Assembly: GCA_022181065.1 (NCBI GenBank)
Contig: BQMY01000082.1
Coordinates: 1-64,000, forward strand
DNA: 64,000 nt
Direction: 5' to 3'
From: Melioribacteraceae bacterium
GTDB taxonomy: Bacteria > Bacteroidota > Ignavibacteria > Ignavibacteriales > Melioribacteraceae
Shown here: one piece after another, positions 1-64,000 of the stretch
Numbering within the stretch: the first letter of the stretch is position 1
Layout of the letters: every line of letters starts with the position of its first letter
The notes under the pieces: model-generated
The model's input: the letters and a program-made list of their open reading frames with translations, nothing else
Told to the model about the DNA's origin: nothing
Database searches by the model: none
Position numbers and translations under genes: made by a program

Positions 1-2010
1 ACTCCCGATATTTACATAAGTAACATTGCTGTATCTTCCAAAGTAGATGATGCGAAAAAGGGTGATACAGAATTAAATTTCAGAGTGCTTTCATACGATC
101 CTGAAAATGAAAATCCCGAAGGTCTTGGTGTTCAAATCAGTTTGTTTGACAGGAGTGGCAGCAGGGTCACAAATCTGAATGTTGAACCATCTTTTTTACG
201 TGGCGGGCTCTTTGAAGTAAAAACAAATATTAGTCTGGATAATCCTGTGCTCTGGTCTCCGGCGAATCCTCACTATTACTCATATGTCATTTCGTTAACA
301 CAAAATGATAGTATTGTTGATCTATATAGGGGACGGACAGGGTATTATTCATTCAAGAAGGAAGATTCCCATCTGAAATTGAATGACAGGGAATTCAGCT
401 TCTTTGGTACCGGATACATTCCATTTGATGTGACAAATAAAAGTCTGCTCGGTAAAAGAAAATTAGCCGAAGAACTAAAGCAGCTGAAGATGACCGGATT
501 TAATTCGGTGAGATTTTCAAAAGTTTTACCATCCCCAAGCACCGTTGAGTATTGTACCGAACTTGGACTTTTTGTTTTGATTGATCTACCTCTTCATTCC
601 ATGCCTGAGCGTTTTGCCAGGGATAAAAACTTTAATGACAGGGCAGCGAGCAGGATCAGGAGCATTATTGAAGTCTTCAATAATTCGTTATCGGTTGCCG
701 CGTTTGGTATGGGAAGCTCGTACATAGCAAATTCGCCGGAACACTCAGTTTTTATTAGTAATCTCACATCTTCACTCGATGGAATTACTGACAAATTGTT
801 ATATGCTTCATTTATCGGGACTCAGCAAAATATACCTGAGGGTCTGGATTTTGCCGGTGTTGAGAGTTATGCAGAGCCATTTGAAGATTTAATTAGTGAA
901 GTTGATATTGCTGTTAAAAACAGCTCTGAGGCGAGCTACTTTTTTAGTGAAATTTTATATCCTGCATTTAACGGTGGAACTGATGGATACCTGAACAAAT
1001 TTTCGAAAGAAGCTCAGGCTAAATATTTTGCCGATTTAATTGATTTTGTAAGGAAAAATGATTTTCCGGGTATATTCTTCTCATCATATTACGATTTTCA
1101 GGGGAAGTATAGTTCTCTTTTTTCAGGTTACAGTGAAGAGAACGTTTACAGGATAGGAATATTGGGTCTGGATAAGGGGCAGAATACACTTTCGTACAAG
1201 GTTATAAAATCGAAATTGAATAATGGTGAAAAGGTAAAGATACCTCTTGGAAGCAAATCGGATGATGGTCCGATACTCTTTATTCTTACCGGATTGTTCC
1301 TCTCTATCGTTCTGGCGTTGCTTGTCAATTCAAAACGAAAATTCAGAGAAGATGTAACAAGAGCATTATTCCGACCTTACAACTTTTTTGCCGATATCAG
1401 GGATCACAGGATAATTTCAGGATTTCATTCCAATATACTCTTCTTAGTTTTGGCAGGAGCGCATTCCCTTCTTGTTACCAATATTTTATTTTATCTCAGG
1501 CACAATTTGCTGCTGGATAAAGCGCTGCTCTCATTTGCAAACGAACCATTGATCGCGACTGTTTCATATTTGGCGTGGAATCCACTTCAGGCGCTTGTTT
1601 ATCTCTTTTTTGCGTCGGTACTCTTTTTGCCTGTGATAAGTTTGTTCTTCCTGAGCACAACATTTTTTATAAAAACAAGAGTAATGTATTCCAGCATATA
1701 TTATTCTGCTATTTGGGCATTTTTGCCTCTGGCTCTGCTGCTTCCTCTTGAACTGGTATTATACAGAGTTTTAGTTGCCAGTGTCGCTAATCTGTATATC
1801 TATATTATACTGGGTGTTTTTATTTTATGGCTGACACAACGTTTGCTCAAGGGTATATATGTGATTTTTGATGTGAGGGCTTCATCAGTTTATTTTACAA
1901 CATTTTTATTAGTGCTTCTTATATTTGGTGGAACTTACCTCTATTTTCATCTCACCGAGGAAACTACGTTTTACCTGATCAACGCATGGAAGCAATTTGG
2001 TATGATGTAG
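1..2010 (+). CDS. Glycoside hydrolase family 2-like protein with C-terminal multi-span membrane domain (5' partial)
   Basis: The frame is open from base 1, so the true start lies upstream. The first ~110 visible residues look like a GH2 beta-sandwich (the NPVLWSPANPHYY stretch is typical). A TIM-barrel-like part follows, with FFGTGYIPFD, MTGFNSVRFS and ELGLFVLIDLP matching the places where GH2 enzymes have GVNRH, NAVRTSH and YGLYVIDE. Where the acid/base Glu is expected (GNE) the protein has GMGSSY. A Glu in FFSEILYP may sit at the nucleophile position. From about base 1270 there are six or seven hydrophobic spans, recalling Yip1-like membrane domains. It ends 13 bases before smc. A sugar-binding or structural role fits better than catalysis. 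The GH2 resemblance is fairly clear; the function is unknown. Confidence 0.6.
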   Translation, partial: TPDIYISNIAVSSKVDDAKKGDTELNFRVLSYDPENENPEGLGVQISLFDRSGSRVTNLNVEPSFLRGGLFEVKTNISLDNPVLWSPANPHYYSYVISLTQNDSIVDLYRGRTGYYSFKKEDSHLKLNDREFSFFGTGYIPFDVTNKSLLGKRKLAEELKQLKMTGFNSVRFSKVLPSPSTVEYCTELGLFVLIDLPLHSMPERFARDKNFNDRAASRIRSIIEVFNNSLSVAAFGMGSSYIANSPEHSVFISNLTSSLDGITDKLLYASFIGTQQNIPEGLDFAGVESYAEPFEDLISEVDIAVKNSSEASYFFSEILYPAFNGGTDGYLNKFSKEAQAKYFADLIDFVRKNDFPGIFFSSYYDFQGKYSSLFSGYSEENVYRIGILGLDKGQNTLSYKVIKSKLNNGEKVKIPLGSKSDDGPILFILTGLFLSIVLALLVNSKRKFREDVTRALFRPYNFFADIRDHRIISGFHSNILFLVLAGAHSLLVTNILFYLRHNLLLDKALLSFANEPLIATVSYLAWNPLQALVYLFFASVLFLPVISLFFLSTTFFIKTRVMYSSIYYSAIWAFLPLALLLPLELVLYRVLVASVANLYIYIILGVFILWLTQRLLKGIYVIFDVRASSVYFTTFLLVLLIFGGTYLYFHLTEETTFYLINAWKQFGMM

Positions 2011-2023
2011 GTAGCGGAGCCAG

Positions 2024-5000
2024 ATGTATTTATCAAAGTTAGAAATATTCGGTTTTAAATCATTTGCCAATCGTACGGTGATAAACTATACAAAAGGTAT
2101 TACGGGTATAGTGGGTCCAAACGGATGCGGTAAAACGAACATCGTGGACGCTCTTCGGTGGTGTCTTGGCGAACAGAAATCGAGTACGCTCCGTAGTGAT
2201 AAAATGGAGAACGTTATCTTCAATGGCACCCGCTCCAAGAAACCGATGGGAATGGCTGAAGTTTCTCTTACACTTGTCAATGACGATGGCGCGTTACCGA
2301 GTGACTATACTGAAGTGACTATTACCAGAAGGATATTTCGTTCCGGCGAAAGCGAATACCTCCTGAACAAAAATGTATGCCGGCTTAAGGATATTACAAA
2401 CCTCTTCATGGATACCGGAATGGGTACAAACGCTTATTCGGTGATAGAGTTGAAGATGGTGGAGACGATCCTCAGCAACAAGGCGGATGAAAGACGCAGA
2501 ATGTTTGAGGAGGCCGCGGGTGTTAACAAGTATAAACTTCGTCGCAGACACACCCTTAAAAAACTTGAAGAAGTTAAATCTGATCTTACCCGTGTGAATG
2601 ATATTGTATCGGAAGTTGAAAAAAACGTTCGTTCTCTTGAACGGCAGGCGAAAAAAGCAGATAAGTATAATCAGATACAATCTGTCTTGCGCGAGAAGGA
2701 ACTCGATCTTGCAGAAAGGCAATTCACCGCTTATACTCTTGAAATCCGGCAGCTTAGCGAGCAGAAAGAGTCCTTCACCAAAAGAAAGGGTGAACTTGAG
2801 CTTGAGATGAAAAATTTTGAGATTGAGCTTCTCGAGTATAAAGATAAAATAGCCGAGGTGGAAAAACGTCTTAGAAGCAAGCAGATGGAGATTTCACAAA
2901 AAACAGAAAAATTGCACGAAACTCAGAAAAATATATCGGTAGCCGAGGAAAGAAGAAAATCGCAGAGGAATAACCTCGATCGTTTCAAAAAAGAGCTTGA
3001 GGAGCTGGTAGTTGAAAAGACCGATACTGAAGACCTGATTATTGAAAATAAAGCAAGAATTGATGATTATCGGGAAAGTATAACACAAAAGCAAAACGAA
3101 GTTGCCGAGAGTGAAACCGATTTATCATCAAAAAAAGAGATTTTTGAGACTAAAAGAAATCTGCTTAAACAGAAAAATGAAGAAGAACTTTCTAAATATA
3201 AAGATATAACCCAACAGGAAAACCAGCTTTCGAATCTGCAGAAGAATAAAGCCACGGCGCAAAAATCGGTAGAAAACTTGCGTAAAAGGATTAGCGGTTT
3301 TGATGAGCTGATTGCAAATACTGAAACGAAAAAAGAAGAATTGAGTAATTCGCGAGATGAAGTTTCCGGCGAACTTAATTCTTCCAAAGCGGTTCTTTTG
3401 AAGAGTGAAGCTCTTAAGCTTGAACTCGAAAAGGAAATCGCGTCGCTCAAGGAACGTGAGATTGAAGAGAGATCAGTATTCCACGGTTTGAGGGATAAAG
3501 TGGAGTTCCTGCAATCGCTTATTGATAACCTCGAAGGTATGTCGAACGCGTCCAAAAAATTGATTGAGAGTGAAGACTGGGCGCAGAAGAATAAAACGGT
3601 TTTTGCCGATGTGGGGCATAGCAAGGAAGAGTACAAGTTTGCCCTTGAAGCATCGCTAAAAGTTTTTCTCAATAATCTGTTGATTGAAAACAGCAATGAT
3701 TTGATGAATGCTATTAGTCTGCTGAAAACAAAAGATTTGGGAAAAGCTTCTTTTTACCTGCTGAGAAATAAAGATCAGAAAAAAAATCTTATTGACTATC
3801 TGAGAAGATTCAGGGATAAACGATATATCAAACTTATTGAACAGCATGCCGGATTTATCAATTGGGCTTTCAACCTTGTAAAAACAAGTGGTAAATGGAA
3901 ACCCTACTTTGAACAGGCACTTTCAAGCTTTGTGGTTGTTAAGGATCTTAAATCCGCGCTTGAGCTTAGTAACGATTATCCCCGTTTTTCATTTGCTACA
4001 GTAGATGGTGATGTTGTTTACAATAATGGAGTGGTAGAGGCGGGTTCGCTTCCCAAGCTGGATGAGACACTTTTTGGTCGCAGGCAAATGGTAGCCGATC
4101 TTAAGAAAAATCTTCCTACTCATGAAGAAAGTTTAAATCAGTTACGCGAGCAAATCGTCAAAAAAGAAGAAGAACTTTCGGGAATAGACCTTAAAACTCC
4201 CGCCCAAAAAATAAAGGAATTTGAACAACGCATCACTGAAATTGAAAAACAATACTCGCAGCGTGAATATGAGATAGAAAAAGCGAAGGAATCAATTTCC
4301 GGTGCTGAAGGGGAAATTAAAAGTGTAGAGAGTGAAATTTCAGGTTTGGATAAAAACATTTCCGAGCTCGATGAACTGATAAAAGACAGACAGGCAGAGA
4401 AAAGACTATCCGAGGAGAAACTTTCCGAGCTGGAAGAAGAATTGGGTGTTAGTCAGGATGAATTTAACGATGCCGTTACACTTTTGAATCAGCGAAAGGT
4501 AGAGCAGGAAAGACTCAAGGGACAACTCCAGAATATTATAAATTCAATTGATCGGGCTGAAAAAGCGTTGACTTCTATGATCAATGGAATTGAAAAACGC
4601 AAAACAGATATTACAGACACAGAGGGTGAGCTTACCGCGCTCAACTCAATGATTGATGATAAACAGATTGCGTATGATGAAATTTATACCGAGCGACAGG
4701 CACTGGTTCTTGAAGAAACCGGGATAGATGAAGAGTTGCGGGGCATCAAACGGGAGGCCTCGAAGTTTGAGACGGAATTGACCAAATTCCGTAATGAGAA
4801 GCAGGAGATACTGGATAATGTTCACAAGTATGATATCCAGATCAATGAGAAGCAATACAGGATCACAACCCTTTATGAGAATATCAAGGAAGAGTATAAT
4901 ATCGACCTTGAACTGAAAGAGTATGATGATCTCGATTCGTTTGATTTCAGGGGTGTCGCGAAGGAAGTTCATTCACTAAAAGATCAGTTGAAAAATCTTG

Positions 5001-5611
5001 GTCCGATAAATCTCCTGGCTTACAGCGAGTATGAAGAAGAAAAAGAGAGAATGGATTTTCTCCACAAACAGCGTGATGATCTTGTGCACTCTGAAAAAGA
5101 TCTGCTTAAAACAATTGATGAAATAAATGATACCGCGCAGCAATTGTTCGCTGATACGTTTCTTGAAGTGCGTGATAATTTCAGGAAAATTTTCCGGACG
5201 TTGTTCGATCCCGGTGATGAAGCTGATCTGTTGATTGAAGAGGATGTTGATCCGCTTGACGCAAAAATTGAGATTGTCGCGAAACCGAAGGGGAAACGAC
5301 CAACTTCAATCGAATTGCTTTCCGGAGGAGAAAAAACTCTTACGGCAACAGCATTGCTTTTCGCTATTTATCTGGTAAAACCTTCACCATTTTGTATTCT
5401 TGATGAGGTGGATGCTCCACTTGATGACGCGAACATCGACAGATTCACAAATTTATTAAGAGAATTCAGCGCGAGAACACAGTTTATTCTTGTTACACAT
5501 AACAAGCGCACGATGGAAGCCGCCGAAAACATGTATGGTGTTACCATGCAGGAGGAAGGTATTTCCAAGCTTGCAGCTGTTCAGTTTAATGAGGAGCTGC
5601 CGGTAGAATGA
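2024..5611 (+). CDS. smc: Chromosome segregation ATPase SMC
   Basis: Structural maintenance of chromosomes protein, the core of the bacterial condensin that works with ScpA/ScpB on DNA in the cytoplasm. At 1195 residues it has the usual full length. The N-terminal Walker A is GPNGCGKT at residues 31-38. Long coiled coils run from about 170 to 500 and 700 to 1020, around a hinge at roughly 510-690. The C-terminal head carries the ABC signature LLSGGEKTL near 1100 and Walker B CILDEVDAPLDD near 1124. The ATG start follows a GTAGCGGAG stretch. The stop overlaps the next ATG (ATGA), suggesting translational coupling to the HAD phosphatase. No scpA or scpB is nearby. Confidence 0.97.
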   Translation: MYLSKLEIFGFKSFANRTVINYTKGITGIVGPNGCGKTNIVDALRWCLGEQKSSTLRSDKMENVIFNGTRSKKPMGMAEVSLTLVNDDGALPSDYTEVTITRRIFRSGESEYLLNKNVCRLKDITNLFMDTGMGTNAYSVIELKMVETILSNKADERRRMFEEAAGVNKYKLRRRHTLKKLEEVKSDLTRVNDIVSEVEKNVRSLERQAKKADKYNQIQSVLREKELDLAERQFTAYTLEIRQLSEQKESFTKRKGELELEMKNFEIELLEYKDKIAEVEKRLRSKQMEISQKTEKLHETQKNISVAEERRKSQRNNLDRFKKELEELVVEKTDTEDLIIENKARIDDYRESITQKQNEVAESETDLSSKKEIFETKRNLLKQKNEEELSKYKDITQQENQLSNLQKNKATAQKSVENLRKRISGFDELIANTETKKEELSNSRDEVSGELNSSKAVLLKSEALKLELEKEIASLKEREIEERSVFHGLRDKVEFLQSLIDNLEGMSNASKKLIESEDWAQKNKTVFADVGHSKEEYKFALEASLKVFLNNLLIENSNDLMNAISLLKTKDLGKASFYLLRNKDQKKNLIDYLRRFRDKRYIKLIEQHAGFINWAFNLVKTSGKWKPYFEQALSSFVVVKDLKSALELSNDYPRFSFATVDGDVVYNNGVVEAGSLPKLDETLFGRRQMVADLKKNLPTHEESLNQLREQIVKKEEELSGIDLKTPAQKIKEFEQRITEIEKQYSQREYEIEKAKESISGAEGEIKSVESEISGLDKNISELDELIKDRQAEKRLSEEKLSELEEELGVSQDEFNDAVTLLNQRKVEQERLKGQLQNIINSIDRAEKALTSMINGIEKRKTDITDTEGELTALNSMIDDKQIAYDEIYTERQALVLEETGIDEELRGIKREASKFETELTKFRNEKQEILDNVHKYDIQINEKQYRITTLYENIKEEYNIDLELKEYDDLDSFDFRGVAKEVHSLKDQLKNLGPINLLAYSEYEEEKERMDFLHKQRDDLVHSEKDLLKTIDEINDTAQQLFADTFLEVRDNFRKIFRTLFDPGDEADLLIEEDVDPLDAKIEIVAKPKGKRPTSIELLSGGEKTLTATALLFAIYLVKPSPFCILDEVDAPLDDANIDRFTNLLREFSARTQFILVTHNKRTMEAAENMYGVTMQEEGISKLAAVQFNEELPVE

Positions 5612-6345
5612 TAAAACGTAAGCTGAATGAAATAAATTTTAAGGTGTTTGTTGATTTCGATGGTACGATCTCTTTAACAGATATTGGTGAGGAACTATTC
5701 GCCAGATTCGGTGATCGGGAAGCGGCTTACGAAATTATCGGGAGATGGCTCGATGGTAAAATCGGGTCAATCCAGTCCTGGAGAGAGCTTTGCGATTCAC
5801 TGGGTGAGTTCGATATCGAGGCGTTTTACAAGTTTGTGGATTCGCTGCCGATAGACCCGGGATTTCACGATTTTGTGAAATATTGCAGTGAAAATCAGAT
5901 TGATATGTTTGTAGTAAGTGACGGACTCGATTTTTATATAAACAGGTTTATGGCGCGTGAAAATCTGCAGGAGATTCCGGTTTATTCCAATCGCGCGGTC
6001 TTTTTGAAAGAAAACGTTATTATGCCCGACTTTCCACACAGGGATGAGGAGTGCGATACCTGCGCCAATTGCAAACGTAATCATGTTATAAATAATAGCC
6101 ATGATGACGATTTTACCATCTATATCGGTGATGGTAATTCGGATACTTGTCCGGCGCAATATTGCGATTTTATATTCGCCAAAAATTCGTTATTAAAATT
6201 TTGTGAAAAGAACAGAATAAGTTTTTTCCCGTATAAAAATTTCCATGATATAATTGCGAGAATGGAACAGTTGGGAGAAAAAAAACGCCTTCGCAAAAGG
6301 CATCAGGCCGAGCTTAAACGGCGTGAAGTATATATGCGGGGATGA
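5608..6345 (+). CDS. MtnX-like HAD-superfamily phosphatase
   Basis: A haloacid-dehalogenase phosphatase of the phosphoserine phosphatase/MtnX-like subgroup, 245 residues. Motif I is DFDGT with nucleophile D16 and D18. The C-terminal metal motif is GDGNSD with D175 and D179. A cysteine cluster (CDTCANCK) in the cap region recalls the CxxCxxCK-type stretch of MtnX enzymes. MtnX acts in methionine salvage, but no other salvage gene is present in this window, so the substrate is unknown. The ATG overlaps the smc stop by four bases and the TGA overlaps the next possible start, so it sits in a coupled run from smc to lpxK. Confidence 0.8.
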   Translation: MIKRKLNEINFKVFVDFDGTISLTDIGEELFARFGDREAAYEIIGRWLDGKIGSIQSWRELCDSLGEFDIEAFYKFVDSLPIDPGFHDFVKYCSENQIDMFVVSDGLDFYINRFMARENLQEIPVYSNRAVFLKENVIMPDFPHRDEECDTCANCKRNHVINNSHDDDFTIYIGDGNSDTCPAQYCDFIFAKNSLLKFCEKNRISFFPYKNFHDIIARMEQLGEKKRLRKRHQAELKRREVYMRG

Positions 6346-6359
6346 TAAGGATAGAGATT

Positions 6360-6950
6360 ATGAACAAGTTAGCCGCAAAAATATTCAGTTACAGAAGTTA
6401 TACGCCAATACCATTTCTGATAGTAATGGTGATATTCCAGGAAGCGACATGGCAAAGCCTTCTTATCGGATTTGGTATCGCTTTGCTCGGTGAGTTTTTC
6501 AGGTTGTGGGGTGTAAGCTACGCGGGGAGTGAAACAAGAACTACCGGAAGTGTAGGGGGAACCTATCTCGTTGTAAGTGGGCCATTCGCGCATTTGCGTA
6601 ATCCGTTGTACCTCGGGAATATCCTGCTTTATGTTGGGATTGGTGTAATGTCGATGGCATTGTTTCCCTGGCTGCAGATTGCGGCATTGGTATTTTTTGT
6701 GATACAGTACCACTTTATCATCAAGGAAGAGGAAGGATATCTTCGCAAAACTTTCGGTAAAGAATATGAAGACTTTTATAATAATGTACCGAGGTTGATT
6801 CCTCAGTTCAAGGCGTACAAAAACGGAAATCTTGAACAGCCGAAATATAATCCTGGTGCCGGTTTACGTTCTGAAAGAAGAACATTGCAAGCCTTTTCGC
6901 TTGTGACAATTATTATCGTTGCTTTATGGGCGGTGAAATACTTTGGATAA
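6360..6950 (+). CDS. Isoprenylcysteine carboxyl methyltransferase-like membrane protein (ICMT/PEMT family)
   Basis: A small integral membrane methyltransferase-like protein, 197 residues from the ATG at 6360. That start has AAGGA eight bases upstream. An in-frame ATG at 6342, overlapping the previous stop, is the alternative. Hydrophobic spans near the start and middle are followed by the family region with GGTYLVVSGPFAHLRNPLYLG, then YHFIIKEEEGYLRKTFGKEYEDF, which matches the SAM-binding C-terminal signature (RxPxY and EExxL..FG..Y). Bacterial members methylate unknown substrates, possibly lipids or small molecules. It sits between a phosphatase and lipid A genes and overlaps lpxB by eight bases, so an envelope-lipid role is plausible but unproven. 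Confidence 0.8.
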   Translation: MNKLAAKIFSYRSYTPIPFLIVMVIFQEATWQSLLIGFGIALLGEFFRLWGVSYAGSETRTTGSVGGTYLVVSGPFAHLRNPLYLGNILLYVGIGVMSMALFPWLQIAALVFFVIQYHFIIKEEEGYLRKTFGKEYEDFYNNVPRLIPQFKAYKNGNLEQPKYNPGAGLRSERRTLQAFSLVTIIIVALWAVKYFG

Positions 6951-8079
6951 AAAAATCCTCATAATTGCCGGAGAAGCCTCAGCGGATATGCATGGCTCTG
7001 TACTTGTGAGCGAGTTGAAAAAGCTCGATCCTTCGATAGAAGTGTGCGGTATCGGCGGTGATAACATGGCGGAAGCGGGTGTGGAGATATTTTTCCATAT
7101 GCGCGAAATGGCATTTATGGGATTTGTGGAGGTTGTAAAACATCTCCCATTTATAAAAAAAGTAAAAACAAAATTGCTTGATGAGGTTAAAAAAAGGGGA
7201 ATATCGAAAGTAATACTTATTGATTATCCCGGATTTAATCTCAACATATCAGCAAATCTGAAAAAAATGGGTGTTGATACAATTTATTATATCTCGCCCC
7301 AGATTTGGGCGTGGCACCAGAGCAGAATAAAAAAGATTAAAAAATATATAAACAAGATGCTCGTTGTATTCCCGTTTGAGGAAAAGATGTATCGTGACGC
7401 GGGAGTTGATGCCGAATTTGTAGGGCATCCGCTTATTGAAAGAATTAACAATTATAACTTCCTCACAAGAGAGGAGTTATACGCGAAACATAATCTTGAT
7501 CCTGATAAAGAAATATTACTCGTACTCCCGGGGAGCCGGACTCAGGAGATAGAAAGAATTTTTCCGGAAGTTATCAAGGCGGCAACGAAAATATCGGCGG
7601 CTCATAACATGCAGACTATTGTAGCTCATTCACAGCATATTGAAGATAGCATGTTTGATTCCTTTAAAGGAAATTATCCCTTCACGCTTGTTAAAGGAAA
7701 TACATACGATTTGTTCAAACACGCGAAGTTCGGGATAATAAAATCAGGTACATCAACTTTGGAAACCGGGTTGTTTGGTTTACCATTTATTGTTGTTTAC
7801 AGAACAAGCTGGTTGACTTTTGAAATGGGTAAACGACTGGTGAAGGTAAATAATATCGCTATGGCAAATATTATAGCCGGAGAAACAATTGTTGACGAGC
7901 TTATTCAGGATGATGTTAATGTTGAAAATATTACAAACAAAGTTGGTGCCATCCTTGAAGACAAGAATCGGTATGACGAGATAAAAAAACGCCTCGCGGA
8001 CTTGCGAAACAAACTTGGCGGACCAGGTGCTTCTGCGCTTGCCGCAAAAATTATATATAACAGGTTTAATGAAAATTAA
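6943..8079 (+). CDS. lpxB: Lipid-A-disaccharide synthase LpxB
   Basis: A GT19 glycosyltransferase joining UDP-2,3-diacylglucosamine and lipid X into the lipid A disaccharide at the inner membrane. It has 378 residues, normal for the family. Signatures are GEASADMHG at the N-terminus, IDYPGFNLN, the strongly conserved ISPQIWAWHQSR, VFPFEEKMY and FVGHPL, then LPGSRTQEI. The start is TTG at 6943, inside the end of the upstream gene. Its own end overlaps the DUF374 acyltransferase start by 11 bases. Together with lpxK 650 bases downstream it shows that the organism makes lipid A and has an outer membrane. Confidence 0.95.
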   Translation: MDKKILIIAGEASADMHGSVLVSELKKLDPSIEVCGIGGDNMAEAGVEIFFHMREMAFMGFVEVVKHLPFIKKVKTKLLDEVKKRGISKVILIDYPGFNLNISANLKKMGVDTIYYISPQIWAWHQSRIKKIKKYINKMLVVFPFEEKMYRDAGVDAEFVGHPLIERINNYNFLTREELYAKHNLDPDKEILLVLPGSRTQEIERIFPEVIKAATKISAAHNMQTIVAHSQHIEDSMFDSFKGNYPFTLVKGNTYDLFKHAKFGIIKSGTSTLETGLFGLPFIVVYRTSWLTFEMGKRLVKVNNIAMANIIAGETIVDELIQDDVNVENITNKVGAILEDKNRYDEIKKRLADLRNKLGGPGASALAAKIIYNRFNEN

Positions 8080-8728
8080 AGAAATATATCGCCCGGTGTT
8101 AAGGTTTCTGGGGAATCGGGTATTATATTATGTGATTAGTGTTCTTTGTAAAAGTGTAAAATATCATCTTCATATGCCTGAAGAGACTGAAACACTTGTA
8201 TCAGGAGATAAACGATTTATTGCCGGATTCTGGCACGGAAGTATGCTTGCTCCGTGGTATATAAACAGGAACAAAAACTTTTCCGCGATAGTTAGTCTAA
8301 GCAAGGATGGAGAAGTATTAACCCGCGTATTGAAAAAGTGGAATTATCAGGTTGTTCGGGGTTCATCCCACAAGGGGGGTGGCGAGGCGCTCAATAATAT
8401 GGTTAAAGCCGCTCAGGACGGATACTCCGTTGCAATTACCCCGGATGGTCCTACTGGTCCTGCTTTTGTGATGAAACCTGGCGCGGTAGTGACGGCGAAA
8501 AAATCGGGATTGCCACTTGTTCTTATTGGTGTGGGATACAAAAATTATCGTGAATTCAGGAGTTGGGATAAATTCAAATTGCCGAAATTTTTCTCGGATG
8601 TTCATCTGTTTTATTCCGAGCCGATTTATGTAGAACCAGATCTTGAGTTTGAAAAGACTTCAGATCTGATTGAAAAATGTGATAAGATGCTTAACGAACT
8701 TCAAAGAAAGGCTGAAGCCGAGTGTTAG
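8069..8728 (+). CDS. DUF374 lysophospholipid acyltransferase-family protein
   Basis: A 219-residue protein of the DUF374 branch of the LPLAT (PlsC-like) acyltransferases. The HX4D-like block appears as FWHGSMLAPW, followed by VSLSKDGEVL, RGSSHKGG and TPDGPTGPAFVMKPG, all hallmarks of DUF374. The start at ATG 8069 gives MKIKEIYRP; an upstream ATG at 8015 in the same frame lies deep in lpxB and is unlikely. It lies between lpxB and lpxK with overlaps on both sides. By position and family it probably adds an acyl chain to lipid A or its precursor (in place of LpxL), but the acceptor cannot be read from sequence. Confidence 0.85.
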   Translation: MKIKEIYRPVLRFLGNRVLYYVISVLCKSVKYHLHMPEETETLVSGDKRFIAGFWHGSMLAPWYINRNKNFSAIVSLSKDGEVLTRVLKKWNYQVVRGSSHKGGGEALNNMVKAAQDGYSVAITPDGPTGPAFVMKPGAVVTAKKSGLPLVLIGVGYKNYREFRSWDKFKLPKFFSDVHLFYSEPIYVEPDLEFEKTSDLIEKCDKMLNELQRKAEAEC

Positions 8729-9768
8729 ATTTTTTGCGAATATTGTTTTTACCACTTGTACCTGTTTATGGTTTAGTTATACGTGCCCGAAATTTTATGT
8801 TCAATCGGGGTTACTATAAATCGGAGCAAGTTGGCGCGAAGGTAATTTCAATTGGTAACATCACGGTTGGCGGTTCAGGTAAAACACCTACTGTTCTATT
8901 TCTTACGGAACTACTTAAGAATATGGACAGAAAAGTTGGGGTGTTGAGCAGGGGCTACAGACGAAAAACTAAAGGATATCAACTTGTATCGCGCCATGAT
9001 GGCCCCGAGATGAAGGTTGAAGATTGCGGTGATGAAATATATCTTGTAGCGGATGAGCTGCGAGTGCCGGCGGCGGTGTCGGAAAGAAGAGTTGAAGGAG
9101 CGAGGAAGTTTCTCAAGGATGTTGAACTAGATACAATAGTGCTTGATGATGCTTTCCAGCACAGATGGATTAAGCGCGATTGCAATATTGTGATTTTTGA
9201 TCAGAGATTTCTGCAGAAAGTTGGGAAGCTTGAGCAGTTTATGCTTCCCTCGGGATTGATGCGTGAACCTTTCAGCGCCATCGAACGGGCTGATATTATT
9301 ATCATCAACAGCAAGTTCACCGAGAAAAAGGAAATTCCTGAAAAGCTGAAGCATCACTTTGAAGGTAAAGAAATCTTTTACGCCAGCTATGAAGCTACCG
9401 GATTTTATGATGTCAAAAGTCACCATTTTTATGATATCGACGATTTTAAGGGACAGAAGAGTCTGGTAGTTTGCGGTATAGCAAAACCATATTCATTCCT
9501 TAAAATTTTGGAAGAGCACCGCATAGATATAAGTAACAAAGAACTCTTTACTGATCATAAATTCTATACCGAGAAAGAGATTCAGGATATACGAAAGTTG
9601 TTTTACAGTTTTAACGCGCACTCGGTTTTAACAACTCAGAAAGACGCGGTAAAACTTACTCAGTACGCTAAAGAACTTGATGATATTGATATTTATTATT
9701 TGAAGATAGCACTAAAAATTGAAGAAGAAGAAAAGTTTATTAACAGAATAAAAGAAGTAATTACTTAA
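8722..9768 (+). CDS. lpxK: Tetraacyldisaccharide 4'-kinase LpxK
   Basis: An inner-membrane-associated P-loop kinase that phosphorylates the 4' position of the lipid A disaccharide. It has 348 residues. A hydrophobic N-terminal segment (FLRILFLPLVPVYGLVI) is followed by the family Walker A NITVGGSGKTPT, then VLSRGYRRK, DEIYLVADEL, VLDDAFQHR and IVIFDQRF, all characteristic of LpxK. The GTG start at 8722 overlaps the previous stop by seven bases. It ends the tightly packed lipid A run. A 30-base gap with its own GGAGG precedes ppdK. Confidence 0.95.
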   Translation: MLDFLRILFLPLVPVYGLVIRARNFMFNRGYYKSEQVGAKVISIGNITVGGSGKTPTVLFLTELLKNMDRKVGVLSRGYRRKTKGYQLVSRHDGPEMKVEDCGDEIYLVADELRVPAAVSERRVEGARKFLKDVELDTIVLDDAFQHRWIKRDCNIVIFDQRFLQKVGKLEQFMLPSGLMREPFSAIERADIIIINSKFTEKKEIPEKLKHHFEGKEIFYASYEATGFYDVKSHHFYDIDDFKGQKSLVVCGIAKPYSFLKILEEHRIDISNKELFTDHKFYTEKEIQDIRKLFYSFNAHSVLTTQKDAVKLTQYAKELDDIDIYYLKIALKIEEEEKFINRIKEVIT

Positions 9769-9798
9769 TAATTCCTAAAAATAATTGGAGGTTACAAT

Positions 9799-12519
9799 AT
9801 GTCAGCCCCTAAACACGTTTATTACTTTGGTGGAAAGGTTGCCGAAGGTAAAGCAGACATGAAAAATCTACTTGGCGGTAAAGGTGCGAACCTTGCAGAA
9901 ATGGTTCATATCGGAATACCTGTACCAGCCGGATTTACAATCACTACAGAAGTTTGTACTTACTATTATGATAATGGTAAAAAGTACCCTGCAGAACTTG
10001 AAGCCGAAGTTAACGAAGCAATGGCTAAAGTTGAAGCAGAAATGGGCGCGAAATTCGGTGACCCTGAAAATCCATTGTTGCTCTCGGTTCGTTCAGGTGC
10101 GCGCGCTTCAATGCCGGGTATGATGGATACTATCCTTAATCTTGGTTTGAATGACACTTCTGTTGAAGGACTTATCAAAAAAACAGGTAACGCAAGATTC
10201 GCATACGATTCATACAGAAGATTTGTTGCTATGTATGGTGATGTTGTTCTTGGTCTTCAGCCTGAAAGCAAACATGATGAAGATCCTTTTGAAGTAATTC
10301 TTGACAAAAAGAAAGAAGCTAACGGTATCACAAAAGATACTGATCTTACTGCTGATCATCTTAAAGAATTGGTCGCTGAATTTAAAGCAGCTATCAAAGC
10401 TAAAAAAGGTGTTGATTTCCCTGAAGATCCAAAAGAACAATTATGGGGCGCTATTACCGCTGTATTTGGTTCATGGCACAATGAAAGAGCAAATGTTTAC
10501 CGTAAATTGAACAACATTCCTGCAGAATGGGGAACAGCGGTTAACGTACAGTCGATGGTTTATGGTAACATGGGTGAAGATTCAGGTACCGGTGTTGCTT
10601 TTACACGTGACGCTGCCTCCGGTGAAAACATCTTCTATGGTGAGTATCTTTTCAACGCGCAGGGTGAAGACGTTGTTGCGGGAACAAGAACTCCTCATAA
10701 AATTGCAGAACTTGAAAAAGATGATCCTAAAATCTACAAAGAATTGATAGATATCCGTGACAATCTTGAGGCTCATTACAAAGATATGATGGATGTTGAG
10801 TTCACTATCCAGCAGGGTCGTTTGTGGATGTTGCAGTGCCGTGTTGGTAAAAGAACCGGTTTTGCTGCTATCAAAATCGCTGTTGATATGGTTCGCGAAG
10901 GTCTTATTTCAAAAGAAGAAGCATTGATGAGAATTGAACCTAATCAGTTGAATCAGCTTCTAAGACCAATATTTGACCTTAAAGAAAAAGCCTCGGCTGT
11001 TGATGGTGGTCAGTTACTCGCGAAAGGTTTGAACGCAGGTCCCGGTGCTGCATCAGGTCGTGTGGCGTTTAATGCTGAAGACGCTGCCGCGATGGCCGCG
11101 AAAGGTGAAAAAGTAATTCTTGTACGTATCGAAACATCTCCTGAAGATATCAAAGGTATGAACGCTTCAGAAGGTATTCTTACCCAGCGTGGCGGTATGA
11201 CATCACACGCGGCACTTGTTGCGCGTCAGATGGGTAAAGTTTGCGTTGCGGGTTGCGACAAACTTCAGATAAACTACAAAACCGGCGAAATGAAAGTTGA
11301 AGGTAAAGATATCGTTGTTAAGGAAGGCGATTATATCTCAATCGACGGTACAACCGGTGAAGTAATCAACGGTGAAATCAAAACTCAGCCTTCTGAAGTT
11401 ATTCAGGTACTTATCACCAAAGAGAAAAAAGCTGAAGATAGCGAAGTTTACCAGACATTCAAAGACCTTATGGACTGGGCCGGTGAAGTTAAAAAACTTG
11501 GTGTCCGCACAAACGCTGACCAGCCTGACCAATCTGCTAACGCGATTGCGTTTGGTGCTGAAGGTATTGGTCTTTGCCGTACAGAGCATATGTTCTTCGG
11601 TGGTGACAGAATCCTTGCTGTTCGTGAAATGATTCTTACAGATTCACTTGAAGGAAGAGAAAAAGCGCTTGCGAAACTTCTACCTCATCAGAGAGAAGAC
11701 TTCGCCGGTATCTTTGAAGTAATGGCAGGTCGTCCGGTTACTGTACGTACATTGGACCCTCCTCTACATGAATTCCTGCCTCATACTGATAAAGAACAAC
11801 AGGAAGTTGCTGAAGCATTGGGCATTGATGTTGCGAAAGTTAAAGAAAAAATGGAAAGTCTTGCTGAATTCAACCCGATGTTAGGTTTCAGAGGATGCCG
11901 TTTGGGTATCAGTTTCCCTGAAATTACAGCAATGCAGGCAAGAGCGATCTTTGAAGCCGCGGTTGAAGTAGCAAACAAAGGTATTGAAGTTCACCCTGAA
12001 ATTATGATCCCGCTTGTTGGTCATGTTAACGAGTTGAAACTTCAGGAAGCCATTGTTCGTGAAACAGCAGAAGCAGTATTTGCAGAAAAAGGTAAAAAAG
12101 TTGACTACCTGGTAGGTACGATGATTGAATTACCACGTGCCGCATTGACTGCAAATGAAATTGCTGAAGTAGCTGAATTCTTCAGCTTTGGTACAAACGA
12201 TCTTACACAGACCACATTCGGTCTTTCACGTGATGACGCGGGTAAATTCCTTCCGGCATATGTTGAGCAGGATATTCTCCCACGCGATCCATTTGAAAGC
12301 ATAGACGTAAATGGTGTTGGTCAATTGGTTGAAATTGGAACACAGAAAGGCCGCGCAACCCGTGATAACCTTAAAGTAGGTATCTGTGGTGAGCATGGTG
12401 GTGAACCTGAATCTGTTGAATTCTGCCACAGAACCGGTCTTAACTATGTGAGCTGTTCTCCGTTCCGTGTACCGATAGCAAGATTGGCAGCAGCAAGAGC
12501 GGCTTTGAAAGATAAATAA
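9799..12519 (+). CDS. ppdK: Pyruvate, phosphate dikinase
   Basis: Interconverts pyruvate + ATP + Pi with phosphoenolpyruvate + AMP + PPi in the cytosol, giving a reversible glycolysis/gluconeogenesis step. At 906 residues it is full length. Domains in order are the N-terminal ATP-grasp ([12 protein letters not shown], then [16 protein letters not shown]), the phosphohistidine domain with catalytic His470 in [12 protein letters not shown], and the PEP/pyruvate TIM barrel with [23 protein letters not shown] and Cys863 in GICGEHGGE. The ATG follows GGAGG at good spacing. Codon choice looks more even than in its neighbours, suggesting high expression. It probably forms its own transcription unit. 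Confidence 0.97.
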
Positions 12520-12845
12520 TATTTCAAGTAGTGTGTTGATAAATTACGAATAGATTCCCACTTTTGCGGGAATGACAATTAAAATTGTGTCATACCCTTC
12601 GCCCCGGCGAATTGATTGGGTATCTCTTAAACGCAATATTCGGAATATATTCCGTATAAGACTTCGTAAACAACAATATAAATAATATTTATCTGTATGT
12701 AAGTTAGCCGGGCGGTATTAAGCTGCCCGGCACTTAATTGGAACTATTTTAGAACTTTTGAATCTAATATTTGTTCTGTAGGACTTGAAGATCATTTATT
12801 TGAATTATACAGATTAGAGAAGTATTAGATGAAGTAGGAGAAAGC
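12520..12845. other. Non-coding gap ppdK-queA with three short hairpins
   Basis: No convincing gene is present. It holds a hairpin ATTCCC/GGGAAT (12554-12573), then ATGACA/TGTCAT (12572-12593), and a GC-rich hairpin at 12701-12735. The first is followed by GAC, in the form of the short ATTCCC...GGGAATGAC hairpin repeats scattered in many bacterial genomes. Confidence 0.6.
12701..12735 (+). terminator. GC-rich hairpin after ppdK, possible terminator
   Basis: Arms GCCGGGC (12707-12713) and GCCCGGC (12725-12731) pair perfectly around an 11-base loop. AAGT and ACTT extend the stem across a two-base bulge. There is no T-run after it, so intrinsic termination would be weak. A repeat or processing site is the alternative. 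Confidence 0.4.
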
Positions 12846-13883
12846 ATGAAATTATCGGATTTCAAATACAATTTGCCCAAAACTTCAATCGCAAAATTTC
12901 CCGTTGAACCGAGAGACAGCGCAAAAATGATGGTTCTGGACAGAAGTACACAGGATATTGAGCACAAAGTATTTACCGACGTGATTGATTATATGAATGA
13001 AGGCGATGTATTGGTTCTGAACGATACGAAGGTGATGCAGGCAAGATTATACGGTTACAAGGAACGGACAAATGCCAAGATTGAAGTTTTTGTTTTGAGA
13101 GAATTGAACAAGAGTGAAAATATCTGGGATGTGATTGTTGACCCTGCGCGTAAGGTAAGAATTGGCAACCGTATCTATTTTACCGAGGACTTCTGGTGTG
13201 AAGTAATTGACAATACAACCTCGCGAGGTAGAACTGTCAGGTTTAATGATGAAATTGGTGATATATTCAAGGCAATTGAAAAGTTAGGCAATACTCCGCT
13301 TCCCCCCTATATTAAAAGAGAAGCAATTCCCGAAGATAAAGAAAACTACCAAACCGTGTATGCCCAGCATGACGGTTCTGTTGCGGCACCAACCGCAGGA
13401 TTACATTTTACAGATGAATTACTTGAGAAAGTAAAGGCAAAAGGTGTAAATATTGCGAGGATCACTCTTCATATTGGTCTGGGCACTTTTCGCGCGGTTG
13501 AAGTTGAAGATTTAACCAAACATAAAATGGATAGTGAATTTTATGAAATTGATCAGGCAGCCGCGGATACAATAAATAAAAGCCTGAATAAAAAGAAGAA
13601 TGTTTTTGTGGTTGGAACCAGCGCATGTCGTGCTCTCGAAAGCAGCGTTACAGCGGAAGGGTTCGCGAAACCATCATCCGGCTGGACAGACAAATTTATC
13701 TTTCCGCCATACGAATTTAAGATCACTAAAAAACTTATAACAAACTTTCATCAGCCCGAATCAACCTTGTTGATGTTGGTTGCAGCGTTTGCCGAGTACG
13801 ATTTTATGATGAAAAGTTACAAAAAAGCCATGAAGGATGATTACAAATTCCTCAGCTATGGCGACGCGATGTTAGTTATTTAA
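12846..13883 (+). CDS. queA: tRNA preQ1(34) S-adenosylmethionine ribosyltransferase-isomerase QueA
   Basis: Adds the cyclopentenediol precursor from S-adenosylmethionine to preQ1 at the tRNA wobble position, the penultimate step of queuosine synthesis. It has 345 residues, the normal length. Signatures are the N-terminal FKYNLPKTSIAKFPVEPRDSAKM, then DVLVLNDTKVMQARLYG, TPLPPYIKR, YQTVYAQHDGSVAAPTAGLHFT and the C-terminal NFHQPESTLLMLVAAF. AGGAG precedes the ATG. ispD starts one base after its stop, so the two are probably cotranscribed. Other queuosine genes are not in the window. Confidence 0.97.
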   Translation: MKLSDFKYNLPKTSIAKFPVEPRDSAKMMVLDRSTQDIEHKVFTDVIDYMNEGDVLVLNDTKVMQARLYGYKERTNAKIEVFVLRELNKSENIWDVIVDPARKVRIGNRIYFTEDFWCEVIDNTTSRGRTVRFNDEIGDIFKAIEKLGNTPLPPYIKREAIPEDKENYQTVYAQHDGSVAAPTAGLHFTDELLEKVKAKGVNIARITLHIGLGTFRAVEVEDLTKHKMDSEFYEIDQAAADTINKSLNKKKNVFVVGTSACRALESSVTAEGFAKPSSGWTDKFIFPPYEFKITKKLITNFHQPESTLLMLVAAFAEYDFMMKSYKKAMKDDYKFLSYGDAMLVI

Positions 13884-13884
13884 A

Positions 13885-14562
13885 ATGAAAGTTTACGCGA
13901 TAATTCCCTCTGGTGGTAAAGGTAAACGGCTCGGTTCCGATTTGCCGAAGCAATATCTGGAAGTACATGGAAAGAGTATTATTGCATATACACTTGAGGT
14001 GTTTCAAAAATGCGATTTAGTAGATGAAATCATAATTCCAGCAGAACCGGAATTTTTCGAACTGCTGGAAAAAATTAAAGATAAATACAATTTTGGCAAA
14101 CTTGTAAAAATTGTTTCGGGAGGAAAAGAAAGACAGGATTCTGTATATAATGCCCTGTCTTCTATTTCTGCCGCCCCTGACGACTTCGTAATTGTACATG
14201 ATGCCGCGCGTCCGCTACTACCTTTAAATACACTGAACTCGGGAATAGATGCGGCGATTAAAACCGGAAGTGTTGTGATAGCCGTCAAAGCCCGCGATAC
14301 ATTAATTAAAGGAAATCAAAAAGTTTTCGATTATGTAAGAAGGGATGAAATATATTATGCGCAAACCCCGCAGATTTTCAGATATGATATCTTGAGGGAT
14401 GCGATGGAACGTGCCCGAACAGAATCATTTACAGGTACTGATGAGTCGATGCTTGTAAAACGAGCAGGATACGAGGTTGAGATAATTGAGGGATCATCCT
14501 TTAATTTCAAGATTACAACTAAATCTGACTTCGAAATTTTTACTTTGATTTCCCGTTCTTAA
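13885..14562 (+). CDS. ispD: 2-C-methyl-D-erythritol 4-phosphate cytidylyltransferase IspD
   Basis: Transfers CMP from CTP to methylerythritol phosphate in the non-mevalonate isoprenoid pathway. It has 225 residues. The nucleotide-binding N-terminus is SGGKGKRLGSDLPKQYL, followed by VSGGKERQDSVYNAL, VIVHDAARPL and GTDESMLVKRAGYEV near the C-terminus, all family signatures. The ATG directly follows the queA stop. The presence of IspD indicates the MEP rather than the mevalonate route. No ispF is fused or adjacent. Confidence 0.95.
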   Translation: MKVYAIIPSGGKGKRLGSDLPKQYLEVHGKSIIAYTLEVFQKCDLVDEIIIPAEPEFFELLEKIKDKYNFGKLVKIVSGGKERQDSVYNALSSISAAPDDFVIVHDAARPLLPLNTLNSGIDAAIKTGSVVIAVKARDTLIKGNQKVFDYVRRDEIYYAQTPQIFRYDILRDAMERARTESFTGTDESMLVKRAGYEVEIIEGSSFNFKITTKSDFEIFTLISRS

Positions 14563-14618
14563 ATAATATATTATTAATTCCTTAGGAAGGATTTGTTTTA
14601 GATTTACAGGATTTGGAA

Positions 14619-15284
14619 ATGCTTAATTTTATTGTGATTGTTTTTCTTTCTTATCTTGTCGGTTCAATCCCCACAAGTATAATTATCAGTAAATTGGTAC
14701 GTGGAATAGATATCCGCGATCACGGCAGTGGTAATGCCGGTGGTTCAAATGTATTCAGGGTACTCGGATGGAAATTCGGTGTACTTACAATTTTACTTGA
14801 TGCTACCAAAGGCGCTATCGCGGTTGTCTTGATAGCAAGATTGTATCTTGGCAGTTTCCCTTTCGCGAATGCCACACCATTTGATGATTTTACCCTTGTT
14901 CAGATTATTGCGGGTATTGCGGCGGTGCTTGGTCACATTTGGACTGTTTTCGCCGGATTCAAGGGTGGAAAAGGTATTGCAACCGCGCTTGGTTTTTTAA
15001 TTACGATAATAACTGTGGATATGCTACTTGCGCTTGCTGTATTTATTGCGGTGGTATCATTCTCAAAATATATTTCGCTAGGTTCTATAACAGCCGCTTT
15101 GTCAATACCTGTGATAATGATCATTAGAGAAAATATCTTTCATGCTCATATTCAAAGCTATGGTACTATATTGCCATTTGCCATTGCTATCGCTGTTTTA
15201 GTTCTCTATACTCACAGAGCTAATGTGGTAAGATTGCTCAACGGTAACGAAAACCGTATTTCACTTTCCAGAACTAAGAAGTAA
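14619..15284 (+). CDS. plsY: Glycerol-3-phosphate acyltransferase PlsY
   Basis: An integral membrane enzyme that acylates glycerol-3-phosphate from acyl-phosphate, the first step of phospholipid synthesis. It has 221 residues with about five to seven hydrophobic spans. The three family loops are present: GSIPTSIIISK, DIRDHGSGNAGGSNVFRVLG and GFKGGKGIATALG. The ATG at 14619 has AGGA at the right distance. An in-frame TTG at 14613 lies too close to it. gpsA follows five bases after the stop, so substrate production (GpsA) and use (PlsY) are paired. Confidence 0.95.
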   Translation: MLNFIVIVFLSYLVGSIPTSIIISKLVRGIDIRDHGSGNAGGSNVFRVLGWKFGVLTILLDATKGAIAVVLIARLYLGSFPFANATPFDDFTLVQIIAGIAAVLGHIWTVFAGFKGGKGIATALGFLITIITVDMLLALAVFIAVVSFSKYISLGSITAALSIPVIMIIRENIFHAHIQSYGTILPFAIAIAVLVLYTHRANVVRLLNGNENRISLSRTKK

Positions 15285-15289
15285 ACTTA

Positions 15290-16288
15290 ATGCGTATATC
15301 AGTTTTAGGAGCCGGTGGCTGGGGTACTACCCTTGCCATCGTTTTGTATTTAAACGGACATCATGTAACACTTTGGGAATATCGTAAAGATTATGCCAAA
15401 GCTCTTCACAAAACCCGTTTTAATAAAACCTACTTGCCGGGAGTGTTGATTCCCGAACCAATAAAAGTTACTCATTCACTTCCGGAGGCTATCGAGAATA
15501 AACATATGATAGTTATGGCTGTTCCTACCCAGTTTATAAGAGGGGTAATGGAGCAGGTAAGAAAAATTGATTATGCCGATGCCACATTTGTGAGTGTTTC
15601 GAAAGGTATAGAAAAAGGTTCCCTTTATACCGTTACACAAATAATTAAAGATGAACTTGAAGGTATTGATGAATCTAATATAGGTGTTTTGTCTGGTCCG
15701 AGTCATGCGGAAGAAGTTAGCAAGAAAATTCCAACAGCTGTAGTTGCCGCCTCAAGTGATCCTAATACAACCGATCAGATACAAGCCGCGTTTATGACAT
15801 CATATTTCAGGGTGTATTCATCTGATGATGTTTTAGGTGTTGAACTGGGTGGTGCGCTAAAGAACGTTATGGCGATTGGTGCCGGAATGGTGGAAGGTGC
15901 CGGTTTTGGAGATAATACCAAAGCCCTCATCATGACCAGAGGTATAGCTGAAATTTCTCGCCTCGGTGTTGCTCTCGGAGCTAAAAAGGAAACCTTCTCC
16001 GGGTTATCTGGCATGGGTGATCTTGTCGTAACTTGTATGAGTAAACATAGTCGTAACCGCTTTGTCGGTGAACAGCTTGGTAAAGGTTTAACTCTTGAGC
16101 AGGTAATGAAAAATATGAAAATGGTCGCCGAAGGTGTTGAAACCTGCCGAGGTGTCGTAGCTCTGGCTGAAGAAGCCGATGTTGAAACTCCTATAGTTGA
16201 CGCGGTTTACCGTGTATTATATGAAAATCACGATCCTGTTAAAGCTACATATGAGCTGTTAACACGTGATATAGAAATGGAACATTAG
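15290..16288 (+). CDS. gpsA: Glycerol-3-phosphate dehydrogenase [NAD(P)+] GpsA
   Basis: Reduces dihydroxyacetone phosphate to sn-glycerol-3-phosphate for phospholipid synthesis in the cytosol. It has 332 residues. The N-terminal Rossmann motif is GAGGWGTTLA. SVSKGIEKGS and LSGPSHAEEV follow. The catalytic lysine is K191 in GGALKNVMAIGAG, with GDLVVTC and the TxSRNxxxG-type HSRNRFVG further on. It lies immediately downstream of plsY, a functional pair, and about 30 bases before rsgA. Confidence 0.96.
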   Translation: MRISVLGAGGWGTTLAIVLYLNGHHVTLWEYRKDYAKALHKTRFNKTYLPGVLIPEPIKVTHSLPEAIENKHMIVMAVPTQFIRGVMEQVRKIDYADATFVSVSKGIEKGSLYTVTQIIKDELEGIDESNIGVLSGPSHAEEVSKKIPTAVVAASSDPNTTDQIQAAFMTSYFRVYSSDDVLGVELGGALKNVMAIGAGMVEGAGFGDNTKALIMTRGIAEISRLGVALGAKKETFSGLSGMGDLVVTCMSKHSRNRFVGEQLGKGLTLEQVMKNMKMVAEGVETCRGVVALAEEADVETPIVDAVYRVLYENHDPVKATYELLTRDIEMEH

Positions 16289-16317
16289 AACTAACGCGAT
16301 TTTTTTGAGGGGGAATT

Positions 16318-17400
16318 ATGGAATCGCTGACAAAACTCGGGTTTGATCCCGATTTTTTTATTGGTAAAGAAGACATTGATGAAGGATTTTATCCTGCAAG
16401 AATTGTTACCGTTAACAAAAACAGTTATCAGATACATAACGGAAATGAGGTTCTCCGCGCAGAACTTTCCGGAAAAATGTTGTTTGAAGCGGAGGATGAA
16501 TTTGACTATCCCGCAGTTGGCGACTGGATAATTTATCAATCATTTGAAGGGAGCGATTTCCAACCAATATTTAAACTTTTGGAAAGAAAAACTCTTCTGA
16601 AAAGAAAAACCGCCGGTAAAAAAATATCTCACCAGCTTATTGCCTCAAATATCGATACGGCTTTTATCGTTATGGCGCTTGATAATAATTTTAAGGTCAA
16701 CAGACTTGAAAGGTACCTGGTATTAACATCAGGAGCGGGGATCACACCGGTTTTGCTTCTTACAAAATCTGACCTTATAAGTCAGGAAGAACTCGCTGAA
16801 AAAATTTGCGAAATAGAGGGGCGGGATAAAAATATTGAGGTAATACCTCTGAGTAACATATCCGGTGCCGGAGTGGAGCAAGTTAAAGAAAAAATTAAAT
16901 CCGGCGAGACTTACTGTCTGCTTGGTTCATCGGGTGTGGGAAAAACTTCATTGCTAAATAACCTTACTGAGGGAAAGTTTGCGGTAAAAGAAGTGCGTGA
17001 AGCAGATAGCAGGGGAAGACACACAACCACAAGACGTGAATTGATCATGTTGGAATCGGGTGGTATTATAATCGATACTCCGGGAATGCGAGAACTTGGA
17101 AATTTTGGAAGCGATGAGGGAATTGAACTTACTTTTGATGAAATAACAAATATATCAGAAAATTGCAAGTTCAGGGATTGTACTCATACCAATGAGGTTG
17201 GATGCGCAGTACTCGAAGCTGTGGAATCGGATGAGATTTCAAGAGCGAGGTACGAAAACTTCATGAAGCTCCGTAGAGAAGCGGCTCACTATGATACTTC
17301 CTATGTTGAAAAGCGCAAGAAGGATAAGGCAACAGGAAAGATGTACAAGTCGATTATGAATGTAAAGCTTAACCTAAAAGGAGAACGAAAGAAGAAGTAG
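16318..17400 (+). CDS. rsgA: Small ribosomal subunit biogenesis GTPase RsgA
   Basis: A circularly permuted GTPase that helps mature the 30S subunit. It has 360 residues. An N-terminal OB-fold is followed by the GTPase motifs in permuted order: G4 (LLTKSDL), then G1 (GSSGVGKTSLLNN, about residues 203-215), then G3 (DTPGMRELG), with the RGRHTTTRRE switch between. A C-terminal zinc site is formed by C283, C288, H290 and C296 (CKFRDCTHTNEVGC). GAGGGGG lies ahead of the ATG. The lysine-rich tail ends just before the hairpin-repeat cluster. Confidence 0.95.
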   Translation: MESLTKLGFDPDFFIGKEDIDEGFYPARIVTVNKNSYQIHNGNEVLRAELSGKMLFEAEDEFDYPAVGDWIIYQSFEGSDFQPIFKLLERKTLLKRKTAGKKISHQLIASNIDTAFIVMALDNNFKVNRLERYLVLTSGAGITPVLLLTKSDLISQEELAEKICEIEGRDKNIEVIPLSNISGAGVEQVKEKIKSGETYCLLGSSGVGKTSLLNNLTEGKFAVKEVREADSRGRHTTTRRELIMLESGGIIIDTPGMRELGNFGSDEGIELTFDEITNISENCKFRDCTHTNEVGCAVLEAVESDEISRARYENFMKLRREAAHYDTSYVEKRKKDKATGKMYKSIMNVKLNLKGERKKK

Positions 17401-17424
17401 TAGTTTAGTGGGTAAAACTTCTAG

Positions 17425-18020
17425 ACCCCACGACTGAAGTCATGGGTTAGCCTCGTAATTCTATATATTCGTTTCTATTTACCCATGGTTTCAACCATGG
17501 GTGTTTAAGATGATAGTGAATCTTACAACGGTTTTAACCGTTTACCCCAAATTGTGTTTTTCGAGAAAGCCAGTGTATTCTTCTAAATATGATTTTTTAC
17601 GGTGATGCTCCTCTTGTTTATTGATATATGTGATAATTTTGTCAATATTCGATTCTGAGACAGAAAATGCCGCATATCCCTTACTCCAGTTAAATTTGAA
17701 GTTTACCTCTTTGTTCACATAATTAGAGGAAGCGCCTTTTAATAATTTCACACACTCCTCAATGCTTTTATCTGTTGGCAAATCCAAAAGTATATGAACA
17801 TGATCAGAATTAACGAATAATGTTTTTACGAAGATATTATTATCTTTAGAGTAGCTCGACAAAAAATCGGAGAGTTTGTCTTTGAGTTCCGGTGATGTGA
17901 TTAGTTTTTCTCTTTTGTATGTACCCCAAATCAGGTGTATCCAAAGCTTGGAGTATGATCTTGTTGACATGTGCCCTCCCATATAGACGGTTAAAACCGT
18001 CGGGATTCTAATGATTGTTA
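17425..18020. mobile_element. Autonomous unit of the hairpin-repeat family, carrying a HUH transposase
   Basis: First of four head-to-tail repeat units. It begins with hairpin H1 (17427-17446, arms CCCACGACT/AGTCATGGG, one mismatch), then H2 (17481-17502, perfect 10-bp arms ACCCATGGTT/AACCATGGGT), then an H3-type hairpin (17527-17542, AACGGTT/AACCGTT), the transposase gene on the minus strand, and a second H3 (17986-18001, GACGGTT/AACCGTC) followed by GGGATTCTA. Subterminal hairpins around a single Y1 transposase gene are the layout of IS200-like elements and of RAYT/REP systems. The exact ends are not determined. Confidence 0.65.
17542..17970 (-). CDS. IS200/RAYT-like Y1 HUH transposase
   Basis: A single-domain Y1 transposase (PF01797 type) of 142 residues that nicks single-stranded DNA through a 5'-phosphotyrosine. 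The HUH pair is H57-V-H59 in NSDHVHILLDLP. The catalytic tyrosine is most likely Y115 in YINKQEEHH, which matches the YIxxQxxHH pattern of the family. WSKGYAAFSVS is another family block. The start was set at the ATG giving MSTRSYSK, which has GGGAGG just upstream; an upstream in-frame start would run through hairpin H3. Its stop codon touches the other H3. No tnpB or IscB partner is present, as in IS200 and RAYTs. It appears intact. Confidence 0.9.
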   Translation of the reverse strand: MSTRSYSKLWIHLIWGTYKREKLITSPELKDKLSDFLSSYSKDNNIFVKTLFVNSDHVHILLDLPTDKSIEECVKLLKGASSNYVNKEVNFKFNWSKGYAAFSVSESNIDKIITYINKQEEHHRKKSYLEEYTGFLEKHNLG

Positions 18021-18025
18021 TCTTA

Positions 18026-18157
18026 CACCCCACGACTGAAGTCATGGGTTAGCCTCGTAATTCTATGTCTTCTCGTTCCCATTAACCCATGGTTTCAACC
18101 ATGGGTGTTTAAGAGAATTTTTATATGGCGGTTAAAACCGTCAGGATTCTATCTTTT
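18026..18157. repeat. Transposase-less repeat unit 2 (MITE-like)
   Basis: Same order as unit 1 but without the gene: H1 at 18029-18048, H2 at 18085-18106, H3 at 18127-18142 (GGCGGTT/AACCGTC, one G-T pair), then AGGATTCTATC. It matches unit 1 as if the bases from about 17511 to 17980 had been deleted. The step from H1 to the next H1 is 138 bases. Confidence 0.85.
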
Positions 18158-18161
18158 TTTG

Positions 18162-18296
18162 TAAACCCCACGACTGAAGTCATGGGTTAGTCTCGTAATT
18201 CTATGTCTTCTCGTTCCCATTAACCCATGGTTTCAACCATGGGTGTTTAAGAGAATTTTTATATGGCGGTTAAAACCGTCAGGATTCTAACATTTT
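18162..18296. repeat. Transposase-less repeat unit 3 (MITE-like)
   Basis: H1 at 18167-18186, H2 at 18223-18244, H3 at 18265-18280, then AGGATTCTAAC. It differs from unit 2 at only a few positions (for example TTAGTCTCG instead of TTAGCCTCG), which implies a recent tandem duplication. Confidence 0.85.
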
Positions 18297-18302
18297 TTGT
18301 CA

Positions 18303-18422
18303 ACACCACGACTGAAGTCATGGGTTAACCTTGTGATCCTGTGTTTTTGTCGTTACCATTAACCCATGGTTTCAACCATGGGTGCAAGAGACGGCTTCTC
18401 TACGGAAAAACGAGCAGAGGTT
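18303..18422. repeat. Degenerate repeat unit 4 at the comM 3' end
   Basis: H1 is shortened (18306-18323) and H2 is intact (18362-18383). The spacer is diverged, and the H3 region has decayed to GAGACGGCTTCTC, though a GAGGTTCTATC tail resembles the AGGATTCTATC of unit 2. It ends at the stop codon of comM, so it is the oldest-looking copy. Confidence 0.7.
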
Positions 18423-19961
18423 CTATCTGTTCCATAACTCCCGGTCGAGGCTGCGGTACTGGATTGCCTCACTTATATGTTGGGGAAGTATGTTTTCTTC
18501 TCGCTCAAGATCAGCAATTGTTCTGCTAACTTTTAATATCCTGTCATAGGCGCGTGCTGAAAGTCCGAGGCGCGTCATTGCCATTTTAAGAAGCTCTGAA
18601 CCTGCGGTATCTATTTTACAGAATTTCCTTACTTCATTGGTTCCCATATCAGCATTGTTAAAGATTCCCTCATGATTGGCAAATCTCGCGAACTGTCTTT
18701 CCCTGGCGGCAACAACTCTTTTACGAATATTTTCTGAACTCTCCGCTTTTGTGGTTGAGGCAAGTTCCTTGAAGTTTACAGCGGGTACTTCAATATGAAT
18801 GTCGATTCGATCAAGTAGTGGACCCGATATTTTCGACATATATCTTTGAATTTCCGGTGTTTTGCAGGTACATTCTCTTTTAGGGTCGGTGAAATATCCG
18901 CACGGACAAGGATTCATGGCGGCAGCGAGCATAAAATTAGCGGGAAACTCAAGCGACATTTTAGAGCGACTAATTGTAACTTTGTAGTCCTCCATCGGTT
19001 GGCGCATCACTTCGAGTACATTCTTCTTGAATTCCGGGAGTTCATCGAGGAAAAGTACACCGTGATGTGAAAATGAAACTTCTCCCGGTCTGGGATAAGA
19101 CCCGCCACCTATTAGTGCGGCATCACTTACAGTATGGTGAGGTGAACGGAATGGTCGTTCTGTTATAAGCGCCTGGTCTTTCGGTAGTATTCCGGCAACC
19201 GAATGTATTTTTGTGGTTTCGAGCGCTTCCTCGAACTCCATTGGAGGGAGAATTGAGGGAATTCGTTTTGCGAGCATCGTTTTACCCGATCCGGGAGGCC
19301 CGATCATGATGATATTATGACCACCGGCTGCTGAAATTTCAAGTGCCCGTTTTACATTTTCCTGTCCCTTTACGTCGGCAAAATCGAGATGATATGTGTT
19401 AACATCGGAAAATATTTTATTTCTGTCGGTTAGAGTTGGAGCTAGCGAAAGTTCACCCTTCAGAAATCTAACGACATCAGCCAGTGATTCCATTCCAAAG
19501 ACATCAATACCCTTTACAATCGAAGCCTCACCAGCGGATTCCAGCGGTAATAATATTCTTTTGAATCCTTTTTGCTTAGCTTCCACGGCTATCGATAACG
19601 CGCCTCTAATCTTCCTTAGTGTACCATCAAGTGAAAGTTCACCTAGCAAGAGGGTAGATTCCAGAAGGTCATGATTGATTTCTTCTACAGCCGCCAATAT
19701 TCCGATAGCTATAGGAAGATCGAACGCGCTCCCTTCCTTTTTAATATCCGCAGGCGCAAGATTTACGGTGATTTTTTTTAGGGGGAATGCTAAACCACTA
19801 TTTTTAATCGCAGCCGAGACCCGTTCCTTGCTCTCCTTGACCGCGTTATCGGGAAGACCTACAATAGTTATTCCCGGAATTTGTCTTTCACAGTGCGTTT
19901 CCACCTCAACGATGAAAGCATCAATACCAAATGTGGCACTCGAATAAATTTTAGAAAACAT
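18423..19961 (-). CDS. comM: YifB/ComM family Mg-chelatase-like AAA+ ATPase
   Basis: A 512-residue protein with an N-terminal Lon-protease-like (ChlI) domain ([29 protein letters not shown]) and a central AAA+ module. Walker A is [13 protein letters not shown] near residue 220 and Walker B is LFLDELPEF. The C-terminus is the Mg-chelatase-type region with [19 protein letters not shown]. ComM is a hexameric branch-migration helicase that helps integrate foreign DNA during natural transformation. The long [18 protein letters not shown] stretch, a cysteine-rich zinc-like loop, is typical of the family. Its 3' end abuts the degenerate repeat unit 4. Confidence 0.93.
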
Positions 19962-20025
19962 ATTTTTAATAAGTTTTATGGAAATGACAGCACCGGTATA
20001 AGCCCTAAACGCCGGTGAAACGAAT

Positions 20026-21696
20026 CTATTTTGTTAAAATCATCTTCTGTACAACTGTGTTGAAAAGTGATTTGACCTCATACAAATAAATCCCGGAGGG
20101 TAGTTCTGACCCGTTAAAATTAAATGTATGTAAACCTTTGGTCAAAAATCCGGTATGGAGTTTTTCTATTTTTTTGCCCATGATATCATAGACTGTCAAT
20201 GTTACATCGGCATCTTCAAACATTTCGAGAGTAATTGTAGTCACCGGATTAAATGGATTGGGATAATTTTGATTTATAGCAAATAGATCAATATTTCCCT
20301 GACCAATTTTTACCTGCGAAGAATAAACATTGCTTCCATCTTTGTTTACCTGACGGATCCGATAATAAACCAGTTCATCTTCAGGTGATCTTGCATCTGT
20401 GAAATAATAGTCACGTTCTTCGCTGTCATTGGCATCAATTTGATGAATCACGGTATAAGTTTCGCCATCTGTCGATTTTTCAAGAGTGAATGAAATCGCG
20501 TTTTCAGGGTCTCTGTTTGTCCATTCAATATTGTAAAAAGTTGCCATTCCTGAAACATTCAACTCGGGAGCTTTTGAAAATATTGGCGCATCCGAAATAA
20601 CAATATCGTAATCCTCATTATACTTTGCAGCTTTTAACAGTCGTGTATCATTTGAGAGCCGATCGAAAGTAAAATCTGAAACAACCCTTGAGCTGTCGAG
20701 AAAATAACTACGGTAATTTTTGTTTATGAAAGAAGTACCGAGAGAATTATTAAAATCCCATATTTTCATAAGTTCCAGTTGAATGGAACTCTCTTCGGAA
20801 TCGGTATTATTCGCGATTAAAATGGAGAGTTCCTCATCAAATCCGAAGTTGTTAAGTGTAGCTGAATAAACAAGATTGTCATTGTTATAAACTTCCGCTA
20901 AATATTCATCATATCTGAGGATTACGGTAAAATGGTACCATGCGCTGTCTGATATGAAAAAATCCTCGTAATTCCCCGGTTCTGAATAGGGTGGAATTTT
21001 TATGAGGCGATATTCATTAATTCCGAGGGTAAGCACAGTATCCAGGTCCGATTTTATAAGGGTGAAAAAGTCACCCGTGAAACGTTCGAATTTCGCCCAG
21101 AACTCAACCATGAGGTTGTTTTCCGTTATAAGTTGATCGGAAGATATTTCGAAACCTGAACCGGGTGGTATAACCAAAGCCTGCCCCGCGACAGATTGCA
21201 CATCAAACGGGGTGATCATTATCGGACTAATATGATTGTTGGAATATTCATCAAATTCAGAAGAATAGGTGATAGGGTCTGAATATTGTGAAAAACAGGT
21301 GACTCGGCTATCGATGTAGAGTTCATCATTATCTAATTCATGAATATCTATCTGTATCTGGACAGCTTTATTCAAAAAGAGTGCTGAATCTGACAGAACA
21401 AAACTGTAGTATTCGCCCCAGTGAGATTCGTCTTCCAGCGCCCTGAATTCAATTCTTTTATTAATTGTGTTACTTTTAAGGAAAATACCGGATATCTCTA
21501 TCTTCTCATTAGGCAGTATTTTAACCTCAATGGAATCTGAGTCGAGACTATTGCCGGAAAATATATAAGAAATTGAGATGTTGGAATTTTTGGGAACAAA
21601 TTCCGGATACCTCACTTTTACATGCATTTCCGAGTTGGAGGAAATTAGAGGTACAGCAAGTAAAAGTAGAAACAAAATTGTAACAAATTGTTTCAT
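20026..21696 (-). CDS. Secreted LamG-like protein with type IX secretion C-terminal sorting domain
   Basis: A 556-residue exported protein. The start at ATG 21696 gives a clear signal peptide ([20 protein letters not shown]); an in-frame ATG 21 bases upstream would put it behind seven extra residues. Roughly residues 165-315 resemble a concanavalin-A/LamG-like fold ([33 protein letters not shown]). A fibronectin type III-like stretch follows. The last ~85 residues are a T9SS type A sorting domain: [34 protein letters not shown] and a basic VQKMILTK end. It should cross the outer membrane through the type IX system and be anchored or released at the surface. The ligand is unknown, and no T9SS machinery gene is in the window. 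Confidence 0.8.
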
Positions 21697-21835
21697 TAAT
21701 TTCCCTGAATTATACATTTTGATGCAAATTAGTTAAAGTTTTCCAAAGAATCCACAATCTTGTTGATATTAAAGTAAAAATACATCTTAATATCTTCTTT
21801 GGCTGTTCCAATCAAAAATTGAATGGAGATGAATT

Positions 21836-23089
21836 TTAAGCGGCTTCCTCCACCGCGTTTTCATCAGAACAAATTATCACTTTTGTAAGGTTTTCATCTG
21901 TCAGAAGCAAATTTGCCAATTCCATTACTTTTACTTTGTCCACTGCATCAATTAACTCCACTGATTCCTCGACAGAATGGATTTTGTTAAAATATATATA
22001 TGACTGAGCCATACGTATCATTCGGTTTGTTGTGCTTTCCATACTCATCAGAATGCTACCTTTCAGATACTCTTTGGCTCTTTTAAGTTCCTGATCCGAG
22101 ACTTGTTTTGATTTAATTTTTTTGAACTCTTCAAAGATCAGCTTTCTCGCTTTTCCGAAGGATTTTTCGTTTGTGGAGATATATGCGCCAAACGTTGAAA
22201 TGTCATAGAAGGAATTGAGGAAGGTATTGATTTGATACGCGATACCATTTTTTTCACGTATCCGCTGGAATAACCTTGAACTGCTACCCTCACCCAAAAT
22301 TTGTGAAAGTATATTAACCGCTGTACGCTCGGGAATATTGTTGAACCCGAATGTTGGTGTGCCAAGTATCATGTGTGTCTGCTGAATTTCCTTACTGATC
22401 ACCATATCCTTTACCGATTGAACCGAAACTTCTTTTCGTCTGGCTTGGGTTTTGCCGATATCTTTACGAAAATATTTTTCTGTAAGTTTTATCAGTTTTT
22501 TATGCTCAACATAACCCGACGCGACAATTACAAGGTTGTCAAAACCATAGTATTTGTTTATATATTTTACAATCTTTTCCCTCGAAAAAGCTCTGATATT
22601 CTCTTCGGTGCCAATAATAGGATAGGCAAGAGAATTTCCGGAAAAAATATTTGATTCAAATTTATCAAAGATCAGTTCTTCAGGGGTGTCTTCAATATCA
22701 TAAAGTTCATCTATTACAACCCCTGCTTCCTTGTTAATCTCTGACTGCCGAAAAGTGGAGTTTTGAATCATGTCTGATAAAACGCTATATGTTTTCGCGA
22801 GATTTTTTGACAATCCTCTTCCATAAAAACAGGTGTGCTCCTTGGATGTAAATGCATTCAGGTATCCGCCTGTGGATTCAATCTCATCGGAAAGTTTTTT
22901 GGCTGATCTTTTTTCAGTTCCTTTGAAAAACATATGTTCGATAAAATGACTGATGCCGTTATTTTCAAGGTCTTCATCACGCGAACCTACGTCAAAAAAG
23001 AAACCGAGTGAAAATGTTTTAACGTAGGGTATAAATTCGGATATTATAGTAGCACCGTTATCGAGTTTAGTTATTTCGTAATTAATCAA
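21836..23089 (-). CDS. M16 family zinc peptidase (processing-peptidase-like)
   Basis: A single-unit M16 metallopeptidase of 417 residues. The inverted zinc motif HxxEH is H48-F-I-E51-H52, in SHFIEHMFFKGT, with the third ligand expected among the glutamates around GVVIDELYDIEDTPEE. The second M16 half follows, with GEGSSSRLFQRIREKNGIAY, the usual substrate-clamp signature. The start is TTG with AAGGAAG upstream. It resembles bacterial PqqL/YmxG-type peptidases that degrade or process small peptides. It is probably in the same minus-strand run as the T9SS protein, though 139 bases separate them. Confidence 0.93.
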   Translation of the reverse strand: MINYEITKLDNGATIISEFIPYVKTFSLGFFFDVGSRDEDLENNGISHFIEHMFFKGTEKRSAKKLSDEIESTGGYLNAFTSKEHTCFYGRGLSKNLAKTYSVLSDMIQNSTFRQSEINKEAGVVIDELYDIEDTPEELIFDKFESNIFSGNSLAYPIIGTEENIRAFSREKIVKYINKYYGFDNLVIVASGYVEHKKLIKLTEKYFRKDIGKTQARRKEVSVQSVKDMVISKEIQQTHMILGTPTFGFNNIPERTAVNILSQILGEGSSSRLFQRIREKNGIAYQINTFLNSFYDISTFGAYISTNEKSFGKARKLIFEEFKKIKSKQVSDQELKRAKEYLKGSILMSMESTTNRMIRMAQSYIYFNKIHSVEESVELIDAVDKVKVMELANLLLTDENLTKVIICSDENAVEEAA

Positions 23090-23340
23090 TAATTCTTCCT
23101 TTCAACTCAGATTTCAAACAAACCACAAAATATAGATATTTGGAATTACGCAATCAAGATATACTGATTTTCTGTTCGGACTAAATTATAAGTTCTAAAT
23201 CTTTATAAAAATCCAATTAAATGTAATTAGAAGAAATTGCAGGTTTGAACTATAATATTGGAGTAAGATATCAATTGAAACTGGCTTGAAAAAGAAGTAA
23301 TTTTATTTAATCGATCTACTATTTAATGAATGGAGAAATT

Positions 23341-24558
23341 ATGGCTTTTTCAGCGATTAAACCGGCGGTTCGTACAAATAACATCACGTATGCCGTGAGA
23401 GATATTGTTGTACTGGCGAATGAAGTTGCCAAATCGGGTAAAGAGATGTTATACCTGAATATTGGCGATCCCAACCTTTATGATTTTGCGCCCCCTAAAG
23501 AAATGGTGGTTGCAACCCACGACGCAATGGTAAAAAATAAAAACGGTTATGCCCCGTCTTCGGGAATTAAAAGCGCTGTTGACGCGATTGCTATCGAAGC
23601 TGAACAGAAAGGTATCGAAAATGTACAGGATATTTTTGTTACCACCGGAGCCAGCGAAGCTATAGAAGTTTGCCTTACAGCCCTTGTTGATGAAGGTGAA
23701 AATGTTCTTACACCAACTCCCGGATATCCGCTTTATACGGCGATACAGAGTAAACTTCAGGCGTTTGAAAATCCCTATTATCTCGATGAAGCGAATGGAT
23801 GGCAGCCTGATATTGAGGATATCAAGAGTAAGATCAACGACAAGACCAGGGCGATAATTTTAATTAATCCTAACAACCCTACAGGCTCAAATTGTGATAC
23901 ATCCACTCTGCATGAAATTGTTGCGCTGGCGGAGAAATATAACCTTGTTATTTTTGCGGATGAAATCTACGACAAATTATTATTCGATGGTAAAGAGCAT
24001 GTATCGATCGCTTCTTTGAACAAAAATGTACCTTGCGTTACTTTTGGTGGTCTGTCAAAGAACTATATGGTTCCCGGTTTCAGGATTGGATGGGGAATTG
24101 TCAGTGGTGAAAAAGCGGTTTTGAAAGATTATATTGAAGCAATTAACAAAATATTGCGTGCTCGTCTTTCCGCGAACCACCCTGAACAATACGCTATTCC
24201 GGCGGCTCTTGGCGGTGACCATAAACATCTTGTTGAAGCTATGGAAAAACTTCATAAACGCCGTGATCTAACTGTTGAAATGATGAATGATATTGATGGA
24301 ATTTCCTGCGTTAAACCTGAAGGCGCGTTTTACGCATTTCCGCAGATGAATATCAAGAATGATAATCATTTTGTGAGTGAACTGATTAAAAACACCGGTG
24401 TGGTTACCGTTCCGGGTACCGGATTCGGACAGGTTCCGGGTACTTCACATATGCGCATAGTATTTCTCCCACAGTATGAAGTGCTGGAAAAAGCGTACAA
24501 AAATATCGCGACATTCTACAAGCAATATGTTGACCAGTATGGAACAAAGGAAGATTAA
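23341..24558 (+). CDS. Class I/II PLP-dependent aminotransferase (AlaT-like)
   Basis: A fold-type I aminotransferase of 405 residues. The PLP-binding lysine is K240 in GGLSKNYMVPGFRIGW. Other family signatures are NIGDPN, TTGASEAIE, TPGYPLY, INPNNPTGS, IFADEIYDKL and the C-terminal MRIVFLPQ. The overall pattern is closest to alanine/aspartate-type transaminases such as AlaT. The ATG at 23341 has GGAGAAATT before it; an in-frame ATG at 23326 is less likely. It is divergent from the M16 peptidase across a 250-base promoter region. Its 3' side holds two terminator-like hairpins. Confidence 0.88.
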   Translation: MAFSAIKPAVRTNNITYAVRDIVVLANEVAKSGKEMLYLNIGDPNLYDFAPPKEMVVATHDAMVKNKNGYAPSSGIKSAVDAIAIEAEQKGIENVQDIFVTTGASEAIEVCLTALVDEGENVLTPTPGYPLYTAIQSKLQAFENPYYLDEANGWQPDIEDIKSKINDKTRAIILINPNNPTGSNCDTSTLHEIVALAEKYNLVIFADEIYDKLLFDGKEHVSIASLNKNVPCVTFGGLSKNYMVPGFRIGWGIVSGEKAVLKDYIEAINKILRARLSANHPEQYAIPAALGGDHKHLVEAMEKLHKRRDLTVEMMNDIDGISCVKPEGAFYAFPQMNIKNDNHFVSELIKNTGVVTVPGTGFGQVPGTSHMRIVFLPQYEVLEKAYKNIATFYKQYVDQYGTKED

Positions 24559-24583
24559 TTTTCGATTGAATTTGTTTTTACCG

Positions 24584-24601
24584 GCCGTCGTAACTGACGG
24601 C
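24584..24601 (+). terminator. Hairpin after the aminotransferase gene, without T-run
   Basis: Arms GCCGTC and GACGGC around GTAACT. It is followed by TTCGGG rather than a T-run. It looks like the left copy of the terminator at 24825. Confidence 0.4.
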
Positions 24602-24603
24602 TT

Positions 24604-24827
24604 CGGGTTGTGAAAAAGTCGTTTCGATTTAATGTCCTCCTTCGAAGGAGGTGGATTCCGACGAATGTCGGAAGACGGAGGATGATTTATTGCATTTTTT
24701 GTGACTTTTGGTCATCCCCCATCACAAAATCCGCCGTTGGCGGAGTGATTTCCCCCTTCAAACCTGTGCGCCTCAGGCGTAAGGGGGACGTGAAAATAAA
24801 CAACCAAGTTTTTCAACAGACTGGGTC
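24604..24827. repeat. Palindrome-rich MITE-like block inside a duplicated terminator
   Basis: A block of 224 bases with the palindrome CCTCCTTCGAAGGAGG (24636-24651), TTCCGAC/GTCGGAA (24656-24673), TCCGCC/GGCGGA (24730-24744) and CCCCCTT/AAGGGGG (24752-24787, with an inner hairpin). Its ends are imperfect inverted repeats (TTGTGAAAAAGT near 24609, TTTTTCAACA near 24809). It is flanked by 17-base direct repeats (24587-24603 and 24828-24844, 16 of 17 identical). Confidence 0.5.
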
Positions 24828-24851
24828 GTCGTAAATGACGGCTTTTTTTTT
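24825..24851 (+). terminator. Intrinsic terminator for the aminotransferase unit
   Basis: Arms GTCGTC and GACGGC (one G-U pair in RNA) around GTAAAT, directly followed by nine T. This is a textbook Rho-independent terminator. Confidence 0.8.
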
Positions 24852-25151
24852 GCGCAAAAAGTTCCAACCCCACCTTTGATCCCTCGCCCATGCCTGAGGC
24901 AGTCAGTTTGAATCACAGGAGGTGATCATTTTAACAGTGATTGCTCTGGAAAATGGGGAAAGGTCTCATTGGATGGTCAGTCATGAGTAGAAGCATCCGA
25001 GTGGGGACGCGATCTGATGCGTCGAATATTACGTCTCAACAGAAGAATAGAAAAATAATACAGGTTTCACTTTCGATTATTACCACTTGATTTTTATTCG
25101 ATGCCGAAGTATTATTAAAGAATTGATAAATATTTATATACCGGAGGAATT

Positions 25152-27065
25152 GTGGCTGAAAGGACTATCCCTTTTCTGTTTGAGGAGAGTGTTGAAAAAT
25201 ATCCCGATAATGTTCTGCTTTGGGAGCATGATGGAACTAATTATATCCCGACTACTTATCGGGCGGTAAATGAGATTGTGACCAATTTTGCCGCGGGTTT
25301 GTTTATGCTCGGACTTAAAAAGGGTGACAGAGTAGCGCTGATTTCCGAGGGGAGAAACAACTGGGTAATAAGTGAGTTGGCGATTCTTTTTAACAACGCT
25401 ATCAATGTGCCGATATCAGTGAAAATTGATGAGCTTAACGATCTTAAATTCAGAATCGCGCATTCTGAATGTAAATATGTAATTGTCTCCAAAGGGCATC
25501 TTGGTAAAGTTCGTGGAATAAAAAATGATATTCCTTCTCTTGAAAAAGTTATTGTTCTCGATAAAATAAACGACGCGGAAGATGATGAGCTGATTTTTGA
25601 TGATATTGTAAGCTCGGGGAAAACTTTCCTCTCCGCAAAGGAAAACAGAGAGAAATTTCTGAATGTAAAAAACAGCATTAAAGAAGATGATTACGCAAAC
25701 ATCTGCTATACGTCGGGTACAACCGCCGATCCGAAAGGTATTATATTATCGCATAGAAACTACACATCCAATGTTGAGCAGTCGAGCGCGCTTCTCCCGA
25801 TTCCTGAAAATTACACTTCGCTGCTGATCCTTCCGTGGGATCATGCTTTTGCTCATACAGCGGGAGTTTATACTCTAATGAGCAACGGCGCTTCAATGGC
25901 GAGCATCCAGATTGGCGCAACCCCGATGGATACCCTTAAAAATATTCCCAACAACATAAAGGAAATAAAACCACATTTTCTTTTGAGTGTGCCGGCGCTG
26001 GCAAAAAATTTCAGAAAGAATATCGAAAAAGGAATCAGGGCGAAAGGACCAAAAATTGAGAAGTTATTTAATAAAGCTGTGGAAACAGCCTATCAATACA
26101 ACAGGGAAGGCTTTAATAAAGGAGAAGGGTTGAATTTCCTTAAAAAGCCATTACTTATGATGTATGATAAAATATTGTTTTCAAAAATCAGGGAAAGTTT
26201 TGGGGGGAGACTCGAGTTTTTTATCGGTGGCGGGGCTCTTCTCGATATTGAGCTGCAAAGGTTCTTCTACGCTATTGGTATTCCGATGTTTCAGGGATAC
26301 GGACTTTCGGAAGCCGCTCCTGTGATTTCAGCCAATGTACCCGCGAAGCATAAACTGGGCTCATCGGGGTTTATTGTGAAAGATCTGGAAGTTAAAATTT
26401 GTGATGATGAAGGTAATGAACTTCCGGTTGGCGAAAAAGGGGAGATTGTCTGCAAGGGCGAAAATGTTATGAAGGGATATTGGAAAAACGAGGAGGCAAC
26501 CAAAGAAACTATTAAGGATGGTTGGCTATATACCGGAGATTTGGGGTATCTCGATTCTGATGGATTTCTTTATGTACTCGGCAGATTTAAATCATTACTG
26601 ATCTCGAGCGATGGTGAAAAATACAGTCCTGAAGGGATTGAAGAAGCATTCACAGAAACCTCGCCATTTATTGACCAGGTGATGTTATATAATAATCAGT
26701 CGGCTTATACTGTTGCACTTGTTTCCACTAATAAAGAAGCCATTCTCAAATATCTGAAAGATAATGGTCTCGATAAACAAAGCGTTGAAGGCCAGGATGC
26801 GGCACTCGATTTAATAGAAGCACAGATCAATATGTTCAGAACAGGTGGGGAGTACGCGGGGCAATTCCCGGAGAGGTGGCTTCCATCCGCGATTGCTGTT
26901 TTGGGAGAAGGTTTTACCGAACAGAATAAATTTCTTAATTCTACATTAAAGATGGTAAGAGGTAAGATCACAGAATTTTATAAAACAAGAATTGATTTTC
27001 TCTTCACTACTGAAGGGAAAAACATTAAAAACGAACAGAACAGAAGTATCGTTAATAAGTTTTAA
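25152..27065 (+). CDS. AMP-forming long-chain fatty acyl-CoA synthetase-like protein
   Basis: An ANL-superfamily adenylating enzyme of 637 residues, normal for the FadD15/long-chain branch. The P-loop-like A3 motif is YTSGTTADPKG at residues 186-196 (Ala-Asp where Gly-x is usual). GYGLSEAAPVIS (A5), YTGDLGYLDSDGFLYVLGRFKSL (A7-A8) and a late lysine region follow. It should activate a fatty acid through an acyl-adenylate and load it on CoA. The start is GTG at 25152 with CCGGAGG before it. It converges on the next gene with a four-base overlap of stops. The substrate chain length is not readable. Confidence 0.88.
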   Translation: MAERTIPFLFEESVEKYPDNVLLWEHDGTNYIPTTYRAVNEIVTNFAAGLFMLGLKKGDRVALISEGRNNWVISELAILFNNAINVPISVKIDELNDLKFRIAHSECKYVIVSKGHLGKVRGIKNDIPSLEKVIVLDKINDAEDDELIFDDIVSSGKTFLSAKENREKFLNVKNSIKEDDYANICYTSGTTADPKGIILSHRNYTSNVEQSSALLPIPENYTSLLILPWDHAFAHTAGVYTLMSNGASMASIQIGATPMDTLKNIPNNIKEIKPHFLLSVPALAKNFRKNIEKGIRAKGPKIEKLFNKAVETAYQYNREGFNKGEGLNFLKKPLLMMYDKILFSKIRESFGGRLEFFIGGGALLDIELQRFFYAIGIPMFQGYGLSEAAPVISANVPAKHKLGSSGFIVKDLEVKICDDEGNELPVGEKGEIVCKGENVMKGYWKNEEATKETIKDGWLYTGDLGYLDSDGFLYVLGRFKSLLISSDGEKYSPEGIEEAFTETSPFIDQVMLYNNQSAYTVALVSTNKEAILKYLKDNGLDKQSVEGQDAALDLIEAQINMFRTGGEYAGQFPERWLPSAIAVLGEGFTEQNKFLNSTLKMVRGKITEFYKTRIDFLFTTEGKNIKNEQNRSIVNKF

Positions 27066-27772
27066 TCGTCAAGAAAGCCGGGATCAAGACCATGTTTTCT
27101 TAACAATTCCTGGTATTTTACATTAACCCGGCTTTCAAATTTTGACATGCTATCAACAAAACTTTGCAGAGTTACATTACCTCCATAGTTGAAGAAATAA
27201 TCTGTAAGAAGTTCGAGATATTTTTCGGTAAGGAGGGCAATGTTTTTTTGTGAGAGTTCTGTATTCTTGCCCAATACACTTAATTTTTGACTTTCATCGG
27301 GTCGTATTACGCGTTCTTCGTCCAGTTCCGAGAGGTCGTTTACTTTTTTCTCGAGTTCGTTGTGAAGTGACCAGGTTTTAATTAGCTGCATCAGTACGTT
27401 GAGTATATGATTGAGTTTGAAAGATCGTAATTTCTTGATGCTTTCAAGTTCCATCATGGTCTTTTCGTCTTCAAGATTAATTCTTAAATCATTCAATATC
27501 GCGGGTAATTCTTTAACCCCGTTTGCTTTCTGTACAATCTCTTTGAATTTTATGTGAATATTGGAATCAAAAGCGATATCGCAATCGTTTTTAATTCCGC
27601 CATCTTCAAGTATGGAGAGTATAAACTCGGCTTCGTCAGGATAAACTCTGTCGAGATATTCATTTGTGTACTCAAAAGTATCTTCGCATTCAGATGGGTC
27701 GTCAACCAAACTGATTAAATAAGATTTTAACCGAAGAAGTACAAAAAAGAGATCGAAATTTCCTTCAAACAT
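27062..27772 (-). CDS. Unrecognised acidic helical protein
   Basis: A 236-residue protein that I do not recognise. It is soluble, with no signal peptide or membrane span, rich in Asp/Glu and Leu, and probably mostly helical with a coiled-coil-like middle (residues about 95-165). It ends in HGLDPGFLDD. The ATG has no clear ribosome-binding site. Its stop overlaps that of the acyl-CoA synthetase by four bases in convergent orientation. It lies about 100 bases downstream of the polyamine fusion gene on the same strand, so cotranscription is possible. No function is proposed. Confidence 0.7.
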   Translation of the reverse strand: MFEGNFDLFFVLLRLKSYLISLVDDPSECEDTFEYTNEYLDRVYPDEAEFILSILEDGGIKNDCDIAFDSNIHIKFKEIVQKANGVKELPAILNDLRINLEDEKTMMELESIKKLRSFKLNHILNVLMQLIKTWSLHNELEKKVNDLSELDEERVIRPDESQKLSVLGKNTELSQKNIALLTEKYLELLTDYFFNYGGNVTLQSFVDSMSKFESRVNVKYQELLRKHGLDPGFLDD

Positions 27773-27873
27773 GGGAGATGCCGCTTAATGAAAAAAATTA
27801 TTTTCATTTAACTATCGAATAATTCTTAACGATATTTAGCTTTGCGAAACAGGTTAAAAGGAAAAGAAGGAAA

Positions 27874-28941
27874 TTATTTTTTCTGTGTTGAGGAAAATAC
27901 CCGGGATTCGCAAAAAGAGGGAATAAATTGATCTATGCGGGTGTAACTGCCAAAATATTCTTTAAGCAATCTATCTGAAAGAAGCAATGAAGCTGTGTCA
28001 TGAACCGAACCACATTGCATTGAAAATTCCGCCCCATTTTTTAGCGCGGAATAAATTTTTTCAAATAGCGCGGAAATATATTCATTCCGTGGTTTTCGTG
28101 TGAAAGCCTCGGGATTCATGGTCAGATCATAAAATATAATATCAAATTTTGGCGAGTTGTCGAAATAATTGAAAACATCTTCATTCACAATATTCACGGA
28201 ACTGTCGCGGAGCGAGTTATTATTTTCCCGGAAGAAATATTTATCGGATAATTTCACCACTTCCGGATCAATATCAACCAGAGTGACAGAGTGTGGTTCT
28301 CTTTCCAGAATTTTGTTTAGTAATGTCCCATCACCCCCACCGAGTATTAGAATATCTTTCCCTCTAACATCCTGTTTTACATTAGAGAATAGTGCATCAT
28401 TGTATTGGTTGCAATCAGTTTCGGCAAGCTGAAGATCTTTGTCGAGAAACATCATTTTGCCAAAGAGCGGGTTTTGAATAATCTCAATTTCCTGATAATT
28501 GCTTTTACCCTGATAAAGAATTTCATCAACAACATATTTTATTTCAAAACCGTAAGAAGAGGCAGAGGTTATCCTGTTTTTATCAGTGACCTCTATCGGG
28601 TTGCCCCTCTGAATTTCAACCAGCTTTACAGTTTCCGGAAGAAACTCCTCGCGAAGTAAGTTGATCAGTTTTAATTGCTTGATAGAAGAGGAACAAGTGA
28701 AAACGTCGAGTGAGATATGATTTGATTCTGGATATGTATGAATACCAACATGCGATTCACTAATTATCGCAAGAACGGTCACACCAACCGGTGAAAATTT
28801 ATGGGATATAATTTTAACCTGATTGAGTCCGGAGTCCTTTATAGCTGTTCTCAATATTTCTTCCAAAACTTCAGGAGAATCAAGCTTGGAGAAATCGCAG
28901 TTAATAAATTCGGCGATATGTTGTGTACCCTGGGATTTCAC
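27874..28941 (-). CDS. Fused S-adenosylmethionine decarboxylase / spermine-synthase-like aminopropyltransferase
   Basis: A 355-residue bifunctional polyamine enzyme. Residues 1-115 are a complete class 1B AdoMet decarboxylase: KSQGTQHIAEF, the self-cleavage site ISE62-S63HVGIHTYPE, H68, and C83 in LDVFTC. Cleavage before S63 would create the pyruvoyl group. Residues 130-355 are an aminopropyltransferase: QLAETD (D176), LILGGGDGTLL (201-208), VDIDPE (binding decarboxylated AdoMet), NEDVF, YDLT (D272) and PSFCE345SRVF. YDLTMNP and PSFCESRVF resemble human spermine synthase (NDLTAVP, PSYLELWVF) more than bacterial SpeE (DSTDP). The first half makes decarboxylated AdoMet, the aminopropyl donor used by the second. 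The start is GTG without a clear ribosome-binding site. The exact polyamine product is uncertain. Confidence 0.88.
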   Translation of the reverse strand: MKSQGTQHIAEFINCDFSKLDSPEVLEEILRTAIKDSGLNQVKIISHKFSPVGVTVLAIISESHVGIHTYPESNHISLDVFTCSSSIKQLKLINLLREEFLPETVKLVEIQRGNPIEVTDKNRITSASSYGFEIKYVVDEILYQGKSNYQEIEIIQNPLFGKMMFLDKDLQLAETDCNQYNDALFSNVKQDVRGKDILILGGGDGTLLNKILEREPHSVTLVDIDPEVVKLSDKYFFRENNNSLRDSSVNIVNEDVFNYFDNSPKFDIIFYDLTMNPEAFTRKPRNEYISALFEKIYSALKNGAEFSMQCGSVHDTASLLLSDRLLKEYFGSYTRIDQFIPSFCESRVFSSTQKK

Positions 28942-29118
28942 AGGTGGAAAATTTACGAATATCCAATCAAAGGGTCAAAAGCGGAAAGAAATATTGTTAC
29001 GTTCCGGAGGGAAATTATCAGTCTATAGGTCGGAATTATGATTAAAATAATTTTTAGTGGAATTGAACGTGATTTTTATTTTAGTTATAATAGTATTGAG
29101 TAAAAAGTTAAACGGTTT

Positions 29119-29718
29119 ATGAAATATAAAACTCTAATACCTAAATCGGAGGCTCGCCGGATTGTACTTGAAAGAAGAGCTGAATTAACCGAGGCAAATA
29201 TTAACCGGATGTCTAATCTGGTAATTGAAAGACTCATTAAGATCGACGATTTTGTTTTTGCCCGTAATATTTTTGCATATATAAACGCGCGGCATGGAGA
29301 AGTGCATACCCGTCAACTTATCGATATAATGGATGGCAGGGGTAAATCAATTATACTTCCCAAGCTGAATAAAAAGAGCAAGTCATTCCATCGATTTCAT
29401 TTTATGGGATGGGAATCACTGATGAAAAATAGTGAAGGATATTACGAACCGAAACTTGGTATTGATGAAGACCTTAGTGACATAGACCTTATCCTTTTGC
29501 CGGCGACAGCAGTTTCTGTTAAGGGGCAGCGTGTAGGAAACGGCGGAGGTTATTACGATAAATTATTGCGAAACTGTAGAACCCCGAAATATGTTCTGGC
29601 TTTTGAGTTTCAACTTTTTGACTATATAGAATCCACAACACATGATATAAGGGTTGATAAAATAATTACCGAACGAAGAATTATCGATACCCGTAAAAAT
29701 TTAATCTATACAAGTTGA
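29119..29718 (+). CDS. 5-formyltetrahydrofolate cyclo-ligase
   Basis: Converts 5-formyl-THF to 5,10-methenyl-THF with ATP, returning stored folate to one-carbon metabolism. It has 199 residues, normal for the family. Signatures are the N-terminal KSEARRIVLERRAEL, the phosphate-binding VGNGGGYYDKLL (usually RLGYGGGYYDR), LILLPATAVSVKGQRVG and a C-terminal HDIRVDKIITE. It is separated from the divergent polyamine gene by about 180 bases. The PspC gene follows 16 bases after the stop. Confidence 0.92.
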   Translation: MKYKTLIPKSEARRIVLERRAELTEANINRMSNLVIERLIKIDDFVFARNIFAYINARHGEVHTRQLIDIMDGRGKSIILPKLNKKSKSFHRFHFMGWESLMKNSEGYYEPKLGIDEDLSDIDLILLPATAVSVKGQRVGNGGGYYDKLLRNCRTPKYVLAFEFQLFDYIESTTHDIRVDKIITERRIIDTRKNLIYTS

Positions 29719-29734
29719 TTCAATAAGCCGGTTT

Positions 29735-30400
29735 ATGGAAAACTCTACCGAATTTAATCAAAATCCGATCGACCCGAAACCTGAGGACAAAACCCCGGAA
29801 GAAGTAACGATATTTAAAAAACCGCCGAGGAAAATATTATTAGGTGTCTGTTCAAAGATCGCTGACCGCGTATCCTTTAATGTAACTGTTGTGAGAGTAC
29901 TTTTTATTCTGCTTACAATCGTTGGAGGATGGGGAATTGCAGCTTATATATTGCTGGCTTTTTTCCTGCCGGATAATAAAAGCGATTTACTCAATCGGGA
30001 AGAAAGGCGTTATAATTTCTATCTGATTACCGGAATAGCCGCAATATCAGCATCCGTTTATTTTATTCTTGAGCCTACCGGATTATTCGATTTTATGTCA
30101 TTTCTAGGTTTCAGGGCGACACTTTTTGTTCCCGCGGTTATTATTCTGGCGCTCCTGTTTGCGTATGTTGAATATGGAAATATTATAGAGCAATTACCTG
30201 AGAAAATAACAAGATCGGTCAAAGGGCGCAGAATCAAGGGTGTTTGCGGCGGACTCGCAGTCTATTTTGACATTTCACCAATTATCATTCGTTTATTTAC
30301 CCTCTTTTTTATTTTTCTCACAGGCGGGTTAGGTCTTTTGTTTTATTTCTATCTGGCATTTACGACCAGAGAAGAAGAGGTAGTAGTAAATGAAGATTAA
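29735..30400 (+). CDS. Membrane protein with two PspC domains
   Basis: A 221-residue inner-membrane protein with a duplicated PspC (phage-shock-protein C) module. The first is at about residues 30-85 (KILLGVCSKIADRVSFNVTVVRVLF, then two hydrophobic stretches), the second at about 160-215 (RIKGVCGGLAVYFDISPIIIRLF, then FIFLTGGLGLLFYFYLAF). Further membrane spans lie between. PspC proteins sense or respond to envelope stress. No pspA or pspB is here. The end overlaps the next gene by 11 bases, so the two are probably coupled. Confidence 0.85.
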   Translation: MENSTEFNQNPIDPKPEDKTPEEVTIFKKPPRKILLGVCSKIADRVSFNVTVVRVLFILLTIVGGWGIAAYILLAFFLPDNKSDLLNREERRYNFYLITGIAAISASVYFILEPTGLFDFMSFLGFRATLFVPAVIILALLFAYVEYGNIIEQLPEKITRSVKGRRIKGVCGGLAVYFDISPIIIRLFTLFFIFLTGGLGLLFYFYLAFTTREEEVVVNED

Positions 30401-30923
30401 GAAAATTGTTTTTGTATTGGTGACAATTGTTCTCTTTTTAAGTTTTCTGTTTTTGACAAAAGGAGAGGCAGGATTATTCTCGGGTAATTATTTCCTGATC
30501 CCGGTTTTTATTCTCTCACTTGTATTAATTGCCAGATTTACCGGAAATAATAAGCGGGTAACGATTTTCCTGGCAGCGAATGTTGCAATTGTATGTGTAA
30601 GTCTATTTGTCTTGAATAATTTCCAAATGAAATATGGAACCGATTTTCTGCTACCTACGGTTTTTACCTCGTTGGGTACGGGATTTTTAGTTTTGTGGCA
30701 GGATAATAGCAGGATATTTCAGTTTTTGCTTTTTGGACTTGTACTGCTATTATTGGGATTAAATTTCGCTACTACGCTTAACGGCACATGGATAAGCGAC
30801 TGGTTCGGATACATTACCAAAACGGTCAGCAACGCCTGGCCATGGTTTCTCTTAATAATCGGTGTTGGCTCGATTGTTAAAGCGAGAAATATAAAAAAAA
30901 TTACAACTCAGGTTCCGCAGTAA
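30390..30923 (+). CDS. Small multi-span membrane protein, partner of the PspC protein
   Basis: A 177-residue protein that is nearly all membrane spans (about five or six, from FVLVTIVLFLSFLFL to WPWFLLIIGVGSIV), ending in a basic tail. It resembles the N-terminal membrane parts of LiaF-like proteins found next to PspC genes, but there is no firm family call. It overlaps the PspC gene start-to-stop, and its 3' end overlaps the convergent anti-sigma gene by 23 bases. Confidence 0.75.
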   Translation: MKIKKIVFVLVTIVLFLSFLFLTKGEAGLFSGNYFLIPVFILSLVLIARFTGNNKRVTIFLAANVAIVCVSLFVLNNFQMKYGTDFLLPTVFTSLGTGFLVLWQDNSRIFQFLLFGLVLLLLGLNFATTLNGTWISDWFGYITKTVSNAWPWFLLIIGVGSIVKARNIKKITTQVPQ

Positions 30924-31941
30924 CTTCTTTAACCTGTTTCTGAATTATCATTCTGCCTGTAGGGGCATTATTACCCGGTTTAAATTCCGCTGAAATAAAT
31001 AGTTGTTCTATATCAGGGTAGGTGATAGCCGGTAACTCCTCAATTTCCTGAAACTGCCTGCCCGGATTTGGTAAGAATGTTCCCAATGAATAATCTCTGG
31101 TTGCTGTTCTGATCCAGAGTTGGAAGGTTTGTTCATCAGCCAATCTCGGCATTTCGCTCAACTGAATTATTCCGCTTCCTCCGTCAATACTTAAAAACAC
31201 TTTCGCAGAAGCATTGTTGGCAGCGTCAATATTAACCAGATTGTAGTATTTTATATCGGAGTGGTTAAAAAACTGCATCAATGAAAAATAGTTTTCACGG
31301 AAATCGGTGTTGAGAGTAATTTCGGATTCAACCCCGCTAAATTTATCTACCACAGTTTCAATTTTACTATCCAAAATTTGATAAACCAAACCCAGTGCTA
31401 CAATAATCGCGATGATAATTGTTACCAATCCGAAAATACCAAACCAATGATTTCTGTTAAGAACAAATTCTTCAGAATGGAGTGACAAATCTTTTCTTCT
31501 TTCAAGTTTTTCCTGAAGGTTCAAACCGGATTGCTGAAACGCGGGAGTTTCTATTATTTCTCCCTCCTCTTCGGGTGGCTGCTGGCGCGGAATTGTTTCG
31601 CTGATAATTGATTTCGGCTCCTCTTTAGGGGGGGTATCATTTATTAGCGGACTTTTAGGATTTTCAGATAAAGTCTTTCGTTTTTCTGTCTGAATTTTTG
31701 CTTTAATTTCATCTTGCAGACTTAATAATTTTTTCGCGACCTGCTTTTTGAGGTCGGGTGGAACATCTTCTTCTTCAAGAAGCAGCGGAAGCAAAGCCAT
31801 TATGTTCTGAAGTTCGCCAAGTTTTTTATCAGGCAGTGCCCTGCTTTCCTCCAGATACTCTTTAAAATAGAGATGATTTTTTTCATCCATACATCCAGCG
31901 GCAAAAGCGCTTATCATTTCATGAATTGCGGTATCAGACAT
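30901..31941 (-). CDS. Membrane-bound anti-sigma factor (RskA-like)
   Basis: A 346-residue single-span protein. The N-terminal cytoplasmic part (IHEMISAFAAGCMDEKNHLYFKEYLEE...) has the zinc-free anti-sigma look of RskA. A variable Pro/Glu-rich linker follows, then one membrane span at about residues 167-191 (WFGIFGLVTIIIAIIVALGLVY). The periplasmic C-terminus matches the RskA domain (AKVFLSIDGGSGIIQL, TFQLWIRTATRDYSLGTF, LFISAEFKPGNNAPTG). It starts 12 bases after the ECF sigma gene, the usual sigma/anti-sigma pairing. Release probably requires regulated proteolysis, though the signal is unknown. Confidence 0.85.
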   Translation of the reverse strand: MSDTAIHEMISAFAAGCMDEKNHLYFKEYLEESRALPDKKLGELQNIMALLPLLLEEEDVPPDLKKQVAKKLLSLQDEIKAKIQTEKRKTLSENPKSPLINDTPPKEEPKSIISETIPRQQPPEEEGEIIETPAFQQSGLNLQEKLERRKDLSLHSEEFVLNRNHWFGIFGLVTIIIAIIVALGLVYQILDSKIETVVDKFSGVESEITLNTDFRENYFSLMQFFNHSDIKYYNLVNIDAANNASAKVFLSIDGGSGIIQLSEMPRLADEQTFQLWIRTATRDYSLGTFLPNPGRQFQEIEELPAITYPDIEQLFISAEFKPGNNAPTGRMIIQKQVKEVTAEPEL

Positions 31942-31953
31942 TGGCTAGTTCCA

Positions 31954-32532
31954 TTAAACTTTTAATAGATTATCACGAAGATTTCCCATCGCTGTCATCA
32001 CTTTATTTCTAACTGTTTCAACGGGAATGTTCAATTTTTTGGATATCTGCTGAATTGTAAATCCTTCATAATAGGAAAGGTTGATCACATATTTTTGCGC
32101 ATCGGTCAGCCCCCCAAACGCACGTTCAATTTTATCTTTCATCTCATTAGCGGTAGTAAAACTTAATCTGTCGATATTCGGATCAAGTACCGGCATAATA
32201 AAATTTTCTTCATATTTGTCATTATAGTTGCCTGGTTCAATATCGTCATACTTTTCTCTTTTGAGGTAATCAACAGCCTTGTTACGGGCTAAAAGCAAAA
32301 TCCAGGTGAAAGGGTTCTGTAGTTTGGTATCATATTTTTCAGAATTTTTCCAAACGAGCGCAAAGATGTCAACAACGAGTTCACTCGCTTTTTCTTTATC
32401 CTTTACTATATGAAGAACAAGGGAATAAAGGAGTTTTCCGTATCGTTCGTACAATTCTTCAAGGGCGCGGGAATCATATTTTTTAATTTTATCGAATAGT
32501 TCAGAGTCGGAGATGTCTTTGTATTTACCCAC
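31954..32532 (-). CDS. ECF (extracytoplasmic function) sigma factor
   Basis: A 192-residue group 4 sigma factor. Region 2 covers about residues 20-90, with the -10-binding helix (DIFALVWKNSEKYD, FTWILLLARNKAVDYLKRE). Region 4 covers about 135-185, with the helix-turn-helix QQISKKLNIPVETVRNKVMTAM. The linker is short. The GTG start has AAGGTGA before it. With the RskA-like gene just downstream it forms a SigK/RskA-type stress module. It is divergent from alaS across 187 bases. Its regulon cannot be seen from here. Confidence 0.93.
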   Translation of the reverse strand: MGKYKDISDSELFDKIKKYDSRALEELYERYGKLLYSLVLHIVKDKEKASELVVDIFALVWKNSEKYDTKLQNPFTWILLLARNKAVDYLKREKYDDIEPGNYNDKYEENFIMPVLDPNIDRLSFTTANEMKDKIERAFGGLTDAQKYVINLSYYEGFTIQQISKKLNIPVETVRNKVMTAMGNLRDNLLKV

Positions 32533-32719
32533 AAATCACCTTTATCAATAATTATTTGAATCCATTAATGTAAAACTACCAACTAAAAAAAGCAATTTAC
32601 GAAAATTTATGATTTATTATGGCTAATCTATTTTTTATTTATTGAACTATTCCGATTCGGAAAGGGATTCTTATTTATTATATTTACGCTTTGAATAATA
32701 ATAATTTTCAGGACTTGGT

Positions 32720-35302
32720 ATGACCTCAAAAGAGATAAGAGATAAATTTCTTGAATATTTCAAATCGAAAGATCACCGTATTGTTGAATCAGCTCCGGTA
32801 GTGCCGTTCGATGACCCTACACTTTTGTTTACAAACGCCGGGATGAACCAGTTCAAGGATGTTTTTCTTGGAAAAGGGAACAGGGATTATAACAGAGCAG
32901 CCGATACGCAAAAATGTATCAGGGTAAGCGGAAAACATAATGATCTTGAGGAAGTTGGGCACGATACCTACCACCATACTTTTTTTGAAATGCTTGGTAA
33001 CTGGTCGTTCGGAGATTATTACAAGGAAGAAGCAATTGAGTGGGCGTGGGAATTACTCACTGATGTTTGGAAATTGCCGAAGGAACGTCTGTGGGCAACA
33101 GTTTACCGTACTGACGATGAAGCGATGGATATCTGGAAAAACAAAACAGATATCAATCCTGCTCATATTCTGAAATTTGACGAAAAAGATAATTTCTGGG
33201 AGATGGGTGATACCGGTCCGTGCGGTCCTTGTTCCGAAATACATATAAACCTGAGCGATGATCTGGAAGATGCTTCATTGGTGAACGCGGGTGTTCCCGA
33301 GTGTATAGAAATTTGGAACCTTGTATTTATTCAGTACTATCGTGATGAAACAGGGAAACTGACCGAGCTACCCGCTAAACATGTGGATACCGGAATGGGA
33401 TTCGAGAGAGTCTGTGCCGTGCTGCAGGGTAAAAAATCGAATTATGATTCCGATGTATTTATGCCACTGATTCAAAAAATTGCTGAAACATCCGGTAAAG
33501 AGTATGAAGGTGAAAAGAACCAGATAGCGATGCGTGTTATCGCTGATCATATCCGAACCCTTACGTTTGCGATTGCTGATGGAGCAGTTCCGGGTAATGA
33601 AGGGAGAGGATATGTATTGAGGAGAATTTTGAGAAGAGCCGCGCGCTATGGACGAAATCTCGGGTTAACGGATCCTTTCATGTATAACCTTGTCGATCAT
33701 ATTGTACAGACTATGAGCTATGTATTTCCTGAAATCAAATCGAACAGGGATAATGTAGTTAAAATCATTAAAGCGGAAGAAGAAAGTTTTAATACAACTC
33801 TCGATCGTGGAATTGAGTTGTTCGATGAAATAGCGAAAAAAACCTCAGAAAAACAGCAGAAGGTTATTGATGGTGCTGAAGTTTTCAAACTGTATGATAC
33901 TTTCGGGTTCCCGGTTGATCTTACCGCTGTTATGGCTAAGGAAAATGGTCTTGATATTGATGAAGCCGGTTTTAATAAGCTTATGGATGAACAAAAGGCG
34001 AGAGCAAGAAAATCGACCAAAGATAAAATATCCGGTGCCTACTCAGGTGAAGATGTGTTGGAAACTCTTCAGCTAAAAACCGATGAGCCAACCGAATTTC
34101 TCGGTTATGACACACTTGCTGTTCAGGCAAAAGTTCTGTCAGTCGCTAAAAATGAAAAAAATACATTTGTCGTATTTAGCCAGTCACCATTTTATGTTGA
34201 GGCTGGAGGACAGGTATCGGATAAAGGTTATGTAACAACAGATGATTTTAGATGGGATGTTGTAGATGTACTGAAAAAAGACTCCGCTGTAATTCATGTG
34301 CTGCAAAATAATGGTGGTGATATAAAAGTTGGTGATATCCTTAACGTTTACGTTGATCCCAAACGGAGATGGGATATTATGCGTAACCACTCGGTAACCC
34401 ACTTCCTTCATAAAGCTCTGCGTTCCGTGCTCGGTGAACATGTAAAACAATCGGGCTCATACGTAGGACCTGACAGACTCCGTTTTGACTTCACTCATTT
34501 TTCAAAGTTGAGCGAAGAAGAGATAACAAAAATTGAATCGATCGTAAATGAGAAAGTTCGTGAAAACCTTAATCTGATTCATCACAGGAATATCGAGTTC
34601 GAACAGGCTAAAGAGATGGGCGCGCTGATGTTCTTCGGTGATAAATACGGAGACAAGGTGAATGTTGTGCAATTTGGCGATTTCACACTAGAGTTCTGTG
34701 GTGGTACGCATGTAACAAACAGTTCCCAGATTGGGCTGTTCAAAATATTAAATGAGTCTTCAATAGCGAGCGGTGTAAGGAGAATAGAAGCGGTTACCGG
34801 TGCCGGTGTTGAAAAACTTATCCAGGAAAAAGATAAAAATATCAACGAGGCGAAACAGGCAATTGCTGATCTTAATGATGAGAAAAAGAAACTTGAAAAA
34901 CAGCTTGCCGAATTACAGTTAAAAGAAAAACTGGGTGGTATTGATGTTGTTATTTCTTCACCATCGGTTGTAAAGGAAGTTAATGTTTATAAAGGCAAAG
35001 TTGACGCTGTTGACATGAATGAACTCAAATCAATGGGTGACGAGCTCCGCAACAAAATGAAGAGCGGTGTAGGGATGCTCATTTCCGCGTTTGAAGAAAA
35101 AGTAGGAATTGTGTGTGTGGTAAGCGATGATCTTGTAAAGGATAAAAAGATTATGGCTGGCAAAATTGTCGGTGCTGCTGCCAAACTGGTTGGTGGTGGT
35201 GGAGGCGGACGACCTCATATGGCTACTGCCGGCGGAAAGGATGTTACAAAAATCGATGAAGCAATTGAAAAATTTGATATGATTGTTGAAGAAATGATTT
35301 AG
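32720..35302 (+). CDS. alaS: Alanyl-tRNA synthetase
   Basis: Charges tRNA-Ala. It has 860 residues. The class II catalytic domain starts with EIRDKFLEYFKSKDHRIVESAPVVP and includes FTNAGMNQFKDVFLG and GDTGPCGPCSEIH. The editing domain has its zinc ligands H557, H561, C660 and H664 (HSVTHFLH and CGGTHV). A coiled coil leads to the C-terminal glycine-rich oligomerisation domain (GGGGGGRPHMATAGG). AGGA precedes the ATG. A strong terminator follows the stop. No T-box is visible in the short upstream region. Confidence 0.98.
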   Translation: MTSKEIRDKFLEYFKSKDHRIVESAPVVPFDDPTLLFTNAGMNQFKDVFLGKGNRDYNRAADTQKCIRVSGKHNDLEEVGHDTYHHTFFEMLGNWSFGDYYKEEAIEWAWELLTDVWKLPKERLWATVYRTDDEAMDIWKNKTDINPAHILKFDEKDNFWEMGDTGPCGPCSEIHINLSDDLEDASLVNAGVPECIEIWNLVFIQYYRDETGKLTELPAKHVDTGMGFERVCAVLQGKKSNYDSDVFMPLIQKIAETSGKEYEGEKNQIAMRVIADHIRTLTFAIADGAVPGNEGRGYVLRRILRRAARYGRNLGLTDPFMYNLVDHIVQTMSYVFPEIKSNRDNVVKIIKAEEESFNTTLDRGIELFDEIAKKTSEKQQKVIDGAEVFKLYDTFGFPVDLTAVMAKENGLDIDEAGFNKLMDEQKARARKSTKDKISGAYSGEDVLETLQLKTDEPTEFLGYDTLAVQAKVLSVAKNEKNTFVVFSQSPFYVEAGGQVSDKGYVTTDDFRWDVVDVLKKDSAVIHVLQNNGGDIKVGDILNVYVDPKRRWDIMRNHSVTHFLHKALRSVLGEHVKQSGSYVGPDRLRFDFTHFSKLSEEEITKIESIVNEKVRENLNLIHHRNIEFEQAKEMGALMFFGDKYGDKVNVVQFGDFTLEFCGGTHVTNSSQIGLFKILNESSIASGVRRIEAVTGAGVEKLIQEKDKNINEAKQAIADLNDEKKKLEKQLAELQLKEKLGGIDVVISSPSVVKEVNVYKGKVDAVDMNELKSMGDELRNKMKSGVGMLISAFEEKVGIVCVVSDDLVKDKKIMAGKIVGAAAKLVGGGGGGRPHMATAGGKDVTKIDEAIEKFDMIVEEMI

Positions 35303-35380
35303 TTTATCATTTACATCTTATGAGTATTTTTATATATTCCATGTATCAACTAACAAGTTAAAAACTATCACTACTTGCCG

Positions 35381-35408
35381 AAGCCCTCAATTTTTGAGGG
35401 CTTTGTTT
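35381..35408 (+). terminator. Intrinsic terminator of alaS
   Basis: Ten-base arms AAGCCCTCAA and TTGAGGGCTT around TTT, followed by TGTTTTT. It may also serve the convergent yajQ unit weakly. Confidence 0.85.
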
Positions 35409-35415
35409 TTATATC

Positions 35416-35913
35416 CTACTTGTAATTCACAAACTGTACTGGAAAATCGTAATCGGCATCTTTAACTGCCTGGATTACCTGCTGAAGCTCATCTTTTTTG
35501 GGACCCTGAACCCTTACTTGTTCATCCATTATCTGGGCGTTTACTTTCAGTTTAAGGTCTTTAATCAATTTGGTAATTTTTTTAGCGTTTTCTTTAGAGA
35601 TTCCGGATTGCAGATTTATATTCTGACGGAGTCTTCCACCGGATGCCGGTTCAGGTTCATCCGCCTGCAATGTTTTGAGCGATATTTTACGCTTGATAAA
35701 TTTTGATTGAAGGATATCCAGACTCGTCTTTATCGCGTAATCATCTCTGGTATTCACCTTGATAACTTTGTCGTTTTTGTTCAATTCCATCTCTGTATGG
35801 CTATCTTTCAGATCGTACCTTTGCGCAATCTCTTTAATTGCCTGATTTACCGCATTATCGACTTCCTGAAAATCGACTTCCGAAACTATATCGAATGAAA
35901 ATTTGCTTGCCAT
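35416..35913 (-). CDS. yajQ: YajQ family nucleotide-binding protein
   Basis: A small cytoplasmic protein of 165 residues with two ACT-like/RNP-fold halves. The sequence follows the family closely: SFDIVSEVDFQEVDNAVNQA, EIAQRYDLKDS, IQAVKDADYDFPVQFVNYK. Some members bind cyclic di-GMP; others bind nucleic acids. It is preceded by a 70-residue protein 15 bases upstream on the same strand and ends toward the alaS terminator. Confidence 0.95.
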   Translation of the reverse strand: MASKFSFDIVSEVDFQEVDNAVNQAIKEIAQRYDLKDSHTEMELNKNDKVIKVNTRDDYAIKTSLDILQSKFIKRKISLKTLQADEPEPASGGRLRQNINLQSGISKENAKKITKLIKDLKLKVNAQIMDEQVRVQGPKKDELQQVIQAVKDADYDFPVQFVNYK

Positions 35914-35928
35914 TTAATCACCTTTTAT

Positions 35929-36141
35929 TTATGCCTTTTTAAGGAAGTTAATGTTTTGTTTCCATTTTTCATAATCTTCCTTTTTAACGATTGAGCGCTC
36001 GTAAACCTTGAAATCGTGAGGACTGTTGATCTCCTCACAATCTTCACAGAATTTACCAACATCCGGAATTTTAATAAAACATTCTTTTAATTTTCCGGTA
36101 TTACGGTCTTTAATTTTATATTTAAGATATAATTCTTCCAC
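35929..36141 (-). CDS. Small CxxC protein upstream of yajQ
   Basis: A 70-residue protein that I do not recognise. It carries a single CEDC pair (residues about 33-36, in GKFCEDCEEINSPHDF) and a lysine-rich C-terminus. The start is GTG with no strong ribosome-binding site. It lies 15 bases before yajQ on the same strand. A small metal-binding or redox role is possible from the CxxC alone, but one pair is weak evidence. That it is a gene rests on position and amino-acid balance. Confidence 0.55.
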   Translation of the reverse strand: MEELYLKYKIKDRNTGKLKECFIKIPDVGKFCEDCEEINSPHDFKVYERSIVKKEDYEKWKQNINFLKKA

Positions 36142-36343
36142 TTTGTTTCAACCGCCATTAATTTTGATTAACAAAATTAAAAACGAGCAGGGCAAAAAAA
36201 AAGAAGAATCTAATATGTGAGTATTAACCCGGGAAGTATTTAAATTTGAAACGCTTTCTTTTTGTGACGGGAATCACATTATTATTAGATTGACCTGAGT
36301 AAATAGTTTATTTGGTTTAATTGAATTATATAACAGATAATTG

Positions 36344-37081
36344 ATGTTGAATTACAAGATGACCATCCGTTATGATGGTAAAAAATACGCCGGATGGCAA
36401 AAACAGTTAAATGCTCCTACGGTACAGGGAGAGCTGGAAAATGCACTCAGGATTTGCCTCAGGGAATCTGTTTCGATAACCGGTTCCGGAAGAACTGACT
36501 CGGGTGTTCATGCTCTGGGGCAGGTGGCGAATTTCAGGATTGAGGAAGAACTTGATTTGTTCAGGGTTAAGCACTCAATTAACGCTCTCGTACCGGATGA
36601 TATAGCTGTTATCAAAATTGAAGAAGTTAAGGAGGATTTCCATTCCCGATTTGACGCGGTGAACAGAGCATATATCTATCTCTTCTCCAGGAATAAATCG
36701 CCTTTTTACAAGGATTATTCATGGTATAACCCCGAGGTTTTCGGTTACGATATTGCTACTATGAACAAAATATCCGAGACATTGTGTGGTGAACACGATT
36801 TCACCTCGTTCTCAAGAAAAAATGAGGAGCAGGAAAATAAGTTTTGTATAATTAAAGATATACATTGGAAAGTTACAGGAGATAGATTGTTGTTTTATAT
36901 TTCCGGTAACAGATTTCTGCATGGAATGGTGAGAGCTGTCATTGGAACATTATTAAAAGTTCACAAAGGTACAAATCCGGAAGAAAAATTACATTCAATT
37001 TTAGGACAGAAGGATAGATCGGCTGCTTCGCAATCGGTGCCCGCGCATGGTCTGTTTTTATATAAGGTGAGGTATAAATGA
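36344..37081 (+). CDS. truA: tRNA pseudouridine(38-40) synthase TruA
   Basis: Makes pseudouridine at positions 38-40 of the tRNA anticodon arm. It has 245 residues from ATG 36344; a TTG three bases upstream is also possible. The N-terminus YDGKKYAGWQKQ and the catalytic D52 in SGRTDSGVHA are diagnostic, with HDFTSFSRKNE and FLHGMVRAVIGTLL further on. The stop overlaps the start of the SDR gene (ATGA), so the two are translationally coupled. Confidence 0.96.
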   Translation: MLNYKMTIRYDGKKYAGWQKQLNAPTVQGELENALRICLRESVSITGSGRTDSGVHALGQVANFRIEEELDLFRVKHSINALVPDDIAVIKIEEVKEDFHSRFDAVNRAYIYLFSRNKSPFYKDYSWYNPEVFGYDIATMNKISETLCGEHDFTSFSRKNEEQENKFCIIKDIHWKVTGDRLLFYISGNRFLHGMVRAVIGTLLKVHKGTNPEEKLHSILGQKDRSAASQSVPAHGLFLYKVRYK

Positions 37082-37824
37082 TCGATTTAAGCAATAAAAT
37101 TGTTTTTATCACAGGTGGTTCAAAGGGTATCGGAGAAGCCTGTGTAAAACTATTTTGTGAAGTGCACGCAAAAGTGATATTTACATATAACAGTGATGAA
37201 GAGGAAGCGGAAAAAATACAGAAGGCCTATGGTGCCGCGGATATTTATAAAATGGATGTAGGCAGTGAAGATGATGTGAATTATGTAGTAGAGAGTATCG
37301 CGTCAAAATATGGCAGAGTAGATATACTGGTTAATAACGCGGGTATCTGGGAAGGTAATGAACTGGAAAAGATCACTCTTGAACAGTGGGAACGTACACA
37401 GCGTACAAACCTGACTGGAACTTTTTTAGTTACGAAAGCAATCGTTCCATTGATGAAAAAAAACAAGTTCGGGAAAATCATCAATATTTCGTCAACCGCC
37501 TCACAAAGAGGCGAAGCATACTATTCCTTATATGCCGCGAGTAAGGGAGGAATAAACGCTTTCACAAAATCGCTCTCCACCGAGCTGGGCCCATTCGGGA
37601 TTAATGTTAATGCTGTCGCTCCGGGTTGGGTAATGACACCGATGACGGCAAAAGTGTTTGAGGATAAAAAGTATCTCGAGCAGGAAACCAATAAAATTCC
37701 ATTAAGAAGGATCGCAACTCCGGAAGATATAGCTGGTCCGGTATTGTTTTTGGCATCAGAGCTGTCGCGAAACATTACTGGTGCCGTAATAAGTGCCAAT
37801 GGTGGATCAATTTTGTGCGGATGA
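37078..37824 (+). CDS. Short-chain dehydrogenase/reductase (FabG-like)
   Basis: A classical SDR of 248 residues. The NAD(P)-binding motif is TGGSKGIG near the start, NNAG lies in the middle, and the catalytic ISS...Y152xxxK156 is found in YSLYAASKGG. PGWVMTPMT and a C-terminal ANGGSILCG complete the family pattern. It resembles 3-oxoacyl-ACP reductase FabG, but no acyl-carrier or FAS gene is near, so the substrate is open. It overlaps truA (ATGA) and the SRPBCC gene. Confidence 0.9.
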   Translation: MIDLSNKIVFITGGSKGIGEACVKLFCEVHAKVIFTYNSDEEEAEKIQKAYGAADIYKMDVGSEDDVNYVVESIASKYGRVDILVNNAGIWEGNELEKITLEQWERTQRTNLTGTFLVTKAIVPLMKKNKFGKIINISSTASQRGEAYYSLYAASKGGINAFTKSLSTELGPFGINVNAVAPGWVMTPMTAKVFEDKKYLEQETNKIPLRRIATPEDIAGPVLFLASELSRNITGAVISANGGSILCG

Positions 37825-38273
37825 CTATGTTTGAGTTCAGAAAAAAAATAAATATCAAGTGTAATATCGATGACATTTTCAGATTTCATCTCAATCCCGA
37901 AAATATTAATGTAATTTCACCTCCGGGGCTGAATGCGAAGATCGTGAGTATCACGGATAAACCACTAAAATCCGGTAGTGTGGTTAAGCTGGAAGTCTCT
38001 CAATTGGGAATAAAAAGTATCTGGGTGATCGAAATAGTTGAGTACTCATATCCGAGAGTAATTTGTGACCAGCAGAGATCAGGATTCTTTAATTATTGGA
38101 AACATTATCATATATTTGAAGTAGCCGGGGATGAAGTTGAAATGACCGATAAGGTTATTCTCAAACCTCCACTCGGATTGTTGGGTTACATGGCTTATCC
38201 TGCAATTTGGCTTGGATTATCTTTTATGTTCCGTTACAGACATTACAAAACGAAAAAGGTTCTCGAAAAATAA
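37821..38273 (+). CDS. SRPBCC (START-like) ligand-binding domain protein
   Basis: A 150-residue single-domain protein of the SRPBCC/polyketide-cyclase-like fold: FRKKINIKCNIDDIFRFHLNPENINVISPPG at the start, a central VEIVEYSYPRVICDQQ-type core, and RYRHYKTKKVLEK at the end, the usual pattern for family members that bind a small hydrophobic ligand. The start chosen overlaps the previous stop (ATGA at 37821); GTG 37815 and ATG 37827 are alternatives. The stop shares a base with the next ATG. The ligand is unknown. Confidence 0.75.
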   Translation: MTMFEFRKKINIKCNIDDIFRFHLNPENINVISPPGLNAKIVSITDKPLKSGSVVKLEVSQLGIKSIWVIEIVEYSYPRVICDQQRSGFFNYWKHYHIFEVAGDEVEMTDKVILKPPLGLLGYMAYPAIWLGLSFMFRYRHYKTKKVLEK

Positions 38274-38737
38274 TGGAATTTTTGTCTTCGCTTCATCCTG
38301 TTTCGGTTCATTTCCCGATAGCGCTTATTACTGTTTATACATTGGGAGAAATATTCGCGATAGTTAAAAATGAACAGACATACTATAGTTTTACTCTGAT
38401 CTTGCTGCTTTCCGGTATGATCGGAGCGGTGATGTCTGTATTGACAGGGAATCAGGCGATGCATTTTTTACTCGAAAACGCGAATAATGTTTCCACAGAA
38501 CTGGAAGGTCTTGTAGAATCTCACGAAAGTTACGCGAATTATTTTTTATGGTTTTATCTATTTTTTACCGTATTAAGGGTCTATCTGCAAATTTCTAAAA
38601 AAATATTCTTTAAAATACGGTATATTCTTATGATACTTTTGATATTTGGTGCTTTTCTCACCTACGAAACGGGAAGATTGGGAGGTTTACTTGTCCATAA
38701 ATTCGGGGCGGGAACCGAGCTAATTTTGGGTAACTAA
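38273..38737 (+). CDS. DUF2231-type membrane protein
   Basis: A 154-residue membrane protein. The N-terminal LHPVSVHFPIALI is the DUF2231 hallmark (HPxxVHFP). Four or five hydrophobic spans follow, with histidines in or near the membrane (SHESYANYF) that in some relatives are thought to bind haem. The ATG at 38273 shares its A with the previous TAA; an upstream in-frame ATG would lie inside the SRPBCC gene. The outer-membrane-like gene begins one base after the stop. Confidence 0.8.
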   Translation: MEFLSSLHPVSVHFPIALITVYTLGEIFAIVKNEQTYYSFTLILLLSGMIGAVMSVLTGNQAMHFLLENANNVSTELEGLVESHESYANYFLWFYLFFTVLRVYLQISKKIFFKIRYILMILLIFGAFLTYETGRLGGLLVHKFGAGTELILGN

Positions 38738-38738
38738 T

Positions 38739-39326
38739 ATGCGAAAAATCTTACTCATTTTTTTATTCTTAACAACAGTTATTTCGGCACAACTCCTTAC
38801 CTTGGGTCAGGCACGAGGGGCGTTCCTCTCGGTTGAAGTTGGTCCCCGGATTCCTCTTGGTGATCTGGCTAACTACAGCAGTTACGGTCCCGGCTTTAAT
38901 TCCACGTTTTCCTATACTGATAATAAGTTATTCCCGTTTTTTGTTTATGGTACCCTTGGTTACGCGCATTTTCCCGGTGATCAGGATCTGTATAAACAGA
39001 CCAACTATTCGTCTTTTTCAACAAATGTTATTTCGCTAAGCGCGGGTGTAAGATATTACTTCAAACCTTTGCTTGAGAATATTGTTATACTTACACCGGT
39101 AGTGGATGCCGGAGGGTCGATCGGGATATTCGAAAAAGCTCACAGGTATAAAATTGACTCAGGATTATTAAATTTTACCGAAGATACATTTAATGTTGGC
39201 GCGCACGTGGGAGCCGGTTTTTCAATGTTTATTCTGGATGTATTGGGCTACTATAATTATTTTCATGGAAACCAGTTCTTATCTTTAAATTTTAGAGTGA
39301 CAATACCTGTTTACGTAATTTTTTAA
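38739..39326 (+). CDS. Predicted outer-membrane beta-barrel protein
   Basis: A 195-residue protein with a signal peptide (MRKILLIFLFLTTVISAQ). The mature part alternates polar and hydrophobic residues and is rich in Tyr, Phe and Gly (YGTLGYAHFPG, SLSAGVRYYFKPLL, FNVGAHVGAGFSMF). The C-terminus LNFRVTIPVYVIF ends in Phe, as beta-barrels recognised by BAM do. No specific family is recognised. It is tandem with DUF2231 and the crotonase. Confidence 0.7.
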   Translation: MRKILLIFLFLTTVISAQLLTLGQARGAFLSVEVGPRIPLGDLANYSSYGPGFNSTFSYTDNKLFPFFVYGTLGYAHFPGDQDLYKQTNYSSFSTNVISLSAGVRYYFKPLLENIVILTPVVDAGGSIGIFEKAHRYKIDSGLLNFTEDTFNVGAHVGAGFSMFILDVLGYYNYFHGNQFLSLNFRVTIPVYVIF

Positions 39327-39343
39327 CAATTCACAGGATTAGT

Positions 39344-40126
39344 ATGGATTTTAATAATATACTTTTTGAAACAAATAATGGTATCTCGAGGGTAACCATT
39401 AATAGACCTGATAAAATGAATGCTCTTAACGCCGAAACTCTGAAAGAACTAAAATCGGTTTTTACAACTATTAAAAATGATGACAAAATAAATGTAGTTA
39501 TTCTTACAGGTGCAGGGGATAAAGCGTTTGTTGCGGGAGCGGATATCAGCGAACTTAATCAACTTGATCTCCTTAGCGGAAAAGAATTCGCCGAATATGG
39601 TCAGGAAGTATTTAATATAATAGAAAATTTAGGGAAACCGGTTATTGCTGCTGTTAACGGATACGCTCTTGGCGGTGGATGTGAACTTTCCCTTGCATGT
39701 CATATACGTCTGGCGTCAGAATCAGCGAAGTTCGGTCAGCCTGAAGTAAATCTTGGTGTGATACCAGGTTACGGCGGTACACAAAGATTAGCGAGATTGA
39801 TAAATACGGGCAGGGCTCTCGAATTGATCCTGACGGGGGATATGGTAAATTCAGATGAAGCTTACCGATCAGGATTAGTTAATAAGGTTTATCCCGGTGA
39901 AACACTTGTAGAAGAAGCCGAAAAGCTTGCCGCGAAAATAAATAAAAAAGGTCAGATTGCTGTAAGAATGTCAGTCAAGGCTGTTGTAAGCTGCGATGAA
40001 TTGTCTGAAAAAGAAGGGCAGCACCTTGAAGCGGGACTTTTTGCCGTTTGCTGTGGTACAGAAGATTTTAAAGAAGGGACTGCCGCTTTCCTCGAAAAAA
40101 GAAAACCTGAATTTAAGGGTAAATAA
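39344..40126 (+). CDS. Enoyl-CoA hydratase/isomerase (crotonase) family protein
   Basis: A 260-residue crotonase. The oxyanion-hole segments are FVAGADISEL and ALGGGCELSLAC. The two catalytic glutamates expected for hydratases are present, E114 (GGGCE) and E134 (GQPEVNLGVIPG), 20 residues apart as in E144/E164 of the rat enzyme. GGTQRLARL follows. It should hydrate 2-enoyl-CoA, perhaps crotonyl-CoA. It stands alone, with no beta-oxidation partners nearby. Confidence 0.92.
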   Translation: MDFNNILFETNNGISRVTINRPDKMNALNAETLKELKSVFTTIKNDDKINVVILTGAGDKAFVAGADISELNQLDLLSGKEFAEYGQEVFNIIENLGKPVIAAVNGYALGGGCELSLACHIRLASESAKFGQPEVNLGVIPGYGGTQRLARLINTGRALELILTGDMVNSDEAYRSGLVNKVYPGETLVEEAEKLAAKINKKGQIAVRMSVKAVVSCDELSEKEGQHLEAGLFAVCCGTEDFKEGTAAFLEKRKPEFKGK

Positions 40127-40134
40127 ACTGCTAA

Positions 40135-43100
40135 ATGGTTAACAGAAGATTTTACATATTCATTCTGGCAATTATTATTATGTTGCTGGGTTTAACCGGG
40201 TATTACTACTATACTTTGTTGAGAAGCGAGGTAAATACCCAGGCTGATCTGCTTTCTAACCAGGTTACAATTTGCGGTAGAAATGTTTCGATAAATGTTG
40301 AGACTTTTGAAAACGAGCTGAGGTATATTCTCGCTTCGGATGACTGGGAGTTTTTTATAAACGATCCCGAACGTCAGCGATTAAACCGGACAAGAATCAG
40401 GCGGTTATACTCCCGATTTCAGGAAATGCTCGATTCTCTTCATTTTATTTCTAAAAATTCTGTTCTCAAAATAAAAATTGATGAGAACAACTATTATTCG
40501 CAGAAACTTGAACAATTTGATCAGGATCTGGATGAGCTGGAGACAACTTCCGGAATGATCAATCATGATAATGAAGTTGTGCTGATATTGCCTGTGTTCA
40601 GTTCAAGAGGTGAAACAATAGCACAGATTAACGCTTATTTATCTATTGATCGACTCATAAGGGAAGAGTTCAGAAACTATTATATTGGGCAGAATTCCTG
40701 GCAGTTTATTTTCAAGCCTCGAAAGGGTGTTATTTCTTATTATTATAGTGAACCGGACGACAAAAATTTTGACGTTACATTTGATCCATTGGATGAGAAT
40801 GTTATCTCTGAACAGATAGCGCATGGTTACAGAGGGGAGATTGAACACAATATATCTTTCGGGGATGAATCAAAAAAATTGATCTCTGTCTATTATCCTA
40901 TAGAGATTTTTGATCAGGATTACGGTATAATCTTTTCAAATGAAAAGGACGCACTCCTTGTCAGCATACGAAGAAACTTCATAATTATTCTTTCCTTATT
41001 ACTTTTTATTATAGGGATTATCATCGCGGTTTTCTGGTCTATAGTAAACCAGAGGGACGCTGCTTTCGCGGAACTGGCAGAAAACAGGACCGAGCTTTCT
41101 GATCTGGTTGAACAGCAGCAATTACTGCTCACGCATTCGCAGGATTTTGTTTTCAGGTTTGATACTTCGGGTTTAATAAACTATGTGACTGATTCGATAA
41201 AAAGCGTTTTGGGATATGAGCCGGGTGAATTTACAGGGAATTTTTACAAATTTTTAGTCAAGGACCCATCAAATGAATTCAGCTGGAGTTCGATATTAAA
41301 TAAGGTAGAAAGATCAGAATCACCTCAGGAAGTGATCTTACGCGCGCAGAGCAAGGATGATGAAGTCATTTTCCTTGAAATGAACGCAAAACCTATCGTG
41401 GATGAATCGGGTAAATCGAGAGGCGCGATCACAATAGCCAAAGATATTAGTGAGATCTACGCAACAGAACGGCTTCTGGAAGAAAGCAGAGAGCGGTTCA
41501 GGTTCATTACCCAGAATATGAAAGACCTGATTTGTCTTCACACCCCTGAAGGAAAGTTTAGCTATGTATCACCTTCAGTAGAGGAGATATTCGGGTATAA
41601 AGCTGAAGAGTTAACAGGTAAACATCCTGAAGATGTATTTGGGTTTTCGGAGATTAAATTTCTCAAAGGTGATCAGACCGAGGGAACAGTTGATTTTTCA
41701 AAGGAAAGCTTAATCATCTACAAAGCTCGCGGTAAAAATGATAACGGCATATGGATGGAAACTCTCATCCAGCCATTCCTGGACGATGATGGTAAATTAC
41801 AGCGCGCACTTTCTTCTTCACGTGATATAACCGAACGCATGGAGGCTGAAAGCGCACTGCGTGAGAGTGAATCGAGGTTCAAATCTTTATTTAAAGAAGC
41901 TGCAATGGGAATTGCTCAGCTTGATCCAAACTGGAACATCCAGAATATCAATCCATCCCTGATTGCTACTTTGGGCATTGATGAAAATAAACTGATTAAT
42001 ACTGATTTCAGAAATTTTATCGTCACTTCCAATGAAAGTGAGCATATAAATCTGTATCAAAAATTGCGCAGTGGTGAAATAGCGAGTTATATAATTGAGA
42101 GACAGCTGAAAAAAGGTGATTCCGAAACTATTTGGGCGAGAATTACAATTTCGCTTATAAAAGATGAAAATAACAAGCTGAAACACCACATTGTAATGAT
42201 AGAGGATATCACTAAAAAAATTGAACAGGAAGCAGAACTTAAACAAGCCAAAGACGCTGCCGAGGCTGGTTCAAGGGCAAAGTCGGAGTTTCTCGCTACA
42301 ATGAGTCATGAAATACGTACACCGATGAATGGTGTTATTGGTATGACCAGTCTTCTTTCTGAAACAGATCTAGATTTGGAGCAGAAGGAATATGTTGACA
42401 TAATCCGTACAAGCGGTGAATCGCTCATTACATTAATTAACGATATCCTGGATTATTCTAAAATTGAAGCAGGAAGAATGGACCTTGAAGAAGCACCATT
42501 CTCTGTTAATCAGTGTGTGGAGGAAGCCGTAGACCTCCTTGCTACAAACGCTCAGGAAAAGGGTGTTGAAATCGCGTATTTGATTGACACGGAGGTGCCG
42601 GAAGTTATACAGGGTGATATATCACGGTTAAGACAGGTACTCGTGAATCTGCTCGCGAACGCGATAAAGTTTACTCATTACGGCGAAGTATTTATTCACG
42701 TGAGTGTTAAAAAGAAAACCGAAAATGATATTACTCTTCATTTTAAAGTTAAGGATACAGGTATTGGTATCCCTAAGGATAAAATCCGGACTCTCTTCAA
42801 ACCGTTCTCACAGATAGATTCTTCTACAACAAGAAAGTTTGGTGGAACAGGACTTGGACTCGCTATCTGTAAAAAAATTGTATCGCTTATGAATGGTGAT
42901 ATCTGGGTAGAGAGTGAAGAGGGAAGAGGTTCAACGTTCCAGTTTGACATATTAACAACAATTGTATCTGAAAAAGTTGTTCGCGATTACCATTATGAAG
43001 TGTTGTATGATAAAAAAGTTTTGATAATTGATGATAATCATACAAATCTGAAAATATTTGAAACTATTACCGTGAAGTGGGGTATGGAGCCTGTTACGGC

Positions 43101-44217
43101 TGATTCCGGAATAAAAGGAATAACCTCAATTCTCAATGGTGATCAATATGATGTGATAATACTCGACATGCAGATGCCCGGAATGAATGGTCTTGAAGTT
43201 GCGCGCAGAATAAGAGAAGTGTTGAAAGATAAACTTATCCCAATTGTTTTTATTACCTCATTTTCTTTTTCGGAAGAACAGCGCACAGAAGCGAAAAAAT
43301 ATTTGTCAGCCCATCTCACGAAACCTATCAAACAATCTCAGTTGTTTGATGTCCTCTATTTTATTTTTTACACGGAGCCTAACAAAATGACCGAAAATAA
43401 AGGTAGAAACCCGAAGGAGAATTCTCAGTTTGCTGATGAATTCCCTGTCAAAATTCTTGCTGCCGAAGATAATCCTGTAAATCAGAAATTTATCGTTCAT
43501 GTTCTGAAAAAGTTGGGATATGTCGCCGAAGTTGCCGGCACAGGTAAAGAAGTGATCGATTTTCTTGAGAAAAGGGATTATGACCTGATATTTATGGATA
43601 TTCAAATGCCTGTAATGGACGGTTTCGAGGCTACAGAGGTAATTATTAAACGTTATGGCGCGAAACGCCCTAAAATTGTGGCGCTTACAGCTAACGCTCT
43701 TAAAGAGGACAGAGAGAAATGCCTTGAGATGGGTATGGATGATTACATGAGTAAACCTGTTACAGTTAACAAGATAAAAGAAGTGATTGCGAAATTTGGC
43801 GAGGATATACTAAGTAACAAGGTAATAAAGAAAACACAATCGGCTGTGATTGCAGAAAAGGCTCTCGATACTTCACTACTGGATATTGATATAATCTTTG
43901 ACTATTTGGGGAATGATGACGACAAGGCGTTTTTTATTGATGTAGTTAATATGTCAGAGAAAAATATTAATGAGAATATGTCCGGTTTGAAAGAACTTTT
44001 TGCCAAAAAGGATTTTGATGAAGTTAGTAAAACCGCCCATTCGATAAAAGGATTGGCTTTTAATATTGGTGGTAAAAATCTGGGAGAACTGGCAAAAGAT
44101 ATTGAAGATTTCGCAAAACAGGAGAAGAGTAAAGAGATAGAGATTTGTATCGGTAAATTTGATGAGATGAATTCTGCTACTTTCAAACAACTTAAAAAAT
44201 TCCTGAAATCCACGTAG
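40135..44217 (+). CDS. Hybrid sensor histidine kinase with two receiver domains and HPt
   Basis: A 1360-residue inner-membrane sensor. It has a membrane span at residues 6-29, a periplasmic sensor of about 250 residues, a second span at about 282-305, and three PAS-like domains at about 330-440, 455-570 and 580-695. HisKA has H725 (FLATMSHEIRTPMNGV), then HATPase (DTGIGIPKD, GTGLGLAI). Receiver 1 has D1011 (ILDMQMPGMNG) and receiver 2 has D1155 (FMDIQMPVMDG). The C-terminal HPt has H1302 (AHSIKGLA). All four phospho-sites are intact, so the full His-Asp-Asp-His relay is possible. No response regulator with an output domain is nearby. The signal is unknown. Confidence 0.92.
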   Translation: MVNRRFYIFILAIIIMLLGLTGYYYYTLLRSEVNTQADLLSNQVTICGRNVSINVETFENELRYILASDDWEFFINDPERQRLNRTRIRRLYSRFQEMLDSLHFISKNSVLKIKIDENNYYSQKLEQFDQDLDELETTSGMINHDNEVVLILPVFSSRGETIAQINAYLSIDRLIREEFRNYYIGQNSWQFIFKPRKGVISYYYSEPDDKNFDVTFDPLDENVISEQIAHGYRGEIEHNISFGDESKKLISVYYPIEIFDQDYGIIFSNEKDALLVSIRRNFIIILSLLLFIIGIIIAVFWSIVNQRDAAFAELAENRTELSDLVEQQQLLLTHSQDFVFRFDTSGLINYVTDSIKSVLGYEPGEFTGNFYKFLVKDPSNEFSWSSILNKVERSESPQEVILRAQSKDDEVIFLEMNAKPIVDESGKSRGAITIAKDISEIYATERLLEESRERFRFITQNMKDLICLHTPEGKFSYVSPSVEEIFGYKAEELTGKHPEDVFGFSEIKFLKGDQTEGTVDFSKESLIIYKARGKNDNGIWMETLIQPFLDDDGKLQRALSSSRDITERMEAESALRESESRFKSLFKEAAMGIAQLDPNWNIQNINPSLIATLGIDENKLINTDFRNFIVTSNESEHINLYQKLRSGEIASYIIERQLKKGDSETIWARITISLIKDENNKLKHHIVMIEDITKKIEQEAELKQAKDAAEAGSRAKSEFLATMSHEIRTPMNGVIGMTSLLSETDLDLEQKEYVDIIRTSGESLITLINDILDYSKIEAGRMDLEEAPFSVNQCVEEAVDLLATNAQEKGVEIAYLIDTEVPEVIQGDISRLRQVLVNLLANAIKFTHYGEVFIHVSVKKKTENDITLHFKVKDTGIGIPKDKIRTLFKPFSQIDSSTTRKFGGTGLGLAICKKIVSLMNGDIWVESEEGRGSTFQFDILTTIVSEKVVRDYHYEVLYDKKVLIIDDNHTNLKIFETITVKWGMEPVTADSGIKGITSILNGDQYDVIILDMQMPGMNGLEVARRIREVLKDKLIPIVFITSFSFSEEQRTEAKKYLSAHLTKPIKQSQLFDVLYFIFYTEPNKMTENKGRNPKENSQFADEFPVKILAAEDNPVNQKFIVHVLKKLGYVAEVAGTGKEVIDFLEKRDYDLIFMDIQMPVMDGFEATEVIIKRYGAKRPKIVALTANALKEDREKCLEMGMDDYMSKPVTVNKIKEVIAKFGEDILSNKVIKKTQSAVIAEKALDTSLLDIDIIFDYLGNDDDKAFFIDVVNMSEKNINENMSGLKELFAKKDFDEVSKTAHSIKGLAFNIGGKNLGELAKDIEDFAKQEKSKEIEICIGKFDEMNSATFKQLKKFLKST

Positions 44218-44218
44218 G

Positions 44219-45229
44219 TTGTATTTGGAACTGCAAAAAAAAATTATCGCCATCCTGTTCGGAATAGCATTTGTGCTGATCCTGACCAATGTTGTGATTG
44301 ACAATTTTAAGGTAAAACCTGAAAAAACAGTTAAGGAAGAAGTTAGTACCGAACAGCTCGAAAAAAGATTGAACAAGGCTCTTCAGACCTACGGAATAAA
44401 AGAATACTGGGTGGAAAAACGTAATTTCAAGAACTCGGGCAGCGATTCTCTTAAACACAGATTCCTCATTACACTTCCCGGTGATTTGCCTCATATTGAG
44501 GTATTGAGGGAGTTTTTTATACTTAACAATGAGGAAGATGTTAATGTAGTTTCTCATGAAATAAAAGTTGATTTGCAGACGGTCGTTGATGTATATGTTA
44601 ACAATGTTGAGAAACTGAAAGCTACATTTACAACAAAAACCGATACACTAAGGAATTACCCGGTACTTTCATTTGTGCTAACCGGCATTGAGAACCTGGA
44701 TGAGGAGGCGAGGGAAAAAATACTTTCCACCCCTTACGATATTGGTGTCTCCGTAATTCCCTCCGTAGAGGGTGATGGGATCAGGGAAAGCTGCAAACTA
44801 TACAGCAAACCTTTTTTTGTTTGGCTGAATGATAACCTTGAAGAGCCATATCTGTTGGAATCAGACGCGCTCAAGTCAACACTAACCAAATCTATAGCGA
44901 ACATAACAAGCAACTATTCCGATGCGACAGGCTATATAATAGACAACAATTCGGAAGTTTTTAATAGCGTGATATTCAGTTTTTTAAGGGATAGTTTCGC
45001 CGGAAGAAACTCTGTAATTTATAGTGCTTCGAGGTATAAAAAATTAAATTCTACCAGTATAGAGGACTTGCTTTCCAGGATATATTTTTATGCAAGATCA
45101 GCAAATCCCGGAGAAAAAAAAATATTTTTAATCGGAGCCGAAAATTTCCTGAATATCATGGAAGATATCAACAAACTCAGGAAATACGGATACAAACTGA
45201 AGGTTTATCCTCTTAAAGAATATATGTGA
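44219..45229 (+). CDS. Divergent polysaccharide-deacetylase-like (YibQ-type) protein
   Basis: A 336-residue protein with an N-terminal membrane anchor (IIAILFGIAFVLILTNVVI). The C-terminal part follows the YibQ/divergent polysaccharide deacetylase layout: LSFVLTGIENL where YibQ has a VIDD motif, DIGVSVIPSVEGDGIRESCKLYSKPFFVWL, then TGYIIDNNSEVF where YibQ has GINNHMGS. The Asp-Asp and the second His motif are replaced, so deacetylase activity is doubtful. The start is TTG, two bases after the kinase stop, which suggests cotranscription. The family call is tentative. Confidence 0.45.
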   Translation: MYLELQKKIIAILFGIAFVLILTNVVIDNFKVKPEKTVKEEVSTEQLEKRLNKALQTYGIKEYWVEKRNFKNSGSDSLKHRFLITLPGDLPHIEVLREFFILNNEEDVNVVSHEIKVDLQTVVDVYVNNVEKLKATFTTKTDTLRNYPVLSFVLTGIENLDEEAREKILSTPYDIGVSVIPSVEGDGIRESCKLYSKPFFVWLNDNLEEPYLLESDALKSTLTKSIANITSNYSDATGYIIDNNSEVFNSVIFSFLRDSFAGRNSVIYSASRYKKLNSTSIEDLLSRIYFYARSANPGEKKIFLIGAENFLNIMEDINKLRKYGYKLKVYPLKEYM

Positions 45230-45952
45230 TTAATCATTGTTGTAGATAACCGGCATCTGACCATTCCACTTTTCCCAAAGTTTGTCATTGGTACCCAACT
45301 CTTTCATAAAATGAGCAACGTTTATCCTGCTCGTTTTGCCCGAGTTAAAAATCGCGCTGCGTTGAGGTGATTGGAAGAGTGAATATTCAGTTACTACTTT
45401 TGCGTCAATTAACGAATCGGGTCTGACGGCAACCCATTCGATATCATCTGAATTTCCCCCGACATCTTTGCTGAATACTTCAGCGGCTTTTTCGTTATCA
45501 ACATGAGGTGGCACCAAAACTCTGATAATTGATACAACAATCCGCTCCATTAAAGATACTTTTTCACCGGCAAGCTTGTTTACATTTCCTGTGGTGTTCA
45601 TCAAAACATATTTAACAGGAGTTTCACGCTTATTGTCGGCAAAGAATTTAACAATCCTCAAAGCAGTATCGGTAACCAATTTTCGTGGATGACCATACAT
45701 CCCTTTCAGGGTAAGATTATGACCCAGGCAGGAGAAGACAACATCGCAGTTATTAAGGAGTTGATCAAGTGCTTCATCATTCATCTTAAGGACAGTGCCT
45801 TTAACCACTTTAACATTGGACGCATCTTTTACTGCCGCTGGAAGTTTTTCAGGGGAGCGGACCACGATGGTAATCTGGTGCCCGGAATCTATAAGGAAAT
45901 TTGTTAAATGCCTGCCGGTTGCGCCTGTAGCACCGAGTACTAACATATTCAT
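45230..45952 (-). CDS. NAD(P)-binding SDR-like protein (atypical)
   Basis: A 240-residue Rossmann protein of the atypical SDR/NmrA-like group: LVLGATGATGRHLTNFLI at the N-terminus, ITIVVRSPEKLP for the cofactor, and CDVVFSCLG in the middle. The start at ATG 45952 puts the glycine motif at the very N-terminus; an upstream in-frame start adds 24 residues of unlikely sequence. It is convergent with the deacetylase-like gene with no gap. The substrate is unknown. Confidence 0.85.
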   Translation of the reverse strand: MNMLVLGATGATGRHLTNFLIDSGHQITIVVRSPEKLPAAVKDASNVKVVKGTVLKMNDEALDQLLNNCDVVFSCLGHNLTLKGMYGHPRKLVTDTALRIVKFFADNKRETPVKYVLMNTTGNVNKLAGEKVSLMERIVVSIIRVLVPPHVDNEKAAEVFSKDVGGNSDDIEWVAVRPDSLIDAKVVTEYSLFQSPQRSAIFNSGKTSRINVAHFMKELGTNDKLWEKWNGQMPVIYNND

Positions 45953-46183
45953 TTCTATCTCACAATTTATAATTAAGGAATGGATAAAAGATACACATTT
46001 CATTCCTGAAATCAGGTAATACATTTTCGACGAAAGAGTATCTTGAAAGTGCCGTAAATAATAAAAAAATGTTAAGAAAATATTTGCATACCGGAATTAA
46101 TTTTATTTAATTGCAAGTCTGTTATCTTTTAGTAATGAACATAAATGCGGAATAAAAAAACGCGAAAAAGCAAATAAAAGATG
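45953..46183. other. Non-coding gap before the tRNA cluster
   Basis: An AT-rich stretch between the leftward NAD(P)-binding gene and the tRNA promoter. Nothing beyond promoter-like sequence is seen. Confidence 0.6.
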
Positions 46184-46212
46184 TTGCTTTTAAAGAGGAA
46201 AGCATCTATATT
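46184..46212 (+). promoter_or_regulatory. Promoter of the tRNA-Tyr-Gly-Thr unit
   Basis: TTGCTT (46184-46189) and TATATT (46207-46212) are 17 bases apart. TATATTTG also fits the Bacteroidota -7 consensus TAnnTTTG. Transcription would start some 35-40 bases before tRNA-Tyr. Confidence 0.65.
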
Positions 46213-46255
46213 TGTTGTTCGTTGCGAAATTGTTCTGGAAATAATGAATGTTTTT

Positions 46256-46338
46256 GGGGAGGCGCCAAAGCTGGAGAGTTGGGGCGGACTGTAAATCCGT
46301 TGGCTAAGCCTGAGGGGGTTCGATTCCCTCCCTCCCCA
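46256..46338 (+). tRNA. tRNA-Tyr (GTA)
   Basis: Acceptor arms GGGGAGG and CCTCCCC, anticodon GTA in ACTGTAAAT, a long variable arm (class II) and a T-arm with TTCGATT. CCA is not encoded. Confidence 0.95.
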
Positions 46339-46349
46339 CAGAACGAACC

Positions 46350-46426
46350 GCGGGAGTAACTCAGTTGGCTAGAGTCACAGCCTTCCAAGCTGTTGGTCGC
46401 GGGTTCGAGTCCCGTCTCCCGCTCCA
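46350..46426 (+). tRNA. tRNA-Gly (TCC)
   Basis: Acceptor arms GCGGGAG and CTCCCGC, anticodon TCC in CTTCCAA, T-loop TTCGAGT. CCA is encoded (46424-46426). Confidence 0.95.
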
Positions 46427-46437
46427 AAACATACCTT

Positions 46438-46510
46438 GCTGACGTAGCTCAGTCGGTAGAGCACATCCTTGGTAAGGATGAGGTCACCGGTTCAATCCCG
46501 GTCGTCAGCT
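46438..46510 (+). tRNA. tRNA-Thr (GGT)
   Basis: Acceptor arms GCTGACG and CGTCAGC, anticodon GGT in TTGGTAA, T-loop TTCAATC. CCA is not encoded. Confidence 0.95.
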
Positions 46511-46519
46511 CTAGATATC

Positions 46520-46543
46520 AAATGGCAATAAGCCATTTTTTTT
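46520..46543 (+). terminator. Intrinsic terminator after tRNA-Thr
   Basis: Arms AAATGGC and GCCATTT around AATAA, running into eight T. It separates the three-tRNA unit from rpmG. Confidence 0.8.
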
Positions 46544-46605
46544 GTTAATTTTCAACAGTTCACAAATATTTAACACATTACGAACACGGAGCTCTGGAGT
46601 TACGT

Positions 46606-46773
46606 ATGGCTAAAGCGAAAAACGCAAGGCAGATTATCATATTAGAAAGTACAGCGGGTACGGGATACCGATACACTACGAAAAAGAACAAGAGAAATCA
46701 TCCTTCTAGAGTAGAGTATAAAAAATACGATCCGGTAGTTCGCAAACACGTGATTTTTAAGGAAACTAAATAA
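46606..46773 (+). CDS. rpmG: Large ribosomal subunit protein L33
   Basis: A 55-residue L33 without the four-cysteine zinc ribbon. The sequence [30 protein letters not shown] and [19 protein letters not shown] follows the bacterial family throughout. GGAG lies seven bases before the ATG. It sits between tRNA-Thr and tRNA-Trp ahead of secE, the common bacterial arrangement. Confidence 0.95.
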
Positions 46774-46778
46774 TACTT

Positions 46779-46851
<73 letters not shown>

Positions 46852-46874
46852 CAAGTATAAAAACCTTATAGAGT

Positions 46875-47057
46875 ATGAAAGATAAAATAATAAACTTTGT
46901 TAACGACGTCGTCAGGGAAATGAAAAAAGTTACCTGGCCAACTAAAGACGAACTTAAAGAATCTACCCAGATTGTGATAGTTGTGTGTTTACTTTTCGCT
47001 GTTTTTACCTATGCGGTTGACATGGCGACTTCGGCTTTATTGAAAGGAATATTTTAA
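46875..47057 (+). CDS. secE: Preprotein translocase subunit SecE
   Basis: A 60-residue single-span form of SecE, the clamp subunit of the SecYEG channel. The amphipathic helix VNDVVREMKKVTWPTKDELKES and the membrane span IVVCLLFAVFTYAVDMAT match the family. nusG follows eight bases after the stop. Confidence 0.95.
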   Translation: MKDKIINFVNDVVREMKKVTWPTKDELKESTQIVIVVCLLFAVFTYAVDMATSALLKGIF

Positions 47058-47065
47058 GTTACGCG

Positions 47066-47605
47066 ATGGAAGAATCTAAGTGGTATGTAGTAAGGGTATT
47101 TTCAGGTCATGAAAATAAGGTGAAGAACCTTATTGATGTTGAATTGAGGGATAATGAAGACCTCCAATCACGGATTCATGAAGTTCTGGTTCCCACTGAA
47201 AAAGTTTTTGAGGTTAAAGACGGTAAGAAAAAAACCAAGACAAAAAATTTCTTTCCGGGTTATATCCTCGTTCAGGCAGACCTGGACAATTACGTTAAGG
47301 ATTTTATCGTTAACGCCCCTTCTGTTATGGGATTTTTGGGTACCAAAAATCAGCCTAATCCTTTGCAGCCTGATGAAGTTAAGAGGATTGTTGGAAGAAT
47401 TTCGAAAAATGACGAGAGTGAGCGTACGGAAACTATTTTTAGAGCGGGTGATTTTGTCAAGATCATCGACGGCCCTTTTAATAACTTCTCCGGTTATGTT
47501 CAGGAAGTCAACGAAGAAAAGATGAAGATTAAGGTTATGGTTTCTATCTTCGGGAGGAAAACTCCTGTTGAGATAGATTTTGTGCAAGCTGAATTAGAAA
47601 AATAA
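47066..47605 (+). CDS. nusG: Transcription termination/antitermination factor NusG
   Basis: A 179-residue elongation factor that binds RNA polymerase and links it to Rho and ribosomes. The NGN domain spans about residues 1-110 (KWYVVRVFSGHENKVKNLI, FFPGYILVQ, VMGFLG). A C-terminal KOW domain follows (FRAGDFVKIIDGPFNNFSGYVQEVN). It is cotranscribed with secE. Confidence 0.97.
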   Translation: MEESKWYVVRVFSGHENKVKNLIDVELRDNEDLQSRIHEVLVPTEKVFEVKDGKKKTKTKNFFPGYILVQADLDNYVKDFIVNAPSVMGFLGTKNQPNPLQPDEVKRIVGRISKNDESERTETIFRAGDFVKIIDGPFNNFSGYVQEVNEEKMKIKVMVSIFGRKTPVEIDFVQAELEK

Positions 47606-47631
47606 ATTAATTATTAATTTCAGGTTACGTT

Positions 47632-48057
47632 ATGGCAAAGAAAATTACTGGCTATATTAAACTGCAGATTCCAGCCGGACAGGCAAACCCGTCACCCCCT
47701 GTAGGACCGGCGCTGGGCCAGAAGGGTGTCAACATAATGGAATTTTGTAAACAGTTTAACGCCAAAACATCAGACAAAGCCGGTTTGATCATTCCCGTGG
47801 TTATTACTGTTTATCATGACAAATCGTTTACATTCATTACCAAAACTCCTCCCGCTGCGGTATTGTTGAAAAAAGCTACTAAAATTCAGAAGGGTTCGCC
47901 AGAATCGAATAAAACAAAAGTAGCTAAAGTTACTCGTGCTCAGTTGAAGGAAATTGCGGAAACTAAAATGGCCGATTTGAATGCTCATGATATTGACGCC
48001 GCGATTGAAATGATTGCAGGTACAGCCCGCAGTATGGGTATTACCGTAGTAGGTTAG
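47632..48057 (+). CDS. rplK: Large ribosomal subunit protein L11
   Basis: 141 residues: [29 protein letters not shown] at the N-terminus is the thiostrepton/Stringent-response L11 signature. It binds the GTPase-associated centre of 23S rRNA. First of the rplKAJL run. Confidence 0.97.
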
Positions 48058-48091
48058 TTTGATAATTTTAAAATATTAACTGGCGATTAAA

Positions 48092-48793
48092 ATGAAAGTT
48101 AGCAAAAGAGTTTCAGAAATAAAGAAGAAATTTGACCGTAATAAAGAATATACTCTTGATGAAGCAATCAAGCTTCTGAAAGAGAACAGTAACGTTAAAT
48201 TTACCGAATCATTCGATTGCGCTATCCGTCTTGGTGTTGACCCTCGTCATGCAGACCAGATGGTTCGCGGAACAGTTAGCCTTCCTCACGGTAGCGGTAA
48301 AGAAGTAAGAGTACTTGTTATCGCTAAAGGTGAAAAAATTGAAGAAGCTAAAGCCGCTGGCGCAGATCATGCCGGGTTCGAGGATTACCTTGAGCAGATC
48401 AAAGGTGGTTGGGCGGATGTTGATGTTATTATCGCAACCCCCGATTCAATGGGTGAGCTTGGTAGATTAGGACGTATACTTGGTCCAAAAGGTTTAATGC
48501 CAAATCCAAAATCTGGTACCGTTACAATGGATGTTGCCAATGCTGTTAAAGAAGTTAAAGCGGGTAAAATTGAATTCCGCGTTGACAAAACAGGTATTGT
48601 GCATACATCTTTAGGTAAAATCAGTTTTACCGAAGAGCAGCTTAAAGACAACGCGATCGCATTTTTGAATACAATTATCAAAATGAGACCATCGGCTGCA
48701 AAAGGTACCTATGTGAAATCATTGTACTTAAGCACTACAATGGGTCCGGGATTGAAAATATTCCGTGATGAAGCTATGGCTTTGGCGAAGTAA
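48092..48793 (+). CDS. rplA: Large ribosomal subunit protein L1
   Basis: 233 residues. [23 protein letters not shown] and [19 protein letters not shown] are diagnostic. It forms the L1 stalk and in many bacteria represses its own operon; no L1-binding leader was sought in detail. Confidence 0.97.
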
Positions 48794-48868
48794 AAGTTTA
48801 CGCACTCGTAAAATGCTTCTATTTAAAGTAACTAATTAATTAACTATTGCAATTGAGTTAGGTGATAG

Positions 48869-49405
48869 ATGAAGAAGACGGAAAAAGCCGATGTAATTGC
48901 AGAGATTAAAGATATGCTGCAAAACTCTACAGCGGTTTTCCTTGTGGATTACCACGGGATAAACGTCGAGGCAATTAATTCTTTGCGCGGTGAGTTCATC
49001 AAAGAAGATGTGAAATATAAAGTATATAAAAATACTTTGTTCACAAAAGCTATTGAGGAACTTGGCGGGTATGATGAATTGATTGAAAATAATCTCCTAA
49101 CTGGTATGACCGGCTTTGCATTCGCCGGTGATAATTTTGTCGCACCAGCCAAGATTATACGCAAGTTCTGGAAAGATTCTAAAGATAAGAACTTGTTTAA
49201 TCTTAAAGGCTGTTATATAGACTCTACCTTTTACGGTGGTGACCAGATTGACGCTCTTGCTTCAATGCCGACCAAAGAAGAAATTATGGCAAGCATTGTT
49301 GGCAGCATAGCGGCACCTGCATCAGGTATAGTTGGCGCGATAAACGCAGTTATGAGAGACCTCGTAAGCGTTGTAGATCAGATAAGCAAAAAAGACGCTG
49401 CATAG
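48869..49405 (+). CDS. rplJ: Large ribosomal subunit protein L10
   Basis: 178 residues. The N-terminal TAVFLVDYHGINVEAINSLRGEF and the KVYKNTLFTKAIEE block match L10, the stalk base that holds L7/L12 dimers. Only 75 bases separate it from rplA, so a long L10 leader is not obvious. Confidence 0.96.
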   Translation: MKKTEKADVIAEIKDMLQNSTAVFLVDYHGINVEAINSLRGEFIKEDVKYKVYKNTLFTKAIEELGGYDELIENNLLTGMTGFAFAGDNFVAPAKIIRKFWKDSKDKNLFNLKGCYIDSTFYGGDQIDALASMPTKEEIMASIVGSIAAPASGIVGAINAVMRDLVSVVDQISKKDAA

Positions 49406-49442
49406 TTTGGAATAGGTAAATATTAACAGGAGATAATTAAAA

Positions 49443-49823
49443 ATGTCTGAAAAGATAGCTGAAATAGTAGAGAAAATAAAAGCTTTGACTTTAGTAGAAG
49501 CTTCGGAACTAAAACAAGCATTAGAAGATGAATTTGGTGTTACAGCAGCAGCTCCGGTAGCAATTGCGGCAGCAGGTGCCCCTGGAGAAGCCGCAGCAGC
49601 TGAAGAAGAAAAAACTGAATTTGATGTTATTCTTGCAAGTTTTGGCGACAAAAAAATTAACGTTATTAAAGTTGTCCGCGCTCATACAGGTCTTGGTCTT
49701 AAAGAAGCGAAAGATCTTGTAGACGGCGTACCGAAACCGGTTAAAGAAGGTGTTTCTAAAGAAGAAGCCGAAAAAGTTAAGAAAGAGCTTGAAGAAGCCG
49801 GCGCTACTGTAGAAATAAAATAA
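49443..49823 (+). CDS. rplL: Large ribosomal subunit protein L7/L12
   Basis: 126 residues: the N-terminal dimer domain ([19 protein letters not shown]), an Ala-rich hinge, and the C-terminal factor-binding domain ([34 protein letters not shown]). GGAG precedes the ATG. A hairpin separates it from rpoB. Confidence 0.97.
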
Positions 49824-49854
49824 CTTTTATACAGTTATAGTAAAATATTATCAT

Positions 49855-49891
49855 AAAGTGGTAAGGTGGTGAAATCCGTCTTGCCACTTTT
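49855..49891 (+). terminator. Hairpin in the rplL-rpoB gap (attenuator-like)
   Basis: Arms AAAGTGGTAAG (49855-49865) and CTTGCCACTTT (49880-49890), 11 pairs including one G-U, ending in TTTT. It lies where many bacteria have a partial terminator or RNase III site that lowers rpoB expression relative to the ribosomal genes. Confidence 0.55.
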
Positions 49892-49947
49892 CATACATTT
49901 AAAACGTTGTTTTATCGCCGAGGATATAATTTAACCGGAGGTTTGGG

Positions 49948-52900
49948 TTGGAGAACATTAAAATAAATGAATTAACAAATAGAATTACCTTTTCTTCCAT
50001 TAAACCGGCTATTCCTGTCCCTGACATGCTGAATATTCAGTTGGAATCGTTTGAAGATTTTCTTCAGTTAAAAACGCTTCCTCAGGATCGCGAGAATAAA
50101 GGTGTGGAAGAAGTATTTAGAACTAATTTCCCGATTCTTGACAATAAGGAATTTTTCCGTCTCGATTTCATTGAATATAATATCGAGAAGCCCCGTTTTT
50201 CAATTCCGGAATGTGAAGAAAGAGGATTAACATATTCGGCGCCACTCAAAGCGAAATTGCGCTTGTCTACCAGAGATGACGAAACAGGTGAATACGTTAA
50301 CTCTGTTGAACAGGAAGTTTATTTGGGTAACCTTCCTTTTATGACTAACCGTGGTACTTTTATTATAAATGGTGCTGAAAGAGTTATTGTAAGTCAGCTG
50401 CACAGATCACCAGGTGTAGCTTTTGCCCAGACAGTACACCCCAACGGAACTCCTATTTACTCCGCCCGCATTATTCCGTTCAGAGGCTCCTGGGTTGAAT
50501 TCGCCACAGATATCAATCACGTTATGTACGTGTATATCGACAGGAGAAAAAAATTCCCGGCATCTACCCTTTTGAGAGCATTGGGTTATGAATCTGATGA
50601 AGAAATTTTAAACTTGTTCGATCTTGTTGAGGAAGTTGCGGTTGACAATCTTGACGAAGGCGAGCATGATGGTCGTTATGTAGCCGATGATGTTATTGAT
50701 ATGAACACCGGTGAAATTTTCGCGGCTCGTGATACTCAACTAACCCCGGAAATTATTGATGAAATTAGAACTTCAACAATAACCTCAATCAAACTGATCT
50801 CTCCCGGTACTTCTTATGACCAGGATCTGATTATCAATACTTTGAAAAAAGATACCTCAAAAACTAAAGAAGAGGCTCTTTTTGCTATTTACAGGCAGTT
50901 GCGTTCAGGTGAAGCTCCTGATATCGATACCGCACAGGGTTTGATTGATAAATTGTTCTTTAATGAAAAACGTTATGATCTTGGCGAAGTTGGTCGTTTC
51001 AGAATGAACGATAAACTTGGTCTTGATATTCCTCTTGATAATACAATTTTAACTCTTGATGATATTATCGCTATTATGAATAGTATCATCAAACTTAAAA
51101 ACGGTAATGTTACCGTTGATGATATTGATCACCTTGGTAACAGACGTGTTCGTACTGTTGGTGAACAGTTAATGCAGCAGTATAACGTTGGTTTGGCAAG
51201 AATGTCGCGTACAATTCGTGAAAGAATGAATATGCGTGATACCGAAAACATGCAGCCGCAGGATCTTGTTAACGCAAGAACTATCAGCAGCGTTATCAAC
51301 GCGTTTTTCGGTACAAACCAGTTGTCGCAGTTTATGGATCAGACCAATCCGCTTTCAGAGCTGACTCACAAAAGAAGAGTATCCGCTTTGGGGCCTGGTG
51401 GTTTGACTCGTGAAAGAGCCGGTTTCGAGGTTCGAGACGTGCACCATTCTCATTATGGTCGTTTATGTCCGATCGAAACTCCGGAAGGTCCGAACATTGG
51501 TCTGATATCTTCATTGACAATCTTTTCCAAAGTGAACAGCTACGGCTTTTTGGAAACTCCTTACCGTCGTGTAAAAGATGGTAAAGTTAGCAAGCAGGTT
51601 GATTACCTCAGTGCTGATCAGGAAGATGAATTTACAATAGCTCAGGCGAACGCGCCATTGAAAGATGACGGTAACTTTGTGCTTGAGAGAGTAAAATGTC
51701 GTCACAAAGGTGAATTCCCGGTTGTAACTCCGGATCTTGTTCACTATATGGATGTTGCTCCCGCGCAGATCGTTAGTATCGCAGCGGCTCTTATTCCTTT
51801 CCTTGAGCATGATGACGCGAACCGCGCGCTTATGGGATCGAACATGCAGCGTCAGGCAGTTCCGCTTCTTGTTCCATCGGCTCCTATTGTTGGTACCGGT
51901 ATGGAAGCAAAAGCAGCACGCGACTCCCGTTCAGTTATCGTTGCTGAAGACGATGGTACTATTGTATTTAGTGACGCAAAAAGAATTGTTGTTCAGTATG
52001 TTCACGATCCAAATTCTTTCGAAGCGTTAACTACTTTTAATGATGACAGAAAAGTTGAATATATCTTAACCAAGTTTTCAGGCACTAACCAGGAAACTTG
52101 TTTTACACAGAAACCGATAGTAAAAACAGGTCAGAAAATCAAAAAAGGCGATGTACTCGCTGACGGACCTGCTATTGATCAGGGTGAACTTGCTCTTGGT
52201 AAAAACGTTCTTGTGGCGTTCATGCCGTGGAGAGGTTACAACTTTGAGGATGCTATTGTATTGAGTGAAAGAATTGTTGCCGAAGATGTTTACACTTCTA
52301 TCCATATTGAAGAGTTCGAGCTACAGGTTAGGGAAACTAAACGTGGTGAAGAAGAACTCACACGCGATATTCCTAACGTGAGTGAAGAAGCAACAAAAAA
52401 TCTTGATGAAAACGGTATAATTCGCGAAGGTGCCGAAGTTAAGGAAGGTGATATCCTTATTGGTAAAATTACACCTAAAGGTGAAACTGATCCAACACCT
52501 GAAGAGAAATTATTGAAAGCGATATTCGGTGATAAAGCCGGTGATGTTAAAGACGCTTCACTCAAGGCACCTCCCGGATTGAAAGGTATCGTAATCAAAA
52601 CAAGACTTTTCAGCAGGAAGAAAAAAGACGCTGAATCGAAGAAAATTGAGAAAAAAGAATTAGAAACTTTAGAAAAGAATTTTGACAGACAGAAAGAGAA
52701 TCATTACAAGAAGTTTGTAGAAAAAATTACTAAAATTTGCGAAGGTAAAAAAACAAAAGGTATCAGTGATCTGGATGGTTCTGATGTAGTGCGCGCAGGT
52801 AGTGCTTGTGATGAAAATACATTCAGGGTTCTGGAAGATGTTACTAAACTTGATTATACAGTTGAGTGGTTTGATGATGAAGAAACCAACAAAATGATCA

Positions 52901-53727
52901 AAAAAGTATTCCCGAACTATTTCTTGATTCTTGCTGATATCGGTGAAGAATACAAACGTGAAAAATTAAAAATTCAGAGCGGCGATGAGCTTCCTCCCGG
53001 AATTGTTCAGCTGGCAAAAGTTTATGTCGCCAAGAAAAGAAAATTGTCTGTCGGAGACAAGATGGCGGGTCGTCATGGTAATAAAGGTGTTGTAGCCAAA
53101 GTTGTTCCAATGGAAGACATGCCTTATCATGAAGATGGTACCCCGGTTGATATAGTTCTTAACCCGTTGGGTGTACCTTCACGTATGAACCTCGGACAGA
53201 TTTATGAAACAGCTTTAGGATGGGTTGGTAAAAAACTTGGTTATAAGTTCGAAACTCCTATTTTCGACGGCGCTACTTATAAAGACGTGGAAAAATGGTT
53301 GGAACAAGCCGAGCTATACGAAGGAAGTAAAACCTATCTGTATGATGGAAGAACCGGTGAACGATTCGACCAGAAGACCACTTGCGGCTACATTTACATG
53401 CTGAAACTTGGTCATATGGTTGATGACAAGATCCACGCCCGTTCAATTGGCCCTTACTCGCTCATTACTCAGCAGCCCCTCGGCGGTAAGGCACAATTTG
53501 GTGGACAGAGGTTTGGTGAAATGGAGGTTTGGGCGCTTGAAGGTTACGGCGCGGCAAATATTCTCCAGGAAATATTAACGGTTAAAAGTGACGACGTTGC
53601 CGGTAGAGCGAAAGCCTACGAATCGATCGTTAAAGGTGAAAACCTTAACCGGCCGAATATGCCGGAAGCTTTTAACGTGTTATTAAAAGAGCTCCAGGGA
53701 TTAGGTCTGGATATCAAAATCAACTAA
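49948..53727 (+). CDS. rpoB: DNA-directed RNA polymerase subunit beta
   Basis: 1259 residues, start TTG with CCGGAGG upstream. The rifampicin region reads [33 protein letters not shown], matching sensitive enzymes. [18 protein letters not shown] and [14 protein letters not shown] are the conserved catalytic-side blocks. It pairs with rpoC 36 bases downstream. Confidence 0.98.
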
Positions 53728-53763
53728 ACCGGTTTTGTAATTTTATGTTTTAAGGGGAATTTT

Positions 53764-56700
53764 ATGAGATTAAAAGCTCAGAAACAGAAAGAAACGAAAA
53801 TAGAAAAATTGACCGTAAGCCTCGCAAGCCCGGATGATATCCTTTCCCGTTCTCATGGTGAGGTTACCAAACCGGAGACCATCAATTACCGTTCGTTCAG
53901 ACCGGAAAAAGATGGTTTGTTCTGTGAGAAGATTTTTGGTCCGGTAAAGGACTGGGAATGCGCGTGCGGTAAATATAAAGGTATTCGCTATAAAGGTATT
54001 GTGTGTGACCGTTGCGGTGTTGAAGTTACTCTTAAAAGTGTTCGCCGTGAAAGAATGGGACATATTTCCCTTGCGGTTCCGGTTGTGCATATCTGGTTCT
54101 TTAAAGCATTGCCTTCCAAAATTGGTAATATTATCGGAATGACTACAAAAGAACTCGAAAAAGTTATCTATTACGAGTCGTATGTTGTTATCAATCCGGG
54201 TCCAACAGGTCTAAATGTAAAAGACCTTATTTCGGAAGATCAGTATTTTGAAATTCTTACATCATTACCACATGATAATGATGGTCTGGAAGATACAGAT
54301 CCCAAGAAATTTGTTGCCAAAATTGGTGGTGACGCGATAAAAGAACTACTAAAAGCAACAGAAATTGAAGAAACCTTTCTTACTTTGAAAGCTGATCTTA
54401 AAGAACAGACATCTCAGCAGAAACGTAACGATTTGTTGAAAAGATTGCGTGTTCTTGAAGCTTTCAGAGAGTATGAAGGTAAAGTTGAAAACAAACCTGA
54501 ATGGATGGTGTTGAATGTAATTCCGGTAATTCCTCCGGAACTTCGTCCGCTTGTTCCTTTGGAAGGTGGTCGTTTTGCTACATCCGACCTGAATGATCTC
54601 TACAGAAGAGTAATCATTCGTAACAACAGGTTGAAAAGACTTATAGATATAAAAGCGCCTGAAGTAATTTTGCGAAATGAAAAACGTATGCTTCAGGAAG
54701 CTGTTGACGCATTGTTCGATAACTCGAGAAGAGCCAGCGCGGTAAGAAGTGATGGTAACCGTCCGTTAAAATCTTTGAGTGATATGCTCAAAGGTAAGCA
54801 GGGTCGTTTCCGTCAGAACCTTCTTGGTAAACGTGTTGACTACTCCGGTCGTTCGGTAATTGTTGTTGGTCCGGAATTAAAACTGCATCAGTGTGGTTTG
54901 CCGAAAGATATGGCTGTTGAGTTGTTCAAACCGTTCGTAATAAGAAAATTGATTGAACGTGGTTATTACAAAACAGTAAAAAGCGCGCGTAAAGCGGTTG
55001 ACAGAAAAGATCCTGTTATCTGGGATATCCTTGAAAAGATCATCAAAGGTCATCCTGTATTACTTAACCGTGCTCCTACTCTTCACAGGTTGGGTATTCA
55101 GGCATTCCAGCCTTTGCTGATTGATGGTAAAGCTATACAGCTTCACCCGATGGTTTGTACAGCGTTTAACGCTGACTTCGACGGTGACCAGATGGCGGTT
55201 CACGTACCACTTTCACACGAAGCTCAGCTTGAAGCGTCATTGCTTATGCTTTCAAGCCATAACATTCTTTCTCCTCAGAATGGCAGCCCGATTGTTGTAC
55301 CTACTCAGGATATCGTTCTTGGATGTTACTACCTTACCAAAGTAGCGGCAGGTGCCAAAGGTGAAGGAATGGTCTTCAACGATCCGGAAGAAGTTATGAT
55401 TGCTCATAACTCAGGTGTTGTTGATCTTCACGCGAAAATTAAAGTTACTGTTTATGATAAACTGATTGAAACTACAGTCGGTAGAGTAATTTTTAACCAG
55501 ATCGTTCCTGAAGAAATTGGATACTTTAACGAATTGCTTGTTAAAAAAATCTTCAGAAACTTCATCTATAAGATGTTCATCAAAATTGGTAACGAAAAAA
55601 CTGCCAAGTTCCTTGATGACCTGAAAGATATCGGTTACCGTTATGCTACTAGAGCGGGTGTATCAATCTCGTTCAGTGATATGATCGTACCTGAGCAGAA
55701 AGAAAAACTGATCAATGATTCGAACGCTAAAGTTTCAGGAATTTTGAGTGAGCACGAGCAGGGTCTGATCACAGACGCGGAACGTTATAACAAAATTATT
55801 GACGTTTGGACGCACACTACGAATAACGTTTCAAAATCACTAATGGAAAAAATTAAAACCGATAAAGGTGGATTTAACTCACTCCACATGATGGTTGACT
55901 CTGGTGCGAGGGGTTCTCAGGAACAGGTTCGCCAGTTGGCAGGTATGAGGGGATTGATGATGAAACCTCAGAAAAGTTTGACAGGTCAGTCGGGTGAAAT
56001 TATCGAAAACCCGATCGTCGCAAACTTTAAGGAAGGTTTGTCAGTGCTTGAGTATTTTATCTCTACTCACGGTGCCCGTAAAGGTTTGGCTGATACCGCT
56101 CTTAAAACCGCTGATGCCGGTTACCTTACCAGACGTCTTTGCGACGTTGCGCAGGATGTGATCATTTCTGAAATTGATTGCGGTACTATCAGGGGTATTT
56201 ACATTTCAGCACTGAAAGATGGCGAACTTGAAAGAGAGCCATTGGCGGAACGTATAACCGGTCGTGTAGTTCAGGAAGATGTTTATGATCCTCGTACCGA
56301 TGAACTTATCATCGAAGCAGGTGAATTAATTGATGAAGAAAGAGCTGAGCAGATTGACGAAGCGTCGATTGACTCTGTATATATCAGAACCGTGCTTACC
56401 TGCGAATCGAAACGTGGTGTTTGCGCCGACTGTTATGGACGTAACCTTACTACCGGCATGCGTGTTGAAGTTGGTGAATCTGTTGGTATCATCGCCGCTC
56501 AGTCAATTGGTGAGCCGGGTACACAGCTTACACTTCGTACTTTCCACCTTGGTGGTACATCTTCACGTATCGCGAGCCAGTCAATGGTCGAATCAAATAT
56601 GGATGGTATCGTCAGGTTCGAAAAAATTAATTCTGTAGAAAAATCAGACTGGATTGGTACTGTTAACGTTGTAATTGGTCGCAGAGGCTCTATCGGAATA

Positions 56701-58011
56701 TATGATGACGATATGCGTATCATCAAAAAATTCGATATTCCTTACGGTGCCGAACTTCTTGTTAAAGATGGCGCGAAAATTAAAAAAGGTCAGCCTCTAT
56801 ACAACCATGACCCATACAATGCATTGATTCTTACTGATATTGGTGGTAAGGTGAGGTTTGTTGATCTTGTTGACAAGGTTACTATGCAGCAGATCGCTGA
56901 CGAACAAACAGGTCACGTGCAGAAAGTTGTAATTGAGTCTAAAGAAAAATCATTAACACCAAGTATAGTTGTAACTGATAAATCGGGTAAAGAAAAAATG
57001 TTCAACCTTCCAACAAGAGCGTATTTATCTGTTGAAGAAGGTGATGATATTCAGCCCGGTACAGTATTAGCGAAAATATCCAAATCGGCATCCAAATCAC
57101 GAGATATTACAGGTGGTCTTCCTCGAGTTACAGAATTGTTTGAAGCGAGATCTCCTCATGATCCTGCGATTGTTGCCGAAATTGAAGGTGTTGTGAAGTT
57201 TGGCGCGAGGAAAAAAGGTTCAAGAGAAATTATCATTGAAGCTCTTGATCAGTCGATGCAGAAAGTTTACAACGTACCTTACGGTAAACATATTCTTGTA
57301 CAGGAAGGTGACGAGATACCGGCCGGTGAAAAAATTACCGACGGACCTACTGATCCTCATGATATCCTGAAAATCAAAGGTACAAACGCGGTTCAGGAAT
57401 ATCTTGTAAACGAAATTCAGGATGTTTATCGTCTGCAGGGTGTAAAGATAAATGACAAACACATTGAGGTAATTGTAAAACAGATGCTTCAGAAGTTGAA
57501 GATCATCAACTCGGGTGATTCAAACTTCATTGAAGAAGATTACGTTGATCGTGTTAAACTTATTGGTGAAAATGAAAGATTACACCCACTTGTAAGAATT
57601 GAAGAACCGGGTGACTCAAAATATAAAGCTGGTCAATTAATTTCTCGTGCAAGACTTCGTGAAATTAATGGTGATCTGGCAAGAAAAAGTAAAGCCCAGA
57701 TCGTAGCTGTTGAAGCTGATCCCGCGACATTCGAAAACATACTGCTTGGTATAACTCAGGCGGCACTATCAACCGAAAGCTGGATTTCGGCTGCATCTTT
57801 CCAGGAAACAACGAAAGTGTTGACAAACGCTGCTACCGAAGCGCGTCCTGATTTCCTTGCCGGATTGAAAGAAAATGTTGTAATGGGTCACCTGATTCCG
57901 GCGGGAACAGGTTTGAAGAAATATTCAAACATTATCCTGCAGGAAGATGAAGTTGAAGCTACAGAGGAAGTAGTTGAAGACAAGGTTGATGAGCAAAAAG
58001 AGAACGCGTAA
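53764..58011 (+). CDS. rpoC: DNA-directed RNA polymerase subunit beta'
   Basis: 1415 residues. The N-terminal zinc site is [20 protein letters not shown], the active-site Mg motif is [14 protein letters not shown], and the second zinc site is [15 protein letters not shown]. The acidic tail ends in [11 protein letters not shown] hairpin follows the stop. Confidence 0.98.
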
Positions 58012-58018
58012 ATTTGTA

Positions 58019-58050
58019 AGAAAAGCCTAAAAATTAACTTAGGCTTTTCT
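58019..58050 (+). terminator. Hairpin terminator after rpoC
   Basis: Twelve-base arms AGAAAAGCCTAA and TTAGGCTTTTCT around an eight-base loop. The T-rich part lies in the 3' arm and only TGACTTT follows, so readthrough into rpsL is possible. Confidence 0.65.
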
Positions 58051-58124
58051 TGACTTTACATATTTATATTGTTAAATTACGTGTCTGAATCACTTTTGGA
58101 AAAGTAATATTTTGGAGATGTTAA

Positions 58125-58502
58125 ATGCCAACAATAAACCAGTTGGTCAGAAAAGGTAGAGTAAAGGTAGTTTCTAAGAATAAGGCGCCGGCATTGAATG
58201 CGTGTCCTCAGAAACGTGGTGTATGTACAAGGGTTTATACGACTACCCCCAAAAAGCCTAATTCGGCTTTGCGTAAAGTTGCAAGGGTTCGTTTAACAAA
58301 CCAGATGGAAGTTACTGCATATATACCGGGTGAAGGTCATAACCTTCAGGAGCACTCAATTGTAATGATCAGAGGCGGCAGGGTCAAGGATTTACCTGGT
58401 GTACGTTATCATATTATCCGTGGTTCACTGGATACAAGCGGTGTTGCCGACAGAAGACAAGGCAGATCGAAATACGGAAGTAAAAAACCAAAAGCAAAAT
58501 AG
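58125..58502 (+). CDS. rpsL: Small ribosomal subunit protein S12
   Basis: 125 residues. [31 protein letters not shown] has the lysine of streptomycin-sensitive S12, and [17 protein letters not shown] is intact. rpsG begins three bases after the stop. Confidence 0.98.
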
Positions 58503-58505
58503 AAT

Positions 58506-58973
58506 ATGAGAAAAAGAAGAGCTGAAAAGAGATTCATTAAGCCGGATCCCAAGTTTAATGATGTAACGGTAGCAAAGTTTATCAACTATATGATGTGGGA
58601 TGGTAAAAAATCTGTTACTCGCAAGATGGTTTATGATTGTTTTGACATACTTGAAGGCAGAGCGAAAAAACCGGCCCTTGAAGTATTTAGAAAAGCGTTG
58701 GATAACGTGCAACCTCTTGTTGAAGTAAGATCACGAAGAGTTGGTGGCGCTACTTATCAGGTTCCTATGGAAGTTAGACCTGATAGAAGAGTTGCTCTGG
58801 CTTTCAGATGGATCAGAAATTATTCACGAGCTAGAAAAGATAAATCGACCGCATTGAAGTTGGCTAACGAGATTCTCGCAGCCTCCAACAATGAAGGTCC
58901 TTCAGTAAAAAAGAAAGACGATACACACAGAATGGCCGAAGCTAATAAAGCATTCGCGCACTTCAGGTGGTAA
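58506..58973 (+). CDS. rpsG: Small ribosomal subunit protein S7
   Basis: 155 residues. [16 protein letters not shown] and [21 protein letters not shown] are diagnostic of S7, which organises the 3' domain of 16S rRNA and in E. coli regulates the str operon. fusA starts 10 bases later. Confidence 0.98.
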
Positions 58974-58983
58974 CAAGGGAAAA

Positions 58984-61086
58984 ATGGCAGAGAAAAGAGT
59001 TGACATAAATAAGGTTCGTAATATTGGCATCATGGCGCATATTGATGCCGGTAAAACAACCACAACAGAAAGAGTGCTTTACTACACCGGTAAATTGCAC
59101 CGCCTTGGCGAGGTTCACGACGGGGCGGCTACGATGGACTGGATGGAGCAGGAAAAAGAGCGCGGTATTACTATAACCAGTGCTGCTACAACTGCTCAAT
59201 GGAACGGGCATCAGATAAATATTATAGATACACCGGGACACGTTGACTTTACAGTAGAAGTTGAACGTTCCTTGCGTATTCTTGACGGAGCTATTGCTCT
59301 GTTTTGTGCTGTTGGCGGAGTTGAGCCGCAGTCGGAAACGGTTTGGAGACAAGCTGATAAATATAAAGTGCCGAGAATAGCTTTTGTCAATAAAATGGAC
59401 AGAACCGGTGCTGATTTCTATCAGGCTGTTGACATGATGAAGGATAGACTTAAAGCAAACGCGGTTCCTATTTCCTTGCCGATAGGCGAAGGTAATTTGT
59501 TCAGCGGCGTTATTGATTTAATGTCTATGAAAGCCAGAATGTATAATGATGATACATTGGGCGCAACTTTCGAAGATAAAGAAATTCCTTCCGATCTTGT
59601 TCCACTTGCGAACAAGTATCGTACTCTTATGCTTGAAGCTGTGTCTGAAGTTGATGATACATTGTTGGAGAAGTATCTTGAAGGTGAAGAGATCACCGAA
59701 GATGAAGTGAAGTCTGTTCTTCGCCAGGCGACTATTGAGTTGAAGATCATTCCGGTTTTATGCGGCGCTTCATTCAAAAACAAAGGTGTGCAGAAACTTC
59801 TTGATTCGGTTGTAGATTTTCTACCTTCTCCGACTGACAGAAAAGAGATTGAGCTTCATCACTTGAATAAAGATGATAAAGTTGTCAGAGCTGTAAATGA
59901 AAAAGAAAAGTTTACCGGTTTGGCATTTAAGATTATGACAGACCCGTATGTTGGTAAAATTACCTATTTGCGGATTTATACGGGAACATTGAAAGCCGGT
60001 TCATATATATATAACGCATCTTCGGATAAAAAAGAACGCGTAGGAAGAATATTGCAAATGCACGCTAATCACCGGGAAGATATGGACATGGTTCGCGCTG
60101 GTGATATTGTTGCGCTTGTTGGAATGAAAAACACCAGAACCGGTGACACTTTGTGTACAGAAGATGATATTGTTCTTCTTGAGAAAATGGCTTTCCCGGA
60201 GCCTGTTATTCAGATTGCAATTGAGCCAAAGACCAAAAATGATCAGGATAAACTTTCAGACGCTCTCGCAAAATTGTCTGATGAAGATCCTACATTTCAG
60301 GTTAAGGTTGATCATGAAACGGGTCAGACTCTCATCAGCGGTATGGGCGAGTTACATCTTGAGATTCTCGTTGACCGTATGAAAAGAGAATTTAAAGTAG
60401 AAGCGAATATTGGTAAACCTCAGGTCGCGTACCGTGAAACAATATCACAACCGGTGCAATCTGAAGGTAAATTTGTAAAACAGTCGGGTGGTAGAGGTAA
60501 ATATGGTCATGTTTGGCTCGAAATTACTCCTAACGAACCCGGAAAAGGTTTTGTCTTTGAAAATGCCATTATCGGCGGCGCAGTACCGAGAGAGTATATT
60601 CCGGCGGTAGAAAAAGGTATTCAGGACGCATTAAGAAACGGTGTTATTGCCGGTTATCCGGTGGTGGATGTTAAAGTTAAGTTGTACGATGGTTCATATC
60701 ATGATGTTGACTCGGATGAGATATCGTTCAAAGTTGCCGGATCTATGGCGTTCAGACAAGGCGCACGTAAAGCTAAGCCGATTCTTCTTGAACCTATGAT
60801 GGCTGTTGAGGTTACTACTCCCGAAGAGTATTTGGGTGATGTAATGGGTGATCTTAACTCTCGCAGAGGTAAAATTGAAGGATTTTCACCTAGAAAAGAC
60901 GCACAGGTAATTCGTGCCCTTATTCCTCTTGCTGAAATGTTTGGTTATGCTACAACATTAAGATCTATGACACAAGGTAGAGCAATCTACTCAATGCAGT
61001 TTTCTCACTACAACCAGGTTCCAAAATCGGTTGCTGATGAGATTCAGGAAAAATCTAGTTTTAAGGATTCTGAAGAATCAGTTTAG
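58984..61086 (+). CDS. fusA: Elongation factor G
   Basis: 700 residues. G1 [20 protein letters not shown]3 DTPGHVDFT and G4 NKMDR are all intact, and the domain IV loop region is [26 protein letters not shown]. Drives ribosomal translocation. AAGGGAAAA precedes the ATG. It is in the str operon between rpsG and tuf. Confidence 0.98.
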
Positions 61087-61130
61087 TTAAATAAAATTTA
61101 AGAAAGCAAATAAATTTTAAGGAGTATTCG

Positions 61131-62339
61131 ATGGCAAAAGAAAAATTTGATAGGAGTAAACCTCACGTAAATATTGGTACTATTGGACACGTTGACCATG
61201 GTAAAACAACTTTAACCGCGGCAATAACAATGACCCTTAGTAAAAAAGGTTTGTCAGAGCAGAGAAGTTTCGACTCAATTGACAATGCTCCTGAAGAAAG
61301 AGAACGTGGTATAACTATTGCTACAGCTCACGTAGAGTATTCAACAGCTAATCGTCACTATGCTCACGTTGACTGTCCTGGTCACGCTGACTACGTTAAA
61401 AACATGATTACAGGTGCCGCGCAGATGGACGGTGCTATTTTGGTTGTTGCAGCTACTGATGGTCCTATGCCACAGACTCGTGAACACATTCTGCTTGCTC
61501 GTCAGGTGGGTGTACCTAGAATAGTCGTTTTCATGAACAAAGTTGACATGGTTGATGACGAAGAACTTTTGGAACTTGTTGAAATGGAACTTCGTGAACT
61601 ATTGAGCGAATATGAATTCCCTGGTGATGACATTCCTATCATCAAAGGATCCGCACTTCGCGCATTGGAAGCTTCTTCTGATACATCAATTCCTGATACA
61701 GATGAAAGATTGAATTGCATCTATGAACTTATGGACGCAGTTGATGATTACGTACCGATTCCTGAAAGAAGTGTTGACAAGCCATTCCTTATGCCTGTTG
61801 AGGACGTATTCTCAATTACAGGTCGTGGTACTGTGGCTACAGGTAGAGTTGAAAGAGGTGCGGTAAAAGTTGGTGAAGAGGTTTCTCTTATCGGACTTGG
61901 AATGAACAAGAAAACAGTTGTTACCGGTGTTGAAATGTTCCGTAAAGAACTTGACAGCGCTATGGCTGGTGACAATGCTGGTATTCTACTTCGCGGTGTT
62001 GATAAAAAAGAAATTGAACGCGGTATGGTTCTTGCGAAAACCGGTTCTATTACACCTCATACATATTTTGAAGCTGAAGTTTACATCTTGTCAAAAGACG
62101 AAGGTGGACGTCACACTCCATTCTTCCAGGGTTACAGACCTCAGTTCTATTTCAGAACAACTGACGTAACCGGCGTTTGTGAACTTCCTGAAGGTACCGA
62201 AATGGTAATGCCTGGTGATAATGTTAAGTTGAAAGTAAAACTTATCGGTGAAATCGCCATGGAAGAAGGTCTTCGTTTCGCGATTCGCGAAGGCGGAAGA
62301 ACCGTTGGTGCCGGTGTTGTAACAAAAATCTTTGAATAA
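61131..62339 (+). CDS. tuf: Elongation factor Tu
   Basis: 402 residues. G1 GHVDHGKTT, switch [16 protein letters not shown] (threonine kept; Ala where Asn is usual), G3 DCPGHADY, G4 NKVD and domain [18 protein letters not shown]. It delivers aminoacyl-tRNA. It is the only tuf in the window; the tRNA-Thr to rpmG gap, where a second copy often lies, has none. Confidence 0.98.
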
Positions 62340-62365
62340 GAAGAAAATACGATTTAATTATAAAT

Positions 62366-62390
62366 GGACCGGCAAAAGTCGGTCCTTTAT
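62366..62390 (+). terminator. Hairpin terminator after tuf
   Basis: Arms GGACCGGC and GTCGGTCC (one G-U) around AAAA, then TTTATTAT. A weak to moderate intrinsic terminator before the S10 operon. Confidence 0.6.
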
Positions 62391-62416
62391 TATGAAAGTT
62401 TAAGGAGAGTATTGCA

Positions 62417-62725
62417 TTGTCTGGTCAGAAGATAAGAATAAAGTTGAAGTCTTACGATCATATTTTGATTGACAAATCAACAGAGAAAATAATTAAGACT
62501 GTAAAGAGTACGGGTGCTGTTGTTTCAGGTCCGATTCCGTTGCCAACAAAAAGATCAGTTTATACCGTATTGCGCTCTCCGCACGTAGATAAAAAGTCGA
62601 GAGAGCAGTTCGAGATCAGAGCGCACAAGCGTATTATCGATATTCATAATTCAAACAATAAAACCGTCGATTCGTTGAGCAAACTTGAAATACCGGCGGG
62701 TGTTGATATTGAGATTAAGTTATAA
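62417..62725 (+). CDS. rpsJ: Small ribosomal subunit protein S10
   Basis: 102 residues: [21 protein letters not shown] and [29 protein letters not shown] match S10 (NusE). The start is TTG with AAGGAG nine bases upstream. First gene of the S10 operon. Confidence 0.97.
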
Positions 62726-62737
62726 GGATTTAATGTT

Positions 62738-63355
62738 ATGCCTGGATTGTTAGGTAAAAAATTGGGAATGACAAGCATTTATGTAGGGGATAGAGTTGTT
62801 CCCGTAACCGTAGTGGAGGCGGGCCCTTGTAAGGTTGTTGATGTCAAAACTAAAGATAAAGATGGTTACGAAGCGGTTCAGCTTGGTTATGGTAGCAAAA
62901 AAGAGAAGAATGTTAATAAACCCATGCTAGGACACTTCAGGAAAAACAACGTTGAGCCTGCTGCTGTATTGAGAGAGTTTAAGGGATTTGATCTTGCGGA
63001 GGTTAAAGCCGGTGATACCTTAACTGTAGAAGTTTTCGAAATTGGTGAAATGGTTTCCGTTTCTTCCAATAGCAAAGGTAAAGGTTTTCAGGGTGTTATG
63101 CGCAGACATGGTTTTGGCGGTGTTGGTGGAACAACTCACGGTCAGAGTAACCGGTTGAGAGCACCTGGTTCTATAGGTCAAAGTTCTGATCCTTCGAGAG
63201 TATTGAAGGGTACAAGAATGGCTGGCAGAATGGGTGGAAAAAGAGTTACCACTAAAGGTTTGAGAATAATCAGAATAGACCCCGATAAAAATATCCTTAT
63301 GATTAAAGGTGCAATTCCGGGTTCAATTAATTCAATAGTAGAAATTAAAAAGTAG
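62738..63355 (+). CDS. rplC: Large ribosomal subunit protein L3
   Basis: 205 residues: GLLGKKLGMTSIYVGD at the start and GFQGVMRRHGFGG...THGQSNRLRAPGSIGQSSDPSRVLKG are diagnostic. Only 12 bases after rpsJ. Confidence 0.97.
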   Translation: MPGLLGKKLGMTSIYVGDRVVPVTVVEAGPCKVVDVKTKDKDGYEAVQLGYGSKKEKNVNKPMLGHFRKNNVEPAAVLREFKGFDLAEVKAGDTLTVEVFEIGEMVSVSSNSKGKGFQGVMRRHGFGGVGGTTHGQSNRLRAPGSIGQSSDPSRVLKGTRMAGRMGGKRVTTKGLRIIRIDPDKNILMIKGAIPGSINSIVEIKK

Positions 63356-63366
63356 TCGGTTTAGTA

Positions 63367-63993
63367 ATGAAAGTAGATGTTTATAAAATAGACGGCACTA
63401 AGACAGGCGAACAGGTAGAATTGAATGATTCTGTTTTCGGAGCGGAACCGAATGATCATGTTATCTATTTGTCAGTTAAAGCTTATTTGGCTAATCAGAG
63501 ACAAGGTACACACAAGGCTAAAGAGAGAAATGAAGTTAGAGGCGGTGGTAAAAAACCATGGAGACAGAAAGGTAGAGGCGTTGCTCGTGCCGGTACTATT
63601 CGTTCACCTTTATGGGTTGGCGGTGGCCGTATTTTTGGTCCCAAGCCTAGAAACTACAGACAAAAGTTGAATAAGAAAGTTAGTAAACTTGCTCGTATCT
63701 CGGCTCTTTCATACAAAGCCAAATCAGAACAAATTATGGTGGTAGATGATTTTAATTTTGAAGCACCAAAAACAAAAGAGTTTGTTCAGATGCTTAACGC
63801 GCTTAAACTGGGCGGTAAAAAGGCATTGTTGGTAACTGGTGAGTATAATGATAATATATACAGATCCGGAAGAAATATTGAAAAAATAAGAGTAATTGAA
63901 GCAAAAGATATCAACGCATACGAAGTATTGAATAATCAGATTGTTGTAGTTCAGAAAGGCGCCGTTGATAAAATACACGGAATGTTAAATTAA
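63367..63993 (+). CDS. rplD: Large ribosomal subunit protein L4
   Basis: 208 residues, complete within the window. RQGTHKAKERNEVRGGGKKPWRQKGRGVARAGTIRSPLWVGGG is the L4 tunnel-loop signature. In E. coli L4 represses the S10 operon. The next gene (expected rplW) lies beyond the window end. Confidence 0.97.
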   Translation: MKVDVYKIDGTKTGEQVELNDSVFGAEPNDHVIYLSVKAYLANQRQGTHKAKERNEVRGGGKKPWRQKGRGVARAGTIRSPLWVGGGRIFGPKPRNYRQKLNKKVSKLARISALSYKAKSEQIMVVDDFNFEAPKTKEFVQMLNALKLGGKKALLVTGEYNDNIYRSGRNIEKIRVIEAKDINAYEVLNNQIVVVQKGAVDKIHGMLN

Positions 63994-64000
63994 TAAGTTT

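Follow-up and report, generated by a model that had tools for sequence, protein, structure and literature searches.

The window, i.e. the whole stretch of 64,000 nucleotides analysed here, belongs to a Melioribacteraceae bacterium whose genome is estimated to be 100% complete. On its minus strand, an open frame of 355 codons spans positions 27874-28941 exactly, and the plus-strand frame that begins at the same base contains many stops. The gene encodes a class 1B AdoMet decarboxylase (AdoMetDC) and, following it on the same chain, an aminopropyltransferase (Table 1). Its GTG start is consistent with 11 relatives (alignment A1). Three Pfam domains, AdoMet_dc, Spermine_synt_N and Spermine_synth, were found, all of them over their cut-offs. 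Together with the open frame, they bear out the SpeD-aminopropyltransferase fusion proposed at this place in an earlier sequence-only reading. The window protein passes TIGR03330, the model for AdoMetDCs of the B. subtilis type (107.9 bits, cut-off 75.65), and matches both SpeE models far below their cut-offs, TIGR00417 (105.4 bits, cut-off 249.55) and NF002010 (113.5 bits, cut-off 260).

No polyamine gene is present among the four neighbours of the fusion gene, nor among the seven ORFs scanned, of 30 listed, around the related loci L001 and L002 (see below). Elsewhere in the window, a cluster of four tRNA genes (Tyr-Gly-Thr-Trp) is located at 46256-46852 on the plus strand.

Table 1. Features of the fusion gene and its neighbour in the window (SMS, spermine synthase)
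Feature	Position	Strand	Remarks
Neighbouring gene, 236 aa	27062..27772	-	same strand as fusion; no family found, no sign of a functional link
Fusion gene, class 1B SpeD-type AdoMet decarboxylase and SMS-type aminopropyltransferase	27874..28941	-	355 aa, GTG start
AdoMet_dc domain, residues 9-113	28603..28917	-	Pfam PF02675, E 2.2e-30, over cut-off
E62-S63, predicted self-cleavage site making the pyruvoyl group	28753..28758	-	T. maritima alignment; invariant in 12/12 fusions
H68, processing residue	28738..28740	-	T. maritima alignment; invariant in 12/12 fusions
C83, catalytic cysteine of AdoMetDC	28693..28695	-	T. maritima alignment; invariant in 12/12 fusions
Spermine_synt_N domain, residues 129-174	28420..28557	-	Pfam, E 3.4e-15, over cut-off
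Spermine_synth catalytic domain, residues 191-349	27895..28371	-	Pfam, E 7.9e-22, over cut-off
D204 of GGGDG, equivalent of human SMS D201	28330..28332	-	alignments
DLTMNP, residues 272-277, catalytic loop one residue longer than DxxDP; D272 = human SMS D276	28111..28128	-	
PSFCESRVF, residues 341-349; E345 = human SMS E353; R347 at the relatives' Trp	27895..27921	-	

The decarboxylase half

The window protein and the Thermotoga maritima AdoMetDC can be aligned over residues 2-117 of both with no gaps, which makes E62-S63, H68 and C83 the equivalent residues. In AdoMetDC, the counterpart of H68 acts in processing and that of C83 is the catalytic cysteine; both are marked with these roles in PMC10407285. 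The 1tmi sequence, which is the non-processing S63A mutant of the T. maritima enzyme, has an Ala in the S63 column. E62, S63, H68 and C83 as well as Q150, E174, Y180, D204 and D272 are invariant in all 12 aligned fusions, the window protein included. The T. maritima alignment and this invariance across the 12 fusions both confirm the earlier claim that the class 1B active-site residues are kept.

The N-terminal half was also modelled alone (130 residues, pLDDT 90.3). It superimposes on the T. maritima AdoMetDC with Z 19.2 and an rmsd of 2.4 over 116 residues and on the N-domain of human SMS with Z 12.6 and an rmsd of 4.9 over 112 residues. The SMS N-domain has kept the fold but, according to Li et al. 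(December 2025; PMC12803844), lost decarboxylase function, whereas the window fusion retains the decarboxylase residues.

The transferase half

The sequence-only reading had likened three motifs of the second half to human SMS. They are indeed present in the translation: LAETD, YDLTMNP and PSFCESRVF stand at the places aligned to LAESD, NDLTAVP and PSYLELWVF of human SMS (3c6k). The human residue numbers D201, D276 and E353 in Table 1 were assigned by way of a 15-residue tag, an offset which we presume to be correct.

Three rare traits are common to the fusions and SMS. The catalytic loop has the longer form D-x-x-x-x-P (DLTxxP) in 12 of 12 fusions and in SMS, but in none of the 44 other ORFs from the loci and none of nine references, all of which have a loop shorter by one residue. 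The second trait is a Glu four residues past the motif Pro, found in 11 of 12 fusions and in SMS. It is absent from the 44 other locus ORFs, ten of which (membrane type) are gapped at this column, and from the four references that reach it; five reference fragments stop before. The only fusion without this Glu, L016, seems to be frame-shifted there. Finally, the C-terminal tail has been lost. Between 13 and 15 residues follow the motif position in the fusions (14 after the motif Pro in the window protein) and 17 in SMS (13 within the fragment and a further 4 up to the chain end), compared to 55-81 in the 44 other locus ORFs. L018, which has a broken frame, was omitted from the trait count. In a search with the family profile, the SMS match stops 7 residues before the chain end; this distance amounts to at least 45 in the other transferase rows listed. 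Both features of ordinary SpeE, the DxxDP loop and the C-terminal tail, are missing from the window protein. The distinction between SMS and SpeE by the loop motif, as drawn earlier, needs refinement: the added loop residue, the Glu and the shortened tail discriminate, but DLT alone also occurs in the DLTDP of Thermus and Pyrobaculum enzymes. Signature residues are not informative, with three columns placing SMS with the fusions and two with the others. In a limited look at the literature (the text of Li et al. and work on Asp276/Glu353), the three traits were not encountered.

Searched alone against the solved structures, the window protein has human SMS as its first match (87.9 bits), the next transferase being E. 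coli SpeE (71.2 bits). When the family profile is searched, SMS comes eighth (135.5 bits) and the Pyrobaculum enzyme scores 140.4 bits. When 263 ORFs from 69 loci were searched by phmmer with the C-domain fragment of human SMS, the 12 full-length fusions occupied ranks 1-12 (105.8 to 78.8 bits), followed by an ordinary SpeE with 59.9 bits and, later, the broken L018 with 50.8 bits. E. coli SpeE as query reverses this order and retrieves ordinary SpeEs first. In a local alignment, the window protein and the SMS fragment share 68 of 220 aligned positions (31%), a value within the range of about 30-32% that PMC12803844 gives for animal SMS as a BLASTP figure. The alignment score of 253 was reached in none of 500 shuffles (maximum 62). 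The relative L011 is 34% identical to the human transferase half over 218 columns. The window protein deviates in two places: where 10 of 11 relatives have a Trp it has R347, and its glycine loop reads GGGDGT, in the relatives GGGDGG.

Trees and predicted fold

In a transferase tree of 60 rows (LG+C20), SMS and 11 fusion rows lie on one side of a branch with support 100/98. The second half of the window protein is thus not found firmly inside ordinary SpeE, the placement that would have spoken against the sequence-only reading. The grouping of SMS with the fusions recurs (100/97) in a tree without the window protein, L046 and the membrane-type rows. The transferase trees omit L018 for its broken frame and, as near duplicates, L003, L026, L028, L057, L058 and L061. 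At 3.17 changes per column the SMS branch is long, and the program that built the tree flags SMS as a point where long branches come together. The end branch of the window transferase (1.53) is the longest among the bacterial fusions. Given the great length of the single SMS branch, other placements survive the AU tests: p is 0.147 for SMS joined to the membrane type, 0.168 for the eukaryotic spermidine synthases and 0.104 for the Thermus/thermospermine group. SMS may be a sister of the fusions or lie among them (50/41).

The N-domain tree, calculated without L003, L018, L028, L033, L046, L058 and L061, unites the SMS-type fusions in one clade (100/100) apart from the classic SpeD-SpeE fusions. 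Among these fusions, L017 has the longest branch in the decarboxylase half. The classic fusions group together with 99/99 in the transferase tree and 84/89 in the N-domain tree, and none of them is contained in the clade of the window protein.

The full-length model of the window protein has a pLDDT of 86.3 and a pTM of 0.66. Foldseek with this model yields human SMS chains at ranks 1-8. By VIA-align, it matches 3c6m with Z 27.9 over 317 residues and 3c6k with Z 26.5 over 323; with the other transferases listed, 227 residues or fewer are aligned. Hence, among the solved structures listed, SMS alone aligns over both halves. The superposition has an rmsd of 10.7, i.e. about 11, which means that in the model the two halves are not positioned to each other as they are in SMS.

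Relatives and distribution

A scan of genome contigs uncovered three loci in metagenome-assembled genomes (L001-L003), with 41-45% identity. The three fusion proteins closely resemble each other although the labels of their genomes differ (Thermodesulfovibrio, Deferribacteres and Nitrospirae); a recent transfer or wrongly labelled bins could account for this.

In the class of the window genome, 10 of 294 genomes carry a close relative (36-37% identity or more). Five of them are among the 34 listed genomes of family f1 (G000, G029, G149, G226 and G274), the others being G021, G031, G041, G051 (f13) and G081 (f22). Two members of the clade, L016 (1492-2562, plus strand) and L018 from G226, look frame-shifted in their C-terminal reading, and the frame of L018 is broken; this may reflect an assembly error or decay. 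The family alignment, run at E 1e-25 against 395 genomes of the phylum, gave four matches of 334-615 bits, and the next one scored 178.6. The SMS-type fusions therefore form a sharply set off, patchy clade.

Among plasmids, 25 records match, one of which, from Microvirga, covers 80% of the query with 32% identity. A search of viral contigs with the family alignment and two peptide patterns gave 80 pattern matches and no relative. In phages, none of 138 matching records covers 80% of the query, and each of the 15 rows listed matches one half only.

Polyamine genes of the window genome

The window fusion is the sole AdoMet_dc (PF02675) match of its genome. This speaks for at least the decarboxylase half being kept. 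PF01564 has four matches: the fusion itself, a 510-aa membrane protein of the PRK03612 type and two proteins that match weakly, with 36.7 and 29.5 bits (cut-off 22.9). A pyruvoyl arginine decarboxylase (TIGR00286 over cut-off; NF009064 206.4 bits, cut-off 207) and an agmatinase (TIGR01230 over cut-off) are encoded, so putrescine can be made. On paper, the route from arginine via agmatine, putrescine and spermidine to spermine is complete, with the window fusion as the predicted supplier of dcAdoMet. An OKR-type decarboxylase has no match in this genome. Of its two fold-III decarboxylases, one is LysA. The other, encoded by L040 (1309-2679, plus strand), is nearest to the N-citrylornithine decarboxylase FslC, below the FslC cut-off; judged by eye, L040 adjoins an ATP-grasp-like and a urea-transporter-like ORF.

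Proposed function and alternative explanations

From the conserved residues, the trees and the three traits, we consider it likely that the window protein is a bifunctional polyamine enzyme that makes spermidine and then spermine and belongs to the bacterial fusions ancestral to animal SMS. The N-terminal half would cut itself between E62 and S63, S63 would be converted to the pyruvoyl group, and this half would then decarboxylate AdoMet. The C-terminal half would transfer the aminopropyl group of dcAdoMet onto putrescine to yield spermidine, and a second one onto spermidine to yield spermine. Animal SMS, with its dead N-terminal half, would be derived from such AdoMetDC-spermine synthase fusions. 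Self-cleavage, both activities, spermine as main product and dimerisation via the N-terminal half are inferred here. Of all bacterial transferase halves in the tree, that of the window protein has diverged furthest, and it has R347 for Trp, for which reason its activity, too, is a presumption; the enzyme could be working, have shifted in specificity or be on its way to losing function. With both active sites kept, both halves in well-supported clades and the three traits present, the evidence nevertheless favours the earlier suggestion of a still-active ancestral fusion of SpeD with an SMS-like transferase.

That animal SMS was acquired as a bacterial AdoMetDC-spermine synthase fusion has already been published (PMC12803844). 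New here are a further member, a described clade and the three sequence marks. The same paper reports two bacterial fusions with AdoMetDC activity that synthesize spermine and some spermidine. These two, MBW2649524 (358 aa) and MCK4773364 (376 aa), resemble the window protein in domain order, length, living AdoMetDC half and kinship to animal SMS. They were expressed and are active, and the window protein is compared to them by their description in PMC12803844, with a shared clade being assumed. Human SMS itself (3c6k/3c6m) has in common with the window protein the transferase half, DLTxxP, Glu353, the short tail and a fold match over the whole length. AdoMetDC-aminopropyltransferase fusions of Ca. 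Pelagibacter, for which both activities were demonstrated, make spermidine, spermine and thermospermine (PMC11107197); they have the architecture of the window protein.

It is conceivable, though on the unlikely side, that the fusion makes mainly spermidine (or N1-aminopropylagmatine or thermospermine) and that its SMS-like traits, as ancestral or structural features, do not determine what it makes. According to PMC11107197, the bacterial spermine and thermospermine synthases tested earlier, except for two, can also start from putrescine, and the mixed products of the Pelagibacter fusions point in the same direction. Moreover, apart from the fusion, PF01564 finds its best match in this genome in the membrane protein of the PRK03612 type, so that the window fusion may have to supply spermidine. 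Against this, SMS too has the additional loop residue and the Glu, which none of the 44 other locus ORFs possesses, and the two fusions of this architecture tested by Li et al. make spermine with some spermidine. A protein in decay that has become inactive is improbable: its long transferase branch, R347 and the altered GGGDG loop would fit, but the frame is open throughout, none of the named catalytic residues has been lost, and no second AdoMet_dc match is available in a genome estimated to be complete.

The resemblance to SMS might also result from convergence or long-branch attraction, SMS having arisen from a separate fusion. SMS as well as the window protein has a long branch, the AU tests leave alternatives standing, SMS is only eighth in the profile search, and the signature residues are divided three to two. 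However, the grouping persists when the window protein is removed, the three rare traits agree with it, and SMS is the one solved structure among those listed that matches both halves, which renders such an origin of the resemblance improbable. Least probable is a neofunctionalised N-terminal half that decarboxylates arginine or ornithine. Such SpeDA and SpeDC proteins are widespread among SpeD relatives (PMC10407285), but here no other AdoMet_dc protein could feed the transferase, and a separate pyruvoyl arginine decarboxylase is encoded. In addition, P51 and P71, the prolines nearest to the site, are invariant, and either may be the one Pro which the same paper describes as fixed in true AdoMetDC.

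The clade of the window protein adds members in which both halves are apparently intact, together with three simple sequence marks. Tentatively, and with less confidence, this patchy clade could be the nearest living bacterial kin of animal SMS, and the three marks could constitute the structural switch from a spermidine to a spermine synthase. The DLTxxP loop, the Glu of PSxxE and the lost tail would then provide a sequence rule for spermine synthases of the SMS type. Living bacterial fusions reveal the former role of the dead decarboxylase domain in human SMS, an enzyme needed for normal neural development (PMC11107197).

Other fusions of polyamine enzymes

Classic bacterial SpeD-SpeE fusions, reportedly the subject of work by Green et al. 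in 2011, occur alongside the SMS-type fusions within their class or phylum (L036, L044, L045, L052 and L068). Like the window protein, they carry AdoMetDC in front of an aminopropyltransferase, but this transferase is SpeE-like with DxxDP and a tail of 60-77 residues, and both halves lie outside the clade of the window protein. Two kinds of fusion that differ in both halves within one class suggest separate origins.

A 617-aa triple fusion is encoded by L046 (1366-3219, minus strand) in G447, a genome of the same phylum. It combines a SET domain (PF00856, 5.9e-12) with an AdoMet decarboxylase (PF02675, 1.7e-34) and an aminopropyltransferase (PF01564, 4e-49). A lysine-methyltransferase fold is an odd companion of polyamine enzymes, and the gene next to L046 likewise starts with a SET domain.
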